Source of the DNA: Butyrivibrio sp.
GTDB lineage: Bacteria; Bacillota; Clostridia; Lachnospirales; Lachnospiraceae
NCBI GenBank assembly: GCA_015056585.1
Contig: SVFZ01000053.1
Coordinates: forward strand, 21,304-85,303
Direction: 5' to 3'
Length of the DNA stretch: 64,000 nt
Every line of letters begins with the position of its first letter. Within the stretch, counting starts at the first letter, position 1. This document shows, one piece after another, positions 1 through 64,000 of this stretch. The notes under the pieces were generated by a model. It was not told where the DNA came from. It worked only from the letters and a program-made list of their open reading frames with translations, and searched no databases. The position numbers and the translations under genes are program-made.

Positions 1-1104
1 TATGAACTTGTGGACACTTACGACTACAGGAAGATGATCTGTGTTTCACGAGATGGGGATGGCTCTACTAATCAGAATGATATCAGTGGACTATATGATA
101 TCAAGTGGGGATATGGTAGCTATAAGGATGGCGATAATGTTAATGAACTCTCTGACTTTCAGCTTGATTCCAAGCTTATCGGCGGAGAGCTTCAGGGGCT
201 TCTCGCCATGAGAGACGGAAATAATGCCCAGTATTTCCACGGAAAAGATACTGATGTAAAGGTAAAAGCAGACGGAACAGTAGAGGTAACGGTTCAGGTT
301 GAAGCTTCATATCTTAAGGATATGGCAAAAGCCACAATTCCTGAGCAGGGAAGGATACACATCGGAGCAAAAGACTATAAGTATGACAGTTTTACATATG
401 ACGGCGATTCAACATATACCTTTACAATGGATGCAAGTATAAAGAGCATTCCTGATAACTACAAGAACGTATCAATCGGATACTCCAATAACTATCAGGG
501 TATTCCTTATTATATGGCACAGATGAATGAGTGGCTTCGCCAGTTTGCGGACTCTGCTAACCAGATCATGGTTGCCGGCTACACTTCAGACTCCCTGGAG
601 GGGGTTAATCTTCTGACAGGATCAATGGCTACTAATTCTGCTGCGCAGTATAGCTACGAGCAGCTGACAACTCTTTCACAGAACAAAGGTTACTATGTGC
701 TGACAGGCGGAAACTTCTCTGTAAATGATGTACTTTTGGATAATTCAGACAGACTTGCCACAAAAGCTGATGTAACAGAAGGCGAAGCTGAATTTGAGAA
801 CCTCAAAAAGCTAAAAGAGATGTTTGATAAAAAGAAGATTTTCAGAGGAGCAACTTCAGGTGAGTTCCTGACAAAAGTTCTTGCGGATATCTCTTTAAAC
901 AAGGCAAACTCTCAGACATTGGAAGATACATATACATCACTTCAGAATACCATCAAGAATCAGAGACTTTCCGATGCCGGTGTTGATGAAGACGAAGAAG
1001 CTTCGAATCTTGTAAAGTTCCAGAATACATACACTCTTTCATCCAAGATGATCCAGACACTTACCGAGATTTATGACAGGCTTATTCTTGAGACGGGCGT
1101 ATAA
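1..1104 (+). CDS. flgK: Flagellar hook-associated protein FlgK, C-terminal part (cut by window edge)
   Basis: The reading frame is open from base 1, so the GTG at 10 in the ORF track is not the start; the gene begins before the window. FlgK (HAP1) forms the hook-filament junction outside the cell together with FlgL. The visible part has the FlgK signature 'GGELQGLLAMRDG', and it ends in a long helical segment 'FQNTYTLSSKMIQTLTEIYDRLI' type that matches the FlgK C-terminal D0 helix. The next gene is flgL, the usual order. No signal peptide is expected because FlgK uses the flagellar export apparatus. The family assignment is firm; the N-terminal half cannot be judged. Confidence 0.93.
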   Translation, partial: YELVDTYDYRKMICVSRDGDGSTNQNDISGLYDIKWGYGSYKDGDNVNELSDFQLDSKLIGGELQGLLAMRDGNNAQYFHGKDTDVKVKADGTVEVTVQVEASYLKDMAKATIPEQGRIHIGAKDYKYDSFTYDGDSTYTFTMDASIKSIPDNYKNVSIGYSNNYQGIPYYMAQMNEWLRQFADSANQIMVAGYTSDSLEGVNLLTGSMATNSAAQYSYEQLTTLSQNKGYYVLTGGNFSVNDVLLDNSDRLATKADVTEGEAEFENLKKLKEMFDKKKIFRGATSGEFLTKVLADISLNKANSQTLEDTYTSLQNTIKNQRLSDAGVDEDEEASNLVKFQNTYTLSSKMIQTLTEIYDRLILETGV

Positions 1105-1185
1105 AAGTGAGATAGAAAATCTTCGATTTTCGTAATCGATCTTTGTCCCGCAAGTGAAATGAGAGCAGGACTTCCTTATCAGCAC

Positions 1186-1212
1186 TAATTTTATTTTGCC
1201 ATTGACCGATAT
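1186..1212 (+). promoter_or_regulatory. Candidate sigma-28 promoter of flgL
   Basis: TAAT, 15 nt, ACCGATAT. This is close to the SigD/FliA consensus TAAA-N15-GCCGATAT and to the other sites in this window (6293, 9591, 10686, 29662, 31049, 52715). It lies in the flgK-flgL gap about 75 nt upstream of the flgL start, so it would transcribe flgL and possibly fliW-csrA. Confidence 0.6.
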
Positions 1213-1288
1213 ACTTATTGAAAATATTGACTGCATGGATGCTTGATTTTGGACAAAGGACTGTCCCTACGCTATCGGAGGCGAGAGT

Positions 1289-3370
1289 ATGCGCATTACC
1301 AACAAAATCATGCAGAACAATTCTCTTTATAATATCAATAATAATAAAGTCACTGAGGATCAGCTCAATACCATGATGTCTACGGGAAAAAAGCTGACGA
1401 GGCCCTCAGATGACCCGGTAATAGCCATAAGAGCGCTTCGTCTTAGAAGTAATGTCACTCAGCTTTCCCAGTATTATGAAAAAAATGCAAAGGATGCCCA
1501 GAGCTGGCTGGAGGTTACAGCTGATGCTCTTTCTACGATAACAGCAGTTCTTACCGACAGCGTGAAACAGGCCACGAAAGGTGCCAGTAAGGATCTTACA
1601 CTGGACGATCTGGAAACAATCGTAACTCAGATGGATGCGCTGGCTAATGAGTATTATTCAACAGGAAATGTTGATTATGCCGGAAGATACGTTTTTACCG
1701 GATACAGAACGGATACGTCTCTTACTTTTGATAAGACTACAACGGCTTTATATTCTGATATTAATGACGAGTTTAATGCTGAAAATATCGGAAGTGCCAG
1801 CAGGGTGCTGAATAAATATAAACTGGATTCCACAACTATTCTTGAAAGTGGAACTGATGCGGTTTACGAGCATGACATAGTTGAAAGAACTGTCGGAAGA
1901 CTCAGACTTTCCTATGACAACCTCAATTATGTGAGCGGGGACGGAAACACAGCACAGCTTAAGTTCAGAGAGGAACTGGTGCAGCCTGCTACAAGCACAG
2001 TGGACCAGACCTGCAAGACCATTGATCTCACCTACAAGGATTCTGCGGGAGTTACCAGAACTGCCACGATTCCCATTGATGAAAATGAGAATTTCAAGGT
2101 GACCAATAATGGCGTTACCTATCAGGCCTACACATCAATTGATGGGAACTACAGAGTTTCGGTAACAGATGCAGCAACCGGAAATTCAAAAGCGATGTTC
2201 TCCATCAGCCCGGCAGGTATTCTTGAGAGCTTTACTGGTGATGTGGATTCGGCCATCACTTCTCTAGAGACCAGGCAGGTGGCAACAGTAACTTATACTG
2301 ATGACAGCAGATATAGTGTCAGTCTTCCTCTTTTACCGGCTATCGGGCAGACCTATGAAATCACGCTGGACAAAGAGGGATATACAGCAACCATCAACAG
2401 TGACGGAACCTACACCATAAAGAACAATAACAGTGTGGTTAACGCCGATGGTTCTTTTACCAATACAGTGGTCAATGTGACGGCCAATGGAAGCGTAAAT
2501 TCCTCATATAATGAAACTACGTTTACATTTGATCAGGATACAAATGACAATATTATCTATTCTACAAGCACAGAGGAAGAGATAGACAAGTATTATGAAG
2601 CTCTTTACACCGGCGAGAAGCTCTGCGTTTTAAATGCAGCTACCGGCGAGATCCTCCTGGGAAAAGAACTGGAGCAGAAGCTGTCAACACTTCCTAACCT
2701 GATAAATGCCAGATCCATAGATGCGGTATATGATAAAAAAGAATGGGTAAGCGGAGATATAAAGCCTGAAAATCTCTTTAACTGCGTGTACACCAATGAC
2801 AGTGGCCAGGATATCCTTTATAACAGAGGAAATGCTCCACATGACATTGCCTACGATGTGGGATATTCTCAGTCAGTGGTGGTAAACACAACGGCGCAGG
2901 AGGTTTTCACTACCAGCGTTAAAAGGGATGTGAGTGACCTTAAGGCTACTTTAAATGAGCTTAAGCAGATTGACGGAACACTTAAGACTTTAAAGAGTAA
3001 ACTTACCGGAGTTTCAGACCCTGCTATGCAGGAGAAAATCGGAAGCGAGATTGATGCAGCTCAGAAGGCTTATAACTACTTAAGAGAAAAGATGCAGAAA
3101 GAATTTGAGCACAAGATCACCTCGAATCAGAAATCGCTGGATGTAGCCAATATCGCTGTTACCAATAACGGAACAAGGGCAAAGAGGCTGGATCTTGTAA
3201 ATCAGAGACTTATGAATCAGACTACTACCTTTAAGACACTGCAGTCTGACAACGAGGATATCGATCTTGCTGAGACCGCAACACAGCTGACAACAGCGCA
3301 GGTTACCTACGAGGCAAGCCTCATGGCGACAGGAAAGATCAGCCAGAGCAGTTTGATGAACTTTATATGA
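1289..3370 (+). CDS. flgL: Flagellar hook-associated protein FlgL (HAP3), enlarged
   Basis: FlgL joins the hook-filament junction to the flagellin filament. The N-terminus (MRITNKIMQNNSLYNIN..., then 'TGKKLTRPSDDPV') and the C-terminus ('VTYEASLMATGKISQSSLMNFI') are the flagellin-like D0/D1 helices of FlgL. At 693 residues it is about twice the usual length of roughly 300; the extra 350-400 residues lie in the middle (about 145-560), are rich in Thr/Asp/Asn and look beta-rich, where surface-exposed D2-like domains sit. The start has a GGAGG-type site just upstream. It follows flgK and precedes fliW-csrA. The N-terminal half of the insert contains repeat-like beta segments but no domain I recognise. 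Confidence 0.92.
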   Translation: MRITNKIMQNNSLYNINNNKVTEDQLNTMMSTGKKLTRPSDDPVIAIRALRLRSNVTQLSQYYEKNAKDAQSWLEVTADALSTITAVLTDSVKQATKGASKDLTLDDLETIVTQMDALANEYYSTGNVDYAGRYVFTGYRTDTSLTFDKTTTALYSDINDEFNAENIGSASRVLNKYKLDSTTILESGTDAVYEHDIVERTVGRLRLSYDNLNYVSGDGNTAQLKFREELVQPATSTVDQTCKTIDLTYKDSAGVTRTATIPIDENENFKVTNNGVTYQAYTSIDGNYRVSVTDAATGNSKAMFSISPAGILESFTGDVDSAITSLETRQVATVTYTDDSRYSVSLPLLPAIGQTYEITLDKEGYTATINSDGTYTIKNNNSVVNADGSFTNTVVNVTANGSVNSSYNETTFTFDQDTNDNIIYSTSTEEEIDKYYEALYTGEKLCVLNAATGEILLGKELEQKLSTLPNLINARSIDAVYDKKEWVSGDIKPENLFNCVYTNDSGQDILYNRGNAPHDIAYDVGYSQSVVVNTTAQEVFTTSVKRDVSDLKATLNELKQIDGTLKTLKSKLTGVSDPAMQEKIGSEIDAAQKAYNYLREKMQKEFEHKITSNQKSLDVANIAVTNNGTRAKRLDLVNQRLMNQTTTFKTLQSDNEDIDLAETATQLTTAQVTYEASLMATGKISQSSLMNFI

Positions 3371-3420
3371 TATAGGGATTCAAGCTCAACCAGAAGCAAT
3401 CCGTATATCATTAATATTTT
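3369..3420 (+). terminator. Possible terminator or hairpin after flgL
   Basis: A roughly 12-bp imperfect stem (gatatagggatt / aatccgtatatc) starts at the flgL stop codon and is followed by a T-rich tail (attaatattttt). The loop is long (about 17 nt) and the stem has mismatches, so it may only partly terminate. A TATAAT at 3446-3451 lies between it and fliW, but I see no convincing -35. Confidence 0.35.
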
Positions 3421-3496
3421 TGTGGTAAATCCACGTTTTTGCGTTTATAATTAATTACAGTAATGGGTATCATTTAATGACTATGGAGGTTAAGAC

Positions 3497-3955
3497 ATGA
3501 AATTAGCAACCAGAATCTTTGGCGAAGTTGAGATTGATGATAGCAAGATAATTTCTTTTCCAAATGGTATAATCGGATTCCCTGATCTTAAGAAATTCAT
3601 CCTTATGTTTGATGAAGAGAAGGGCACAGATACTATCAAATGGCTTCAGTCAATCGATGAGCCAAGCTTTGCAATGCCTGTAATGGATCCTTTAATTGTT
3701 TGCCCAGATTACAAGCCGGAAGTTGACAGAACTACAGTAGATACTATTGGGGAGCTTTCAAACGACGATCTGCTGGTTCTTGTTACGGTTACGGTTCCTC
3801 ATGACCTTAAACAGATGACGGTTAACCTCATGGGACCATTCATTATCAATGTAAAAGAGTGCAAAGCTGTGCAGACTATTGTTGATAATGACGAGTATCC
3901 TGTAAAATTCCCTATCTACGAGATTTTACAGAAGAACAAAGAAGCACAGCAATAA
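3497..3955 (+). CDS. fliW: Flagellar assembly factor FliW
   Basis: FliW is the cytoplasmic antagonist of CsrA. It binds CsrA until flagellin accumulates and titrates it away, coupling flagellin translation to export (established in Bacillus subtilis). The 152 residues are typical in length, and the sequence has the family hallmarks 'FGEVEIDDSKIISFPNGIIGFPDLKKF' at the N-terminus and 'VNLMGPFIIN' in the second half. A GGAGG site (tatggaggttaagacatg) sets the start. The gene sits 39 nt upstream of csrA, the canonical fliW-csrA pair. GGA-containing leaders of the two flagellin genes at 9.7 and 10.8 kb are the expected regulatory targets. Confidence 0.96.
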   Translation: MKLATRIFGEVEIDDSKIISFPNGIIGFPDLKKFILMFDEEKGTDTIKWLQSIDEPSFAMPVMDPLIVCPDYKPEVDRTTVDTIGELSNDDLLVLVTVTVPHDLKQMTVNLMGPFIINVKECKAVQTIVDNDEYPVKFPIYEILQKNKEAQQ

Positions 3956-3994
3956 CATCAAACTTATTACTAGATAACCACGGAGGGAGAAAAA

Positions 3995-4219
3995 ATGTTA
4001 GCACTTTCTAGAAAAAAGAACGAGGCAATAATCATCAACAACAATATTGAGATTACTGTTCTGGATATCAGGGGTGACCAGATCAAGCTTGGAATAGCAG
4101 CTCCAAAGGAAATTCCAATCTACAGAAAAGAAGTTTATATCCAAATCCAGAATGAGAATAAACAGGCCACTGAGGCAACGGACGTTTCAGGAATTGAGGA
4201 ACTGAAAAAGCTGCTTTGA
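3995..4219 (+). CDS. csrA: Carbon storage regulator CsrA, translational repressor
   Basis: A small homodimeric RNA-binding protein that binds GGA motifs in mRNA leaders and blocks ribosome access; in Gram-positive bacteria its main target is flagellin mRNA. The N-terminus 'MLALSRKKNEAIIINNNIEITVLDI' and the RNA-contact segment 'PIYRKEVY' are well conserved. It is 74 residues, the usual length. The start follows the strong site GGAGGGAG. It is cotranscribed with fliW upstream and followed by a clear terminator at 4259. Confidence 0.96.
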   Translation: MLALSRKKNEAIIINNNIEITVLDIRGDQIKLGIAAPKEIPIYRKEVYIQIQNENKQATEATDVSGIEELKKLL

Positions 4220-4258
4220 TTTATTGATTTTAATTTTTTTAAATATATGCGTAATTGT

Positions 4259-4298
4259 ATCAACCTTATGTAGTTTTTACGTAAGGTTGATATTTTTT
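4259..4298 (+). terminator. Intrinsic terminator after fliW-csrA
   Basis: Stem atcaaccttatgta / tacgtaaggttgat (one mismatch) followed by attttttc. It ends the csrA transcript. Confidence 0.85.
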
Positions 4299-4398
4299 CG
4301 AGCAAAATTATTGTATATTTATGACAAATGACATGATCATTCTGCTGTGTTAAGATTTATGTACAGGCGGGGACCTCTCATTTTTATGGAGGAAAAAT

Positions 4399-4821
4399 AT
4401 GTTGTCAAAAGAAGATTTAAACGCTATAAAAGCTATAGTTCAGGAAAGTATTAAAGGAGTCGAAGGAAAAGTCGACAATCTTGAAGGAAGGTTTGATAAT
4501 CTTGAAGGAAGATTTGATAATCTTGAAGGAAGGTTTGATAGCCTTGAAGAAAAAGTCGACAATCTTGAAGGACGAATGGATCGATTTGAGACCAGATTGG
4601 ATCATGTCGAAAATGATCTTAAAGTTATCAAGGTCGATCTGCTTGAGAACAATGTCATTTGAAGACTTGATACTATCGAGCAGTGTTATCTAGATACTTC
4701 AAAACGCTATTTGGAGAAAACTGAGAAATATGAAGCTGCCATAACTGATATAGAAGTTATGAAAATTGCGATTATGAAGAATTCAGAAGATATAAGAGAG
4801 TTACAACTGAAACAGGCATAA
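4399..4821 (+). pseudogene. Coiled-coil heptad-repeat protein interrupted by in-frame TGA
   Basis: The ORF track gives 87 residues (4399-4662), started by GGAGG and ATG. In the same frame, after the TGA at 4660-4662, the sequence stays open to TAA at 4819-4821 and reads on as charged helix (RLDTIEQCYLDTSKRYLEKTEKYE..., ending ELQLKQA). The protein is therefore probably a 140-residue coiled-coil protein broken by a nonsense codon, or a short form with a decayed tail. The first part is built from five seven-residue repeats of the type DNLEGRF. I do not recognise a named family; small heptad-repeat proteins of this kind occur in Lachnospiraceae. Function is unknown and no flagellar role is implied beyond location. 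Confidence 0.6.
4474..4578 (+). repeat. Five tandem 21-bp repeats encoding DNLEGRF heptads
   Basis: The unit ga(t/c)aatcttgaaggaaggttt is repeated five times with a few substitutions, two copies being nearly identical. It encodes seven-residue coiled-coil repeats. In-frame 21-bp units can expand or contract by slippage without changing frame. Confidence 0.85.
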
Positions 4822-4855
4822 TTCTTTTGTATTATTCCAAACACAACATAACTGA

Positions 4856-4895
4856 TAAGCCGGTACGTTGAAATGCGTACCGGCTTACTTTTTCT
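4856..4895 (+). terminator. Intrinsic terminator
   Basis: Perfect 11-bp stem aagccggtacg / cgtaccggctt followed by actttttctt. It separates the coiled-coil ORF from the CgeB-like gene. Confidence 0.88.
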
Positions 4896-4962
4896 TCAGA
4901 AATACATATCTTTTTTTATGTTATAATATTTACGTAATATCATTCAAACTTGTGAGGGACAA

Positions 4963-6186
4963 ATGAGAATACTCTTTTACGATTGGGACGAATTTAATGG
5001 TGCTGATTGCAGGGATGCGATGAAGAAGCTTGGGCATGAGGTGGAAACCTTCAGGCTCAACATGAAGGGGTATGACCTTACGCCTGAAATGGACGAAGCA
5101 ATCAGGGAGAAAGTTCTGCGAACATGTAGTGGTGAGGAAAATGAGCACAACGGATCAAGTTGCAGTTCTGAAAAACGATACTACGACCTTCTTTTTAGCT
5201 TCGACTATTTTCCAAATATATCAGAGGCCTGTCAGAAATATGGAATGCCATACGTGTCATGGGTATTTGACTGCCCTCATCATACACTTGATTCCCACAC
5301 AATAAACAATGAAGTAAACCGAGTATACCTATTTGATCGCAAGCTCTTTATGAATATGGTAAAAAAGGGTGTGAAAACGGTCAGATATTCGCCTCTTGGA
5401 GTGAATGAAAAGAGGCTTTCTGAGTTATGCAGGAATCTGGATGCTGAAACCGATGGAAATATCGTTTACGAGCATGATGTGTGCTTTCTTGGCAGCTTAT
5501 ATGACAATGAGTACAATTTCTATGATCAGGTAAAATATCTGCCTCCATACCTTAAGGGCTATATAGATGCTGTGATAAAGGCTCAGGAGAGAATTTTCGG
5601 GGCGGATCTTTTTACAGAGGCTTCTATTATCAGTAAAGAGCATATCAAAGAGCTGAGGGATTATATAAAATTTGAAGATACAGGGAAATATGATATTGAT
5701 TATGACAGTGTAATGCTGGAGATTCTTCGCAAAAAAGTTACTGTCAATGAGAGACATGAGATCCTTCGACAGATGGGAAAAAGATTTGACACTGTCCTCT
5801 ACACAGGCCCCGGAGCAAAGCCGATCGAGGGAGTATGTAACCTTGGCGTTGCCGATTATATGACGAAGATGCCGCGGGTTTTCCACAGAAGTAAGATCAA
5901 TCTCAATATAACCCTTCGATCTATTTTGTCGGGAGTACCCTTAAGAGTACTTGATGTGCTGGCAGCAGGTGGATTCCTTATAACCAATTATCAGGAAGAA
6001 ATAGCAGAGTACTTTGTGGATGGTGAAGATCTGGCAATTGCCTATACGCCGGAAGATATGATAAGACTAACACAATACTACCTTGAACATGAAGAGGAAA
6101 GAAAGCATATTGCGATGAATGGGCAGAGGAAGGTAATGGAGATGTTCTCCTATACCAAGTTATTGCCGAATATCCTAAGAATATAA
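4963..6186 (+). CDS. CgeB-like glycosyltransferase (DUF3880 + Glyco_trans_1_2)
   Basis: 407 residues with the two-part layout of CgeB-type proteins: an N-terminal DUF3880-like half ('FSFDYFPNIS', 'YVSWVFDCP') and a C-terminal GT-B half ('LNITLRSILSGVPLRVLDVL', 'GGFLITNYQ'). Three paralogues lie at 11799, 13619 (minus strand) and 14911. Family members are predicted cytoplasmic sugar transferases; genes of this type are often found next to flagellin genes, so flagellin glycosylation is the natural reading (inference). A GAGGGA site sets the ATG; TATAAT at 4922-4927 may be the -10. It is monocistronic between two terminators and precedes the flaG operon. Substrate unknown. Confidence 0.8.
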   Translation: MRILFYDWDEFNGADCRDAMKKLGHEVETFRLNMKGYDLTPEMDEAIREKVLRTCSGEENEHNGSSCSSEKRYYDLLFSFDYFPNISEACQKYGMPYVSWVFDCPHHTLDSHTINNEVNRVYLFDRKLFMNMVKKGVKTVRYSPLGVNEKRLSELCRNLDAETDGNIVYEHDVCFLGSLYDNEYNFYDQVKYLPPYLKGYIDAVIKAQERIFGADLFTEASIISKEHIKELRDYIKFEDTGKYDIDYDSVMLEILRKKVTVNERHEILRQMGKRFDTVLYTGPGAKPIEGVCNLGVADYMTKMPRVFHRSKINLNITLRSILSGVPLRVLDVLAAGGFLITNYQEEIAEYFVDGEDLAIAYTPEDMIRLTQYYLEHEEERKHIAMNGQRKVMEMFSYTKLLPNILRI

Positions 6187-6243
6187 CTCTTATGAAAAAC
6201 TCTTAAAAACTACAGAGATTTGTTAATTAGAACAGATGATTGC

Positions 6244-6281
6244 AAAAATCCTAAAATTTTTATTAATTTTAGGATTTTTTC
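6244..6281 (+). terminator. Intrinsic terminator
   Basis: AT-rich but long stem aaaaatcctaaaat / attttaggattttt followed by a T run (ttttttctttt). Confidence 0.75.
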
Positions 6282-6292
6282 TTTTAAAGGCA

Positions 6293-6319
6293 TAAAGAAA
6301 AAAAGACTAATACCGATAT
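6293..6319 (+). promoter_or_regulatory. Sigma-28 promoter of the flaG-fliD-fliS operon
   Basis: TAAA, 15 nt, ACCGATAT, just after the preceding terminator and about 95 nt upstream of flaG. It matches the SigD/FliA consensus at all but one -10 base. Confidence 0.75.
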
Positions 6320-6413
6320 AAAGGATAAGTAAATCTGTCAAACTTTATTGTATTTACATGCAACTAACATATAGTAAGGAGTTTTCCTGATTCTGACATG
6401 GAGGTATAGGATT

Positions 6414-6893
6414 ATGGGAATCGAGGCAATTAATGGCTTTAGTCCGCTGATCCAGCAGACTCAGCCGCAGGTAAGAACACAGGTACAGGAGCAGAGCCAG
6501 TCTCAGTCAGAGATAGCTAATGCGGAGGCCACAGGCGCCACTCAGAATATTGAACTCAAAGTCGAGGCTACTGACAACTCAGCAGGCTCTAGAAATGACG
6601 GCCAGACCGGTCCACAGGCTTATACTCAGGCCCAGAACCATATCGCAGAAACAGAGGAGAAGATCCAGGCTGATAATGCGAAGGTTCATAAGGCTATCAC
6701 AGAGATGACAAAAAAAATGAGCTCCAATGCTGAAGCTGTGTTTGGAATTCACGAAAAAACCAACAGAGTTACCATTAAGATGGTGGACAAAGAGACTAAA
6801 AAGGTCATAAAGGAATTTCCACCGGATGAAACGCTTGATATGATCGCCAAGGTATGGGAAATTGCCGGCATAATGGTAGATGAAAAGCGTTAA
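6414..6893 (+). CDS. flaG: Flagellar protein FlaG
   Basis: 159 residues. The C-terminal 80 residues carry the FlaG domain: a helix, then 'VFGIHEKTNRVTIKMVDKETKKVIKEFPPDETLDM', a recognisable FlaG signature (conversion of the phrase 'IREIPPEEML' in other species). The N-terminal half is Gln/Ser/Thr-rich and low complexity. FlaG affects filament length in several bacteria and is usually encoded next to fliD, as here. Start: GGAGG nine nt upstream of ATG. First gene of the flaG-fliD-fliS-fliT-like operon. Confidence 0.9.
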   Translation: MGIEAINGFSPLIQQTQPQVRTQVQEQSQSQSEIANAEATGATQNIELKVEATDNSAGSRNDGQTGPQAYTQAQNHIAETEEKIQADNAKVHKAITEMTKKMSSNAEAVFGIHEKTNRVTIKMVDKETKKVIKEFPPDETLDMIAKVWEIAGIMVDEKR

Positions 6894-6963
6894 GGTAGCT
6901 AGCAAAGCAAACGGAAATGGATTTCCATGCAATATGCTCAGGGATTGAGAAAGGAGAATGCTT

Positions 6964-8475
6964 ATGCCTATCAGAATTACTGGAATGAATTCGGGCCTTG
7001 ATACTGAGAGCATCATAACTGCGCTTACCAGTAGCAAGCAGACAAAACTGGATACTGCCAAGGGCGACCAGAAAAAACTCACCTGGAAACAGGATAAGTG
7101 GAAAGAACTTAATAAAAAGGTCGTTTCTTTCTATAATGGCACTCTTGCCAACATGAGATTTTCATCGGCATATACAAAGAAAACCACGACAACTTCTAAC
7201 GATAAAGCTGTAAGTGTTATAACCGGCGATAAGGCAATGAATACTACGCAGAAGCTGAGTATTACCAGTCTTGCCAGTTCAGCATATATGACCGGTGGCA
7301 AAATGTCATCAAGCGGAGATATCACCGGCTCTACTACTGTGGATCAGCTTACCGGATTTTCAGCAGGTCCGCTCACTATTTCACTTGGTGATCCTGAAGA
7401 TGCTGAAAATCTCAAGACTTACACTGTTGATGTGGAAAGCTCTGACACAATACAAGGTGTTATAGATAAGTTAAAAGAAAAAGTTGGAGACAAGATCAAT
7501 TTCAACTTTGATGAAAAGAACGGAAGGATATTCGCTTCTGCCAAGGAGTCTGGCGCTGAGAATACATTCAGAATTTCAGGAAGCGCAGCTGATGCATTGG
7601 GACTTTCTGAAGCAAAAGCAAAATATCTTGATGGATCAAGTGCTTCCATTACTTTAAATGGTGAGACCTATACCAGCAATAGCAACACCTTTGAAATCAA
7701 TGGTCTTACGATTACAGCCAATGAAGTAGCTGATAATATAACACTTACCACCAAACAGGATACCAGTGGTATTTATGACAACATCAAGAACCTGATTAAA
7801 GAGTATAACGACCTCATGAAGGAATTCGCAACACTGTATAATGCGGATGCTGCGACCAAATATAAGATGCTCACTGACGAACAGAAGGATGCAATGAGTG
7901 AGAAAGAGGTCGAAGAGTGGGAAAATAAGATAAAGTCAGGGCTCATGAGTAAAGATGAGACTATTGGCAATCTTCGTACCGCGCTGAGAACAATTGCAGG
8001 TAATTCATTTGAAATATCCCTTAAAGACGGGACAAAGGCAAGCTATTCATTAGCATCTTTTGGAATTTCAACAGGCAGTTATTTCTCAACAGAAGAGAAT
8101 GAAAGAGATGCACTTCATATAGACGGAGATCCGGATGATACAACTACCAGCGGAAATACAGATCTTTTAAAAGCTATGATCTCATCTGATCCGGATGCTG
8201 TTATGAATTTCTTTACTGAGTTTTCAAGAAATATGTACAGTAAGCTGTCAGATCTTATGAAGGGAACAGAGTACAGCAGTTCTTTCACAATCTACGAAGA
8301 TAAGCTTATGGCATCTCAGTATAGTGCATATAATACAAAGATATCTGATGCGCAGTCAGCACTGGAAGCAGCTCAGGACAAACTTTACAAGAAGTTCTCC
8401 AAGATGGAAACTGCATTATCCAAGATCAACAGCTCCAGTGGATCTTTATCCAGTTTCTTTGGCGGCGGCAGTTGA
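6964..8475 (+). CDS. fliD: Flagellar filament cap protein FliD (HAP2)
   Basis: FliD caps the filament tip and folds flagellin onto it; it is exported by the flagellar type III system. The N-terminus 'PIRITGMNSGLDTESIITALTS' and the C-terminus with helices up to 'LSSFFGGGS' fit FliD (FliD_N and FliD_C); 503 residues is normal. The ORF track starts at 6958, but that ATG is one nt from the GGAG; ATG 6964 is seven nt away and begins with the conserved MPIRITG, so I use it. Its chaperone FliS/FliT-type genes follow. Confidence 0.95.
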   Translation: MPIRITGMNSGLDTESIITALTSSKQTKLDTAKGDQKKLTWKQDKWKELNKKVVSFYNGTLANMRFSSAYTKKTTTTSNDKAVSVITGDKAMNTTQKLSITSLASSAYMTGGKMSSSGDITGSTTVDQLTGFSAGPLTISLGDPEDAENLKTYTVDVESSDTIQGVIDKLKEKVGDKINFNFDEKNGRIFASAKESGAENTFRISGSAADALGLSEAKAKYLDGSSASITLNGETYTSNSNTFEINGLTITANEVADNITLTTKQDTSGIYDNIKNLIKEYNDLMKEFATLYNADAATKYKMLTDEQKDAMSEKEVEEWENKIKSGLMSKDETIGNLRTALRTIAGNSFEISLKDGTKASYSLASFGISTGSYFSTEENERDALHIDGDPDDTTTSGNTDLLKAMISSDPDAVMNFFTEFSRNMYSKLSDLMKGTEYSSSFTIYEDKLMASQYSAYNTKISDAQSALEAAQDKLYKKFSKMETALSKINSSSGSLSSFFGGGS

Positions 8476-8528
8476 TTATTAAATTGAAGTACTAAATCAT
8501 AATAACGGAATAATGAGGGAGATTGATT

Positions 8529-8930
8529 ATGCCAGTACTTACAACTCAGCAACAGGCTTATGCTCAGTACAAAAACAATAAGGTGATGACTGCATCGGGG
8601 CCGGAACTTACACTTATGCTCTATGACGGGGCTATTAAATTCCTTAATATAGCTGATTTTGCAATCGAAAAAAATGATATTCAGAAAGCGCATACAAATA
8701 TCGTCAAGACAGAGAAGATAATCGATTATCTCCGCAATACTCTTGATATGAAGTATCCTGTTGCTCAGGACTTCGAAAACATGTATTCTTATATTGCAAG
8801 AAGGCTTGTTGAAGCCAACATTGGAAAAGACAGAGAAATAATAGCTGAAGTAAACAAGCACATGCATGCAATACGAGATAACTGGATAGAAGTTATGAAA
8901 GCAAATCACCTTTATGTTAAGGATGCTTAA
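8529..8930 (+). CDS. fliS: Flagellin export chaperone FliS
   Basis: 133 residues with the FliS pattern 'ASGPELTLMLYDGAIKFLNIA' and 'NIVKTEKIIDYLRNTLD'. FliS binds the disordered C-terminus of flagellin in the cytoplasm, prevents premature polymerisation and delivers it to FlhA. The track begins at a TTG (8523); the ATG at 8529, preceded by GAGGGAG, is the better start. It lies between fliD and the fliT-like gene, whose RBS overlaps its stop codon. Confidence 0.95.
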   Translation: MPVLTTQQQAYAQYKNNKVMTASGPELTLMLYDGAIKFLNIADFAIEKNDIQKAHTNIVKTEKIIDYLRNTLDMKYPVAQDFENMYSYIARRLVEANIGKDREIIAEVNKHMHAIRDNWIEVMKANHLYVKDA

Positions 8931-8939
8931 GGAGGCAAA

Positions 8940-9419
8940 ATGATTTCAGCCAGCTTGGATATGCTCGAAGAAAGTCTTGTAAAGAAAATCGAGATCATGA
9001 AAAAGATCGAGAATGAGAATGCAAGGCAAAAAGAGATTCTTTTAAATTCAGAAGATGTGAATCTGGAAGCTTTCGATAAAACTCTGGATATAAAAGGAGA
9101 GTATATCGATGAACTTGAAAAGCTGGATGACGGTTTCCAAAGCTTGTTTGACAGGGTAAAACAGGAAGTTGGAGATAACAAGAAGACTTATGCAGATCAG
9201 ATAAAAAGGATGCAGGAACTGATACATGAGATCATGGACAGGAGCGCATCGATAGAAGCTGCAGAACATAGAAATAAGAAGCTTGCCGAGAACTATTTCA
9301 GCTCAGAGCGTGAAAAGATGGCCACCGGCAAAAGAAGTTCGGCAGCAGCTTTCAATTATTATACAACTATGAACAATTTCAAAGATATTCCTCCGCAATT
9401 TCTTGATACAAAGAATTGA
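8940..9419 (+). CDS. FliT/FlgN-like flagellar chaperone (coiled-coil)
   Basis: 159 residues, almost entirely helical and highly charged, with no signal peptide or membrane segment. Position directly after fliS (AAGGAGG overlaps the fliS stop), length and helix content fit the FliT/FlgN type of export chaperone for hook-associated proteins. Sequence conservation in that family is low, so the call rests mainly on context. It is the last gene of the operon, followed by a terminator at 9436. Confidence 0.6.
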   Translation: MISASLDMLEESLVKKIEIMKKIENENARQKEILLNSEDVNLEAFDKTLDIKGEYIDELEKLDDGFQSLFDRVKQEVGDNKKTYADQIKRMQELIHEIMDRSASIEAAEHRNKKLAENYFSSEREKMATGKRSSAAAFNYYTTMNNFKDIPPQFLDTKN

Positions 9420-9432
9420 GTATAAATTATTA

Positions 9433-9462
9433 GAGCCTGGTCCATTATGGACCAGGTTTTTT
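9433..9462 (+). terminator. Intrinsic terminator of flaG operon
   Basis: Stem cctggtcc / ggaccagg, loop attat, then TTTTTT. Confidence 0.9.
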
Positions 9463-9490
9463 ATATGCGTTAAACGCACGAAAAATCCCT

Positions 9491-9517
9491 TTATCGGCAG
9501 ATGTATTCAAAAACTTA
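9491..9517 (-). promoter_or_regulatory. Sigma-28-like promoter pointing left (antisense)
   Basis: Read on the minus strand: TAAG, 15 nt, GCCGATAA, as good a match as the promoters of known flagellar genes here. It points away from fliC towards the 3' end of the fliT-like gene, where no minus-strand gene is apparent. It may produce an antisense or small RNA, or be chance. Confidence 0.4.
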
Positions 9518-9590
9518 ATAGCAAACCCGGAACTTTTGCAAAAAAATTTCCAATTGTAGAAAAAATATGAAAAAATTATTCTAAAGGGGT

Positions 9591-9616
9591 TAAGGTTGTA
9601 AAAATCCTGCCGATAT
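9591..9616 (+). promoter_or_regulatory. Sigma-28 promoter of first flagellin gene
   Basis: TAAG, 14 nt, GCCGATAT, about 115 nt upstream of the flagellin ATG. The rest of the 311-nt gap 9420-9730 holds the terminator, the left-facing site and the leader. Confidence 0.8.
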
Positions 9617-9645
9617 CATTAGTGAAAAAACAAACATAAGCAGCC

Positions 9646-9726
9646 ATGGAAGGGACTCCGCAAGGCTTGCACAATTTTTTAAGATGGAAAGGCAGCAGGG
9701 AAGCGGGCCCCGTTCATGGAGGATTA
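9646..9726 (+). promoter_or_regulatory. Flagellin leader with CsrA-type GGA motifs
   Basis: The leader contains ATGGA at 9646, ATGGA at 9684, CAGGGA at 9696 and ATGGA at 9716, the last overlapping the Shine-Dalgarno GGAGG. CsrA binds ANGGA-type sites, one usually covering the ribosome site. The motif AGGGAAGC is shared with the next flagellin leader. Confidence 0.5.
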
Positions 9727-9730
9727 TAAT

Positions 9731-10603
9731 ATGGTAGTTCAACACAACGTCACCGCAATGAACTCAAACAGACAGCTTGGCATTACAACTAATGTCCAGG
9801 CTAAATCCAGTGAGAAACTTTCTTCCGGTTACAGAATCAACAGAGCAGCTGATGATGCAGCAGGTCTTGCGATTTCCGAGAAGATGAGACGTCAGGTAAG
9901 AGGTCTTACACAGGCTTCAGCCAATGCACAGGATGGTATCTCTGTAGTACAGACAGCAGAAGGTGCTCTTAATGAAGTTCATGATATGCTTCAGAGAATG
10001 AATGAACTGGCTGTGAAGGCTGCCAACGACACTCTCACATCTGATGACAGAAGCTACATTCAGTCAGAGGTAAATGCCCTTTCAGATGAGATTACACGTA
10101 CTGCTACATCTACAGAGTTTAATAATCAGCATCTGCTGGATGGAACATTTACCGGTAAGCAGCTTCAGGTTGGATCTGAGAAGGATCCTGAAAACCAGAT
10201 TGAAGTTTCAATCATGAAGCTGTCAGCAACAAGCATCGGTGTTGGTGCGGTAAGAAAGAAAGCAAATGAGACAGATGCACCTACCGGTACAGGCACAGAC
10301 CAGATCAGTGTAATGACACACTCACTTGCAAAAACAGCTATCGACGCTATCAAGAATGCACTTGTATCCATTTCAGAGCAGAGATCTGACCTTGGTGCTA
10401 TCCAGAACAGACTTGAGCATACGATTAAGAACCTGGATAATGTAGTAGAGAATACACAGGCAGCTGAATCGCAGATTCGTGATACAGATATGGCTGAGGA
10501 GATGGTTAGATATTCTAATAACAATATCCTCGCTCAGGCAGGCCAGTCAATGCTGGCTCAGGCAAACCAGACAAACCAGGGTGTTCTTTCACTTCTTCAG
10601 TAA
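9731..10603 (+). CDS. fliC: Flagellin FliC (copy 1)
   Basis: Filament subunit, 290 residues. Conserved D0/D1 N-terminus (MVVQHNVTAMNSNRQLG, 'SSGYRINRAADDAAGLAISEKM') and C-terminus ('NRLEHTIKNLDNVVENTQAAES...', ending QGVLSLLQ). The middle is short, with no large D2/D3. The track's ATG at 9716 lies in the Shine-Dalgarno region; ATG 9731 starts the conserved MVVQHN. The first 130 residues are nearly identical to copy 2 at 10824. Own sigma-28 promoter and terminator. Ser/Thr-rich central segment is the probable place for O-glycans made by the neighbouring genes (inference). Confidence 0.97.
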   Translation: MVVQHNVTAMNSNRQLGITTNVQAKSSEKLSSGYRINRAADDAAGLAISEKMRRQVRGLTQASANAQDGISVVQTAEGALNEVHDMLQRMNELAVKAANDTLTSDDRSYIQSEVNALSDEITRTATSTEFNNQHLLDGTFTGKQLQVGSEKDPENQIEVSIMKLSATSIGVGAVRKKANETDAPTGTGTDQISVMTHSLAKTAIDAIKNALVSISEQRSDLGAIQNRLEHTIKNLDNVVENTQAAESQIRDTDMAEEMVRYSNNNILAQAGQSMLAQANQTNQGVLSLLQ

Positions 10604-10627
10604 CAGATATAATAAACAACTATTTGC

Positions 10628-10660
10628 AGGAGCTTCTCTTGAGAGGAGCTCCTTATTTTT
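10628..10660 (+). terminator. Intrinsic terminator of fliC copy 1
   Basis: Hairpin aggagct...agctcct with inner pairing (tctc/gaga), then tattttttat. Confidence 0.85.
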
Positions 10661-10685
10661 TATATTTAATTTATAATTTTAGGGC

Positions 10686-10712
10686 TAAAGTTTTTAGATT
10701 TATAGACGATAA
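10686..10712 (+). promoter_or_regulatory. Sigma-28 promoter of second flagellin gene
   Basis: TAAA, 15 nt, GACGATAA; about 111 nt upstream of the ATG. Confidence 0.75.
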
Positions 10713-10782
10713 TAATTGTGTAAAGAACAAGAGATGATTTTTAGGCCAGCACTAAAAATATCTCAGAAAACAAAGTAAACGA

Positions 10783-10798
10783 GCTGCAGGGAAGCAGC
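10783..10798 (+). promoter_or_regulatory. Leader hairpin presenting GGGA, probable CsrA site
   Basis: GCTGC-AGGGAA-GCAGC: a perfect 5-bp stem with GGGA in the loop, 12 nt before the Shine-Dalgarno AAGGAGG that itself has the second GGA. This is the arrangement of the two CsrA sites in the B. subtilis hag leader. Confidence 0.6.
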
Positions 10799-10823
10799 CG
10801 TATTTATCAAGGAGGATAAAATT

Positions 10824-11648
10824 ATGGTAGTACAACACAACATTACAGCGATGAATTCTAACAGACAGCTTGGTATCACAACTGGTATTCAGGCAAAGTC
10901 AAGTGAGAAACTGTCATCTGGTTACAAGATCAACAGAGCAGCAGATGATGCAGCAGGTCTTGCAATTTCTGAAAAGATGAGACGTCAGGTAAGAGGTCTT
11001 ACACAGGCTTCTGCTAACGCTCAGGATGGTATCTCTGTAGTACAGACAGCTGAAGGTGCTCTTAACGAAGTTCATGAGATGCTTCAGAGAATGAACGAGC
11101 TGGCTACAAAGGCAGCTAACGACACATTGCAGTCAACAGATCGTGCGTACATCCAGCAGGAGCTTAATGCTCTTTCAACTGAGATTGATCGTACACAGGC
11201 TGCTACAGAGTTCAATAACCAGAAGCTTCTTGATGGTAACTTCACAGAGAAGAAACTTCAGGTTGGATCAGAAACAGCATCTGAGAACCAGATTGAGATC
11301 AGCATCAGCCAGATGAGCGCTTCTAAGATCGGTGTAGCAGTATCTAAGATCAATGTTAGTACTCATGACAAAGCTAAGGATGCAATGGATAACATTAAGA
11401 GCGCTCTTCAGAGTGTATCTGAGCAGAGATCTAATCTCGGTGCTATTCAGAACAGACTTGAGCACACAATCAAGAACCTGGATAACGTAGTAGAGAATAC
11501 ACAGGCAGCTGAATCACTTATTCGTGATACAGATATGGCTACCGAGATGGTTAAGTATTCTAACAATAACATCCTTGCACAGGCTGGACAGTCAATGCTG
11601 GCACAGGCTAACCAGACAAATCAGGGTGTTCTTTCACTTCTCGGTTAA
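10824..11648 (+). CDS. fliC: Flagellin FliC (copy 2)
   Basis: 274 residues, the shortest of the three flagellins. N-terminal and C-terminal D0/D1 regions are almost the same as copy 1 ('SSEKLSSGYKINRAADDAAG'; 'NRLEHTIKNLDNVVENTQAAES'); the centre differs and is shorter. AAGGAGG precedes the ATG. Monocistronic between its sigma-28 promoter and a strong terminator at 11702. High codon uniformity and the strong RBS suggest the major filament protein. The long identical stretches with copy 1 allow gene conversion or deletion between copies. Confidence 0.97.
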   Translation: MVVQHNITAMNSNRQLGITTGIQAKSSEKLSSGYKINRAADDAAGLAISEKMRRQVRGLTQASANAQDGISVVQTAEGALNEVHEMLQRMNELATKAANDTLQSTDRAYIQQELNALSTEIDRTQAATEFNNQKLLDGNFTEKKLQVGSETASENQIEISISQMSASKIGVAVSKINVSTHDKAKDAMDNIKSALQSVSEQRSNLGAIQNRLEHTIKNLDNVVENTQAAESLIRDTDMATEMVKYSNNNILAQAGQSMLAQANQTNQGVLSLLG

Positions 11649-11701
11649 TACTATTAAAGCAATTGTTAAAAAACGTCTGTTGAAAACATTGCAACTACCT
11701 A

Positions 11702-11733
11702 AAGAGGTTCCGGCACTGCCGGGACCTCTTTTC
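11702..11733 (+). terminator. Intrinsic terminator of fliC copy 2
   Basis: Strong stem aagaggttccggc / gccgggacctctt, loop act, then ttcttg. Confidence 0.92.
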
Positions 11734-11762
11734 TTGCGGGTTTAGGGCAATTCTTTTATAAT
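11734..11762 (+). promoter_or_regulatory. Sigma-A promoter of glycosyltransferase gene
   Basis: TTGCGG, 17 nt, TATAAT, beginning in the tail of the flagellin terminator. It indicates housekeeping rather than sigma-28 transcription of the next gene. Confidence 0.6.
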
Positions 11763-11798
11763 TATATTGTTAACGAAATTGCGCAAAGGTATATCTGT

Positions 11799-13610
11799 AT
11801 GAATGAAAAGAAAGTATGCTTTATTTCCTGCATAAATAACGCGGAGCAGGAAAGCAGAATGATAAAGAATATAGGCATTCTTAGTGTTCCTGAAGACTAT
11901 GAAATTGAATTTATAGGTGTGACGGAAGTAAAATCAGTCTGCGCCGGTTTTAATGAAGCAATGGAGTCGAGTGATGCGAAATACAAAATTTATTTATTGC
12001 CGGATGTTGAGATTCGTAATATAAATCTGGTGGTTGATATCCTGAAATTGTTCAAACAAATGAATGTAGGCATCATTGGAACTATGGGCGTCTGTGCTAT
12101 GCCTTCAGACATGATACTTCAACATGGAATTCTTTACGGACCTGAGAGTAATGAAACAATAGCTGTTACAGAAGATTACATGGAAGTGCTTGCTGTAACA
12201 GGGGATTTGATGGCTACCCAATATAATATCAGGTGGGATGAAGAAAACTGTGAAGATGATTATTTGTACAGTGTGTTTCAATGCGCTAAGTATAGAGACA
12301 GAGGGTACAAGGTTATAGTCCCGAGACAGGTCGATGGAGCATGGATATCTGATTCCGGCATAGCAAAGTACAGTTATAAAAATGATAAAACAGAGAAGAG
12401 CAGGAAATATGCTGTAGATAATCTTGCGCGGTTTTTTGGTGTCAGGGGTGGAAAACGATACGGAATATTGTATTTTGAGGAGATAGCAGCAGAAGAACTA
12501 ATATGGCCCATGGTTCAAGGTGGATATGATTTCGAAATTATAGAGCTTGGAATATCGGTTTTTAGCAAAGAAGAAGTAGATAGATGCAGGCTTGTGGAGT
12601 ATATACGCGAACATCATTTGGATTATATCATTTCAATAAACTTTTCACCGCTTGTATCATCAGCCTGTGAACTATGCGAAATAAAGTATGTTTCCTGGGT
12701 TTATGACTGTCCGTTACAAACATTATACAACGAGCAGGTCATGAATTCCTGTAATTATATATTCTCTTTTGATAAAGTACAGGTAATCAAGACAAGAGAA
12801 AATGGAGCGAAGCATGTCTACTATCAGCCTCTTGCAACGAATGCCCTAAGGTCCGAATCAATAGAAATAACAAGTGATGAATTTCGAAAGTTTTCTTGTG
12901 ATTTATCTTTTATTGGAAGCTTGTATCAGGATGAAGTCTACAAACAGATTGAGGAACGGCTGGGGAATGAGGCCCGCAAAGACTATAGAAATGTTATAGA
13001 TAATGCATTTGGAAAGTGGGATGGAAAAGATAGGATATATCATGTTCTTTCAGAAAGTACACTTAGTGAAATAAAGAATATTGATATATCGGACGCACTT
13101 GTTGAATCCAATATGAGCGCAGATGATTTTTATGTTGGCAGACTAATTGGACGGGCATTGGCTTATGAAGAGAGAACAAAGATGCTGGAAATACTGGCAT
13201 GCTACGGGATAAGATTATATACAGGAAATAGTAATATCAAGATCGATGGAGTTGATGTCAGACCAAGCCTTGATTATCAGACGCAGCTTCCGATAGCTTA
13301 TAGGCTGTCTCGCATAAATATAGGAATTACTCTACATACAATTACTTCGGGAATACCTCAGAGAGTATTTGATATTCTTGGAGCCGGAGGTTTTTTACTT
13401 ACAAACTATCAACCGGAAATTCCGGAGTTGTTTAAGGTTGGAACCGAGATAGAGGTTTACAAAGACTTTGATGAGATGAAGGAAAAAGTTGATTACTACC
13501 TGTCTCATGAAGATCAGCGGGCAAAAATAGCGGCTAACGGTCATAGAAAAGTAAAAGAATACTATAACTATGACCGAAGTCTAAAGGAAATGTTTGCGAA
13601 AATTATCTGA
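11799..13610 (+). CDS. Two-domain glycosyltransferase: GT2-like + CgeB-like
   Basis: 603 residues. Residues 1 to about 215 resemble the Glyco_tranf_2_5 type of GT2-like domain ('YKIYLLPDVEIRNINLVVDIL', 'VGIIGTMG'); residues 220-603 are a full CgeB-like protein ('YVSWVYDCPLQTLYNEQ', 'INIGITLHTITSGIPQRVFDIL', 'GGFLLTNYQPEIPELF'). It is thus one of four CgeB paralogues with an extra N-terminal transferase, perhaps adding two sugars in succession (inference). The protein has no membrane segment and should act in the cytoplasm. It has its own promoter at 11734; its terminator lies inside the 3' end of the convergent paralogue. Confidence 0.78.
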   Translation: MNEKKVCFISCINNAEQESRMIKNIGILSVPEDYEIEFIGVTEVKSVCAGFNEAMESSDAKYKIYLLPDVEIRNINLVVDILKLFKQMNVGIIGTMGVCAMPSDMILQHGILYGPESNETIAVTEDYMEVLAVTGDLMATQYNIRWDEENCEDDYLYSVFQCAKYRDRGYKVIVPRQVDGAWISDSGIAKYSYKNDKTEKSRKYAVDNLARFFGVRGGKRYGILYFEEIAAEELIWPMVQGGYDFEIIELGISVFSKEEVDRCRLVEYIREHHLDYIISINFSPLVSSACELCEIKYVSWVYDCPLQTLYNEQVMNSCNYIFSFDKVQVIKTRENGAKHVYYQPLATNALRSESIEITSDEFRKFSCDLSFIGSLYQDEVYKQIEERLGNEARKDYRNVIDNAFGKWDGKDRIYHVLSESTLSEIKNIDISDALVESNMSADDFYVGRLIGRALAYEERTKMLEILACYGIRLYTGNSNIKIDGVDVRPSLDYQTQLPIAYRLSRINIGITLHTITSGIPQRVFDILGAGGFLLTNYQPEIPELFKVGTEIEVYKDFDEMKEKVDYYLSHEDQRAKIAANGHRKVKEYYNYDRSLKEMFAKII

Positions 13611-13618
13611 CTAAAAAG

Positions 13619-14794
13619 CTATCTGAAAACACGGGATATTATTTTTGACACTGCGACAGGATAAGTATAACTGTCGCAGATTTTTTTGTATCCTTCGGTA
13701 AGAATGCTGAGTCTTTCGCTTTCATGCGTTAAAAAGAAACCAGCCAGGTCACTCATCTCGTCAAAATTATGATATACAACAATTTCTTTTCCTATATCAA
13801 ATAACTCTTCAATTTCCGGCTGATAATTGGTAAGTATAAAACCTCCGGATCCGATTATATCGAAGACTCTTAGTGGGAGGCCTGAGAAAATGCTATGTAG
13901 TGAAGACGACAAATTAATTTTGGAAAGGTAATATGCTTTAGGCAACGTGCCCTGATATGATAGCCAGGGATAATAGCTAACTCCCTGAATCTTGTCGTTA
14001 TCCGATACATTAGCACCGTACCATCTTGGGTTAAGGTGAGATATTTTTTCCATCATTAGCCTTCGCTCGGTATATGCTACTGCACGTGCTATTATTACTT
14101 CCTCAAAATATAATCTGTTGGGGAGATTAAGCTTTTCGCCGGGATCTTCCGCAGATAGTCTCGACATTGCATAAATTAACTCATCGGAAAGTATATTATG
14201 AATATGATCTCTCCCATCCCATTTTCCGATCATTCCGTATGCAGCACTATCAAGTTCATCCTGAAAATCAGGCGTAAGGTTATTTCGATAAAAAGAATAG
14301 CGACCATCCACGTATGGCATCCCTACAAAAGAAATATCGCATGAGTATTCTTTCTCGTCATTTTCGCTAATTATAGTCTGCCCAAGTCTTGAGATATTTG
14401 CGGCAAGGGGGAGATAATAAAGATTAGGAAGTGCTCGTTCTTTGCAGACATTTAGCAGGTATTTATCAAAAATAAAAAAATAGTTTGTGGTATTATAGGC
14501 ACTATCATTGTACAGAGATTGCAGCGGACAGTCATATATCCAAGAAGCATAAGGGATTGAAAGATCTCTGCAGGCAATAGATATAGTGGGAGAAAAATTC
14601 ATAGAAAACACAATATCAGCAGGATTGGCTGAGACGTATTTCTTAATGGAGTCAACGCAAGATTCGTCATTGTCTAAAGTGCTACAGTCGATATCAAAAC
14701 AGTCGCAGTCGTGTCCTGACTCCATAATGCCCCATATTATGTCTTCCATAACAATGTCTTTGCATCTAACAAGTAAGCATCTTTTTTTATTCAT
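13619..14794 (-). CDS. CgeB-like glycosyltransferase
   Basis: 391 residues on the minus strand, convergent with the 11799 paralogue (8 nt between stops). DUF3880-like half ('FSMNFSPTISIACRDL', 'YASWIYDCPLQSLYND') and GT-B half ('INLSSSLHSIFSGLPLRVFDII', 'GGFILTNYQPEIEELF'). It is closest to the C-terminal half of 11799 among the four paralogues (shared 'DCPLQ.LYN' and 'WDGRDHI'/'WDGKDRI'), suggesting an inverted duplication. The track starts at TTG 14797; the next ATG at 14794 with upstream GGAGAT is the better start. Predicted cytoplasmic sugar transferase for the flagellar or surface glycan. Confidence 0.78.
   Translation of the reverse strand: MNKKRCLLVRCKDIVMEDIIWGIMESGHDCDCFDIDCSTLDNDESCVDSIKKYVSANPADIVFSMNFSPTISIACRDLSIPYASWIYDCPLQSLYNDSAYNTTNYFFIFDKYLLNVCKERALPNLYYLPLAANISRLGQTIISENDEKEYSCDISFVGMPYVDGRYSFYRNNLTPDFQDELDSAAYGMIGKWDGRDHIHNILSDELIYAMSRLSAEDPGEKLNLPNRLYFEEVIIARAVAYTERRLMMEKISHLNPRWYGANVSDNDKIQGVSYYPWLSYQGTLPKAYYLSKINLSSSLHSIFSGLPLRVFDIIGSGGFILTNYQPEIEELFDIGKEIVVYHNFDEMSDLAGFFLTHESERLSILTEGYKKICDSYTYPVAVSKIISRVFR
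13651..13687 (+). terminator. Terminator embedded in the convergent gene
   Basis: Perfect stem ctgcgacag / ctgtcgcag with TTTTTTT after it on the + strand. It serves the 11799 gene but lies within the coding end of the minus-strand paralogue. Confidence 0.8.
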
Positions 14795-14910
14795 CAATTT
14801 ATCTCCATGGGATAAGAAAATACTCTACTAAATAAGTATACACTATAATGTGTTACAATAATATTGTAGAAACGTTAATTGGCACAGATGTTAAGCTAAG
14901 GATAATACAG

Positions 14911-16089
14911 ATGAAAGTTCTTTTTTTGGATTGGAACAGTTATGGGAACAAGGATATCATAGATGCCTTTAAAGAACTTGGAAATGGTAATGGCTATGAG
15001 ATTGAGATGTATCCCTATGACAACCATATAGAAAGAGATGATGCAAAGTTTGCCAATAAATTTAAGGAGGATTTATCGGCGAAAAATCCGGATTACGTTA
15101 TGTCTTTCAACTTTTTTCCAATTATATCCAAAACCTGTAATGAGACCGGTATTAAATATATTTCATGGGTATATGACAGCCCGGCTCTAAATCTTTTTTC
15201 GTATACACTTATAAATCCATGTAACTATGTGTTTGTTTTTGATTCACAGATGTATGAGATATTCGCGTCCCAGGGAATAAAGACTGTTTTTTACCTCCCT
15301 ATGGCGGCTGCAGTCGGAAGATATGATCTTTTTGAAAAAAGTGAAGACTTAAGGAGAAAATGGGGCGGAACAATTTCTTTTGTGGGAAATCTCTATACAG
15401 AAAGTCACAATTATTATGATCAGATAGAAAATGAGCTATCCGATTATGCAAGAGGATACTTAAATGGACTGATGAAAGCTCAGATGGGAATATATGGTAT
15501 TGATTTGGTGGAAAAATCATTACCGGGAAGTGTTATGAAGGAGATGGTTGATGCATTAGGAGCAAAACCAAACTATGATGGGGTAGAGACATATGAGTAT
15601 CTTTACTCAAATTATGTAATAAACAGGAAGATAACAGCTGTGGAACGCTCGCAGTTTTTAACCATGATAGGGGAAAAATATGAGGTAAATCTTTATACAG
15701 GAGATAAGAACTTCAAGGCTAAGGGCATTAATAACAGAGGGAAAGTGGAATACTATTCTGAAATGCCATACGTTTTCAAAAACAGCGATATAAATCTGAA
15801 TATAACTTTAAGAAGCATACAAAGGGGAATGCCACTTAGGTGCATAGATATCATGGGCTGTGAAGGATTTCTTTTAACAAACTATCAGGAAGACTTTATG
15901 AGGTTTTTTAGTCCGGGTGAAGATTACGTATTTTATGATAGCAGACAGGATCTTATGGATAAGATTGAATACTATTTGCTGCATGAAGATGAAAGGCAGG
16001 CAATTGCTCAAAGAGGGTATGAAAAAATAAAGGCAGGACATACCTACAGGCATAGGCTGGAAGAGATATTTGACATTGTGAGGTCATGA
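14911..16089 (+). CDS. CgeB-like glycosyltransferase
   Basis: Fourth CgeB paralogue, 392 residues from the chosen start. 'MSFNFFPIISKTC', 'YISWVYDSPALNLFSY', 'INLNITLRSIQRGMPLRCIDIM', 'GFLLTNYQEDFMRFF'. It resembles the 4963 protein most ('EYNFYDQ'/'SHNYYDQ', 'KAQ.GIYG'). The track's ATG (14848) is 21 codons upstream with no good RBS; ATG 14911 with AAGGAT begins MKVLFLDWNSYG, like the other paralogue MRILFYDWDEF. Its stop overlaps the next start (ATGA), so it is translationally coupled to the DUF6492-SGNH protein. Confidence 0.8.
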   Translation: MKVLFLDWNSYGNKDIIDAFKELGNGNGYEIEMYPYDNHIERDDAKFANKFKEDLSAKNPDYVMSFNFFPIISKTCNETGIKYISWVYDSPALNLFSYTLINPCNYVFVFDSQMYEIFASQGIKTVFYLPMAAAVGRYDLFEKSEDLRRKWGGTISFVGNLYTESHNYYDQIENELSDYARGYLNGLMKAQMGIYGIDLVEKSLPGSVMKEMVDALGAKPNYDGVETYEYLYSNYVINRKITAVERSQFLTMIGEKYEVNLYTGDKNFKAKGINNRGKVEYYSEMPYVFKNSDINLNITLRSIQRGMPLRCIDIMGCEGFLLTNYQEDFMRFFSPGEDYVFYDSRQDLMDKIEYYLLHEDERQAIAQRGYEKIKAGHTYRHRLEEIFDIVRS

Positions 16090-18140
16090 GTATGGACGAG
16101 ATTTGCTTTGATACATTGGTAGTGATAACCCCTAAGGATGTTACCAGACTTTTGAAACTCTATCCAAGATTAGTGGATTGCATTTCTTATGGCAGAATAT
16201 GCTTCATCGGAGCGAAGGAAGTTGGAGATATAGTTTGTAATGATGAGAATATCGGGAGCAGAGTTTCCTTCGTTGAAGAAAACAGTTTAATCCCATTTTC
16301 TGAAGTACATGAGTGTATCAGCAAAAAAATGGAAGGTATTCTCGCCGGAAGACAATTGCCAAGAGGCGTTACCGGATGGTACTATCAGCAATTTCTGAAG
16401 ATGCAATATGCAAAGGACTGTAAAGACGAATACTACATGGTGTGGGACGGGGATACAATTCCATGCAAAAAGATAAGCATGTTTCAGGAAGAGTCCGGGA
16501 AACCATACCTTGATATGAAACATGAGTATCATGCCGAATATTTTGAGACTCTAGGGAAAATATTGCCGGGCTTTAGAAAAGTGATTGAGCGGTCTTTTAT
16601 CTCCGAGCATATGTTGATAAAAGTTGAAATCATGAGGAGTCTTATCGCTGAGATTGAGAATAATTCTTCAATAGAAGGAAATACTTTCTGGGAAAAGATA
16701 ATAAATGTCATTCCGGCGGAAAAGATACAAGATTCCTCTTTTAGTGAATTTGAGACATATGGTACATATACTGCCATCCGATTTCAGGATGTGTATAAAC
16801 TCAGAGAATGGCATTCTTTCAGGCAAGGGGGAACTTTTTTTGATATCAATACTATTTCTGAAAGGGATTTTAACTGGCTATCCAAAGACTTTGATGCCAT
16901 TTCTTTTGAAAAGGGACACACTGTAAGGGAAGATAATGCCAATCTCTTTGACAATCCATACTATCAGGAAAAATTGACACCAAAACAGATGCTTCAGGCT
17001 GCCCAGATGGAATACAAAGACGGGTATAAGGAGGTTTGGGCTGATGACAAGAATATTGAAACTGCTAACGTGTCTGCGGGTGGATTTTGTGAAAAAGATA
17101 ATGAAAAAAGCGATGCAGAGAAGGGTAATAAGACAAGGCAGCTTTTACTGGGAATAAGATCTATGCTTGATGAGAATGGTGCATTTCTCGATGAACTTCC
17201 TGTTAGCGATATTATTTCATGTATATATATTGAGCTTTACGGATTAAGACAACTTTACGGGAAATGTCATTTTTCGGAGTTGGATGATAAGCTCATGCGC
17301 TATTCGGAACTTCTTTCGGCTTCAAAAGATACCGGGGATTTGCAGCAAGCAGCAGAGATTATTGATCATCTGATTGATTTCCAGAATTCACTTCCGGATG
17401 CAGAGTCAGCTCAGACGTTCATAGAGAATGCCAATTATAATAAGGCTCTCTTGCTGCATAGGGAGAAGAAAACAGTGCTGGTCATAGGAGATTCCCATGT
17501 GAATTTCTTTAGCGGTAACGAGGAACTTTCATTTATTCCAATAGGGAATGATGTAAACACTTGCGAGCAGATCAACGGACTTCCTATCACAGTCCTGCAT
17601 CTGGGGCCATCACTTGCCTACAACAGTAACAGGTATGGGACGAGCACAAGGTTTAGGGAAAAGCTTGATTGGTTAATGGAAGAGTTTATACAGCAAGGTG
17701 ACAGGATAATCTGTGTACTGGGCGAAATCGATATGAGGGCACATGTGCTCAGACAGGCTGAAATACAGAACAAGACTTATCAGGAGATTGTAGATAAGAT
17801 AGCGGACAATTATAGTGTTTTTTTGCTGTGGCTTAAAAACCTTGGATATGATGTGTACTGCTACGGACCAATAGCATCCCAAAAGGACAGTGCTCCCAAT
17901 ACTCCGGAGCATCCAAGAGTTGGCAGTGAGAGGGACAGAAATAGAGCAACCGAGTATTTTACTGAACGAATGGTGGAATTTTGTCAGGATAACGGCATAG
18001 ATTTCTTTTCTCTTTTTGATGAGATGATCACTAAAGACTATGAAACAAAGGAAGAATTTTTGTCCGGGGATAGATTTCATCTGGGACAGTATGCGGCAAA
18101 GTCTCTGGAGCAGATGCTTTCTCAGCTTGGGCTGATTTAA
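16086..18140 (+). CDS. DUF6492-type glycosyltransferase fused to SGNH-hydrolase-like domain
   Basis: 684 residues. Residues 1 to about 320 resemble DUF6492 glycosyltransferases ('GVTGWYYQQFLKMQYA', 'YYMVWDGDTIP', where DGDT is the likely metal-binding motif). A linker with Lys/Glu-rich sequence follows, then from about 460 an SGNH/GDSL fold: 'VIGDSH' (Ser block I), 'CVLGEIDMRAH' (block III-like GEID) and 'SGDRFHLG' (Asp-x-x-His block V). SGNH domains in glycan loci add or remove acyl groups, so one protein may both attach a sugar and acylate it (inference). ATGA overlap with the CgeB gene upstream. No signal peptide, so cytoplasmic action. Confidence 0.75.
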   Translation: MSMDEICFDTLVVITPKDVTRLLKLYPRLVDCISYGRICFIGAKEVGDIVCNDENIGSRVSFVEENSLIPFSEVHECISKKMEGILAGRQLPRGVTGWYYQQFLKMQYAKDCKDEYYMVWDGDTIPCKKISMFQEESGKPYLDMKHEYHAEYFETLGKILPGFRKVIERSFISEHMLIKVEIMRSLIAEIENNSSIEGNTFWEKIINVIPAEKIQDSSFSEFETYGTYTAIRFQDVYKLREWHSFRQGGTFFDINTISERDFNWLSKDFDAISFEKGHTVREDNANLFDNPYYQEKLTPKQMLQAAQMEYKDGYKEVWADDKNIETANVSAGGFCEKDNEKSDAEKGNKTRQLLLGIRSMLDENGAFLDELPVSDIISCIYIELYGLRQLYGKCHFSELDDKLMRYSELLSASKDTGDLQQAAEIIDHLIDFQNSLPDAESAQTFIENANYNKALLLHREKKTVLVIGDSHVNFFSGNEELSFIPIGNDVNTCEQINGLPITVLHLGPSLAYNSNRYGTSTRFREKLDWLMEEFIQQGDRIICVLGEIDMRAHVLRQAEIQNKTYQEIVDKIADNYSVFLLWLKNLGYDVYCYGPIASQKDSAPNTPEHPRVGSERDRNRATEYFTERMVEFCQDNGIDFFSLFDEMITKDYETKEEFLSGDRFHLGQYAAKSLEQMLSQLGLI

Positions 18141-18156
18141 AGGATTGGTAAATGAT

Positions 18157-19167
18157 ATGAAAAAAGTGAGTGTAATAGTACCGGCATATAATGCCCATGA
18201 TACGCTGGCAAGGTGCCTGGGAAGCCTAGTGCATCAGACATTGGAGAATATAGAGATAATTGTGGTTAATGATGCCTCCAAGGATGATACCTGGGAAATA
18301 ATGAAGCGGTGTGAATCCCAGTTTCCAGATAAAGTAACAATAATAAACTCCGGTATTAATTCAGGCCCCGGAGGAGCGAGAAATATAGGAATTGATGCTT
18401 CGACAGGTGAATATATAGGATTGGTAGATGCAGATGATTATGTTGCTGCAACCATGTATGAAAAACTATATGAGCAGGCAGAGAAAAACAAAACAGATAT
18501 TGCAGATTGCGGGTTTTACAGAGAATCCAATGATAAGGCTCTTTTAACTGTAAGTGATGATCTTGAAGGGGAACTCGATGATTATAAACGGTCAAAGCTT
18601 ATTTGCAGTGGGGGATATCTGGTAACAAAGATATTTAAAAGAGAACTGTTTAATGATCCTCAAATCAGGATGCAGAGAAATATGACGGCATTGGAGGACT
18701 TTGAAATACTGATATATATGTATCTTAGGGCGAAGAGCATATCTGCAGTGAAAGAAGTTTTGTATAATTACTGCGATACTGCCGGGTCAAGCACTAAGAT
18801 GACAGATTTGGACATATATTATGACTCTGTTTATAGGGCTATGAAAGGAACTTACGAAACATGCCATGCTATGCCCACATATGAAGGCTCCCAAAGGGCA
18901 GTGGAGTATATGCTTGTTAATATATACTCTTATGGTATTAATCGCTGCTTGCACGATCAGATAGCTATGCTGGGGCCTGGAATGAAGAATGTGGGCAAGT
19001 ACTTTGAAAAAATCAGTGTTCATGAAAGAGAACTGATAAAGAATCTGGTTATGCTAAGGCATGAAGTCATACACATAGATTATGATGAGAATCCGGAGAT
19101 TATTAAACGAATCGCACCTCTTGACTTGAAAATCATTAAAAGGTGCGATGAGTTGTTTGTGTGTTGA
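18157..19167 (+). CDS. GT2 family glycosyltransferase
   Basis: 336 residues. Classic GT2 N-terminus: 'KVSVIVPAYNAHDTLARCLGSL', 'IIVVNDASKDDTW', 'SGPGGARNIGIDASTGEYIGLVDADDY', where DADD is the nucleotide-sugar/metal motif. The start in the track is TTG 18145; ATG 18157 begins the conserved strand and follows AAAGGA. It is 16 nt downstream of the DUF6492-SGNH gene and convergent with the next gene (4 nt between stop codons). The C-terminal 130 residues are helical and not diagnostic. Substrate unknown. Confidence 0.88.
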   Translation: MKKVSVIVPAYNAHDTLARCLGSLVHQTLENIEIIVVNDASKDDTWEIMKRCESQFPDKVTIINSGINSGPGGARNIGIDASTGEYIGLVDADDYVAATMYEKLYEQAEKNKTDIADCGFYRESNDKALLTVSDDLEGELDDYKRSKLICSGGYLVTKIFKRELFNDPQIRMQRNMTALEDFEILIYMYLRAKSISAVKEVLYNYCDTAGSSTKMTDLDIYYDSVYRAMKGTYETCHAMPTYEGSQRAVEYMLVNIYSYGINRCLHDQIAMLGPGMKNVGKYFEKISVHERELIKNLVMLRHEVIHIDYDENPEIIKRIAPLDLKIIKRCDELFVC

Positions 19168-19171
19168 ATTA

Positions 19172-21067
19172 TCAGTGAACTTTCACGGCCCGGAACCAGG
19201 GATTATCAAAAATAAGGAGATCGCACAGATCGAATTCGTAGTTGTTTTTCCAGCATGAATAACAAAAACTCATTTGATCTCGGTGATGGTTGTAGGTAAG
19301 AAGTTCTGCCCACCAGTCATCCATGACTTTCTTCAGAATGGGATCATGATGACTTCTGACAAGAAATCCGGCTTCTGTTATAAAAGTTTCGTTTTTAAAT
19401 CCATCACATCTGTACCTCGTAATTTGTTTATCAAGTTCTTCTCTTGTTGCCTTTTTGTTTTCAACGATTGCATTTGCTTCCTGGTCTATAGTTGACCAGC
19501 AATGGTGAGCACAACATATCATGCTTTTATCTTTTTGGTATAGGTGGATGAAACTCGAAAGTTCACGCTTAATCTGGATACTGCCATCAACATAAATGGA
19601 CCAGTCGTAGTCAGGGAAAAAATCAAATGGGTGCATCTTGGTGTAACGGTTAAGTAATGGAGCACTAAACCCGTGGGGATTATCAATGACGCGGATATCC
19701 CAGGAACCGTGATAATCCTTTGGCTGTGAGTCAGTAAGAAGCACATAGTCAAGGTTTTTGTCAATTTCCAATGGCTCCGGGATTTCGTCATATCCACCGG
19801 TTATGGACATATATACCACTCCTTTTCCTTCAAACCATGGTGAATCTTTTTTGTATTTTTCGTGATAAATATCCCGGACATGCCTGTAATAGGAGATGAT
19901 TTCAGCTGCATTTTCTAGCTGAGAGTTCAAAACTTCGCAGTTTCTTTTTAGGGCAGTATTTTCTTTTACAATAGAAGCAACTTTTGAGTGGCTGTCTTTT
20001 ATAACTTCTGTCAGCTTTTGCATAAAGTCGAGTAATACTTCATCACCTAAGAGATGTTCCATGCTTCTTCTACAGCTCATAGGAGTTATGGGAGGAAACT
20101 GGTTATTTTTTATCATATCTAAGACTTTTATAAAGAACTGTTCATCATTAAATGGAATGATAAAGCCGTTTTCACCAGGACGTATTTTTTCCAATGGTCC
20201 CTCTGTAGGCGTAGTTATGACAAACATACCACAAAGCAGGGCTTCAACAATAACAAGAGAGGATGATTCTGTGTCAGAAGTAAGAACAAGAGCTTTGCAG
20301 TCTGTAAGCACTTCCCAGGGGTTATCCAGCCATCCATGGAAGGTGACTCTGTCAGATATTTTTAGGGATTTACAGTATTCTTTTAAGGTGTCCATGCTAC
20401 TCCCATCAGGATCTCCGTCACCAACAAGCTCAAGAGTCCAGTCAGGGCCTGCTTTGCTTAATGAAGATAGAAGGAAGGGTATATTTTTTTCAGGAGCTAA
20501 TCTTCCGACAAAGGCCAGTTTAAAGGAGTCTCTGTTTTCTGAATATACGAGTTTGCTTTTGTCTATGGGATTTGTAATTGTATATACTTTCGAACCTTCA
20601 ATATGATGTCTGATTTTCTCTGCTATTTTTTTATTAATAGCAAAGTGGGCGTCAGCAAGAGACAGCTCTTCATAACCGCCCAAACCCATCTTTATGTAAG
20701 TTTCTATTGTACTGTGGAGCCAGGATACTATAGGTACCAGCAGACCTGTTTTTGCCACGGCCGCTTTAGCGGTGGGTACTAGCTTGGGCCATCCGGTGGC
20801 AAGTATAATATCCGGGACACCGTTTTGATCAAGAAATTCAGAATATTTATTCGATAAATATTCGAAGTTGTTGTTCCATTGCTCTTTATTTACATCTATA
20901 AGAGCATGAAATTCCAAATTTTCGTCAGTCCAAAATTTTCCAATCCACAAAAGATTTATAATTCGAACATGGAATCCACTTGAATCTAAATACTTTGCAG
21001 TTGTATTTATAACATTTTCTACTCCGCCTCTAAAACCTACGGCTACTAAAATATCAACTGTTGGCAT
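19172..21067 (-). CDS. GT4 glycosyltransferase fused to DUF616 (TOD1/MUCI70-like) domain
   Basis: 631 residues. The first 370 are a GT4 GT-B enzyme ('VAVGFRGGVENVI', 'FVGRLAPEKNIPFLLSSL', 'DTESSSLVIVEALLCGMFVITT'). After a coiled-coil stretch (about 370-400), residues 410-631 match DUF616/TOD1-MUCI70 ('VVYMSITGGYDE', 'YTKMHPFDFFPDYDWSIYVDGSIQI', 'EAGFLVRSHHDP'), itself a GT-A-like transferase. Two active sites in one chain suggest two consecutive sugar additions (inference). GAGGTGA precedes the ATG. It lies in a minus-strand pair with the GT2 gene at 21081, probably transcribed from the gap near 22.2 kb. Confidence 0.82.
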   Translation of the reverse strand: MPTVDILVAVGFRGGVENVINTTAKYLDSSGFHVRIINLLWIGKFWTDENLEFHALIDVNKEQWNNNFEYLSNKYSEFLDQNGVPDIILATGWPKLVPTAKAAVAKTGLLVPIVSWLHSTIETYIKMGLGGYEELSLADAHFAINKKIAEKIRHHIEGSKVYTITNPIDKSKLVYSENRDSFKLAFVGRLAPEKNIPFLLSSLSKAGPDWTLELVGDGDPDGSSMDTLKEYCKSLKISDRVTFHGWLDNPWEVLTDCKALVLTSDTESSSLVIVEALLCGMFVITTPTEGPLEKIRPGENGFIIPFNDEQFFIKVLDMIKNNQFPPITPMSCRRSMEHLLGDEVLLDFMQKLTEVIKDSHSKVASIVKENTALKRNCEVLNSQLENAAEIISYYRHVRDIYHEKYKKDSPWFEGKGVVYMSITGGYDEIPEPLEIDKNLDYVLLTDSQPKDYHGSWDIRVIDNPHGFSAPLLNRYTKMHPFDFFPDYDWSIYVDGSIQIKRELSSFIHLYQKDKSMICCAHHCWSTIDQEANAIVENKKATREELDKQITRYRCDGFKNETFITEAGFLVRSHHDPILKKVMDDWWAELLTYNHHRDQMSFCYSCWKNNYEFDLCDLLIFDNPWFRAVKVH

Positions 21068-21080
21068 AGTTCACCTCGTT

Positions 21081-22109
21081 TTATATGCAATTGCGCTCTT
21101 CAATGAAAAACTGATTAAGCTCTGCCTGGTCATGGAACTTCCTGTCTATGCTTTTCAGCGCTTCTATTCCACTTTGAGGAAGCATTTCAATATAAGGGTT
21201 TGCCCGCCAGTTCCGGCAAAAGTTTGTGCAAACCTTCTGCATAAATTCAAAGTATTCCAAAGAAATGAAGGCATCTTTGTAAGTGCCTGCGTAACTGATA
21301 GTCTCAAGATAGAAACTCCATAAAAAGTAGAGTTCTATAACATCTTTGTATTCTTCGTAGGTCTGTCCTCTGGACATGCAATATTCAAGAAGCATTAACT
21401 GTACTTTGGGGTGATCAGTCAGCTTTTTTCCGAGTTCTGAAGTAATCATGGATCCGGCTCTGAAATAATAGTGGTATAGATCAGCGTTCAGCTTATATAC
21501 TCTTTTGGCATAAAGAAATAATGGATAAATGAATAAAGGTTCTTCGTACTTGGCTCGGGCCGGGAATTTTGAACCGGTTTTACTAATCAGTTCTTTTTTG
21601 ATGAACTTATTGGTACAGCCATAAGTTACAAGACTTGAGTTTAAAAAGGGAATACGATCTTCTTTGGTTTCTATGGTGAAGAGACGATTCTCTGTAGAAT
21701 CTTGGCTGGATCTTTTTTGATCTCCCGATATGTAAAGATGATTGTATTGAATAATATCTGTATCATTTTTCTCTGCAATCTCAAATAATTGTTTTAAGGC
21801 ATCGTTATCAAGCACATCATCTGCATCAAAAAATTGTATATACTTGCCGGTGGCATACTGAAGGCCAATATTTCGTGCCTCTCCGGGGCCGGAATTTTCA
21901 CTGAGATCAATGACCATTACTGAATCTGGAGCGCTTTTTTCTATGGAATGTAGCTTTTCCGATGTTTTTCCGTTATCTGTGGAGCAATCATTGACAAAGA
22001 TACATTCTATGTTTCCTAAACCGATAGTCTGGGATGTAAGTGAATTCCAGCATCTGTCCAGGAAGCTCTCCACGTTATAGCAGGGAATTATTACGCTGAC
22101 TTTTTTCAT
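21081..22109 (-). CDS. GT2 family glycosyltransferase
   Basis: 342 residues from the chosen ATG. 'KKVSVIIPCYNVESFLDRCWNSL', 'CIFVNDCSTDNG', 'SGPGEARNIGLQYATGKYIQFFDADDVLD' are GT2 motifs (DADD metal site). The ORF track extends 22 codons upstream to 22175, but MKKVSVIIPC preceded by AAGGAC at 22109 is the natural start. It is first in the minus-strand pair with the GT4-DUF616 gene (13 nt apart) and divergent from licD at 22259. It is related to, but not the closest copy of, the 18157 GT2. Confidence 0.88.
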   Translation of the reverse strand: MKKVSVIIPCYNVESFLDRCWNSLTSQTIGLGNIECIFVNDCSTDNGKTSEKLHSIEKSAPDSVMVIDLSENSGPGEARNIGLQYATGKYIQFFDADDVLDNDALKQLFEIAEKNDTDIIQYNHLYISGDQKRSSQDSTENRLFTIETKEDRIPFLNSSLVTYGCTNKFIKKELISKTGSKFPARAKYEEPLFIYPLFLYAKRVYKLNADLYHYYFRAGSMITSELGKKLTDHPKVQLMLLEYCMSRGQTYEEYKDVIELYFLWSFYLETISYAGTYKDAFISLEYFEFMQKVCTNFCRNWRANPYIEMLPQSGIEALKSIDRKFHDQAELNQFFIEERNCI

Positions 22110-22258
22110 ATAAGTCCTTCTTTTGCTTTCTATAGCCATACGATATAAGCCAAAAAGTAAGATATCTATGTACATATTTTAACACATTAATCATCATAAT
22201 TTGGTAGAATATAAGAAGAAAGAAACCTGCTCGAAATTCTTAAGGAGTCGCTAAAAAA

Positions 22259-23182
22259 GTGAAGCTGCAAATACCAAAAGACTTTTTTGAAAAGGAGATC
22301 CGCCTTGATCATGAGATATCAGAGAAGTTCAAGCATGCCTGGGCAATTCAGTTGACAGTGCTGGATCAGGTGCTGGAGATTGCGGCACGGCACAAGATTC
22401 CGGTATGGCTGGATTACGGGTCATTGTTGGGAGCTGTAAGGCACAAGGGCTATGTGCCCTGGGACGACGACATAGATATCTGCGCAATGAGACCTGATTA
22501 TATGCGACTTCTTTTTTTATTGGAAAAAGAGCTGCCGGAATATTGCAGGGTACGAAGCCTCTATACAACGAAAGGATATGAGCAGCCCAAGGCCTTTATC
22601 GCCTGCAGGGACATCATAGATATAGGCCTATCCGAAGAAGAGAGAAAAATAACAGAAATTTATTACGGATGCCCATATTGCACGGGATTGGACTTTTACC
22701 CTCTGGACTACGCAGTAAAGGATGAGAAGCAGTGGGCATTAATAAAACAGATTTATATTGCTGTCTATGATCTTGCTATTGGCATGGACCACTATGTCCG
22801 GACCGGGGAGTTTGAAGGGCTCCTTTCGCAGGTAGAGGATATACTTAATGTTTCTATTGAAAGAGATGAACATATTAAGCAGAGTCTTTTGAAGCTTATG
22901 GACAGTGTTGCCATGATGACAACCGAGGAAGAGGCGGGATATTGCCTGTGGTACCCTGATGCTTCCATGAGAAGCAATGATATGAGAAGGCCATTATCTT
23001 CCTATGATGAGACTATAGAAACAGGCTTTGAAATGCTAAAAGCGCCAATTCCCATTGGATATGATGAGGTGCTCTCAAGGTGTTATGGCAAGGATTACAT
23101 GACACCTCGGAAAGCGCTGCCTAACCATGGATATCCATTTTTTGAAGGGCAAGAGGAGATAATTTCCGGATATAACAAGTAA
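22259..23182 (+). CDS. LicD family phosphotransferase (short form)
   Basis: 307 residues. LicD/fukutin family proteins transfer phospho-polyol or phosphocholine groups from CDP-activated donors to glycans. The signature 'WLDYGSLLGAVRHKGYVPWDDDIDI' is present, with the Asp cluster of the nucleotidyltransferase-like fold. GTG start with AAGGAG upstream. It is the unfused member of three LicD genes here (the others at 24051 and 26150 have an extra C-terminal domain). Divergent from the GT2 at 21081. Donor unknown; a CDP-polyol is possible in view of the TarI-like gene at 54505. Confidence 0.88.
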   Translation: MKLQIPKDFFEKEIRLDHEISEKFKHAWAIQLTVLDQVLEIAARHKIPVWLDYGSLLGAVRHKGYVPWDDDIDICAMRPDYMRLLFLLEKELPEYCRVRSLYTTKGYEQPKAFIACRDIIDIGLSEEERKITEIYYGCPYCTGLDFYPLDYAVKDEKQWALIKQIYIAVYDLAIGMDHYVRTGEFEGLLSQVEDILNVSIERDEHIKQSLLKLMDSVAMMTTEEEAGYCLWYPDASMRSNDMRRPLSSYDETIETGFEMLKAPIPIGYDEVLSRCYGKDYMTPRKALPNHGYPFFEGQEEIISGYNK

Positions 23183-23321
23183 ATCATTAAAACAAACGGC
23201 CTGAATGAAGCTGCATTGCTATTATGAACCTTAATATTGTGATAAAATATATGTAAATACGTAGATTCTTTTTATGAGCTTTAAGCCTATGCAAATCCAT
23301 GCGATACCGGGAGATTACAGT

Positions 23322-24041
23322 ATGGAAAAGAAATTCAAATTAACTGCATCGATGATGTGTGCAGACTTTGGGAATCTTGAGAAAGAAGTCCGAGCTCTGG
23401 AAAATGCCGGGGTTGATTCATTTCATATTGATATCATGGATGGTCGGTATGTGGACAACTTTGCCATGTCTTTATACGATATGGTTGCAATTGCCAGACT
23501 GACAAAGCTTCCTCTGGATGTACATCTTATGATTGAACATCCAAGACATAACATTGATCTTTTTCTACGAGAATTAAGACGTGGCGATACTGTTTATATT
23601 CATCCGGAAGCGGAATACCATCCGTCTGCAACTCTTCAGAAAATCATTAATGCCGGAATGCACCCGGGTATTGCCATAAATCCCGGAACCAGCGTAGGGA
23701 CGATCAGAGAAATGCTAAGGATCGTTGATCATGTTCTTGTAATGGCGGTAAACCCCGGAAATGCCAGCCAGATGTTCTTACCTTATGTCGGGGAAAAACT
23801 GGCACAGCTTATAGAACTTCGAAAGCTAATGGGATTCAATCTTTACTGGGACGGAGCCTGTGGCAAAGAGCGTATGCTGGAATATGCGCCACGTGGTATA
23901 GATGGATTTGTGCTGGGAACAACTCTTTTGTTCGGACATAAGACGCCATATAAGGAGATCATTGAATCGGTCAGAGAGCTGAACTTTGATTATCTTGACA
24001 GGGAAAAAGAGTGTAATGACGGGCACAAAGAAAATTGCTAG
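23322..24041 (+). CDS. Ribulose-phosphate 3-epimerase family protein
   Basis: 239 residues from the chosen ATG (GGGAG at eight nt). TIM-barrel motifs of the Rpe/allulose-6-phosphate epimerase family: 'SMMCADFGNL', 'FHIDIMDGRYVDNF', 'VHLMIEHP', 'VLVMAVNPG', 'YWDGACG', 'GTTLLFG'. The last catalytic loop reads WDGAC instead of the usual VDGGI, and PGNASQMF replaces the usual PGFGGQ.F, so it is probably not the housekeeping enzyme. It sits 9 nt upstream of a LicD gene; it may make a pentulose- or hexulose-phosphate used for the glycan (inference). Confidence 0.75.
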   Translation: MEKKFKLTASMMCADFGNLEKEVRALENAGVDSFHIDIMDGRYVDNFAMSLYDMVAIARLTKLPLDVHLMIEHPRHNIDLFLRELRRGDTVYIHPEAEYHPSATLQKIINAGMHPGIAINPGTSVGTIREMLRIVDHVLVMAVNPGNASQMFLPYVGEKLAQLIELRKLMGFNLYWDGACGKERMLEYAPRGIDGFVLGTTLLFGHKTPYKEIIESVRELNFDYLDREKECNDGHKENC

Positions 24042-24050
24042 GATGAAGGC

Positions 24051-26084
24051 ATGACATATGGTGATGGCAAAGCAGAACTGAATAATTTAGAGTTTTCACC
24101 TGAATTCTTTTATGACGAAGTAAGAGAGGGCTTTTTTGTTACTACGATGATGAAAAGGTACTGGGCATCGCAGCTTAAAGTTCTCTCTATTATTGCGCGC
24201 ATTTGTGATAAATATGGTCTTAAGTGGTATGCGGATTACGGAACGCTTCTTGGGGCTGTGCGGCACGGCGGTTATGTCCCATGGGATGACGATCTGGATA
24301 TATGCATGCTCAGAGATGACTGGGAGAAGTTTTTTGAAGTAGCACAAAAAGAAGTCCCTGCCGGATACAAGCTTCTGACAATTAAAGGAGAAATTGAATA
24401 CAACGAAGTGATCGGACGTGTCTGTAACACCGACGTTATTGATTATGGGAAAGAACATCTTGATGAGTTTTATGGCTGTCCGTATACGACGGGAATTGAT
24501 ATTTTTCCATTGGATGGGATATACAATGATTCTGAAAAAGAGAAAGACAGAAACAGGAGAGCAAAAAAAGCTCTGAATGAGCTTAATGAATATACAAATA
24601 GTGGAAACAGAACTGATCCTGCTAAATTAAAGAAACTTGTAAAGAAAGTTGAAAGCATATATTCGGAATGTCCGGTCAGTGAGGCAGAAAACCTGGCACT
24701 TATGCCGTTTTTTATTACCGAGAACAATCATATTTTTCCCAAGAGATTGTTTGAATATACAATCAAGCTTCCTTTTGAGAATACCTGCATAAACGTTTCT
24801 GCGAGATATGATGAAATGCTTTCAATTGAATACGGGGACTACCTTAGAGTATTTAAAGGCGGCGGAATTCACGATTATCCGGTTTTTTGCAGTCAGGAGA
24901 AGATCCTTAAAGATAAACTGGGGAAAAATCCGTTCAGGTATTCGCTGAATATGAATGAACTTCTGGGTTCTGTGTCAAGATATGTAACCAGAACGATGAA
25001 GCAGATGCAAGGTGAAAACTACGCTCCAAAGAAGAAAAAGGTTGTTTTTCTCCCCTGCAAAGCGGACTGGTGGGACAGCATGGAACCCTTGTGGAAAAAG
25101 TATTCTGAAGATGAATCCATGGAAGTTCATGTGATACCTGTCTTTTATTATGACTCTGATCATAGTGGCTGTATAGGCGAGAAACATGATGAGAGAGATC
25201 TTTTCCCTGATTATCTGAATGTTGAAGCATGCGAAAAATATGATTTTGAAGGCAACCATCCGGACATAATTGTTATTCAGGTGCCATATGACGGCTATAG
25301 TACAGCTATGACTGTCCATGAATTTTTTTACTCATCAAATCTTTTGCGATTCACAGATGAGCTTATTTACATACCGTGTTTTGATATGGATCCTCCGGAA
25401 GAAGAGAATGACAAGGCTGCAACGGCAATTTCTGTATTTATCGAGCAGGAGGGAGTCGTAAATGCGGACAGGGTTGTGCTTAAAAGCGAGGAGATGCGTA
25501 CGTTCTACATAAATAAGCTGGTGAAGCTAAGCAGTGAGGATACAAGGCAGTACTGGGAGCAGAAGATTGTTGTTTTGGAATCGGACGACAATAAAGAGGG
25601 GGATAATAAAGAGTGCGATAGTATAGAAAAAACAGAGGCTGTAGTAATCGATAAGAAAGCCGAGGATTATGGCAAAAGGAGGCTTGCCGGGGCTGAAGAC
25701 GAGAGTGCAGGAGCCAGGAAACTGATCATATATTACGTTGGAATAAGTTCGCTTTTGAAATATGGAGAAGATGCTCTTGAGAAGATAGAGGAGAGCTTTG
25801 ATATTTTTGAAGATGCTGCAGGAAAAATAGATGTTGTATTTGTGCCCGGGGAGCAGGTGCTTGAAAGCCTTAAGGACATTGATCCCAAGCTGTGGGCCAA
25901 ATTTGAAGAGCTCACCAATGGGATTTCCAATAGAAAAAATATTGTTTATGATCCTGAGCAGAAAGCTCTTTTGACAATGGATAACTGGTCTGCTTATTAC
26001 GGCGATGCAGGGCCTTATGTGAGAAAATGCGTCCTTAAGAAGATTCCGGTGATGATCCAGAACTACGAGATTCGGAAAAATTGA
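24051..26084 (+). CDS. LicD protein with C-terminal CDP-glycerol-transferase-like domain
   Basis: 677 residues. Residues 40-290 are LicD ('WYADYGTLLGAVRHGGYVPWDDDLDI', 'GCPYTTGIDIFPLDG'). Residues 325-500 and 555-677 resemble the two halves of a CDP-glycerol glycerophosphotransferase-like GT-B fold ('KVVFLPCKADWWDSMEPLWKKY', 'AYYGDAGPYV', 'IPVMIQNYEI'), with a charged linker between. Close paralogue of the convergent gene at 26150. Two transfer domains in one cytoplasmic protein; the second lacks the usual 'HG' and 'SD' active-site blocks as far as I can see, so it may bind rather than transfer. Follows the epimerase-like gene by 9 nt. Confidence 0.8.
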   Translation: MTYGDGKAELNNLEFSPEFFYDEVREGFFVTTMMKRYWASQLKVLSIIARICDKYGLKWYADYGTLLGAVRHGGYVPWDDDLDICMLRDDWEKFFEVAQKEVPAGYKLLTIKGEIEYNEVIGRVCNTDVIDYGKEHLDEFYGCPYTTGIDIFPLDGIYNDSEKEKDRNRRAKKALNELNEYTNSGNRTDPAKLKKLVKKVESIYSECPVSEAENLALMPFFITENNHIFPKRLFEYTIKLPFENTCINVSARYDEMLSIEYGDYLRVFKGGGIHDYPVFCSQEKILKDKLGKNPFRYSLNMNELLGSVSRYVTRTMKQMQGENYAPKKKKVVFLPCKADWWDSMEPLWKKYSEDESMEVHVIPVFYYDSDHSGCIGEKHDERDLFPDYLNVEACEKYDFEGNHPDIIVIQVPYDGYSTAMTVHEFFYSSNLLRFTDELIYIPCFDMDPPEEENDKAATAISVFIEQEGVVNADRVVLKSEEMRTFYINKLVKLSSEDTRQYWEQKIVVLESDDNKEGDNKECDSIEKTEAVVIDKKAEDYGKRRLAGAEDESAGARKLIIYYVGISSLLKYGEDALEKIEESFDIFEDAAGKIDVVFVPGEQVLESLKDIDPKLWAKFEELTNGISNRKNIVYDPEQKALLTMDNWSAYYGDAGPYVRKCVLKKIPVMIQNYEIRKN

Positions 26085-26149
26085 AAATTTGAATTTACAA
26101 GGGTAATTATTTTAAATACGTACAACATCTGAAAATGGAAATTGGTTTA

Positions 26150-28189
26150 TTACAGATCAAGCTCGTAATTAGCTATCATTACGGGCTTTTTTTGCGCGAC
26201 AAATACAGGTACTAATGGGCATGAACTGCCGTAAAAGGCATCGAAGCCGGAAACAAAAACTTCGATGTCTTTTTTATCAAAGGAAACTATAGTAATGCCT
26301 TCTTTGTTAGCCATAGTGAGAACTCTTTTGTAAAATTCAGAAGTGAGTTCGCCTTCATGCATGATATCGGATGACCTGACTGACATGGCCTGGTTGTTCG
26401 GGCTTGGATAAAGGCAAATTGATACCTCGATTTTACCGGAATTATCCTTTAGTATGGCGATTCTGTTTTTTATTGCCTCCTCAAAGTTTTTAGTATGCTC
26501 AGCATATTCATAGGTGCTGATGCAGTAAAGAAGCTTTTTGAGGTTGCCTTGGTGCGCTTTCAAAGGGTATAGATCAGGTATCACGCAAATGCGCTTTTCC
26601 CATACAAGGCGGGTACTTTCATCACCGGTAAAAGAGGTGAGGTTATTGATATAGTGCGTGCGTAAAGTTTCAGAATGCAGATAAATTCTGTCTGCGAGTA
26701 TAACAGCAGGCATGGACACGTAAAAGTCCATAACCTTTTGATCGGGAATATCTTCGTTGGTAAAATCAGCCACCGGACCTATTGGGATGTAAACAAGCTC
26801 TTTTGTATAAAAGATCAGATTTTCAGCATAGTAATAGGGCGGGATGGTGAGATATGGATTTTCAGCATCATAGGGATCCTGAATATAGATGGTATCCGGC
26901 ATCTGCTGTTCGAGATCATAGTCTTCCCAGCTGATGACTGGTAGATTATCCGGATATTCACTAAGACGCACGCAGACATCTATCTCGTCATCACTTAAAC
27001 TTACCTGACCGAGGCAGTTTTTTGGCATGAGAGGAAGAGGTACCACTACAACTTCTGCGTTAGGATCTGACATTTCTTTGTCATAAGCGGCTTTAAAGCC
27101 TTTCCACTCTGCCGGACCTATGGGAAGGAATAAAACCTTTCTTTTTTGAGTTTGGGCGGCAGTTGTAGAAAGGTTTTCGAAACTGTTTTTTACAGTGCCA
27201 GCAGAAGTTTGATTTAAGTCGAAGGAAAAGCCACGGTCGATATTAAGAAGGGAGTCATCAAAAGAGAACCTTGGAAGAGCCATACCAGTAGACCTTTCAA
27301 AGTTTTTACGCTGTCCTTCAAAAGAAGGATAATCATGGCCTGCAACGCCTTTTTTTATATAATTATATTCGCCGTAGCGTGAGGAAAGGACTTTGTTATA
27401 GTGGGATGGAACCGGAATCAGAGTATCTTCAAATGGAAGATATTCGACGCTTTCATAGTACTCCTTTGGCTCTCCGGGATTTCCTTTCAGTCCCCAGGGA
27501 AAAATCTGGCAAAGTCTGTCGGACTGCTCTTTTGGGACACGCGCCATTTGTTTTTCTGCGAGACGATAAAGAGAAACAGCCAGGTCATGACTGTCTGATC
27601 TGTCTATAAACTTATAGGAATATTTCTTTTCCAGTTTGTCTAAATTGGTATTTAATGCAGTTGCACCAGCGGTGCTGTTTATAACGCTTTCAGCAACAGC
27701 GAGAATAAACATGATTTCATCGCAGCGTTCTTTTTCCTGAGAAGGATCTTTGTACAGATAATCTTTTACAAAAATATCAACTCCCGTTAGCCAGGGATAA
27801 TTATAGTGCCGGTTAAGATAGGATTCGTCGAAGTTTATGCGGGTGCTGCTTACTACTCTTGATAAAAAGAGCCAGTGTCCTTCATGGCGTTCGTAATCGT
27901 GAATACAAAAATCAGGCGGGAGCTCATGGTCAGCAACCTGGCGGAATTTAATGTAGTTGTCTCTTGTCATGCAGATATCAAGGTCATCATCCCAAGGCAC
28001 AAAACCACCATGCCTGACTGCACCCAAAAAACTGCCCCAATCTGCAAAGTAAGTGATATCATGTTTCTTGCAGATTCGGTCAATTTCAGAAAGAACGTCC
28101 AAAGCACATGCCCAGGACTGTTTGACTGCAGTTGGAATGTAGAATCCGTTTCTGATTTCGTCGCGGAAAAAATCGATGCTATGATTCAT
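26150..28189 (-). CDS. LicD protein with C-terminal CDP-glycerol-transferase-like domain
   Basis: 679 residues on the minus strand, a full-length paralogue of 24051. LicD half: 'YFADWGSFLGAVRHGGFVPWDDDLDI', 'YPWLTGVDIFVKDY'. C-terminal half: 'KVLFLPIGPAEWKGFKAAY', 'QDPYDAENPYLTIPPYYYAE', 'GFDAFYGSSCPLVPVF', 'KPVMIANYEL'. The convergent tail-to-tail arrangement with its paralogue repeats that of the CgeB pair at 11.8-14.8 kb. The RBS is weak (ggtctaaaaaacATG). Likely adds a phospho-linked group to the same or an alternative glycan. Confidence 0.8.
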   Translation of the reverse strand: MNHSIDFFRDEIRNGFYIPTAVKQSWACALDVLSEIDRICKKHDITYFADWGSFLGAVRHGGFVPWDDDLDICMTRDNYIKFRQVADHELPPDFCIHDYERHEGHWLFLSRVVSSTRINFDESYLNRHYNYPWLTGVDIFVKDYLYKDPSQEKERCDEIMFILAVAESVINSTAGATALNTNLDKLEKKYSYKFIDRSDSHDLAVSLYRLAEKQMARVPKEQSDRLCQIFPWGLKGNPGEPKEYYESVEYLPFEDTLIPVPSHYNKVLSSRYGEYNYIKKGVAGHDYPSFEGQRKNFERSTGMALPRFSFDDSLLNIDRGFSFDLNQTSAGTVKNSFENLSTTAAQTQKRKVLFLPIGPAEWKGFKAAYDKEMSDPNAEVVVVPLPLMPKNCLGQVSLSDDEIDVCVRLSEYPDNLPVISWEDYDLEQQMPDTIYIQDPYDAENPYLTIPPYYYAENLIFYTKELVYIPIGPVADFTNEDIPDQKVMDFYVSMPAVILADRIYLHSETLRTHYINNLTSFTGDESTRLVWEKRICVIPDLYPLKAHQGNLKKLLYCISTYEYAEHTKNFEEAIKNRIAILKDNSGKIEVSICLYPSPNNQAMSVRSSDIMHEGELTSEFYKRVLTMANKEGITIVSFDKKDIEVFVSGFDAFYGSSCPLVPVFVAQKKPVMIANYELDL
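26161..26193 (+). terminator. Terminator embedded in the convergent licD gene
   Basis: Stem gctcgtaat / attacgggc, loop tagctatc, then TTTTTTT on the + strand. It stops the 24051 transcript within the last codons of the minus-strand paralogue. Confidence 0.75.
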
Positions 28190-28611
28190 GTTTTTTAGAC
28201 CAATTGATTCTCTAATCCGGTTCTGATATGAGTGTTATTTCGTATACTAATCATAACACAAAAAAGCACAGTCTTTAAACTTGTTCAATTTCAACTGACG
28301 AAATTACATCAAATTCTTAAGAAAAACGGAAGATCTACAGAAATTCTTATGAATTTGTTCGATTGCGCGTTCGATTGTAGCTGTGATATATTTCTATTCG
28401 CAGCCTGAATTCTACCGGGCTACATATCTGTTTTATTCTAGGATTTATCCATTTGGCAGTCTCGCCGGGAATTCCAAGCATAACAGGAAGGAAATTGAAA
28501 AAGGATAATAGAGAGGAGTATGTACAAGAATAATATTAGAATTATGAAAGAGTAGGTTTTTTCGCGCTTGCAGCAATATAGGCAAAAAAATATAATAAAA
28601 GGAGAGAAGTT
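28190..28611. other. Intergenic region upstream of two divergent genes
   Basis: 422 nt without a convincing gene. The left part should hold the promoter of the minus-strand licD gene (TATGAT on the minus strand near 28250, weak -35). The right part is AT-rich and ends in AAAGGAGAG for the Rpn gene. A short open stretch near 28450-28550 (GIPSITGRKLKKDN...) has no start or context and may be a remnant. Confidence 0.4.
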
Positions 28612-29577
28612 TTGAGTAATAAGAATACTGTATCGCATGACTATATGTCCGATAATCGGCATTTCGCTGATGCGATAAACTACTTCATTTATGATGGTAG
28701 ACAAGTTATTCGGCCGGAAGATCTTGTCGAAGAAAATGTAATAGAAGAAATAATCATAAAGAATTTTAATGATCTGGTTACCTCACAGAAGATTAGAGAT
28801 ATTGTCAAGAGAGCAACCATTAAAAGTAATGGTCACGTTACATTTGCTATACTAGGAATTGAAAACCAATCTGAAATTCATTATGCTATGCCTGTAAGAA
28901 ATATGGTTTATGATTCGTTTAACTATGCGTCGCAGGTGGCAAAAAGAGCAAAAGAACTTAGAGTAGGAAAGGAAAAACTAAGAGCTGCCGAGTTTCTTTC
29001 AGGTTTTGGAAGAAATGACAAATTAAATCCGGTTATAACTATAGTAATAAACTGGAGTGATAAAAGGTGGGATGGCCCTATACGACTGACAGACATGATG
29101 CCTGATATGGAGCCAGAGCTAGCTAATGTTATCGCAGATTATGGAATTAATCTTATAGATCCCCATAATATATCAAGCTTTGAAAAATTTCATACAATGC
29201 TTGGAGATGTTCTGGAGTTCATTAAGCGACAAGATGAGGAAGACTATCTTAGAAATATGGTAAGAGAAAAAGACGGAAAATGGATATTAGATATTGATTC
29301 AGTGTGCGCTATTAATACTTTTACCGGAGCAAATATACCAATAGGAAATCAAGAGGAGGGCGAAGTGGATATGTGCAGAGCTACAGCATCGTTAGTTGAA
29401 GAAGGAATAGAAAAAGGGATGGAAAAAGGAATAGAGAAAGGGACAGATACTGTCAACAGACTTAATTTAATATTGATTGATGCAGGCAGGATGGATGATC
29501 TTGCCAAAGCAGCAAAGGATCCTGAGTATCAGAAAAAACTAATCAAAGAGTTACTTCCAGACAAAGCAGATGAATAA
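28612..29577 (+). CDS. Rpn family PD-(D/E)XK nuclease/transposase-like protein
   Basis: 321 residues, TTG start after AAAGGAGAG. Rpn (YhgA-like) proteins are recombination-promoting DNA endonucleases that occur in many copies. Evidence: the layout 'VKRATIKSNGHVTFAILGIENQSEIHYAMPVRNMVYD' (core with E and Q), 'NPVITIVINWSDKRWDG', 'LTDMMPD' and the C-terminal repeats 'EEGIEKGMEKGIEKG' that are typical of this family in Lachnospiraceae. A decayed relative lies at 46143. It is monocistronic, followed by a terminator at 29592, and unrelated in function to the flagellar genes. Confidence 0.78.
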   Translation: MSNKNTVSHDYMSDNRHFADAINYFIYDGRQVIRPEDLVEENVIEEIIIKNFNDLVTSQKIRDIVKRATIKSNGHVTFAILGIENQSEIHYAMPVRNMVYDSFNYASQVAKRAKELRVGKEKLRAAEFLSGFGRNDKLNPVITIVINWSDKRWDGPIRLTDMMPDMEPELANVIADYGINLIDPHNISSFEKFHTMLGDVLEFIKRQDEEDYLRNMVREKDGKWILDIDSVCAINTFTGANIPIGNQEEGEVDMCRATASLVEEGIEKGMEKGIEKGTDTVNRLNLILIDAGRMDDLAKAAKDPEYQKKLIKELLPDKADE

Positions 29578-29591
29578 TTGAAATAATGTTT

Positions 29592-29619
29592 AGGCTCACT
29601 TAGGTGAGTCTATTTTTTT
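29592..29619 (+). terminator. Intrinsic terminator of Rpn gene
   Basis: Stem aggctcac / gtgagtct, then ATTTTTTT. Confidence 0.85.
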
Positions 29620-29661
29620 ACCCATTTATATGTTTTTCTTCTTAGAATGATTGTCTGAAAA

Positions 29662-29689
29662 TAAAGTATAAGGTCCTTATCGCCGATAT
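29662..29689 (+). promoter_or_regulatory. Sigma-28 promoter of third flagellin gene
   Basis: TAAA, 16 nt, GCCGATAT; the -10 is 45 nt from the ATG, giving a leader of only about 40 nt. Confidence 0.8.
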
Positions 29690-29734
29690 AGAAAATGATA
29701 GAGTATAGTCTCACACTTGAAACAGGTACTAAGT

Positions 29735-30913
29735 ATGGTAATACAACATAACTTGTTTGCTATGAATGCAAATCGAATGCACAACATAATTGCCAAGGAC
29801 AAAGCCCGCATTTCTGAAAAATTATCTTCCGGATATAAGGTAAACCGTGCGGCTGATGATACTGCAGGTCTTGCAATATCCGAAAAAATGAGAAAACAGA
29901 TCCGTGGTCTTAATCAGGCGTCTTTAAACGCACAGGATGGTATTTCATGTGTGCAGTCAGCTGAAGGTGCACTTAATGAAGTACATGAGATGTTGCAGCG
30001 GATGAATGAGTTATGTGTAAAAGCAGCCAATGATACAAATGATGTTACAGATCGCGAGTATATCCAAAGCGAAATAGATGCACTCGTAGAAGAAATAGAT
30101 CGGGTTGGAGCGACCACGACTTTTAACGAAATAAAGCTTTTAAACGGAGAAAGGCAAGACCATATTACAGCGCTAACTCCGACACTCGATTACGCAGGCA
30201 TTCAGAATCAGTTGCTTGTACAGGCAACTGAGGATAGTTTGGCATATTTCTCGGTTAAACCTCTGAACGAGGGGGATATATTGACCAAAACTGAAGGTTC
30301 TGAAACTGTTTTTTATAAGGTAAACGGTTCAGATGTAGATGCTGATGGAACAGCAGAGCATCCATATTCAATTGAGAAAAAAGAAGTCTATAAACATATA
30401 TGTGAAAGAATCCTCGATGCCAATGTCATTCAGACGGGGCATGTAAGCGTCTCATATGCTATAGGCGGACCGGATGAGGGAAAGTTCAATATAGAGTTTA
30501 AAGCTCCGCTGAGTATCAAGCTACAGATTGGATCAGAAGTCGAGGATGAAAACCAGATGACTATCATTATCAATCCGATAAATAGTTCATCATTGGGAGT
30601 CCATAACGTTAATGTCACCGGCGCGACAAATGATGGAGCATTAACAGGAATGGATTTGGTCAAAAGAGCTATAGAAAAAAACTCAAGAGAAAGATCAAAC
30701 CTTGGAGCATATCAGAACAGGTTAGAGCACACAATTAAAAATCTGGATAATGTTGCTGAAAATACTCAGGCTGCAGAATCCAAGCTCAGAGATACAGACA
30801 TGGCGCAAATGATATCTGAGATGGCTAAAAAAGATATCCTTATGCAGGCCGGACAAATGATTTTATCACAGGCAAACAAAAGTAAAGAGGCAGTGGTTCA
30901 ATTGCTTCAGTAA
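29735..30913 (+). CDS. Divergent flagellin (copy 3, with enlarged central domain)
   Basis: 392 residues from ATG 29735 (MVIQHNLFAMNANRMHN); the track start at 29717 adds six codons from a TTG. Conserved D0/D1 ends ('SSGYKVNRAADDTAGLAISEKM', 'NRLEHTIKNLDNVAENTQAAES'), but with differences such as MCVKAAN and 'MISEMAKKDILMQAGQMILSQANKSKEAVVQLL'. A central insert of about 110 residues (150-260), including 'KPLNEGDILTKTEGSETVFYKVNGSD', replaces the short centre of copies 1 and 2. Shine-Dalgarno is weak (AGGT) and no GGA-type CsrA motif lies in the short leader, unlike copies 1 and 2. It is likely a minor or later-expressed subunit. Confidence 0.93.
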   Translation: MVIQHNLFAMNANRMHNIIAKDKARISEKLSSGYKVNRAADDTAGLAISEKMRKQIRGLNQASLNAQDGISCVQSAEGALNEVHEMLQRMNELCVKAANDTNDVTDREYIQSEIDALVEEIDRVGATTTFNEIKLLNGERQDHITALTPTLDYAGIQNQLLVQATEDSLAYFSVKPLNEGDILTKTEGSETVFYKVNGSDVDADGTAEHPYSIEKKEVYKHICERILDANVIQTGHVSVSYAIGGPDEGKFNIEFKAPLSIKLQIGSEVEDENQMTIIINPINSSSLGVHNVNVTGATNDGALTGMDLVKRAIEKNSRERSNLGAYQNRLEHTIKNLDNVAENTQAAESKLRDTDMAQMISEMAKKDILMQAGQMILSQANKSKEAVVQLLQ

Positions 30914-31048
30914 TTTAAAAGATAAGATTATATAACCAAAATCAAGTTTATAAAATCTTTATACAAGGTAGAAAAAACAAGCTAAAAACGGCCCTAATGC
31001 CAGGAAAATTGGGACTTTTAGATTTAATAAAAACTTAAAAAACATCTA

Positions 31049-31075
31049 TAAGGTTCTGTGATAAAATGCCGATAT
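31049..31075 (+). promoter_or_regulatory. Sigma-28 promoter of secreted-protein gene pair
   Basis: TAAG, 15 nt, GCCGATAT, perfect in the -10. It is about 245 nt upstream of the 31322 gene, in the 408-nt gap between flagellin copy 3 and that gene. Confidence 0.7.
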
Positions 31076-31088
31076 AACAACTGAACAC

Positions 31089-31116
31089 TAAAGTTTATAA
31101 GTGATGATGTCGATAC
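31089..31116 (+). promoter_or_regulatory. Possible second, weaker sigma-28 site
   Basis: TAAA, 16 nt, GTCGATAC. Overall match is poorer; it may be a tandem promoter or chance. Confidence 0.3.
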
Positions 31117-31321
31117 AGATATCAAGCGGTAGATAAGTAAAAGATATGAATTTTTGTTTTATCTGAATATGGTCTAAATTGAAACAACAATTCAATGATT
31201 TTATAGTTATTTAATAGATAATTTGGTTTTCTTTTGGTACAATACATCTAGCTAAAGAAAATTTTCGTGGAATACTGATATCTAAGAACGGTGAATGAAA
31301 GTATTTTGGAGGTTGTAACTA

Positions 31322-31873
31322 ATGAGTTCAGAACAAAAGGCAGACTCTCCTAAAAGCGTCAAGGCCGTGATAGTTGCTGGAATCGCAGTAATCATCATCC
31401 TTCTGATTGTTGTGATTGTCTTGTTGCTTACAAGGGGAGGCAAAGAAGGAAAGGAGGAACCAAAGGAAGAAGCCAGACGAAATGTTCTAGTGACTGAAGA
31501 AAATGTCGAAGAGGTGGCTGATGATTTTTTTAATGAAGAATATACACCTCCGGGATACTTCAGTGCGACAATGAGCAATGTTTGGCACTTTTCTACCGGA
31601 GATGCAGTATCGGAAGATGCATATGTTGCAGATGACAGTTCGAATTCAAATGATATTTATTTTGACATTTTTTTAGCAGAAGATGAGGATGAGAACAATC
31701 CGATATATCAGTCTCCTGTCATCCCGTTAGGAGGTGAGCTGAAAAACATCAAATTAGATAAAGAACTTAAAGCTGGTACCTATGATTGTATTATGATTTA
31801 TCATCTTGTGGATGAAGAGCAGAAGACACTGGATACCATAAGAGTTGGACTCACTATAATAGTTGGGCCATAA
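31322..31873 (+). CDS. Membrane-anchored extracellular protein, unknown function
   Basis: 183 residues. Residues 14-38 form one strong membrane helix (VIVAGIAVIIILLIVVIVLLL) after a short charged N-terminus, followed by a positively charged stretch and an outside domain of about 130 residues. The domain has acidic beta segments and a recognisable pattern 'YQSPVIPLGGELKNIKLDKELKAGTYDCIMIYHLVDEEQKTL', which I have seen as a recurring domain in Lachnospiraceae but cannot name. GGAGG start. A short hairpin (ccatgac/gtcatgg) separates it by 61 nt from the secreted protein 31935, probably its partner. Sigma-28-like promoters upstream suggest coordination with flagella. Confidence 0.6.
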   Translation: MSSEQKADSPKSVKAVIVAGIAVIIILLIVVIVLLLTRGGKEGKEEPKEEARRNVLVTEENVEEVADDFFNEEYTPPGYFSATMSNVWHFSTGDAVSEDAYVADDSSNSNDIYFDIFLAEDEDENNPIYQSPVIPLGGELKNIKLDKELKAGTYDCIMIYHLVDEEQKTLDTIRVGLTIIVGP

Positions 31874-31934
31874 TTAAAGTAACTGCCATGACATGAGGTC
31901 ATGGAAAATATACATAATCAAGGAGGATATTTTT

Positions 31935-32987
31935 ATGAGTTTCAAAAAAATCACAGCATTCTTTTTAGCAACAACAATGGTACTTGGAAGCACATTTACC
32001 GCATTTGCAGCTGATACAGATCCAACTGGAAGCGGAAGTGGTGAGGGTGCCGGTACTAGTGAGGGTACAGTAAATACGACCGTCACAAAGGTAATTGTTC
32101 CAACAGATTCAACAGTATCCAGTGCTTTAGCATTTAGGATTGACCCTCAGCGGCTTATTCAGGAAACAGAGGCAGCTGCATATAGTGGGTACACATTCCC
32201 TGACGCAGAGGATGATACTGGTGTTTATTTCCTTACAGGTGATAAAACATACTCAAATGAAAGTAGTACATTCTACTTCGTAAACAAAGGATCAAAAGAT
32301 GTTACATTTACACTAACAGCTAAAGTTGTTGCAAATGCTGCTGCAACAGATATAACACTCGGATCAAAGGCAGATGCAACAGCGGCTTCACCTACAGCTG
32401 CTAAACTATATCTTGGAGCATCCTTTGGCGGAGATGCTGTTCAGCTTGCTACAGATACAGCTGGAAAGAAAGCTGTTCTGGCAGGTGTACCGGGAAACTT
32501 TAGCTATACATGGGACGAAGAGAACGGTTATCAGTATGTTGCAGTTGGTAATACCTGGAAGGCAGTTCCTGTTAAGTTCGAAGGTGCTGTAACTAAATAT
32601 GCTATTGAAGATACTGCAACGGTTCCAAAGCTTAGCCTTGCATGGGCATGGGCAGCAAAGGGAGAAAGCGATACTGATGATGCTGCTGTCACAGTAAGTG
32701 ATTATACTGAAGGCCCATCTGCTACTCCTGCATCAATGAGCGTAAATGCTAAGTCAGCAGCCATTAGTGGACTTGGTGATGGCGTAAGAATTAAATCTGC
32801 TCAAGTTGTAAAAGCTGATAACACAACTATAGCATTGACAGCAACTACTCAGTATACTTTCACAAACAATACATTTGCTATTGTTAGTGGAAAAGAAGTA
32901 CTGCTAGATAACACTAAGTATCAGAAATTTGTTCTGACATTTACAGATGATTCTGTTGTTAACATTCCAATTGTTGCTGGAGAGTAA
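31935..32987 (+). CDS. Secreted protein of unknown family, sigma-28 linked
   Basis: 350 residues. Signal peptide MSFKKITAFFLATTMVLGSTFTAFA-A (cleavage about residue 26), then a Gly/Ser/Thr-rich linker and a beta-rich domain of about 215 residues with 'LAFRIDPQRLIQETEAAAY', 'STFYFVNKGSKDVTFTLTAKV', 'FSYTWDEENGYQY' and 'VPKLSLAWAWAAK'. The same pattern recurs in the 52806 protein. The last 75 residues (about 275-350) hold a small beta domain. No anchor is visible. The track starts at 31893; ATG 31935 with AAGGAGG is correct. It lies downstream of 31322 under the sigma-28-like promoter; a surface or filament-associated role is plausible but unproven. Confidence 0.65.
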   Translation: MSFKKITAFFLATTMVLGSTFTAFAADTDPTGSGSGEGAGTSEGTVNTTVTKVIVPTDSTVSSALAFRIDPQRLIQETEAAAYSGYTFPDAEDDTGVYFLTGDKTYSNESSTFYFVNKGSKDVTFTLTAKVVANAAATDITLGSKADATAASPTAAKLYLGASFGGDAVQLATDTAGKKAVLAGVPGNFSYTWDEENGYQYVAVGNTWKAVPVKFEGAVTKYAIEDTATVPKLSLAWAWAAKGESDTDDAAVTVSDYTEGPSATPASMSVNAKSAAISGLGDGVRIKSAQVVKADNTTIALTATTQYTFTNNTFAIVSGKEVLLDNTKYQKFVLTFTDDSVVNIPIVAGE

Positions 32988-33036
32988 GTGAGATTTGTTT
33001 GGCAAACGGACAAAAGTAAATTGAATTAGTTATTAT

Positions 33037-33091
33037 GCGCACCTGCGATTTGAAAGAAGTTATGTTCTTTTCATTTTGCGGGTGCGTTTTT
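33037..33091 (+). terminator. Long-stem terminator upstream of glycan operon
   Basis: Stem of about 20 bp (gcgcacctgcgatttgaaagaa / ttcttttcattttgcgggtgcg), then TTTTT. The next start codon is only 17 nt beyond the T run, so the operon from 33109 may depend on read-through or a promoter I could not identify. Confidence 0.75.
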
Positions 33092-33108
33092 GCATTGAGA
33101 GGATGAAT

Positions 33109-34152
33109 ATGAAAGAAAAGAAACTTACAACTTATGATGTACTACATGTGGGGGATAGCTTCTACTATGTTTGTAATGAATTTAATTTGTTGATCAAATT
33201 CACTGGAAAGGGAGAGCATAAAATTATCGGGGTTATTCCTGAAGAGTCTTTGGATGCAAAAGCCCTGATTTCGCAGATGATGCTCATCAATGAAAGAATA
33301 ATACTAATACCGCTAAATGCCAAAAACATTTGGATTTATCAAATAAATAATCAAAAATGGCATTGCATTAGAATTGAAAATGAGAGCTGTGAATACAAGT
33401 TTATGAAGGCAATCCAGGAAGCTAATAAATTATATTTTTTCCCTAGTAGATATAAGAAAATGATAGTTCTCGATGTTTTGACAGATGAAGTAAGATATAT
33501 AGAAATTGCAGATAAATCACAAGGAATATGTAATAGTACATTTTTTAGATCGGACATAGTGGTAAAAGACAAGATGGTATATGCGGCGTATTGCGGAGGT
33601 GACTATATCTTCGAATTTAATTTGCTTGATGAGACCTATGAATGGAAAAAAGTGGGAACTGATGTTCAAGGATATTGCGGAATTGCATGGGATAGTGAGA
33701 AATTCTGGTTATTGTCTAAAATGAATGAGAAGAAAGTGTTTACTTGGGATGGAAAAGCTAGTGTTGGCACAGTAGAAATTGCTACAAGTGATAGAGGGAG
33801 AAACCGAGGCATTACAGTAATAAGCGGTGAAATCATTGTTTTAAGGGACAATGAGTCTATTACTATGAATTTAAACGCTAATAAAGATAGTTGCGACAGG
33901 GCGCCGGCGTATTTCTTTTGTAAAAAAAATGCTAATACGACTTCTTTTTTGCGATATAATAGTGAATATACATGGATTCAAAATGATGCTGAGCATAGAA
34001 TCAATTTAACGTTGTCGGATAAGATGATAAACAACTATTTCAGTGGAAAGATGGATATTAAAGAGAGTTATTTCTTTTCTCACAATGAAGTAGTCACTGA
34101 GAATGAATTATTTAGGATTTCAGATTTCGTTAAGGTATTATCTAGCCAGTAA
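33109..34152 (+). CDS. Hypothetical protein, probable beta-propeller
   Basis: 347 residues from ATG 33109 (AGAGG seven nt upstream; 33103 would be too close). No signal peptide or membrane segment. The sequence is a run of short beta segments with Trp/Tyr turns ('KNIWIYQINNQKWHCI', 'YIFEFNLLDETYEWKKV', 'KVFTWDGKASVGTVEIATS'), which suggests a Kelch/WD-like propeller. I do not recognise a family. It is the first gene of the packed glycan operon and could hold a substrate or scaffold other proteins (speculation). Its stop lies 14 nt before the FrhB-like gene. Confidence 0.45.
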   Translation: MKEKKLTTYDVLHVGDSFYYVCNEFNLLIKFTGKGEHKIIGVIPEESLDAKALISQMMLINERIILIPLNAKNIWIYQINNQKWHCIRIENESCEYKFMKAIQEANKLYFFPSRYKKMIVLDVLTDEVRYIEIADKSQGICNSTFFRSDIVVKDKMVYAAYCGGDYIFEFNLLDETYEWKKVGTDVQGYCGIAWDSEKFWLLSKMNEKKVFTWDGKASVGTVEIATSDRGRNRGITVISGEIIVLRDNESITMNLNANKDSCDRAPAYFFCKKNANTTSFLRYNSEYTWIQNDAEHRINLTLSDKMINNYFSGKMDIKESYFFSHNEVVTENELFRISDFVKVLSSQ

Positions 34153-34168
34153 CTATGACGGAGATGGG

Positions 34169-35449
34169 ATGAATCAAAGCTTTTTGGAACAAACCAACAT
34201 ATCAGTGGCTTACGCCGGGTTCTACAAAGATAACAATTTGCTTTTACAATCTTCATCCGGTGGAGTAGCTACAGAACTATCATCAGCTATCCTTAATGAT
34301 GGAGGTATTGTTTATGGCGCCATATATGCTGATGACTACTATTCATGTCATTACATGCGAGTGACAAGGCAGGCTGATTTGGATAGATTAAAGGGGAGCA
34401 AATATGTATATGTAGAAAAGAAAGTTATATATGAGAACGAATTTATATCGGTTTTTGAGGCAGTGCAAAAAGATATTGAGAATAGTAAGAAGGTATTATT
34501 TATAGGTCTTAGCTGTGATGTTGCAGCTTTGATGAAATGGTTTGAGGGTAAAAATATTAACCCTGAAAGTTTATACACAATTGAGCTTTTATGTGACGGT
34601 GTGACCTGTGAATGCGTGCATCAGGACTATATAAAGAAGCTTGAAACAGTTCATAATTCAAAGGTTGTATCTTTTACAGTAAGAAATAAGAGAGATGGTT
34701 GGACCCCATTATATATCATGGCAGAGTTTGATAACGGCGAGACTCATGTGGTTCCGTTTTATAATTCTGTTTATGGATATGCTTTTTTACATTACAAGAA
34801 AAAAGCATGCTACGGTTGCCAGTTTAAACAGAAGAACAGGTTTGCAGACCTGACGATTGGGGACTTTTGGGGATGCGAAGAAGGTATGAAGGAGTATAAT
34901 CGAAATGGTGTTTCGATTATATATGTTCAAACAGAAAAAGGTCAGGAAATGTTGGAATCAATCAAAAATGATTCCTTTGTTATTATGGAAACAGATGCAG
35001 AATTTGCACTGCGACACAGTCCAAGATACTTCAATGCACATTCCTTTAATAAAAATTGGGAAGAATTAGATAATGATATTAGTGCAATTGGTTTGCACCA
35101 GGCGGTGAGAAAACGCATGGTTTGCAACCCGTCTGAAAGGGCTGCTTGGAATCCGAATATGAATATCATATTATGGGGAACCGGCAACTGTTTTCACAAA
35201 CTGGCTCCGGTTGTGATTGAAAATTCTAATGTAATGTTCGCAGTTGACACCGATCCGCAAAAATGGGGAAGTCTGACTGAATATGGAATTCTTTGCAAAT
35301 CGCCGGAAGAAATATTAAAACTAGATAATGTATTTGTGATAATAATGATTGAGAATGCTTCAATAGTATGTCAGGTTATTCAAACAATACTTGATATGAA
35401 TGTCAGGTATTTCGACCAGGTTAATAATTGGATTTACAACAACGTATAG
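34169..35449 (+). CDS. FrhB/FdhB-like oxidoreductase (coenzyme F420 hydrogenase beta subunit family)
   Basis: 426 residues. 'SSGGVATELSSAILNDGGIVYGA', 'GLSCDVAALMKW', 'ACYGCQFKQKNRFADLTIGDFWG' are the FrhB_FdhB pattern; such proteins accompany polysaccharide pyruvyl-transferases in many glycan loci. The usual N-terminal 4Fe-4S ferredoxin motif is absent; the chain starts directly at the FrhB_N part and keeps CxxC. Residues about 327-426 form a Rossmann-like module ('IILWGTGNCFH', 'FAVDTDPQKWG'). ATG 34169 with GGAG five nt upstream is chosen over the track start 34103. Confidence 0.72.
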   Translation: MNQSFLEQTNISVAYAGFYKDNNLLLQSSSGGVATELSSAILNDGGIVYGAIYADDYYSCHYMRVTRQADLDRLKGSKYVYVEKKVIYENEFISVFEAVQKDIENSKKVLFIGLSCDVAALMKWFEGKNINPESLYTIELLCDGVTCECVHQDYIKKLETVHNSKVVSFTVRNKRDGWTPLYIMAEFDNGETHVVPFYNSVYGYAFLHYKKKACYGCQFKQKNRFADLTIGDFWGCEEGMKEYNRNGVSIIYVQTEKGQEMLESIKNDSFVIMETDAEFALRHSPRYFNAHSFNKNWEELDNDISAIGLHQAVRKRMVCNPSERAAWNPNMNIILWGTGNCFHKLAPVVIENSNVMFAVDTDPQKWGSLTEYGILCKSPEEILKLDNVFVIIMIENASIVCQVIQTILDMNVRYFDQVNNWIYNNV

Positions 35450-35461
35450 ATTGGAGCAAAA

Positions 35462-36577
35462 ATGAAAATTGTTATTACTAATAATTCAATAATGTATAAC
35501 AGAGGCTCTGAGGCAGTTATAATGAGCGTTACCAAGATCTGCAGGTTTTGGTATCCTGATGCAGAAATTGTGGTAGTTAATGGAGAATATGGAGAAGTAT
35601 TAAAGGAGGTGCCTGATTCAAGTAGAGTAGTTCCTAAATACGATGCTATAGGTGAACTGACTTTTTTTATTGAAGAGATCAAAAATGCGGATGTGATTTT
35701 GATTACCGGGGCAGATAACTATGATTATGGGCTGACTAATCAACATATGATTTCTGTTAATGACGTTGTATTTAATTATTCAGATGCGAGAACTATTCTA
35801 TATGATTTATCATTAAATGATAAGCATATGAATGAAACGATATTTCATGATATTAATCGATTTTCGCTACTCACCGTAAGAGAATCCATTACAGAGGGCG
35901 TATTAAAGAAATGGTTTGCAAATAGTAAAGTGCTGAGATTTCCGGATCCGGCATTTATTCTCCCAGCAGAGCCCTGCAACTTACCATATGGTTTCATGGA
36001 GAGTAATACTATAGGGATAAACATCAGCAATCTTATCATGGGGAAAACAGTTGGTGCACCTCAAGAAATAGTGCTCGCAAATTATAAGGAATTGATTGAT
36101 TTCATACTTAGAGAAACGAAGTATGATGTTATGATACTGCAGCATGTTCTAAATAATGGATTCGACCTAGATGCAGCAAAATTACTGTATAAGAGTTATG
36201 CAGATGAAAAACGTGTATATATTCAGCAATCAGAACTTTTATCTGCTACTCAATTGAAATATATTATTTCGAAGTTGAACATGTTGGTAACCGCACGAAC
36301 TCATGCTTCAATTGCGGCATATTCTTCCAGCGTTCCTACATTGGTTGTGGGGTATTCTGTAAAGGCTTTGGGTATTGCAAAAGATCTTTTTGGGGAGAGT
36401 GAAAAGTATGTTTGTCAGGTTAGGGAACTTTCAGGGAATAAAGATATTTTAAAAAAGTTTATATATATATGGGAAAATCAGGAGCAGATCCGAGATCATC
36501 TGAAAAAAGTTATACCCTCATATAAGAAGAGTGCACTTGATTTTGGAAAGGCTTTGATGGGGGAATCATTTAGGTGA
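35462..36577 (+). CDS. Polysaccharide pyruvyl transferase family protein
   Basis: 371 residues. 'KIVITNNSIMYNRGSEAVIMSV' (N-terminal nucleotide-binding type motif), 'ADVILITGADNYDYG', 'TARTHASIAAYSSSVPTLVVGYS' match the pyruvyl-transferase family (WcaK/AmsJ type), which adds pyruvate ketals or acts as a sugar transferase with GT-B fold. Ribosome site TTGGAGC. It overlaps the next gene (GTGA), itself of the same family but distinct. No own promoter; part of the 33.1-45.5 kb operon. Confidence 0.8.
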   Translation: MKIVITNNSIMYNRGSEAVIMSVTKICRFWYPDAEIVVVNGEYGEVLKEVPDSSRVVPKYDAIGELTFFIEEIKNADVILITGADNYDYGLTNQHMISVNDVVFNYSDARTILYDLSLNDKHMNETIFHDINRFSLLTVRESITEGVLKKWFANSKVLRFPDPAFILPAEPCNLPYGFMESNTIGINISNLIMGKTVGAPQEIVLANYKELIDFILRETKYDVMILQHVLNNGFDLDAAKLLYKSYADEKRVYIQQSELLSATQLKYIISKLNMLVTARTHASIAAYSSSVPTLVVGYSVKALGIAKDLFGESEKYVCQVRELSGNKDILKKFIYIWENQEQIRDHLKKVIPSYKKSALDFGKALMGESFR

Positions 36578-37632
36578 AAAGAAAAATAGGCATTGTAACA
36601 TTCCATTATGTTGATAATTATGGTGCAGTTTTGCAGACATGGGCGCTGAAAAAGTATCTAAATTCAATGCCGGATGTTCATGCAGAAATAATAAACTATG
36701 TGCCTGAAAATTATCAGATATTCCCTTATGAACGGACACATGAAGGGATTGAAATGATGCAAAAGAAAAGGTTAAAATATGAGACGTTTCTGCAGCAGGA
36801 AGAACTAGTTACAAAGCCAATGCAACATAGCTTGACCGGTAAGGAATATGATTATTATATTGTTGGCTCGGATCAAGTTTGGAATCTTGAATTTAGGGAA
36901 AATGTTAGTAATGAATATCTGTTCCCTAATTTGGATAGGGACGCTAAAAGAATTTCTTACGCTGCAAGCATTGGAAAAAAAATCTCCCCTAGTGAAGTAG
37001 ATCTTTTTCGGCAGTATTTAAATAAGTTCTCAGCGATTTCAGTTCGCGAACAATCAAGCGTGCAGGAGTTGGATGCGCTCGGCATCAAAGGAGTAGATAC
37101 TGTGGTTGATCCCACCCTCCTTCTGGATGCAGAAGATTACGAGACGCTGATAAAAGAGCCGGATAACAAGCCGAGTGACTTTTTGTTCTTCTTTACTTAT
37201 CCAATGGGAGATGAGGTAAGAAAATATATACCGTTTGTTAACAATCTTGCAAGGGAAAATGGTCTTTCAATTATCCATTCCTTGGTTGGATCCCCGAGCA
37301 CCCTGTTTTCCAATAATGTCGGATGTATGATGTATGAAGGTATCGGAGAGTTCCTTTGGTATATTAGAAATGCCAGAGCTATTGTCACTATGTCTTATCA
37401 CGGAGTGATTTTGGGACGACTTTTTGGAAAACCAACTTATGTAATTCATAGAGAACACGGCTGGGGAAGACTTGAGCAATTGGATAGAATAATAGATTTA
37501 AACGATTCAATCATAAAAAACGACTGGCCGATGAAAAAGTGGAGCATAAGTGATTCCAGTAAGGATCTTGGAAATCTCACGGAGTGGAGGACCAGGAGCA
37601 GGAGCTTTTTGAAAAGCGCGTTGGAAGGGTGA
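36574..37632 (+). CDS. Polysaccharide pyruvyl transferase family protein
   Basis: 352 residues, GTG start overlapping the preceding stop. 'IGIVTFHYVDNYGAVLQTWALKKYL', 'YDYYIVGSDQVWNLEF', 'YAASIGKKIS', 'SYHGVILGRLFGKPTYVI'. This is the 'DNYGAxLQ' subgroup of the pyruvyl-transferase family, commonly encoded beside FrhB-like proteins. Together with the two genes before it, it makes a frequent cassette FrhB-PssM-PssM. Target glycan unknown. Confidence 0.82.
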   Translation: MKRKIGIVTFHYVDNYGAVLQTWALKKYLNSMPDVHAEIINYVPENYQIFPYERTHEGIEMMQKKRLKYETFLQQEELVTKPMQHSLTGKEYDYYIVGSDQVWNLEFRENVSNEYLFPNLDRDAKRISYAASIGKKISPSEVDLFRQYLNKFSAISVREQSSVQELDALGIKGVDTVVDPTLLLDAEDYETLIKEPDNKPSDFLFFFTYPMGDEVRKYIPFVNNLARENGLSIIHSLVGSPSTLFSNNVGCMMYEGIGEFLWYIRNARAIVTMSYHGVILGRLFGKPTYVIHREHGWGRLEQLDRIIDLNDSIIKNDWPMKKWSISDSSKDLGNLTEWRTRSRSFLKSALEG

Positions 37633-37635
37633 TTT

Positions 37636-38106
37636 TTGAGCGTGGAAAGCCTAGAGAAAGGTATGTTCCCGAAAGTATGTAGGGATACAGACTATGTCAA
37701 TCAAAAAAGTATAAGGTGTGAATTGTATTATCCAATATTGAAGAAATGCTTGGAAAATGTCCAGATGGGCAAAAGTACAGCGGATTTTTTCATAAGTATG
37801 GGAGTTTCACGAGTGGGTCTTTATGCTGTGAATGAGTTTATGGATTATATCCTTAGGGATGGAAACATTAGTAAACTCAAGAATCTTTTAATCTATGACT
37901 TACACTATGAAAAGTATCATGGGCTCTATTATGGGAGGAGCGTTTTACCAGCAAATCAGGTGATACATGACTATAAAGAATCTAATATTGAAAAAGTAGT
38001 TATATGCAATCTTGTTTTCGCTGATGATATATACAGATATCTTAATGGTAAGGGGATACGTGCTGAAGATATTATGACCATTGATACACTTATTTATGGG
38101 ATGTGA
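37636..38106 (+). CDS. Small Rossmann-like protein (shared module of this operon)
   Basis: 156 residues, TTG start after AAGGGTGA. The C-terminal 110 residues have the layout of the module at the ends of the neighbouring enzymes: 'VGLYAVNEFMDYILRDG' (degenerate GxGxxG-like turn), 'LLIYDLHYEKYHG', 'KVVICNLVFADDIYRYLNGKGI' and a final 'DIMTIDTLIYG'. The Gly-rich turn is degenerate (LYAVNEF), so nucleotide binding is doubtful. It is free-standing here, while six other proteins carry the module fused. Role unknown; perhaps an inactive subunit. Confidence 0.5.
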   Translation: MSVESLEKGMFPKVCRDTDYVNQKSIRCELYYPILKKCLENVQMGKSTADFFISMGVSRVGLYAVNEFMDYILRDGNISKLKNLLIYDLHYEKYHGLYYGRSVLPANQVIHDYKESNIEKVVICNLVFADDIYRYLNGKGIRAEDIMTIDTLIYGM

Positions 38107-38131
38107 TTGAACTGTTACAGGGGGATTACTC

Positions 38132-39502
38132 TTGAAAGTTGGCGTATTTGGCTTTGGAGAAATATATAGAAGATATGCGTCTTTGCTACCTAAAGAACAG
38201 TCAGTGGTTGTAGTCATTGATAATGGTGTTGTAGGTCATAGGGAAATGGTTGACGGTATAGCACATATCAATCCGAGAGAAGTTTTTTTATATGATATTG
38301 ACTTAGTCATTTTGATGAGCGATTCTGCTACGGAAATGCGTGAGCAACTTGAAGGGATGGGCTATGATATGTCCAAAGTAATCCATTACAGGGACTACTT
38401 TGGAGGATTGGAGCAGAAACGGGAGATGTATCTTGCAAATGAATCTGAAGTGCAAGATAAAAAGTCTTTACTTATCATTTCAAATGCATTGGGATTTCAT
38501 GGGGCTCCTGTGACAGTACTTGGCATGGTTAAATGTGCTAGGGAAATGGAATATCGAGTAAGCGTTGTAGCTTCTTCCGGGGATCAAGCTTTTATTGACG
38601 AACTTAATTTGGCAGGGGCAAGTGTTATTATACAACCATGGATTGAACATGCTTCATGGGATAATCTTAAATGGACTAACGAATATGATGATATAATAGT
38701 CAATTCGCTTCCGGTGATAATCTGTGCCCTGACGATTTCTATGCATAGAAGAACAATCGTATGGTTGCATGAAAGTCCGGATACATATATATCTTTACGT
38801 TTTTGGTGGGATAATATTCAGCGTGGCATAGAAGTTGGTGACATTGGCTTGTATGCAGTAAGTCGCAGAGCAACAGAAAACTTTAGACGTTTTTTCAATT
38901 ATAGTAAAGACATTACTATTCTTTTACCATATGTCAATGAATGGAACAATAAAGGAAAACCTGCAAAAACTGATGTTGTGATTTTCGCTGTTATTGGATC
39001 GATAATAGAGCAAAAGGGACAACGTATTCTTTTAGAAGCTATTCATTCACTATCAATAAAACAGAATATAAAGTTTGTATTTATTGGAAAAGAAAATGAT
39101 TCGCTTAACTCAAAGCGCATTGTAGACAACATTTCTAATGAAAGCTGCTGTGAATATGTAGGAGAGATGACAAGAGAAGAGATGAGCAATCTATATCAAG
39201 ATATAGATGTTGTTATAGTGCCATCTTTGGAGGAGACGCTTTCACTTGCGGCGGTTGAGGCTATGATGATGGAAAAAGTCTGTATAGTGTCGGATCATTG
39301 CGGGATAGCAGAATATATCACGAACGGCGAGAATGGTTTTGTATTTCCACTTAATGAAAATAAAGCGTTGGTTAAGGCTATAGAATGGTGCGTAGCCAAT
39401 AAAGAAAAATTTATGGAAATAGGCAAGCGTGCAAGAATGACTTACGAAGACAACTTTTCCTTGAAGGTTTTTAGAGATTCATTTAAGGAGATTTTAGAAT
39501 GA
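38132..39502 (+). CDS. GT4 glycosyltransferase with N-terminal Rossmann-like module
   Basis: 456 residues, TTG start after GGGGGA. Residues 1-95: 'KVGVFGFGEIYRRYASLL', 'VVVIDNGVVG', 'DLVILMSD'. From about 110 a GT4 enzyme: 'LIISNALGFHGAPVTVLGM', 'VIGSIIEQKGQRILLEAI', 'VPSLEETLSLAAVEAMMM' (the E-x7-E motif). Members transfer sugars from nucleotide donors in the cytoplasm. It is preceded by the small module protein and followed by the RgpF-like gene. Confidence 0.82.
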   Translation: MKVGVFGFGEIYRRYASLLPKEQSVVVVIDNGVVGHREMVDGIAHINPREVFLYDIDLVILMSDSATEMREQLEGMGYDMSKVIHYRDYFGGLEQKREMYLANESEVQDKKSLLIISNALGFHGAPVTVLGMVKCAREMEYRVSVVASSGDQAFIDELNLAGASVIIQPWIEHASWDNLKWTNEYDDIIVNSLPVIICALTISMHRRTIVWLHESPDTYISLRFWWDNIQRGIEVGDIGLYAVSRRATENFRRFFNYSKDITILLPYVNEWNNKGKPAKTDVVIFAVIGSIIEQKGQRILLEAIHSLSIKQNIKFVFIGKENDSLNSKRIVDNISNESCCEYVGEMTREEMSNLYQDIDVVIVPSLEETLSLAAVEAMMMEKVCIVSDHCGIAEYITNGENGFVFPLNENKALVKAIEWCVANKEKFMEIGKRARMTYEDNFSLKVFRDSFKEILE

Positions 39503-39530
39503 TTATGTGCTAGAGAGGGTAATATCAGTA

Positions 39531-40769
39531 ATGAAGAATCTTTATGACATACGAAATGAAAAGAATCTTGTTTACGTTCTTCCTGCCGACAAACAACTGA
39601 GTGACTTGTCTATGGATAAATCGCTGCGGGTCAAAGTGATCGTACACTTGCATTATCTAGATACAGTCTCATTATGGGCTGGTTACCTTGATAATGTTCC
39701 GGATTCTATCAAGGTGTGTGTTTATTCATCAGACGATCAGGTCTTAGAGAGAGCTCAAGAGCTAGTTCATCGAAAGAACATCGTTTTTTCTAAAAAAGAA
39801 AACAGAGGTCGTGACGTAAGTACCTTGCTTGTAGCTGCTCGAAAGGAAATAGAAAATTCAGATTATTTTTGCTTTGTTCATGACAAAAAAGAAAAGCATG
39901 CCTTTTCAATGCTGGATATAAGTCATTGGATCTCTGGAATGTGGGAAAACCTTCTTGCATCTGAGTGCTATATCAAAAATATAATCAATCTTTTTTATCA
40001 AAATGAAGACATCGGATTGATGACTACTCCTGAGCCCTTGGGTGATTATGTAGATATTTGGATTCGTGGAACGTGGTATAAAAACTATGAAATGACTAAG
40101 AATCTAGCGCATGATCTAGATCTAAAAGCGGATATCGATGCTGATAAACAAGTTGTTGGGTGTGGAACATCTTTTTGGGCAAAAACGGATGCGCTCAGGA
40201 AACTAATATGTCATAAATGGAAATATGAAGACTTTCCAGAAGAACCTATGGAACATGACGGCACTTTTGGACATGCAGTTGAGCGAATATTGGGATATGT
40301 CTCCCAGGATGCAGGATATGATGTGGCTACTATAATGACTGACCATTATATTTCTGAGTATTACCCCAAATATCAGGAATATGCGCAGAAAATGTTTGCG
40401 CTGCTCGAAAGAAAAAATGAAAATCTTGATGCGTTTCGGATAATTCACCACGATGAGATAATATCTAAGGTCTTAAAATTTGTTCAACAGAATGGTTACT
40501 GTTACATATATGGTGCTGGAGCTTATGGCAAAGAAATTTTTGCAATGTTAACGGAACATAATTTTATGCCAAAGGGCTTTGTTGTCAGTGATGGATATAG
40601 GGAAGAAAAGACTTATATGGGATTACCTGTATATGAACTGTCAGAAGTCAGAAAAATGGGCTGTAATGAACCTATTATAGTTGCTATGTATTATAGTAAA
40701 CAAAGTGTGATAGAAATGACTCTTAAAAGTAAGGAGATGACCAACTATATATTTCCTTTCAAAGTGTAG
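39531..40769 (+). CDS. RgpF-like rhamnan synthesis protein with C-terminal Rossmann-like module
   Basis: 412 residues from ATG 39531 (GAGGG 11 nt upstream); the track GTG at 39507 has no close RBS. 'VIVHLHYLDT', 'KKENRGRDVSTLLVA', 'YFCFVHDKKE', 'VGCGTSFWAKTDAL' are typical of RgpF/PF05045, involved in rhamnan or O-antigen synthesis. Residues 322-412 carry 'CYIYGAGAYGKEIFAML', the best preserved GxGxxG of the module series, then 'GFVVSDGYREEKTYMGLPVYE'. Cytoplasmic. Confidence 0.78.
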   Translation: MKNLYDIRNEKNLVYVLPADKQLSDLSMDKSLRVKVIVHLHYLDTVSLWAGYLDNVPDSIKVCVYSSDDQVLERAQELVHRKNIVFSKKENRGRDVSTLLVAARKEIENSDYFCFVHDKKEKHAFSMLDISHWISGMWENLLASECYIKNIINLFYQNEDIGLMTTPEPLGDYVDIWIRGTWYKNYEMTKNLAHDLDLKADIDADKQVVGCGTSFWAKTDALRKLICHKWKYEDFPEEPMEHDGTFGHAVERILGYVSQDAGYDVATIMTDHYISEYYPKYQEYAQKMFALLERKNENLDAFRIIHHDEIISKVLKFVQQNGYCYIYGAGAYGKEIFAMLTEHNFMPKGFVVSDGYREEKTYMGLPVYELSEVRKMGCNEPIIVAMYYSKQSVIEMTLKSKEMTNYIFPFKV

Positions 40770-40777
40770 GACTGAAG

Positions 40778-42715
40778 ATGGTTATGTACAGCTTTGATGT
40801 TTATGATACACTAATTACAAGATCTGTTGAAGAGCCGAGAGACATATTTCGGCTTATGTATGATGCAATAAAAGAAAATGATGATTATCAGAAACTACGC
40901 CGTGTTATTCGGAGTGACTTTCCGGAAATTCGGGTGGCATCTGAGAAGAAAGCGGTAATAAAAAAGGGAGCAGAGGTTCTGTTAGATGATATTTATGAGG
41001 AACTGAATGTCTTCTACTTTTTAGAAAAAGACGAATTGGATAAGCTTAAGAAGCTGGAAATGCTGACAGAGTTCGAAAATAGCTCTGGTATTTCTGAGAA
41101 TGTTGAACTAATTGAGTGGTTGCGAAAGGATGGCGAAAGGATAGTTCTGATCTCGGATATGTACATGCCGGTTTCTTTTTTTATAGAGCTGTTTGAGAAG
41201 CATGCTCCGACACTAGTCGACATTCCTTTATATATATCTGGTGTTGTGGGAGTATCCAAAAAGGATGGACTTCTTTTTTCTTATGTACATGATAAAGAAA
41301 ATGTATCCTACCAGGATTGGACACATATTGGGGACAATATAGTTTCTGACTTCAATGTTCCTAGGCTATATGGAATAAAAACGGAATTGTTTGTTCCGTG
41401 TAGTGTAAATAGAATGAGAAATTTTGATGAGAGTTCCGAACAAAACCAGATGGTAGACAACAATGAGGATATAAGACTGCGCTCAGAGGAATATCAATTG
41501 GGATTTAACTATGTTGGGGCGGTTTTATTTGGATATGTGAACTGGATCATTAACGTGGCTTTACAGCTTGATATCAGGGAGCTTTTTTTTATAGCCAGAG
41601 ACGGTTATGTATTAAAGAAAATCGCGGACATTATCATTAGGAATAAAAATATTGATATCAGTACCCATTATCTATATGGCTCAAGAATTGCATGGAATCC
41701 TCAAAAGGATAGTGATACTGAAGCTTTATTGGCATATCTTAGGCAGGAACTTGGTCGGACAAATGGTTCATTTGCATTTGTTGATGCCAAGGGCACTGGA
41801 CAATCCGTTGACAATCTGGCAAGGCTCTTAGGGACTACAATCAATGTGTTCTATTATGCGATATTAGAGGCTGTTGCAGATAAGAAGATAAATACTTTCG
41901 TTTATGAAGCTGAGGGAGGCCTTATTGAAAACTTTTGTAGGGCTCCGCATGGCATGACTTCCGGTTATATAAGGAATGGAGATAGAATTGAGCCTGTAAT
42001 TGAACAAGATTCATTGTCGCCATCGATAATGGAAAGAATCATGGATTGTAATCAGGGAGTGGAGGATTACACCAGAGTGATCCTTAATAAATGTACCGAT
42101 AATCTGCCGCTGTTCGGTATTTCAGAGTCTATTATGAAAAAATGTGTTTCCAATCCAGGACGAGAGTTGGCGAGACTGATTGGTGACATTCCACATGACG
42201 ATAATAATAATGAGAATCTGTATGCTCCATATTTAAACAAAAAAGAGATTTATAGGATAGAATTTGAGCGGACAACAGAACCTTTAGAAAAATATTATAA
42301 GGGGTGTAATCTGCAGTATTCCTATAAACGTCTTTCTGAAGAAGAATTAAAATGGGTATCAGATTGCAAAAAGAAATATCTTCAAAGGGAGGTACCTAAA
42401 AAGGACAAGGACGCAATGCGCATAGTCATATACGCCTTTGGCATATATGGTCAGGAATTATATCATAGAACGTTGCATAATGCGGGGATTTATGTTGCTG
42501 CAGTTGTTGACAAGAATCATCAGAAATATCAGAACATCGATATTAAAGTAGAGGGGTTGAATGTGCTCTATGAGATTGAATATGAGTATGTTGTGATTGC
42601 GCTTTTGAGTAAAAGTCAGACACTGACAGTTAATAAGATGCTTGTCAGTGCAGGAATTGATAAAGACAAGATTATTGGTTACAAGGATTTTTTGAATCAT
42701 TACTGGGAAAAATAA
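40778..42715 (+). CDS. HAD-superfamily protein (COG5610-like) with C-terminal Rossmann-like module
   Basis: 645 residues. Residues 1-205 are a HAD hydrolase: 'YSFDVYDTLITR' (motif I, DVYDT), 'VLISDMYMP' (motif II), 'HIGDNIVSD' (motif IV). The middle 235-530 fits the COG5610 proteins found in capsule loci ('ARDGYVLKKIADI', 'YGSRIAWNP', 'FVDAKGTGQS'). Residues 546-645: 'IVIYAFGIYGQELYHRTL', 'AAVVDKNHQKYQN'. Possible role: phosphatase or phosphotransfer step in glycan assembly (inference). ATG 40778 or 40784. Confidence 0.75.
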   Translation: MVMYSFDVYDTLITRSVEEPRDIFRLMYDAIKENDDYQKLRRVIRSDFPEIRVASEKKAVIKKGAEVLLDDIYEELNVFYFLEKDELDKLKKLEMLTEFENSSGISENVELIEWLRKDGERIVLISDMYMPVSFFIELFEKHAPTLVDIPLYISGVVGVSKKDGLLFSYVHDKENVSYQDWTHIGDNIVSDFNVPRLYGIKTELFVPCSVNRMRNFDESSEQNQMVDNNEDIRLRSEEYQLGFNYVGAVLFGYVNWIINVALQLDIRELFFIARDGYVLKKIADIIIRNKNIDISTHYLYGSRIAWNPQKDSDTEALLAYLRQELGRTNGSFAFVDAKGTGQSVDNLARLLGTTINVFYYAILEAVADKKINTFVYEAEGGLIENFCRAPHGMTSGYIRNGDRIEPVIEQDSLSPSIMERIMDCNQGVEDYTRVILNKCTDNLPLFGISESIMKKCVSNPGRELARLIGDIPHDDNNNENLYAPYLNKKEIYRIEFERTTEPLEKYYKGCNLQYSYKRLSEEELKWVSDCKKKYLQREVPKKDKDAMRIVIYAFGIYGQELYHRTLHNAGIYVAAVVDKNHQKYQNIDIKVEGLNVLYEIEYEYVVIALLSKSQTLTVNKMLVSAGIDKDKIIGYKDFLNHYWEK

Positions 42716-42736
42716 AAATTCTGTAAAGGTGAAAAT

Positions 42737-43888
42737 ATGGTATCAGTTATTGTTCCAATCTTCAATGCAGAACAAAGTTTGGAAAAATGTTTGACCAGTA
42801 TCCAAGGTCAGACATTGAACGATTTAGAAATAATATGTGTGAATGATGGTTCCACCGATGGAAGCCTTGATATTATTAGAGAATATGCTGTCCGGGATAA
42901 TAGGGTGGTCATTGTTGATAAAGAGAATGGTGGGCTTGTTTCAGCTAGGAAGGCAGGACTTGCAAAGGCTTCGGGAGATTATGTTGCTTTTGTAGATAGT
43001 GATGATTGGATTGAACCTGAAATGTATGAAGAATTACTGCAGATTGCAAAGGAATATGAATGTGATGTGGTGTGCGGTGGATACTTTTTTGAAGGAGATT
43101 ACATCAGTAAGCATGTGGATTCGGTTGGATCGGGGTTGTATAAAGATGAAGGAATAAAAACTATCAGAGAACTGTCCATTATGAATTTGAAAGACCGTGG
43201 AGTGGGCATAGGTGGATCTCTTTGCACCAAACTATTTTCATGTAAGGTAATAAAAAAAGCTTATGAGTCGGTGTTTGAAAATCTGACTATTGCTGAAGAT
43301 AAGGTCACTACTCTTTTTACTATGCTAAATGCACAAAGCGTCTACGTTGTTGATAAAGCATATTATCATTATGTGAAGAATATGGGGTCCATGGTCAATT
43401 CTGGTGATATGGACTATCTTATGCATATCCAACATGTTTGGGAACATTTCAGAAAAGCATATGAACATCCTGGTTTTACGGAACAAATGCGTATTCAAGC
43501 GGAAGTTTATCTGACGGACATCCTCTACAAAGGCATAAATGGAAGAATGGGGTTTTTATGTAAAAATATGCTTTGGGTAGATCCATATTGGTTAAAAGAG
43601 ATACCGGATGGGACACATGTTTTGTTATACGGTTTTGGGGATTTTTTGGAAACTTATAAAAGACAGCTTCAACATTACCATAATTTAGAATGTGAGGGGT
43701 GCGTTTCAATGCCTGAAAAGGCCAAAGAAGCAGAATTTGACTACTTAGTTGTTGCAATAAAGAATAAAGCAAAGGCGGATGAAGAAACAGATAAACTTGT
43801 GGCAGCAGGAATTAGCGCTGAAAAGATACTATGGTTCCCACAGGATGAAGTATACTGGAAATTTATAGAAGCGAACGGCTGGATATGA
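42737..43888 (+). CDS. GT2 glycosyltransferase with C-terminal Rossmann-like module
   Basis: 383 residues. GT2 part: 'VSVIVPIFNAEQSLEKCLTSI', 'IICVNDGSTDGS', 'GGLVSARKAGLAKASGDYVAFVDSDDW' (DSDD metal site). Residues 293-383: 'HVLLYGFGDFLETYKRQL', then 'DYLVVAIKNKAKADEETDKLVAAGI'. The module here has a truncated glycine turn. It stops 1 nt before the following gene. Substrate unknown. Confidence 0.85.
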   Translation: MVSVIVPIFNAEQSLEKCLTSIQGQTLNDLEIICVNDGSTDGSLDIIREYAVRDNRVVIVDKENGGLVSARKAGLAKASGDYVAFVDSDDWIEPEMYEELLQIAKEYECDVVCGGYFFEGDYISKHVDSVGSGLYKDEGIKTIRELSIMNLKDRGVGIGGSLCTKLFSCKVIKKAYESVFENLTIAEDKVTTLFTMLNAQSVYVVDKAYYHYVKNMGSMVNSGDMDYLMHIQHVWEHFRKAYEHPGFTEQMRIQAEVYLTDILYKGINGRMGFLCKNMLWVDPYWLKEIPDGTHVLLYGFGDFLETYKRQLQHYHNLECEGCVSMPEKAKEAEFDYLVVAIKNKAKADEETDKLVAAGISAEKILWFPQDEVYWKFIEANGWI

Positions 43889-43889
43889 G

Positions 43890-45452
43890 ATGAAGCTACT
43901 AAACCTTGATGAAGTAAATGAGTTGACCGGAGATATTATTGTCTTTGGTTTTTCTGAGAAACACCTGCTTGAGTTCTTTAAAGCAGGTCGTTTTGATGTA
44001 AATGTTTTAGGAATAATAGAGGAAAACCAAAGGCATCAGGGAATCAAGACTGTCTGTGGAAGGAAAATAAATGTTGTATCCCCGGATGACGCGGCTTCTT
44101 TATATGAGGATGACTGCAAGTTCCTTATAATGAACGATTACTATGAAGAGGCATACATAACAGTTGTTCAGCATGTAGTATATAAACTCTTGGGAAAAGA
44201 GGATGTAATAATTTATTACTTCTTGGATAAAGAATCAAGGATATACCATGATTATTGCAGGAAATATGAAAATACACCGCTTGATGATGTGATTGTTTTT
44301 CGGAGTGGCCCACATGCGTCACAGTATGTTAGGGGGATGGATTATTCGGACAATGCGAGAGCTCTTTTTGAATATATGCTAAAAGCGGGGCTTAATAAGA
44401 AGTACAGGCTTATCTGGCTTGTTAAGAAGCCGGAAGATTTTGTAGAAATAGAAGAAGCAAATGCGAACGTGAAGTTTATCTCTTTTGACTGGAGTGTCAG
44501 TGAAGATGCTGAGAAAAGAGATGAGTATTATCGCGCAATTTGTCTGGCAAAGTATATTTTTATGACTGATGCATATGGGTTTTGCCGTTATGCGAGAAAA
44601 GATCAGGTCCGTGTACAATTGTGGCATGGATGCGGTTTTAAGACCAGAACCACATTTTCACGTTGTGAGCATAGATATGAGTACAATATAGTAATTAGCG
44701 AAATTTATAAGAAGATTCATCAGGAAATTTATGGGCTTAGACCGGATCAGGTACTGATTACGGGGTATCCTAAGGTGGATTATCTTTTTCATCCGGCAGA
44801 AGAATGGCTTGATAAGCTCGCCATTCCCAGGGCAAAGAAGTATATCTTTTGGCTTCCAACATTTAGGGCTCCTTTGAATCAGCTTAATGAACTTACAGAG
44901 AAGGGACCTGAAGGTGAGACCGGATTGCCTATTGTAGGAAAAGTAAAAGAACTGCAGTGCTTAAATCAGCTCTTTGAAGAACATGATGCGGTGATGGTTA
45001 TTAAACTTCACCCATTCCAGAATAAAGAAGGGATCCACATGGGAAATGATTTAAAGCAAAACATAGTTCTTTTGACCAATGATGATCTTGTTGATGCAGG
45101 ATTAGAAATTAATCAGATATTAGGACACGCGGATGCACTTATCAGCGATTACTCGTCTGCGGCTGTTGACTATCTCGTCTTAGACAGGCCGGAAGCCTTC
45201 ACTTTAGATGATGTAGAAGTATATGAAAAGAGTAGAGGCTTTGTATTTGATCCAATAAAAAAATGGCTTCCCGGAAAAGAATTGTATAATTTCGATGATT
45301 TTTATCAATATGTCGAGGATGTTCTTAATGGTTTCGAGGAATGCGCTGAAAAGAGACACCTGCTTAGTGGAAAAATGCAAAAGTGGGCCAATGATTGCAA
45401 CAGTGAAAGAGTTTGCAGCGCACTTGGGATAGGAAACAGTAGCGATTGTTGA
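43890..45452 (+). CDS. CDP-glycerol glycerophosphotransferase-like protein with N-terminal Rossmann-like module
   Basis: 520 residues. Residues 1-115 carry the module ('IIVFGFSEKHLLEFF', 'VLGIIEENQRHQG'). From about 140 a TagB/TagF-type transferase: 'LWHGCGFKTRTTF' (conserved His), 'ITGYPKVDYLF', 'WLPTFRAP', 'VIKLHPFQ', 'ALISDYSSAAVDYLVLDRP' (SDYSS). Such enzymes add glycerol- or ribitol-phosphate from CDP donors in teichoic-acid-like polymers. It is the last gene of the operon; no clear terminator follows directly. Confidence 0.82.
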   Translation: MKLLNLDEVNELTGDIIVFGFSEKHLLEFFKAGRFDVNVLGIIEENQRHQGIKTVCGRKINVVSPDDAASLYEDDCKFLIMNDYYEEAYITVVQHVVYKLLGKEDVIIYYFLDKESRIYHDYCRKYENTPLDDVIVFRSGPHASQYVRGMDYSDNARALFEYMLKAGLNKKYRLIWLVKKPEDFVEIEEANANVKFISFDWSVSEDAEKRDEYYRAICLAKYIFMTDAYGFCRYARKDQVRVQLWHGCGFKTRTTFSRCEHRYEYNIVISEIYKKIHQEIYGLRPDQVLITGYPKVDYLFHPAEEWLDKLAIPRAKKYIFWLPTFRAPLNQLNELTEKGPEGETGLPIVGKVKELQCLNQLFEEHDAVMVIKLHPFQNKEGIHMGNDLKQNIVLLTNDDLVDAGLEINQILGHADALISDYSSAAVDYLVLDRPEAFTLDDVEVYEKSRGFVFDPIKKWLPGKELYNFDDFYQYVEDVLNGFEECAEKRHLLSGKMQKWANDCNSERVCSALGIGNSSDC

Positions 45453-45569
45453 TTGTTTATGCTTGTGAAGCGATGACGGTGATGAAGGCTAAAATCATTG
45501 CGATACCGAGAATAAATATATTTGAATGGGCACATTGAACATCTAATCCTTAGCAGATGTTATGCATAA

Positions 45570-45749
45570 AAAAGCGAGCTTTCAAATAATATATCGTACC
45601 TTGTCAATTTAATACCCTATATCGGCTTGAAACAAAAAGTTGCTCAGTATAGATTAAGTGGTTATAATGAAGATGAATCAAGAAAAATGACTCTTGACTA
45701 TTGTGTTCAACATTTCGATATATATTATAAGGTGACAACAAATGAATGA
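45570..45749 (+). pseudogene. Gene fragment (3' end) upstream of the small ORF
   Basis: An open frame without a good start reads KSELSNNISYLVNLIPYIGL... then 'AQYRLSGYNEDESRKMTLDYCVQHFDIYYK' and stops at 45749, overlapping the next ATG. It looks like the end of a longer protein whose beginning is lost. Family not recognised. Confidence 0.35.
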
Positions 45750-45921
45750 AGAGAAAGATATGTTTCTTTATTTTGAAGATGATTCTCATGGCAGTTCAGA
45801 AGATTATATGAAAATGTCACCCGAGGAACTGGAGCGAAGCATCAATAATTTGTACCGAGAAATGAAAGACCATCCTCAAAAGAAAGCTCCGGTAAAAAGT
45901 ATAGTTAAGTTTATGATATAA
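45742..45921 (+). CDS. Small acidic protein, 59 residues
   Basis: Too short for the ORF track. ATG after AAGGTG (seven nt), overlapping the stop of the preceding fragment, and followed by a strong terminator at 45929. The product MNEEKDMFLYFEDDS... is acidic at the N-terminus and ends in a Lys-rich tail ('KKAPVKSIVKFMI'). It contains 'MKMSPEELERSINNLYREM', a normal-looking helix. No family is recognised; the terminator and RBS argue that it is a real short gene. Confidence 0.5.
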   Translation: MNEEKDMFLYFEDDSHGSSEDYMKMSPEELERSINNLYREMKDHPQKKAPVKSIVKFMI

Positions 45922-45928
45922 AAATAGG

Positions 45929-45978
45929 AAACTCCTGATGCAAACTATGAAAAATGCATTAGGAGTTTTATTATTTTT
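45929..45978 (+). terminator. Intrinsic terminator
   Basis: Stem aaactcctgatgca / tgcattaggagttt (one G-T pair) followed by tattattttt. Confidence 0.85.
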
Positions 45979-46142
45979 GTGTTTATATGCCTGAAAGCAT
46001 GGATGAGGATAACATCGAGAAACTATCATGGGATATAGCTGACGAATTATTTTATAAGCTCTTTATATGGGCTCAGGAAAATAGAAAATACCAAACATAA
46101 GCTGCTGTAATAATGCTGCAAAAATAAGAAAATTTTGCATGA

Positions 46143-46601
46143 AGCAAACAGAGTAGGGCTAATTCAATAGAGAAATATGATATCAGACGAGATTTTCTTG
46201 TAGGAACAAATACAGATAATCCTAGATATGATATACTGACTGCAGTAATAATCAATATCAGCGGAAAGCATGATACTGAAGGAACACAGAATGAACTAAT
46301 ACGTATCCTGACGGATCTTTTTGACGAGAGACTAGACGGAGTAGAAAAGGTAAATAAACTAAAGGATGATTACGGTCTTAAGCTGACCAGAGAAGTGGAA
46401 AGCGAGGTGACGGAGATGTGTAGCTATGCAACTGCAATGGAGAATAAAGGAATAGAGAAAGGAATAGAGAAAGGGCTTAAGGCCCTAGTTCTTAGCTTGA
46501 AGAATTATGTAAGTGACTTTGACTCGTTATACGCTGCTGTAACCAAGAATGAAGAATACCGCAATGTGTCCAGAGACGAAGTGATGAAGTATTACAAGTA
46601 G
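46143..46601 (+). pseudogene. Decayed Rpn-family protein (C-terminal part)
   Basis: One open frame from 46143 to the stop at 46599-46601 (the track shows only its end from GTG 46395). It reads 'DIRRDFLVGTNTDNP', 'TAVIINISGKHDTEGTQNEL', 'DLFDERLDGVEKVNKLKDDYGLKL', 'VTEMCSYATAMENKGIEKGIEKG', the tail of Rpn-type proteins. The same frame continues upstream past stops at 46140, 46128 and 46098 into a short ORF 45987-46100 (MPESMDEDNIEK...). The N-terminal nuclease core is missing. Confidence 0.65.
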
Positions 46602-46619
46602 AATTAAAACAGTGGTGTC

Positions 46620-46961
46620 ATGACAATAAGAGACAAAATTTTCGATAAACTTGAAGAACTGAATATGACTCAGAAAGCTTTTTCTGAGAAGACAGGAATT
46701 GCAGAGAGCACAATAAGTGATTGGAAAAAAAAGAAGACCAATCCTACTGCGGATAAGATAATGGTAATTTGTAAGGTATTAGATGTTAATCCTGAATGGT
46801 TGCTGTCAGATATTGAGCCGCAAGGGGAACGTGGAAATCCCAGGGATTGGTATGCTATACAGGCAAATACTGACAGTGGAAAGCTAATAACAGCATTCAA
46901 TTCTATGAACAAGGCACAGCAGTCTAGGCTATTAGGGTATGCAGAAGCCTTAAAAAAATAA
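46620..46961 (+). CDS. XRE-family HTH regulator
   Basis: 113 residues. Residues 1-60 are a HTH_3 domain ('LNMTQKAFSEKTGIAESTISDWKKKKTNPTADKIM'), DNA-binding. The rest is a short helical tail with 'FNSMNKAQQSRLLGYAEAL' that could dimerise. The RBS is weak. It follows the Rpn remnant and is convergent with the AAA/PD-(D/E)XK gene. Target unknown. Confidence 0.82.
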   Translation: MTIRDKIFDKLEELNMTQKAFSEKTGIAESTISDWKKKKTNPTADKIMVICKVLDVNPEWLLSDIEPQGERGNPRDWYAIQANTDSGKLITAFNSMNKAQQSRLLGYAEALKK

Positions 46962-47111
46962 TGTAAATGTGCAGTATATGTGTATCCGAGAAGAAAAAAG
47001 AGTGAAGGATGCTTTTAATATGTTTTGTGCTGCTTTTTTCTTTTCTCCATAAATTATTATGGATTTCCGACCGATAAATAATTTCATAGAATTGAGCAGG
47101 TTTTATTACTT

Positions 47112-48692
47112 CTAAACCCGCTCAATTTTGCATGTGTGGATTTTGCTTTTTTCGTCATAATTTATGCCGACAAGAACTATTTCTCCGCTATAATCCTTTA
47201 GTACGGAGGGATAGTTCTTTTTCTTTATCTGACCAATAGCAGCTTCTTCTGTTTTATTCCACTTAAGCTCAACTATCATCGCCGGAAGAGGCGACTTCTG
47301 CTTTGGAATAAATACAACATCAGCTATGCCTCGCCCTGACGGCATTTCTTCAACCTTGAGGTATTGATCTATGCATACAACATAAGCAAATTTGATCACA
47401 TATCTAAGAGCCTGTTCGTCATTATAAAATGTAGGGGCGTATGAAGACTCCCTAATAGCTTGAATTCCACTTGCTACAGCATTTTCATCACCTGACAGTG
47501 TGCTCTTTAACAACTCATCCGATTTCTGAATCAGTTCATATAATTTAGTATTCTCTGAGTTCTTTAGCAGATTATTGAATTCTGTTTCAACTTCTTTATT
47601 TGGGATGCGAACAGTTTTTTTCTTATTGTCGTAAGCAAGATATCCCAGATGAATCATTAGTGTAATAACATCATCTTTAGACTTGAAGGATTCTACATCA
47701 TTTTCAAAACTATCTACGCTGACTTCCAAGTGTTCTCCGGTAATAAGGCGTAAAACATCGTCCTGCAGACCATCATAATTAAGATTGATGTATGTTGATA
47801 GTGATTCTGCCGCAGAAGTCTTTTGCCAGTAAGACTCAAAACTATCCATTTTCAGAGCGGTCATTACTGAGTATGGATTGTAAATGGACTCAGCTTTTGA
47901 GAAAGAATAGCCATCGTACCATTCCTTCATGGAGTTGAAGTTGTTGCCGTGTTTATTGCATAGTTCTACAACTTCATTTTCTGTGAACCCTGTATACTTT
48001 GCGTAATTGCCGGGGTTAAGAATAGTATATTCCTGAAAATCCGAAATTGCTGATTCGGTTCCGTCTTTTTTTATAGGCAGAATACCTGTCATATAAGCAG
48101 CGGCAACGGCTTTGGGAGTGAAATTACCATTTTTAAACCAGGATCTTAACAAATTTAAATATGTAATTTGAGTATTTTCATCATCTTTTGCTTCTCTAAT
48201 AATGGCATCCCATTCATCTATAATGAAAATGAACTTTTTACCGGTATTTTCAGAGTATTTAATCAGACAGGAAGTTAATTCTTCTACTGATTCCAGAGAA
48301 GGAAAAGAATCAAGCAATTCTTTTTTGATGGACTCAATTATATAGCTGACAATTCCGCTTAGGTCCATCCGGTTTTGATTAAAGTATGAAATAAATCCGG
48401 TTATATCAAGGTATATTACATTGTATTTATTCAGATGCTGGTCAAAGCTATCATCACTGTATATTTCCAAATTTTTAAAAAGACTGTTCGAATCGCAGGT
48501 ACAGTCATAATAGGCACATAGCATCTTGGCAGCAAAGGACTTGCCAAAGCGCCTTGGTCGGCTAATGCATGTCAACTTGTCAGTTGTGCCAATTGTCTTG
48601 TTAATAAGGCTGATCAATCCGGTTTTATCAACGTATTCAGATTTAATGATTTCTTCAAAACCGGAATTTCCGGGATTTAAGTAATTACCCAT
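47112..48692 (-). CDS. AAA-ATPase-like protein with PD-(D/E)XK nuclease domain
   Basis: 526 residues from ATG 48692 (GGAGGC upstream; the track extends 54 codons too far). Residues 10-220 match AAA-ATPase_like: 'YVDKTGLISLINK', 'ISRPRRFGKSF' (Walker A-like), 'FIFIIDEWDAIIRE' (Walker B-like). The C-terminal 170 residues resemble PDDEXK_9: 'GRGIADVVFIPK', 'AMIVELKWNKT' (E-x-K). Such proteins are very common in Clostridia and Bacteroidetes and have been suggested to be mobile or defence-related; function unproven. Confidence 0.85.
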   Translation of the reverse strand: MGNYLNPGNSGFEEIIKSEYVDKTGLISLINKTIGTTDKLTCISRPRRFGKSFAAKMLCAYYDCTCDSNSLFKNLEIYSDDSFDQHLNKYNVIYLDITGFISYFNQNRMDLSGIVSYIIESIKKELLDSFPSLESVEELTSCLIKYSENTGKKFIFIIDEWDAIIREAKDDENTQITYLNLLRSWFKNGNFTPKAVAAAYMTGILPIKKDGTESAISDFQEYTILNPGNYAKYTGFTENEVVELCNKHGNNFNSMKEWYDGYSFSKAESIYNPYSVMTALKMDSFESYWQKTSAAESLSTYINLNYDGLQDDVLRLITGEHLEVSVDSFENDVESFKSKDDVITLMIHLGYLAYDNKKKTVRIPNKEVETEFNNLLKNSENTKLYELIQKSDELLKSTLSGDENAVASGIQAIRESSYAPTFYNDEQALRYVIKFAYVVCIDQYLKVEEMPSGRGIADVVFIPKQKSPLPAMIVELKWNKTEEAAIGQIKKKNYPSVLKDYSGEIVLVGINYDEKSKIHTCKIERV

Positions 48693-48796
48693 ATATGCCT
48701 CCAACAATTGCATTAATATAGAATTATTATACTGAAAATGGCTCTGTACCGCAATTGTAGCGTTAACTCCAATTGCAGATAGCATGCTATAATGAA

Positions 48797-48928
48797 ATGG
48801 TAAACAGGGATAAAAAGGCGAGAAGTGCCTATCAAGACTTGAGACCATCAACAAGTATTTTAGATGAAATATACATTTTGGATATCATGAGAGGAGGGGT
48901 GTCCGATGATCAGTTGCGCATACGATGA
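48797..48928 (+). CDS. Possible 43-residue protein overlapping the next gene
   Basis: MVNRDKKARSAYQDL..., ending in 'IYILDIMRGGVSDDQLRIR'. Its stop overlaps the start of the HTH gene by 23 nt, so translation may be coupled. No Shine-Dalgarno is obvious for it. It could be the small partner of a regulator/toxin pair or chance. Confidence 0.35.
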   Translation: MVNRDKKARSAYQDLRPSTSILDEIYILDIMRGGVSDDQLRIR

Positions 48929-49547
48929 GATGTATCTGCCGCTGGCGCAGCGTGTTATGGGTGACATGTATGATTTTGCGGTTAATACCGTGGGTATGAC
49001 ACTTGCTTCTTTTCATGAGATGTTTATTATGAGCGGAATGAGCCATCAGATAGAGATTGGGAATCCAACATACGTAGCCGGGAAAAACGGATGTGAAGTG
49101 ACGCGGGAAGTCATTCACACCTGTTCGGATATATCGGTGGAAACAGAAGATATTATGTACGTGGATAAATCCCGTGAATACTGGATCGGATGGGCGCTTG
49201 CGTATTATCAGTGGATTTCAGGAAAGAGCTTTGAGGCGATAGATGAGTGTGTCAAGATAGATAAAATGTATGGCATGTATGATACGCTTCATGAAGCAGA
49301 TATTTCTTTATTTGTGGAGATAATGGATGATAAATTTAAAGACTACAGTGACGAATGCAGGTTAAAGCGACTGAGGATGTATGCGGGTTTGTCGCAGAGA
49401 GCACTGGCAGAGAAAGCAGGAGTTCCGCTAAGGCAGATTCAGCTCTTTGAGCAGGGCCGGAGAGATATCAACAAGACGCAAGGAGCGACGTTATATCAAC
49501 TTTCCAATGCGCTGGGGTGTTCCATGGAGAGGTTATTATCGAAGTAA
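48906..49547 (+). CDS. HTH-domain protein with N-terminal unknown domain
   Basis: 213 residues, ATG with GGAGGGG six nt upstream. Residues 1-145: conserved-looking region 'MGDMYDFAVNTVGMTLASFHEMFIMSG', 'VDKSREYWIGWALAYYQWISG', probably a small helical domain. Residues 150-213: HTH_3 ('LRMYAGLSQRALAEKAGVPLRQIQLFEQG'). The N-terminal part resembles proteins that accompany DUF3990/DUF3791-type neighbours in Firmicutes (recollection, not checked). The 43-residue ORF upstream overlaps it. Confidence 0.7.
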   Translation: MISCAYDEMYLPLAQRVMGDMYDFAVNTVGMTLASFHEMFIMSGMSHQIEIGNPTYVAGKNGCEVTREVIHTCSDISVETEDIMYVDKSREYWIGWALAYYQWISGKSFEAIDECVKIDKMYGMYDTLHEADISLFVEIMDDKFKDYSDECRLKRLRMYAGLSQRALAEKAGVPLRQIQLFEQGRRDINKTQGATLYQLSNALGCSMERLLSK

Positions 49548-49584
49548 TGGTTTACCTCCTAATTTGATCAAAGCAATGACATTT

Positions 49585-51324
49585 TTACCGGAGTGATAGC
49601 AATGACAGTACATCAGTAAAAGCCCTGTAATACTTAAAGTGCGACTGGTTCCATTGCACTTTTTTGCCAACTGAAGAGATTATAAGGATGCACTCTCTTT
49701 TATCCTTGTCGTAAAATCTTATGATGATCAGGGAGAATACTTCTCTTTTGGTCAGGAAATCCTTGATATTACGAGCGTGTGGTGGAAGCATTTCGAGATG
49801 ATTTATAACCACGAAATTACCGAGAGAAAAGTATTTGTCTCTGGCGTCGCTGTTTAGATTGCTAAGCACGAAATCTATGGCTGTCTGATCCTTTATGACC
49901 CTGTCTCCGGCGGAATATCTGTGTATGGAAGGCGAGCCTACGTAGAGATTCACATTTTGCAGCGCAAAAGCTTCGGCGAAATCATTGATGTATTCTTCAA
50001 CAGTGCTGTCCTTATCATGGAGAGCCATGTCAAATAATTTCACGATAACATCCCCGTAAGAGAAATCTCTGTCGCTTATCTTTTTGGAAGTCTGATGCGA
50101 AAGGATTATATCTTCAAGCGTTCCATGCTTTTCCAGTGTATAGATGACATAACGGTTTCTCCCCTTTTCTTTGGCCAGATACAGGCAGTGATCGGCAATC
50201 GTAAAAAGATCGTCGTAGTTATCTGCATCTTTTGAAAAAACAGATGCGCCTATAGACACTGAGAGCGGAGAGTCTTTTTCTTTTCCCTTATCGGGAAATG
50301 TGGCACTTACCTTGTTCTTGATTCCTCTGATTATGGAGCGCAGTTGTTCCTCGGACTGAATATTGTAGAGGACAACAAAGAATTCGTCACCGCCAAAGCG
50401 GCCGGCGATACCGTTTTTGCCTACTTCTCCCGATATTATATCCGCAACCTTCTTTATGACGTCATCTCCGAACTGATGACCGTAAGTATCATTTATGTTT
50501 TTAAAGAAATCCACATCTATGATGACCAGCGCTGTCCCTTCAAGGCGTCTGTCATCTATTCGCTCTCTGGCAATCTTTATAATGTCAGTTTTGTCCACAA
50601 GCCCGGTGAGTGAGTCGTGTCTTATGCTGTTAGGTTTTAGGGAATCCCCATTTCTCCTTAGCTGTATGTGTCCGACTACGCCTTCGGTGTCTTTATCATA
50701 AAAGACAAAGGACTCTACCAATGCAGTGTGGGTTACAGTGGTGTCGTTGTTTAAGATATTACCTTCCACTATGGTTCCGCTTCTTCCAACACCTGACCTG
50801 ATCTGGGCTATAAAACTTTTTATCGCAGTCTTTTTATCTTCATTATCGGCCTTTGCCAGTAACATTTCTTCAAAATCAGCAAGGGAATAATCCCCATTTT
50901 CAAATTCGGCAAGTTCGGTATTATAAACTGTTATGATGTCAAGAGCGGGAGAGTATTCAAAAAATACATCTTCATATAGTCCAAGCTGTGCATTTGCTGC
51001 GCTTATTGCCTTCATCAGACCGGAATGGGCATTAAGCAGGTCTTTTGCGTTTACCACGGTGAGCCGGATCAGCTTGTCATTGCATCTTTGTGCTTTGACA
51101 TAGCAATAATACATGGTATCCGGAGACAGAATCTTGCTGGGGTACCAATTGCCGTCACAGTTTTTAATATTATTCTGATAGATATCTATGTCCTCGACAG
51201 CAATTAGTTCGTTCATGGGCCTTGTGACGAAGCCGGCAAGCGCATCATAAACGTGAGCATCTGCGGATATTATTTTCTGATCGCTCTTGGATATGATTAT
51301 TTCATAAAAACTGACATCTTTCAT
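49585..51324 (-). CDS. Diguanylate cyclase with PAS-like and GAF-like regions
   Basis: 579 residues from ATG 51324 (AGAGGTC). A PAS/PAS-like sensor region covers residues 1-250, the GGDEF domain about 255-395 ('HDSLTGLVDKTDI', 'DVDFFKNINDTYGHQFGD', 'RFGGDEFF'), and a C-terminal region 400-579 resembles GAF. GGDEF is intact so c-di-GMP synthesis is expected. The inhibitory RxxD site before GGDEF is not present. c-di-GMP usually lowers motility, which fits its position near flagellar genes, though no link is shown. No membrane segment; cytoplasmic. Confidence 0.88.
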   Translation of the reverse strand: MKDVSFYEIIISKSDQKIISADAHVYDALAGFVTRPMNELIAVEDIDIYQNNIKNCDGNWYPSKILSPDTMYYCYVKAQRCNDKLIRLTVVNAKDLLNAHSGLMKAISAANAQLGLYEDVFFEYSPALDIITVYNTELAEFENGDYSLADFEEMLLAKADNEDKKTAIKSFIAQIRSGVGRSGTIVEGNILNNDTTVTHTALVESFVFYDKDTEGVVGHIQLRRNGDSLKPNSIRHDSLTGLVDKTDIIKIARERIDDRRLEGTALVIIDVDFFKNINDTYGHQFGDDVIKKVADIISGEVGKNGIAGRFGGDEFFVVLYNIQSEEQLRSIIRGIKNKVSATFPDKGKEKDSPLSVSIGASVFSKDADNYDDLFTIADHCLYLAKEKGRNRYVIYTLEKHGTLEDIILSHQTSKKISDRDFSYGDVIVKLFDMALHDKDSTVEEYINDFAEAFALQNVNLYVGSPSIHRYSAGDRVIKDQTAIDFVLSNLNSDARDKYFSLGNFVVINHLEMLPPHARNIKDFLTKREVFSLIIIRFYDKDKRECILIISSVGKKVQWNQSHFKYYRAFTDVLSLLSLR

Positions 51325-51426
51325 GAATTGACCTCTTAAAAAATGCACTGAGATAAATTGTAAAATGAAATGCGTATATTATTAATCCTTGAACATAATG
51401 TCCAAGAATGCATAAGCAGCTCAAGG

Positions 51427-52545
51427 TCAGAGTTTCACCATAATCTTTACATATTCTTCGGATTTCCTTCGCATAATATCAAGACCCTTATCCAAATCTT
51501 CAAGAGAAAATCTGTGGGTGATAAGGTCAGCAGGGGAAAAATGGGGCTGCGAAGATTTGGGATTATTTTTCCAGGCATCAAGACGCGAAAGAACGTAGCG
51601 CCAGTCATCTTCCGGACCATAATATGAAGAATTCCAGGTTCCAAGGAGAGTCAGTTGATTTCTTAATATTTTCCAATAACTGTCTTTGGACAGTTCCATG
51701 TCAGAAGCAGGGTTTCCCACCAGCATTACTGTTCCAAGTGGCGCAGTGCACTTAACAGCCTGTTCATAGCTTTCACTTCGGCCTATACATTCAAAGTAGC
51801 AGTCGGCGCCATGGCCTTTTGTTTTTTCGTATATAAAGCTTACGGGATCTCCATAGCGGACATCGCAGAAGCAGTCTTCGTCATACCCCATCTGAAGGAG
51901 CTTTTGCTTCTGTATATCTTTATTTCCGATACATAACACATTATTAAAGCCTGCATCCTTTAGGAAAAGAGCCATCAAAAGCCCAATGGTTCCAAGCCCG
52001 CACACTACGATAGCGGAATCTGTGCTTATATAAGGATAAGAAGATGCCGGAGAACATGATGATTCCGGACCAAGAGATACGCCAAGTGCTCTTCTCATGG
52101 CGTGGACAGCCACAGCCATAGGCTCAAACATCGCAGCTTCTTCGTCAGATACACTGTCAGGCAGAGGTAAAAGATTCCACAAAGGTGCGCAGACGTATTC
52201 GGCAAATCCGCCGTCACGGCGCGATCCGAGATAGTTGTAGTTTTCGCACATTTCATAGTGGGAAGTAAGGCACTGAGCGCACTTCATGCAGGGAATCAGA
52301 GGAAAGATGCCGACTCTTTTGCCAATCAGATCTGTATTGTCGCTGCACTCCTCTACACATCCGGTAAATTCATGTCCGGGAATAAGAGGCATATTGTGAG
52401 CGCCGGTCTTGAAAATTCGCGGAATATCAGAGCCGCAGATGCCGCAGGCCGTGACCTTTATCAGGGCTTCGCCGGGCTTTGGTGAAGGCCTGCCGGTCTT
52501 TGTCAGTTTCAGATTTCCAATTCCATATAAAATCTGGGCTCTCAT
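51427..52545 (-). CDS. Zinc-dependent medium-chain (polyol-type) dehydrogenase
   Basis: 372 residues from ATG 52545 (GGAGGC). MDR family: 'GICGSDIPRIF' (Cys), 'PGHEFTG' (HE), structural-zinc cysteines 'PCMKCAQCLTSHYEMC', Rossmann 'VVCGLGTIGLLMALF'. It is closest in style to galactitol-1-phosphate/sorbitol dehydrogenases. Possible role: interconversion of a keto-sugar phosphate and polyol phosphate, with the TarI-like gene at 54505 supplying CDP activation (inference). It is followed by the minus-strand GGDEF gene but 102 nt apart. Confidence 0.85.
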   Translation of the reverse strand: MRAQILYGIGNLKLTKTGRPSPKPGEALIKVTACGICGSDIPRIFKTGAHNMPLIPGHEFTGCVEECSDNTDLIGKRVGIFPLIPCMKCAQCLTSHYEMCENYNYLGSRRDGGFAEYVCAPLWNLLPLPDSVSDEEAAMFEPMAVAVHAMRRALGVSLGPESSCSPASSYPYISTDSAIVVCGLGTIGLLMALFLKDAGFNNVLCIGNKDIQKQKLLQMGYDEDCFCDVRYGDPVSFIYEKTKGHGADCYFECIGRSESYEQAVKCTAPLGTVMLVGNPASDMELSKDSYWKILRNQLTLLGTWNSSYYGPEDDWRYVLSRLDAWKNNPKSSQPHFSPADLITHRFSLEDLDKGLDIMRRKSEEYVKIMVKL

Positions 52546-52714
52546 CTTTGCCTCCGGAATTATGCACAATAAGTGAAGTACAATGTAGATAATAATATTT
52601 TATACTAAATACTGATAATAATTCAATTAAATAGGGAATGTTAGTGCTTTGTGAAAACTATTAAAGCAAATTCCGCTTCCTTTTCTTAAATTTCACTAAA
52701 ACTTTCCTAAACTC

Positions 52715-52741
52715 TAATATTTTTCGGATCTGTGCCGATAT
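52715..52741 (+). promoter_or_regulatory. Sigma-28-like promoter of secreted-protein gene
   Basis: TAAT, 15 nt, GCCGATAT, perfect -10 and one mismatch in the -35. About 65 nt upstream of ATG 52806. Confidence 0.65.
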
Positions 52742-52805
52742 AATGTATGTAGACAAAGTGGCTTTTTATAAGCTTTATTTTGGGCTTTTGCCCGGAGGCA
52801 CACGG

Positions 52806-54422
52806 ATGTTAGTAAGAAAATACCAATGGATGGGTGTTATTTCTTTTATTCTTACGCTCTTTCTTTTGACTGATTCCCTGACGGTGCTGGCTACAGAGAC
52901 CGGAACTATAGAAGGGGACGGAAACAGCGAGAAGGTAGAGCAATATATAGTTGATGAAGACGAGATCTGGGCTCAGATAGATAGGGATGAGCTGAGGTCT
53001 TTGATTGATGTTGAGGCACTTAAGGAAACGATCGATGAGGATGCACTTAGGGCTGAAATTGACAAAGCACCGCTCCTTGAAAAGATAAATGACCTAACCC
53101 TTTTGGACAGCATGAATGCTGAGGAGATTCTCAAAGAATATAATTCTTTAAAAGAGTCCGACAAACTGGATGAGCTGATAAAAGACATTGTGGAGTCAGA
53201 TGACTTTGATGAGGACTTTATTAAGAATCACCCGGTTGACGTGCCAAACGTTAAGGTTCCGATCATAAGCGGCGAGAGTCCCCTTGACTATATCGTTGAT
53301 CCGATGGGACTGATATACCAGACCGAAGCAGCAAGATATGGCGGCGGAAATGTTCAGGAAAATGCAACTCTGTTATTTAGAAATCACGAGGGGGATTATC
53401 TTTTCTCCGACACCAGCGATATGCTGAATATCGTAAATAGAGGCAATGTACCTCTTCAGGTTACGATCAGTGCAAAGCTTGAAGGTGCAGATGAGGTCAG
53501 CATGGTGGATTCACGCTCAGAACTTGGAGGGTATGATCCGCAGCTGTTCATGGCTCTTGTGGGAAAAGAGGGAATTATTTCGGTACTTAATGACAGCGGA
53601 ACCTCTGAGATCACTGTGGTTTTGAAGGCTGTTCCTGAGGGTACATACAAATATACACTGAATGAAGAGACGGGAAAATATGAGTCGGAGATTTCTGAAA
53701 AAGCGGACGAATCAACCTTTGATTCTTTCAGCTTTGGAGTTACCGGAGATTGTAATAACGATGCAGACTGGTCTAAAGTTGGCAATCTTCCCAAAATATC
53801 CGTGACCTGGAAGACAGAGCCTGTCCTCACAGATTGGGATAAAGTGAACGAAGAGCTTGAGGAAGCTGATAAGGTCAAGTTTGAAGCCTTTAAAAAGGTG
53901 AAGCTTGCGGCTCTTCGCGATGAAGAACTTGAAAGACTTGTGCAGATACAGCTGGATGAGCTTGTGTCTGAAGAACTTGATAAGCTTATAGATGAAGAAG
54001 TTGAAAGGCTCGCAAAAGAGAAGTTTGAAGAGTTAAAGCAAATGGCTATAACAGAGGCATTTGGCGAAGTGCCTGATGATGAGGATCCTGTTATAGAGGA
54101 TACAAGCGGATCGGACGAGATACTGCTTATAGATGAGACTGAGGTAAAAGAGAAATCGGCTGCCGATACGGAATCTGAAGCTGAAACCGGTAACGGAGAA
54201 ACTAAGTCAATTCCGGAAGAAGGAAAAGCAGAAGAAAACTCAGATGGCGAAGTTCTTGGCGCAAAAAGGGAAGCTGTTGAGTTTTTTAGCTCTGAAAGCG
54301 CAGAACAGAATATTTCCGGCGCTGCAGAGGAGAATATCAGTGATGCCGGGGCAGGAAGCACTGATGAACCCGTGCTGTTCATTAATGAAGAAGACAGTGC
54401 AGGTGAGACGATAATTTTCTGA
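52806..54422 (+). CDS. Secreted coiled-coil protein of the 31935 family
   Basis: 538 residues from ATG 52806 (GGAGG). Signal peptide (MLVRKYQWMGVISFILTLFLL...VLA-TE). Residues 45-130 are acidic heptad-like helices (ELRSLIDVEALKETIDEDALRAEIDKA). Residues about 148-340 match the domain of the 31935 protein: 'LDYIVDPMGLIYQTEAARYGG', 'LNIVNRGNVPLQVTISAKL', 'YKYTLNEETGKYES', 'LPKISVTWKTEP'. Residues 345-420 are a second coiled coil. The C-terminal 110 are acidic and contain 'VLGAKR'. No LPxTG or membrane anchor. Sigma-28-like promoter upstream. Function unknown. Confidence 0.65.
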   Translation: MLVRKYQWMGVISFILTLFLLTDSLTVLATETGTIEGDGNSEKVEQYIVDEDEIWAQIDRDELRSLIDVEALKETIDEDALRAEIDKAPLLEKINDLTLLDSMNAEEILKEYNSLKESDKLDELIKDIVESDDFDEDFIKNHPVDVPNVKVPIISGESPLDYIVDPMGLIYQTEAARYGGGNVQENATLLFRNHEGDYLFSDTSDMLNIVNRGNVPLQVTISAKLEGADEVSMVDSRSELGGYDPQLFMALVGKEGIISVLNDSGTSEITVVLKAVPEGTYKYTLNEETGKYESEISEKADESTFDSFSFGVTGDCNNDADWSKVGNLPKISVTWKTEPVLTDWDKVNEELEEADKVKFEAFKKVKLAALRDEELERLVQIQLDELVSEELDKLIDEEVERLAKEKFEELKQMAITEAFGEVPDDEDPVIEDTSGSDEILLIDETEVKEKSAADTESEAETGNGETKSIPEEGKAEENSDGEVLGAKREAVEFFSSESAEQNISGAAEENISDAGAGSTDEPVLFINEEDSAGETIIF

Positions 54423-54504
54423 GGAAAACCGGAATCGTTGACCGGAAAATGGGCTTGCTGTTCATAATACGAAAAAAAGTAACAATAATTTGGGTGGGGA
54501 ACAA

Positions 54505-55203
54505 ATGAATATAGCGATAATTCTTGCAGGTGGTGTTGGAAGCCGCGTCAAGTCAGATATCCCAAAACAGTTCGTTGAGCTGTCGGGGAAAATGATGATA
54601 ATTCACAGCATGGAGCCCTTCGGGGAGTCGATGTTTGTAAACAATATCCAGATTGTTGCGGATAGTTCCTACAGGGAGATGATTGAGGACGCCTTGACGG
54701 ATGAACCTCTTATATCCGAAAAAGTTCTTGGCTTTTCAGATCCGGGAGAAAACAGGCAGCTTTCAATATATAACGCCCTGAAAGATATTGAGAAAATGGG
54801 CCTTGGAGACATGGTGGATGGTGTTATCATCCATGATGCCGCAAGGCCTTTTGTCATGCGCGAAACTATAGAGGAGTGCCTGCTTTCCCTTGACAAGCAT
54901 GATGGTGCAATGCCTGTGCTCCCGATGAACGACACCGTGTACTTTAGCAGGACCGGAGAAAGAGTGGATGAACTCTTAAACCGTAACACTATTTTTGCGG
55001 GACAGGCGCCGGAAGCCTTCAGGTTTCACAAGTATTTGAAGGCGAATGAAGATCTTTTGCCGGACAAGATCCTTATGATAAAAGGCTCTACGGAACCTGC
55101 AATAATGGCAGGAATGGATGTGGCGATGATTCCCGGAGATCAGAGGAACTTTAAGGTTACTACCGATGTGGATCTGGAGCGGGCCAAAGAGTATTACAGA
55201 TAA
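54505..55203 (+). CDS. IspD/TarI-like cytidylyltransferase
   Basis: 232 residues from ATG 54505 (GGTGGGG). 'IILAGGVGSRVKSDIPKQFVELSGK' (CTP-binding loop), 'IIHDAARPFV', 'FKVTTDVDLERA' define the family of 2-C-methylerythritol-4-phosphate and ribitol-5-phosphate cytidylyltransferases. The motif reads LAGG rather than the AAG of typical IspD, and 'FAGQAPEAF' replaces QTPQ, so a polyol-phosphate substrate (TarI-like) seems at least as likely as methylerythritol phosphate. LicD and CDP-glycerol-transferase-like genes here would need a CDP-polyol donor. Confidence 0.8.
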   Translation: MNIAIILAGGVGSRVKSDIPKQFVELSGKMMIIHSMEPFGESMFVNNIQIVADSSYREMIEDALTDEPLISEKVLGFSDPGENRQLSIYNALKDIEKMGLGDMVDGVIIHDAARPFVMRETIEECLLSLDKHDGAMPVLPMNDTVYFSRTGERVDELLNRNTIFAGQAPEAFRFHKYLKANEDLLPDKILMIKGSTEPAIMAGMDVAMIPGDQRNFKVTTDVDLERAKEYYR

Positions 55204-55486
55204 ATTTAGCTTATTTTGTTAATTTTTCATAAAATTGACTATATTATTCAACATAATCGTTTTTTATCAGAAAAAATAGCTTATAATAGGAATGTGTGTG
55301 CAACTTTGCAGCTTTTTACCAGTTTATAAAAAATTTATACAAAAATACAAAAAACCTTAATTCATATGATGAATTTTATGATTGAAGAGCGGTTATCATA
55401 TTAATAAATTCAGGAATCTATGCGATCTTGAATGATATGTTCAAGATTGTAGGCTTGATTTATGAATTTATGAAAGGAAGTATAAT

Positions 55487-55729
55487 ATGGCAGCGATGGA
55501 TTTTAACCAGGGGAAAACTCCATATAATAGCCGAAAAAAGGGAACCTTTATTATTAAGGTTGACTATTGCGAGAACGAAACATGGCAGGGGCGTGTGACA
55601 TGGGCTGAGGAAAATAAAACCGAGCACTTCAGGAGTGCTCTTGAGCTGATAAAGCTTATTGATGGTGCTACACACGGACAGATTTCGTTTAAGACCGGCG
55701 ATGACAGGGGACAGGAAGGAACGGCTTAA
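55487..55729 (+). CDS. Small QG-domain protein (single copy)
   Basis: 80 residues; AAAGGAAG before ATG. The central 45 residues 'TFIIKVDYCENETWQGRVTWAEENKTEHFRSALELIKLIDG' recur in the 59716 protein, where two copies exist. No signal peptide or membrane segment is visible. A leader of about 200 nt (possible -10 TATAAT at 55282) with a small inverted repeat (atcttgaa/ttcaagat near 55428-55450) precedes it; 54 nt downstream begins the giant surface protein. Role unknown; the neighbourhood suggests a link to that protein. Confidence 0.55.
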   Translation: MAAMDFNQGKTPYNSRKKGTFIIKVDYCENETWQGRVTWAEENKTEHFRSALELIKLIDGATHGQISFKTGDDRGQEGTA

Positions 55730-55783
55730 GCTAAATAATTAAAGCTATGTAACTATTAATGATTATTTTCATGGGAGGAGATT

Positions 55784-58700
55784 ATGCTAAGAAAATGTAG
55801 CAGGCTGCTTGCGGCTTTTATGGCAGCTGCCCTCGTAATCACTACCTTTGGTAGTGATTTTTCTAATGCAAGAGCATGGGCGGCAGAGGATGAGGTCGCA
55901 GAAGAGATCCAAAATGAAGGATCCGGTGATGGTATCGTAACAGCTGACTGGGAGAAGGTACCGGAATCAGACGGTGATGGCGCTCAAGGCTCTGAAGAGG
56001 TGGCTCCGGATGGGACTACTGAGAATACTCAAAGCGAAGATGAGCAAAATGGCGGTTCTTCATCTGAAAATACCGATGAGCCGGGGACTGAGACTTTTGC
56101 CGAAAATGGTGAAACCACCAATGGTACAGAAATTGCAGCAGGCACCGAAGGCAGAGGTGCTGCTACAGATGCTGCGTCTGAGGACATAACTTCTGACGAA
56201 ACAGGTGCAGATGCATCTACAGACGCAGTTTCTTTAGAAGCATCAGAGACAGATGCCAAGGAGCTTTCAGAGTCTGCTGATGAGAAGAAAGCTTCGGAAG
56301 AAGAGGAGGCTGAGTACCCCGCCCAGTCTTTTGCCGGTTCTGTTTCAGAAATGAACGTTTCCGTAGAGGCTGAGGAGGGTGCATTTCCAAAAGGAACACA
56401 GATGAAGCTCTCTGCTATTTCCGAAGCGCAGGCTGTTTCAGCTGCTGAGAATGCACTTGATGGCGAGGTTAAGGCAGCTAAAGGTGTAGACATCTCTTTT
56501 GCAGATGCAGAGGGAAAAGAGATTGAGCCAAAAGGCGCAGTCAAAGTATCAATCTCTCTTGCAAATGCTCTTGAGGGTGATAACTTCAGCGTCGTACACC
56601 TTGATGACAGCGGAAATGCAGAAAAGGTGGCAAATGCATCTGAGAGTGGAGCAGACTTTACGGCTGATTCTTTCTCTGTTTACATTGTTGCGGGATCAGG
56701 CGATTCCGGAGCAGACCATGATGATCAAAAAGCAATCGCTACATACAACTTCCATGTAAATGATACTTTGTTTGACACCAGGCTTGTAAAGAAAGGTGAT
56801 GATCTGCCAAATCCCGGAATACCTGCCGTTGATTCCGACAACAACGAAGTTTTCCTCGGATGGTTTGAGAAAAAAGCGGATGGCACTTTTGTTGATGAAC
56901 CTTTTACTTTCGGAACCGTCGGAGACGTAGAAGCCGGCAAAACCTACGATATCTATGCTAAGGTAGAAACTACATATTATCTTACATTTATAGGACTTGA
57001 GGGCGAAATCTTCCATGTTAAAAAAGTAGTTGCAACCAATGACGAGAGTACGATTGTGGATACAAGCGATATAGGAGTCTCTGACGAAAAACGCTATGAG
57101 ACTTCTGAGAATAAGAAATTTATCGGATGGGCACTTACATCAGGTATAACAGTGACATCGAGCAGCGATCCGGCAATTCTCAAAGAAGTGGATGTGGCCA
57201 AAGTTGATACTGTTTATGCAGTTCAGTGCAGTTATGTCTGGATTTCTTTTGACGAGAATGTAGGAAACTCATACAGTGGCGTATCCTATACAATGCCGAT
57301 AATGGCAACTTACGATTCTTCAGCTGTTGAGCCTGCAAAGCCTACAAGACCTCAGTATGATTTCGTCTGCTGGTGTACAGATAAAGAGGGCAACAACCCT
57401 TATGACTGGAGCACTGTGATTGGTTCGACTGCTGAGACCCAGAATGATTTTACTCTTTATGCAAAGTGGAAAGAGGCAGAGGATACAACCTATACGGTTG
57501 TTGTATGGCAGCAGAATCTTGATGGAAGCACATTTGATTATTTCAAGACCTTCACAAATATAGCCGGCAAAACCGGGGCAAAAGTGGACGAAGCCCTTCT
57601 GGCGGATTATTTGGATCTTAATGAAAAGTACAAGGATCTCAAGTACTTTGAATATGACTCATCAAGAAAAGAGTTTGAAGTAGGAAGCACAGAGACAGGC
57701 TCTTTTGTAAAGTATTCTCCAGGTGAAGAAAAACTCAGTGTAAATCAGGATACAATTGTAAATCTTTACTATGTACGTAAAGAGATGACAATCAATTTCT
57801 ATGAGAATGTTGGCGATACAACTCCTGTCAAGACACTTAAAGGCCTCTATGAGCAGCCTATAGATAAAGGTCAGTGGCCTACAGATGAAGTTGTTTGGCA
57901 GTTCTACAAGGACGGCGATGAGAAGCCCTGGGATATGGACTTCATCGAGAGATATATTCTTGATAAGTACACAGACGGAACTGTACTTAATCTGTACAAG
58001 TTCGTAGGTGATGACAAAACAAAGGTTATTTTCCACTTCCTGAAAGAGACCCTTGATGGGGACTACGAAGAGGAAAGAATTATAGTACACACCACCGGTG
58101 AGAACGTAGATAAGGACGGAAATAAGACAGGTAAGAGATACAAGATTGCGGTAGAGAACTATTATCTTGGATTCGAGCCTTCCTTCTACAACACCTCCGG
58201 CGATGCATCTGACAATGAAAACAAGATCAGAGAAGGATCTATCATCGAGGGTGTAACCAGCCACGATGACTCACAGCAGGTTTATCTGTATTTTGACAGA
58301 GTGACAAGGTCTCTGGTATTCCAGGATAGCTATTATGGCAAGACTTCAGATGTGCCGGTGGATGCAGCTTATGCTGACATGTATGAGAACATCCTCTTTG
58401 AGCAGGATCTTAGCAAACCTGAGTATAAGGCAAATACACCTAAGGCTGAGGTGCTTGCGTCAAAAGCCGCATCCCGTCCCGGATACGAGCTGGTAACGGA
58501 TGGAGAGGGAAATATTATCTGGTATATTGATCAGACCGGGCAGACTCCTTATGCGTGGAATGATACAATGCCACTGTACAACAAGGTTCTTTACACTCAC
58601 TGGAAACCTGTTACATGTAATGTTAAGCTTATTGCCAACGGCGGAACAATAAACGGCGACGACGACTTTGATGTTCCTTACGGTGATAAGCTGGATAGAG

Positions 58701-59719
58701 TATCATATAATAATGATGACAAAAATACCGGCAAGGTTTATCGTGACGGATATGAGCTGGTGGGATGGTTTTACGAAAATAGGAGCAATACTCCGTACGA
58801 GTTTGGTGCAATAACAGAAGATATTGTTCTTGTAGCACACTGGAGAAATCCGGGAAAAGTAGTTGTAAAGTATGATGCAGCTCCTCATGGATCAGGAGAG
58901 CCGATTGATAAGTACAGCTACGCTGTAAAGTCTTCTGTTGTGGTTGGAGCACCTCCTACATCTGTTGAAGATAAATACGTATTTATCGGATGGACTATTG
59001 AAAACGATCCAAATGGAATTGTTTATTATCCTGATAACTGTTTCGATATTAAGGATGAGTACATTCAGAATATTGCCGGCACAAATACCATTATTTTAAA
59101 GGCTTTGTATGACACTGTCAGCGGAGATGGCCCTGAGGCTGAATATACAACCATCACTTACCACTCCAACTTTGGAACAGACCTTACGGTTACAGTTGTA
59201 AACGGAGCAGACGGAAAGCTTCGTGTCAATGAGACAGTGACAGCTCTTAGCGAAACTGACTGCGGCTTTAACAGGCCCGGCTACAGATTTGTGGGATGGA
59301 GTAAAAAATCCGGTGAAAACAATTATCCTGTTTTCGTATTGCCGGGTGAAAAGATTGCAGCAGACAATGATGGTACTCCTAACGATGTGTACGCGATCTG
59401 GGAGTTTGTACCGGATACACCTCCGGGACCATCTTCAACACCTCCGACAGACCCGCCTGCACCTCCTACAACTCCAAGTGATCCGGGAACACCGACAGAT
59501 CCGCCGGTGGTTCCACCGACAACTCCTTCTGTAACAGGACAGGCAGTTCTTGGTGAGAGAAGAGCCCTCACCCAGGGAGATGGAAGAGCTGTTCTTGGAG
59601 CAAGAAGGTCAAGAACTGAAGACACCACAGATGTTACAGGAAGAATCGTGGTGATCATCCTTGCAGGAATCGCTGCCGCAGGAATACTTGCGACCTATAG
59701 GAAAAAAGAAGAGGAATGA
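55784..59719 (+). CDS. Large cell-surface protein with InlB-type repeats
   Basis: 1311 residues, GGGAGGAG start. Signal peptide about 1-34 (...NARAWA-AED). Residues 35-180 are Glu/Ser/Thr/Gly-rich. About 185-310 is a domain 'SVSEMNVSVEAEEGAFPKGT... ADSFSVYIVAG' frequent in Firmicutes surface proteins. From about 315 follow Listeria-Bacteroides (InlB B) type repeats with 'FVGW', 'FVCWCTDKEGN', 'YAKW', best at 483-565, 944-1030 and 1122-1205. Then a Pro-rich stalk (1209-1245), 'AVLGERR...AVLGARR', a membrane helix (about 1285-1303) and tail RKKEEE. No LPxTG is seen. Adhesion is likely. Confidence 0.85.
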   Translation: MLRKCSRLLAAFMAAALVITTFGSDFSNARAWAAEDEVAEEIQNEGSGDGIVTADWEKVPESDGDGAQGSEEVAPDGTTENTQSEDEQNGGSSSENTDEPGTETFAENGETTNGTEIAAGTEGRGAATDAASEDITSDETGADASTDAVSLEASETDAKELSESADEKKASEEEEAEYPAQSFAGSVSEMNVSVEAEEGAFPKGTQMKLSAISEAQAVSAAENALDGEVKAAKGVDISFADAEGKEIEPKGAVKVSISLANALEGDNFSVVHLDDSGNAEKVANASESGADFTADSFSVYIVAGSGDSGADHDDQKAIATYNFHVNDTLFDTRLVKKGDDLPNPGIPAVDSDNNEVFLGWFEKKADGTFVDEPFTFGTVGDVEAGKTYDIYAKVETTYYLTFIGLEGEIFHVKKVVATNDESTIVDTSDIGVSDEKRYETSENKKFIGWALTSGITVTSSSDPAILKEVDVAKVDTVYAVQCSYVWISFDENVGNSYSGVSYTMPIMATYDSSAVEPAKPTRPQYDFVCWCTDKEGNNPYDWSTVIGSTAETQNDFTLYAKWKEAEDTTYTVVVWQQNLDGSTFDYFKTFTNIAGKTGAKVDEALLADYLDLNEKYKDLKYFEYDSSRKEFEVGSTETGSFVKYSPGEEKLSVNQDTIVNLYYVRKEMTINFYENVGDTTPVKTLKGLYEQPIDKGQWPTDEVVWQFYKDGDEKPWDMDFIERYILDKYTDGTVLNLYKFVGDDKTKVIFHFLKETLDGDYEEERIIVHTTGENVDKDGNKTGKRYKIAVENYYLGFEPSFYNTSGDASDNENKIREGSIIEGVTSHDDSQQVYLYFDRVTRSLVFQDSYYGKTSDVPVDAAYADMYENILFEQDLSKPEYKANTPKAEVLASKAASRPGYELVTDGEGNIIWYIDQTGQTPYAWNDTMPLYNKVLYTHWKPVTCNVKLIANGGTINGDDDFDVPYGDKLDRVSYNNDDKNTGKVYRDGYELVGWFYENRSNTPYEFGAITEDIVLVAHWRNPGKVVVKYDAAPHGSGEPIDKYSYAVKSSVVVGAPPTSVEDKYVFIGWTIENDPNGIVYYPDNCFDIKDEYIQNIAGTNTIILKALYDTVSGDGPEAEYTTITYHSNFGTDLTVTVVNGADGKLRVNETVTALSETDCGFNRPGYRFVGWSKKSGENNYPVFVLPGEKIAADNDGTPNDVYAIWEFVPDTPPGPSSTPPTDPPAPPTTPSDPGTPTDPPVVPPTTPSVTGQAVLGERRALTQGDGRAVLGARRSRTEDTTDVTGRIVVIILAGIAAAGILATYRKKEEE

Positions 59720-60192
59720 AAAGCCGCATGAGCGATAATAAGCAGATGCTTTATGCCAGGAACTTAATGAGTGTATGCATTGACAGCACAGATGGGTGCG
59801 ACTATCAGGGCAGGATCTGGCACCAGTACAGCGACGAGCCCCTTGAGTTCGATGGTTTTTTACAGATGCTGAGCATTATGGAGGGGCTTTTGGATGAGTG
59901 GGATTTCCCACAGAAAGCTCTTTCCACCAGATCGTTTTTCAGGCAGGACAAGTCGGTTTACAAGAGAAATGTAAATCCCGATGAGCTGGTGATAGATCAG
60001 GTCCAGAAGGAGAACGGCGTCAGAAATGTTCAGAACCAGAGAGGCAAAAGAGCTACATTCATAGTTCAGGTTTCATTCAGACAGCGTGCTACCTGGCAGG
60101 GCCATGTGATCCATGCGGAATCTGATAAAAAAGATGACTTTGCTAGTGCAATGCAGTTGTTGAGGATTATGGACGGATATTTGAATTCCTGA
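59716..60192 (+). CDS. QG-domain protein with two copies
   Basis: 158 residues, ATG overlapping the surface-protein stop (ATGA). Copy one 'SVCIDSTDGCDYQGRIWHQYSDEPLEFDGFLQMLSIMEGLLDE' (about 17-60), linker, copy two 'TFIVQVSFRQRATWQGHVIHAESDKKDDFASAMQLLRIMDGYL' (about 114-156). The pattern Y/W-Q-G...F..xx-LL.IM(D/E)G is shared with the 55487 protein. No secretion signal. A strong terminator at 60221 ends the unit, so the three genes form one operon around the giant protein. Confidence 0.6.
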   Translation: MKSRMSDNKQMLYARNLMSVCIDSTDGCDYQGRIWHQYSDEPLEFDGFLQMLSIMEGLLDEWDFPQKALSTRSFFRQDKSVYKRNVNPDELVIDQVQKENGVRNVQNQRGKRATFIVQVSFRQRATWQGHVIHAESDKKDDFASAMQLLRIMDGYLNS

Positions 60193-60220
60193 AACATTAG
60201 ATTACTGAAGAAAAATACAG

Positions 60221-60254
60221 GCCGGGATATCAGAAATGATATCCTGGCTTTTTT
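60221..60254 (+). terminator. Intrinsic terminator of surface-protein operon
   Basis: Stem gccgggatatc / gatatcctggc, loop agaaat, then TTTTTT. Confidence 0.9.
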
Positions 60255-60385
60255 CAGCATCTTTTTGTTCACTTTAAAGCTATTTTTGAGGTTTTTATTT
60301 ATGCTATGATAGAATTGCGAAAATGAATTCAGGTATGAGCAATTCGCATATTATAGTGTCATATATAGTAAGGAGTGACAAAGGA

Positions 60386-61996
60386 ATGAAATTTGAAATT
60401 ATCGAAGTTTTTAACAGAAGCGTGACTATAGAGCTTGACTCAGAGGCGATTTTTGAGCAGCCCGAGAGCTTTTTTGTATACATAGATGGTAAAAAAGTTC
60501 TTGAAAGCAGACAGAATGTAGTGTCAGTGACAGGTCTTTTGCCTGATACGAAGTATGTGATCGGGGTTGAAAGCTGTGATACAAGCTCAGATAACTGCAG
60601 TGGAGAATCCGGAAAGATTTATGAAAAGGAGTTCACCACAAAGCATGAGTCAGTTCTTCTTGATGTCAGGGCTTTTGGCGCAAAGGGTGATGGCGTAACT
60701 TCTGATACAGCAGCAATCCAGGCTGCAATCTGTGCATGTCCTAAGGATGGAACAGTTTATCTGCCTGAGGGAGTGTACTACTCCACAGCTCTTTTCTTGA
60801 AAAGCGATATGACTTTCTGGCTGGGGGATGGAGCGGTGCTTCTTGGAGATACTGACAGAAATCACTATCCGATCTTGCCGGGAATGACAAGGACAACCGA
60901 TGAGAAGGATGAATATAACCTTTCAAGCTGGGAGGGAAATCCTCTGACCAGCTTTGCTTCGCTTGTTACCGCTATTGACGCCGAGAATCTTGATATTATC
61001 GGCCCGGGAACTATTGACGGTAATGCGCAGAATTCCGATTGGTGGGTAAATCCAAAGGTTAAAAGAGTTGCCTGGAGACCGAATACTCTTTATCTTGCAA
61101 GATGCAGGAATGTGAGAGTGCAGAAGGTTACCGTGCAGAACTCGCCAAGCTGGACTGTACATCCCTATTATTGCGATAACTGCGCATTTCTTAATCTCTT
61201 TATCCATAACCCGTCTGATTCACCAAATACAGACGGACTTGATCCGGAAAGCTGCAAGGATGTGCTGGTGCTTGGAACTGTTATCTCCGTCGGCGATGAC
61301 TGCATGGCCATCAAGAGCGGCAAGTATTATATGAGCCTTATGCACCACAAGGTTACTGAAAATATGATAATCAGGAACTGCAAGTTTGAGCGGGGCCATG
61401 GCAGTGTTACTGTGGGAAGTGAGGCAGCAGGCGGCGTCAGGAACGTCAGAGTTTCTCAGTGCATCTTTGACGGCACCGACAGAGGGCTCAGGATAAAGAC
61501 AAGAAGAGGCCGTGGTGAGAGGTCGATACTTGACGATATTGTGTTTGAAAATATCAGAATGAGCGGAGTTCACATGCCATTTACTGTGAACATGTTCTAC
61601 TTCTGCGATCCTGATGGACACAGCGATTATGTGCAGAATCAAAATCCTGCGCCGGTGGATGAAATGACACCTGTTATCGGATCAATCACCGGTCGCAACA
61701 TCAACTGCAAAGGTGTAAGTGCCTGCATGCTCTGTGCCTTTGGACTTCCGGAAAAGCCCATTGAGAAGCTTGTTTTTGAGAACATTGATGTGGAATTTTT
61801 GCCTGAGAGTGAGCGCGTTCCGGAGCGTCCTGTGATGATGGACAACTTCGATGAAATGAGCGGAAGAGGTGTCTTTGCAAGAAACGTTAAGAAGCTGATC
61901 CTGTCTGATGTTGTTATCAAAGGCAGTGCAGACAAGGAGCCGGAACTTATTGATGTTGAGGAAAAGAAGCTCAGCGGCGTGAGGTACGAGGCGTAA
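60386..61996 (+). CDS. GH28 polygalacturonase-like enzyme, intracellular
   Basis: 536 residues from ATG 60386 (AAGGAG 10 nt upstream). N-terminal Fn3-like part (about 1-95), then a right-handed beta-helix with GH28 motifs: 'NTDGLDPESC', 'GDDCMAIKSG' (catalytic Asp pair), 'RGHGSVTVGSE' and 'RIKT'. Exo-acting polygalacturonases of this form remove galacturonate from oligogalacturonides. No signal peptide, so it should act on imported fragments in the cytoplasm, in line with a pectin-using gut or rumen bacterium. 47 nt precede the barnase gene. Confidence 0.9.
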   Translation: MKFEIIEVFNRSVTIELDSEAIFEQPESFFVYIDGKKVLESRQNVVSVTGLLPDTKYVIGVESCDTSSDNCSGESGKIYEKEFTTKHESVLLDVRAFGAKGDGVTSDTAAIQAAICACPKDGTVYLPEGVYYSTALFLKSDMTFWLGDGAVLLGDTDRNHYPILPGMTRTTDEKDEYNLSSWEGNPLTSFASLVTAIDAENLDIIGPGTIDGNAQNSDWWVNPKVKRVAWRPNTLYLARCRNVRVQKVTVQNSPSWTVHPYYCDNCAFLNLFIHNPSDSPNTDGLDPESCKDVLVLGTVISVGDDCMAIKSGKYYMSLMHHKVTENMIIRNCKFERGHGSVTVGSEAAGGVRNVRVSQCIFDGTDRGLRIKTRRGRGERSILDDIVFENIRMSGVHMPFTVNMFYFCDPDGHSDYVQNQNPAPVDEMTPVIGSITGRNINCKGVSACMLCAFGLPEKPIEKLVFENIDVEFLPESERVPERPVMMDNFDEMSGRGVFARNVKKLILSDVVIKGSADKEPELIDVEEKKLSGVRYEA

Positions 61997-62043
61997 TGGC
62001 TTGTTTGGGTCCAAAATGGACCTGGGGACGGAGTTATAGGACC

Positions 62044-62607
62044 ATGAAGAATAAGTTGAAAAGTCTAAATTTCATTCTGGCTGTATTGCTGGTGCTTGTG
62101 CTTGGCACAGGCTGCGGCAGGCAGAAAGCTATCGAGCTTCCGACAAGCGATGAAGCAGTCGTGGCAGTAAGTGAAGCGGCTGCAAGTGAAGCGGCTGCTA
62201 GTCAGTCTGAGACTGGTGGAACTGAGTCCGAAGAGGTGGTAACATCCGTTATTTTTGAGGATGGCACCTATACTTCGAAGGAAGACGTGGCGCGGTACAT
62301 CAGTGAATTTGGGCATCTTCCGCAGAACTTTATCACCAAGAAAGAAGCTCAGGCGCTTGGCTGGCCGGGAGGCTCGCTGGAAAAATATGCGCCGGGCAAG
62401 TGCATTGGAGGAGATCGCTTCGGGAATTATGAAGGTCTTTTGCCTGAGGAAAAGGGACGAAAGTATTACGAGTGCGACATTGATACGCTTGGCAAAGACA
62501 AAAGAGGGGCGAAGCGTATCATCTATTCAAATGACGGACTGATCTTTTACACGGATGATCATTATAAATCATTTACGCAGCTGTACGGATTGGGATTTGA
62601 TGATTAG
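62044..62607 (+). CDS. Barnase-type ribonuclease, predicted lipoprotein
   Basis: 187 residues from ATG 62044. Lipoprotein signal 'FILAVLLVLVLGTGC' (lipobox LGTG-C), Ala/Ser/Glu-rich linker, then the barnase fold: 'GHLPQNFITKKEAQALGW', 'GDRFGNYEGLLP', 'YYECDI' (Glu, general base), 'RIIYSND' (Arg), 'TDDHYKSF' (His, general acid). All catalytic residues known from barnase (E73, R87, H102) are in place. Most barnases are released; this one would stay on the outer membrane face. Its inhibitor gene follows by 31 nt. Confidence 0.88.
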   Translation: MKNKLKSLNFILAVLLVLVLGTGCGRQKAIELPTSDEAVVAVSEAAASEAAASQSETGGTESEEVVTSVIFEDGTYTSKEDVARYISEFGHLPQNFITKKEAQALGWPGGSLEKYAPGKCIGGDRFGNYEGLLPEEKGRKYYECDIDTLGKDKRGAKRIIYSNDGLIFYTDDHYKSFTQLYGLGFDD

Positions 62608-62638
62608 ATTTAAAGAAATTCGCGAAATGGAGCATTAC

Positions 62639-62914
62639 ATGGAAAAGGTTTTTTACATAGACTTGTTTGAAGTATATAGCAAAGAGGACCTGCAGGATCT
62701 TTTGGCAAAAGAGTTGCCGCTTCCGGAGTATTACGGCAAGAATCTGGATGCGTTTAATGATGTGCTTACAGAGTTTGGAAGCGAGTGGAACATCATTTTT
62801 TATAATTCAAAGTTTGCGAGATTCCGCCTTGGGAAATATTTTGATGCTCTGGAGAGGCTCTGCAGTGAAGCGTGCGAGGATGTGGAGGGACTGCAGATAC
62901 GTTTTTACCCATGA
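62639..62914 (+). CDS. Barstar, inhibitor of barnase
   Basis: 91 residues from ATG 62639 (GGAG six nt upstream); the track start 62555 overlaps barnase. 'LPEYYGKNLDAFNDVLTEF' matches the barstar contact helix, with both Asp residues (barstar D35 and D39) conserved. Cytoplasmic, protecting the cell from the ribonuclease made by the gene just upstream. Length equals the usual 90. Confidence 0.9.
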   Translation: MEKVFYIDLFEVYSKEDLQDLLAKELPLPEYYGKNLDAFNDVLTEFGSEWNIIFYNSKFARFRLGKYFDALERLCSEACEDVEGLQIRFYP

Positions 62915-62931
62915 AACATTTGGAGGATAAT

Positions 62932-63951
62932 ATGAGATATCCTGAATTTTTAAAAGAGAATGGAACAATCGGTTTTGTGGCGCCTTCCTTTGGATGTGCG
63001 ACAGAGCCCTATATCAGTAGGTTTGACAGCGCTTTAGAGAAGCTCAGGGATAAGGGATTTAAGCTTGAGCTGGGACCAAACTGCAGAGAGTCCAAGGGAA
63101 TCGGTATCAGCAATACGCCAGAGGAGTGTGGCAGGGAGCTGAACTCTTTTTACGAGAGCGCATCAAATGATGTGCTTATGTCCTGTGGTGGCGGAGAGGA
63201 GATGTGTGAAGTTGTTCCGTACATGGATTTTGAGCTGGTAAAAAAGTCTAAACCTAAGTGGTTTATGGGATATTCTGACAACACAAATTTCATCTTTCCA
63301 TCAGTGACAATCGCAGATACTGCAGGGATTTATGCGCCATGCGCCGGAGATTTTGGTATGGAGCCATGGCACAAGTCAGTTCAGGATGCCTATGATCTTT
63401 TGACCGGGAAAAAATTGAAGTTTTCAAATTACGATAAGTGGCAGCTTGAGGATGATGAAAACGCATCTGCCAACGATCCGTATTATGTGACAGAGCCTAC
63501 CGTGATGAAGGCTTTTGGGGACTTTGGGGCCACATTCGAAGGCCGCATAGTTGGCGGATGTCTGGACTGCCTCGTTCATCTTGTGGGCACTCCTTATGAC
63601 AAGGTAAAAGAGTTTAATGCAAGATACAAGGACGATGGGATCATCTGGTTTCTGGAGTCCTGCGATCTGAATGTTTTCGACATAAGGCGTGCGCTTTGGC
63701 AGCTGAAAGCAGCAGGCTGGTTTGAGAATCTTAAAGGCTTCCTCATTGGAAGACCCGGATGTTTCGGTCAGGAATTCATGGGCCTTAATCAGTACAACGC
63801 AGTTACTGATATTCTGGCTGAGTTCAATGTACCAATCTTAATGGATCTGGATATCGGACATCACCCGCCTATGATCCCAATCATTGTGGGATCCTACGCC
63901 GGAGTCTCCTTTGAGGACAACAAGTTTGAAATTGAATATTCCCTCAAATAA
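62932..63951 (+). CDS. S66 family peptidase (LD-carboxypeptidase/MccF-like)
   Basis: 339 residues from ATG 62932 (GGAGG). 'IGFVAPSFG', 'GYSDNT' (nucleophile Ser), 'IIWFLESCD' (Glu) and 'DLDIGHHPPM' (His) provide the S66 catalytic triad. The family includes LD-carboxypeptidases that recycle peptidoglycan peptides and MccF proteins that cleave microcin C-like compounds. Because no signal peptide is visible, it acts in the cytoplasm. Whether it is an LdcA or MccF type cannot be told. 17 nt downstream of barstar, possibly cotranscribed. Confidence 0.88.
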   Translation: MRYPEFLKENGTIGFVAPSFGCATEPYISRFDSALEKLRDKGFKLELGPNCRESKGIGISNTPEECGRELNSFYESASNDVLMSCGGGEEMCEVVPYMDFELVKKSKPKWFMGYSDNTNFIFPSVTIADTAGIYAPCAGDFGMEPWHKSVQDAYDLLTGKKLKFSNYDKWQLEDDENASANDPYYVTEPTVMKAFGDFGATFEGRIVGGCLDCLVHLVGTPYDKVKEFNARYKDDGIIWFLESCDLNVFDIRRALWQLKAAGWFENLKGFLIGRPGCFGQEFMGLNQYNAVTDILAEFNVPILMDLDIGHHPPMIPIIVGSYAGVSFEDNKFEIEYSLK

Positions 63952-64000
63952 AGGAATTGATTGATCCTAAGACAGTTAATTGATCATAGGATGATTCATA

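Follow-up and report, generated by a model that had tools for sequence, protein, structure and literature searches.

A sigma-28-type promoter conserved upstream of a predicted membrane and secreted protein pair encoded beside a flagellin gene in Butyrivibrio

The flagellins of the Lachnospirales are known immune antigens. Sigma-28 also serves products that are not flagellar: in Bacillus subtilis, autolysins under the control of SigD are secreted by the Sec route. The SigD regulon of C. difficile is a comparison case of a sigma-28 (FliA/SigD) regulon with non-flagellar products, at least in the portions of the published account on which we draw (PMC3865298). For Butyrivibrio fibrisolvens, the available sections of one report quote the sigma-28 consensus TAAA-N16-17-MCGATAa alongside the general consensus TAAA-N15-CCGATAT, and describe fliC as having two promoters, one of the sigma-28 type and one housekeeping (PMC3720852). 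Recombinase-linked invertible promoters are described, in excerpts of two further papers, for the C. difficile flagellar switch (PMC7446863) and for CwpV (PMC2784873). Non-flagellar, Sec-exported products of sigma-28 are already known; what appears to be new is the gene system presented here, comprising an adjacent pair (A and B) and a second B-type gene (BII), of which we found no description in the literature searched. Like the regulons of B. subtilis and C. difficile (the latter as far as the cited portions extend), this system would consist of secreted or surface proteins that are transcribed with flagella and exported by Sec, but unlike them its products are an undescribed pair plus BII, with no Pfam or NCBIfam family to their names.

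The window, by which we mean the whole 64,000-nt stretch of DNA analysed, derives from the Butyrivibrio-type Lachnospirales genome of a gut or rumen bacterium, and related loci are found in Butyrivibrio, Pseudobutyrivibrio and other Lachnospiraceae. The third flagellin gene of the window (29735-30913, + strand; PF00669 3e-40, PF00700 7e-22) is preceded by a sigma-28-type promoter motif, TAAA-N16-GCCGATAT, at 29662-29689 (+). The original prediction had placed a perfect -10 element with TAAG at 15 nt, followed by a protein pair, behind this third flagellin, whose identity is confirmed by the PF00669 match. The motif is present letter for letter: TAAG-N15-GCCGATAT (31049-31075, +) starts 136 nt past the end of the flagellin gene, with TAAG at 31049-31052 and the perfect GCCGATAT at 31068-31075, and is followed by genes A (31322-31873, +) and B (31935-32987, +). 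Since an intrinsic terminator (33037-33087, +; a 12-bp outer stem then TTTTT, -28.6 kcal/mol, z -6.3) lies directly downstream of B, A and B can be taken as a two-gene unit. No strong terminator was found between the third flagellin and A, and searches against Rfam gave no match across the window and four related loci. Beyond the terminator lies an unnamed gene (33109-34152), possibly encoding a propeller, homologues of which follow B in several relatives, some of them needing a second query.

The -10 element of the A-B promoter fits the GCCGATAT / NYCGATAN pattern, whilst its -35 element shares three of four bases with the TAAA that most relatives carry. Set against the B. fibrisolvens consensus as quoted, the site matches except that TAAG replaces TAAA. 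A second, weaker sigma-28-like site (TAAA-N16-GTCGATAC, 31089-31116, +) may be present in the window copy and, further downstream, there is a sigma-A-like site (TAGATA-N17-TACAAT, 31215-31243, +) that by itself is not above chance, though by eye similar sites can be found in genome G033, at the recombinase locus of genome G089 and at the paralogous A-B locus on contig C83 of the same genome as the window. The arrangement suggested before A resembles that described for B. fibrisolvens fliC, where a sigma-28 promoter is joined by a housekeeping one; unlike the fliC promoter, the window site would drive a non-flagellin operon. Across the window's own genome, the pattern TAA[AGT]-N14-16-GCCGATA has 26 matches as opposed to 13 when it is reversed, and many of those in intergenic positions stand before flagellar genes, among them flagellins, cheA and a FliK-like gene. 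Sites resembling TTAA-N15-NCCGATAT are present at many flagellins of the genus. Scored with a position-weight model built mostly from flagellin promoters, the window site came in the top 6% of background upstream regions and no better, a modest rank that reflects both the preference of the genus flagellins for GGTTAAG at -35 and the presence of flagellar and A genes in the background set.

Gene A is present in 21 of 79 genus genomes, and related loci were retrieved with a narrower alignment of A (A2), a search with B alone having found none. The upstream check that the original prediction proposed contradicts the notion that homologues always lack the promoter: scored with one fixed pattern, the 500 nt preceding A contain a sigma-28-type site at 18 of 23 loci, where 0.024 would be expected from the density of the motif per 500 nt measured on the same DNA. 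Antisense and reversed controls of the upstream pattern gave no sites at all. Two limits apply to this figure, in that the pattern follows the published consensus but was set after the upstream sequences had been viewed and is thus partly post hoc, and that the genomes are related, so that 18 site-bearing loci are not 18 independent events. Even so, conservation of the site is hard to explain without selection, and the reading of the A-B site as a sigma-28 promoter is well supported by these comparisons. Loci without a site are those of G013, G089 (two copies) and G101b, to which the strict pattern adds G082, where a GACGATAT variant precedes A and the same variant is found at one flagellin locus. 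Outside the genus, sites precede A in G149, G355, G314 and G329, which between them represent other genera and one further family; most distant families lack a sigma-28-type site before A.

Is the pair associated with flagella? Flagellins were found in all 61 sampled genus genomes, which makes a test of association within the genus impossible, and for this reason an order-level sample was used. Of the 21 genomes in which A was detected at E <= 1e-5, 18 also encode flagellin, versus 191 of all 295 in the sample; the three exceptions belong to the four genomes whose matches to A are weakest (E >= 4.7e-9). If the threshold is tightened to E <= 2e-9, a value picked after the result had been seen, every one of the 17 genomes that still match A encodes flagellin. 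In about half of the loci a flagellin lies within 10 kb of A, nearly always upstream and on the same strand, and in other genera A is close to flagellins in G149, G281 and G260; many site-bearing A loci have no flagellin directly upstream. Glycan genes are common downstream of A loci, and in the window those following the pair encode polysaccharide pyruvyl transferases, glycosyltransferases, RgpF and a CDP-glycerol glycerophosphotransferase. At one locus (L153) a FlaG-like reading frame, assigned by eye, sits directly upstream of A.

Protein A (183 amino acids, ATG start) has a predicted membrane helix at residues 12-37 followed by a predicted extracytoplasmic beta domain. Protein B (350 amino acids, ATG start) has a Sec signal peptide (...STFTAFA|ADTD); its N-terminal part is conserved, its C-terminal part variable, and its mature form is modelled as beta-rich with a mean pLDDT of 80.7. 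These predictions agree with the pairing of a one-helix membrane protein and a signal-peptide protein that had been proposed, and also with the assignment of B to an unnamed beta-rich family: neither A, B nor BII has a Pfam or NCBIfam match over the curated cut-off, TasA/CalY, WxL and S-layer families included, and comparison of A and B with the sequences of solved structures identified no family. Sub-threshold matches of A (TMEM154, FliL) fall on the membrane helix. The Sec signal in B and the membrane helix in A mean that neither looks like a substrate of flagellar type III export, so that the idea of surface proteins timed with flagella but leaving the cell by another route holds as far as sequence can take it. 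A is better conserved than B, and a signal-peptide protein is the next gene after A in most loci where that gene is readable, outside the genus as well as within it, and this secreted partner is maintained across genera. Comparing B with its counterpart in G035 gives 60% identity in the C-terminal part and 36% elsewhere, the pattern of a C-terminal part that is exchanged between strains. Foldseek gave weak matches of B to FimG-type pilins (FimG, E 6e-3) and of A to the chaperones CsuC and DraB (E 4e-3 to 7e-3), as well as to GbpA and cadherins, among others. A possible likeness to chaperone-usher pili would put B in the place of FimG and A in that of the CsuC/DraB chaperones: the best of these fold matches have E-values of 1e-3 to 7e-3, none below 0.001, with low TM-scores and no sequence similarity, and Ig-like folds match widely. 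We regard the resemblance as a weak lead and not as evidence of a pilus.

Some 20 kb further along the window is BII (52806-54422, +), which encodes a signal peptide, a domain shared with B and charged regions. BII and B are homologous by profile comparison (99.3% probability, E 1.6e-20). A site of the sigma-28 type, TAAT-N15-GCCGATAT (52715-52741, +), is located about 65 nt before the BII start, which we placed at 52806 because the alternative ATG at 52743 abuts the -10 box. The site recurs at orthologues, 13 of 20 of which have a strict match 28-78 nt upstream. BII is found in 20 of the 21 genus genomes that have A and in 5 of the 58 that do not (Fisher p 4e-13), often on the contig that bears A and no more than a few tens of kb from it. 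By eye, the genes flanking BII, one dehydrogenase-like (51427-52569) and one cytidylyltransferase-like (54490-55203), recall TarJ and TarI, and another dehydrogenase of this type, likewise assigned by eye, lies beside BII in G027 (L054). Nearby, 55784-59719 encodes a secreted protein of 1311 amino acids that carries Listeria-Bacteroides repeats (PF09479), has a membrane helix at its C-terminus and has the stretch VLGA[RK]R in common with BII.

At three loci A is found near a related tyrosine recombinase that lies between inverted repeats. These are the paralogous locus on C83 (L022; repeats of 19 bp, 95%), that of Butyrivibrio sp. MC2013 (G089, L134; 29 bp, 90%, and 621 bp, 97%) and that of Lachnospiraceae bacterium C10 (L153; 24 bp, 88%), and the repeat arms of all three share a TACGAA-like end. 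On C83, the 19-bp repeats bound a segment (L022 5472-7031) upstream of the A paralogue at 7147, which contains the recombinase gene (5564-6724, -), a sigma-A-like promoter facing A and a weak sigma-28 site; this segment is likely to be an invertible promoter of the genome's second A-B pair. The corresponding segment in Butyrivibrio sp. MC2013 (L134 8872-10435) holds a recombinase with an A-B operon on either side, the two being divergent and pointing away from it (L134 7135-12166). Protein identities between the copies are 95.6% for A and 42.5% for B, an arrangement suggestive of switching between two variants of B. No strict sigma-28 site was found before A in this genome or at L153, and these two loci indicate that sigma-28 is the usual but not the sole mode of control. 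The gene order suggests that an inversion switch may control A at the recombinase loci and, as in the C. difficile switches in the form in which the cited excerpts present them, these paralogous and related copies have a tyrosine recombinase and inverted repeats that flank a segment preceding the gene of a surface protein. Unlike those switches, the window copy has no inverted repeats that we could find.

About a dozen A loci have a short ORF between promoter and A, some 120-250 nt before A and with a Shine-Dalgarno stretch GGTGATGCC or a variant of it (L138, L028, L029, L030, L031, L032, L136, L137, L142, L143 and L153); the window copy has none. The ORF mostly ends in or near Pro-Pro, several examples reading REVREPPP, REVREPPPV or REVREPPV with synonymous codon changes, and in G013 it is kept with the prolines lost. 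A ribosome-stalling leader is one possible interpretation. Elsewhere in the genus the leader pattern occurs at a chance-like level, and it is only with copies before A that a Pro-Pro leader ORF or a sigma-28 site is seen. We considered and rejected an arrest peptide of the RAPP type (C-terminal R-[A/G, less often S/P/D]-P-P), the leader motif being mostly R-E-P-P(P); the term REPP is absent from PMC12992588.

Promoter and promoter conservation, gene pairing, export signals and co-occurrence with BII and flagellin genes can all be read from the DNA. From them we infer transcription by sigma-28, a surface location, a partnership of A with B and whatever appendage or adhesive role these might have. 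The explanation that we favour, with a probability of roughly 0.6, is that A and B belong to a Sec-exported, flagella-timed surface assembly in which A is the membrane partner, B the variable subunit and BII a third component. Sigma-28 RNA polymerase would read A-B as one two-gene transcription unit, so that both proteins appear late in flagellar assembly, when the filament is being built. B would leave the cell via Sec, not the flagellar exporter, and become a surface-exposed subunit, its conserved N-terminal part being structural and its C-terminal part varying and being swapped between strains. A would stay in the cytoplasmic membrane, its beta domain facing outward, partnering B by holding, assembling or anchoring it, and the larger BII, which shares a domain with B and has a sigma-28-type site to itself, would be a further part of the system.

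Other explanations need to be weighed against this. The motif before A could be incidental, with transcription of the pair depending on the housekeeping sigma factor or on read-through of the flagellin gene, as the sigma-A-like site downstream of the motif, the missing strong terminator between flagellin and A and the housekeeping promoter of B. fibrisolvens fliC, as that source describes it (PMC3720852), might suggest. Given that the motif is retained at most homologous loci, in sense orientation only, and that many motif-bearing loci have no flagellin immediately upstream, we consider this very unlikely.

Two further alternatives concern what the proteins do. B might be exported by Sec and then coat or decorate the flagellar filament, either as an associated protein or as something like a sheath, while A would serve as a tether in the membrane close to the base of the flagellum. 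A promoter of the type used by flagellins, the flagellin neighbourhood, the preference for flagellated genomes and the FlaG-like frame at L153 are all consistent with this, but neither B nor A matches flagellin or shows similarity to known filament proteins. Glycan genes, moreover, are roughly as frequent after the pair as flagellins are before it, so that a cell-wall protein fits too, and a filament coat seems rather improbable. Alternatively, A-B could be a general cell-wall surface antigen or adhesin, co-expressed with motility but forming no joint structure, A being a mere membrane-anchored companion. The exchangeable C-terminal part of B, the recombinase-linked copies and the downstream glycan island would suit such a role; however, the greater conservation of A and the retention of its secreted partner across genera argue for an obligatory A-B partnership, and we rate this alternative as unlikely.

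The flagella-timed assembly of A, B and BII thus remains our preferred reading. That relatives keep a flagella-type promoter before the pair implies that A-B is probably made whenever flagella are made, whilst a few copies seem to be switched by an invertible DNA segment rather than in this way. One could go further and see in A, B and BII a surface fibre new to Gram-positive gut bacteria, in which a membrane-tethered, chaperone-like A feeds a Sec-exported, pilin-like B with exchangeable tips into a structure built on the flagellar timetable, but we hold this to be a doubtful extension. If the preferred reading is correct, a Sec-exported surface system belonging to no named family would be added to the Lachnospirales flagellar regulon, and the timing of motility would be linked to a variable surface protein.
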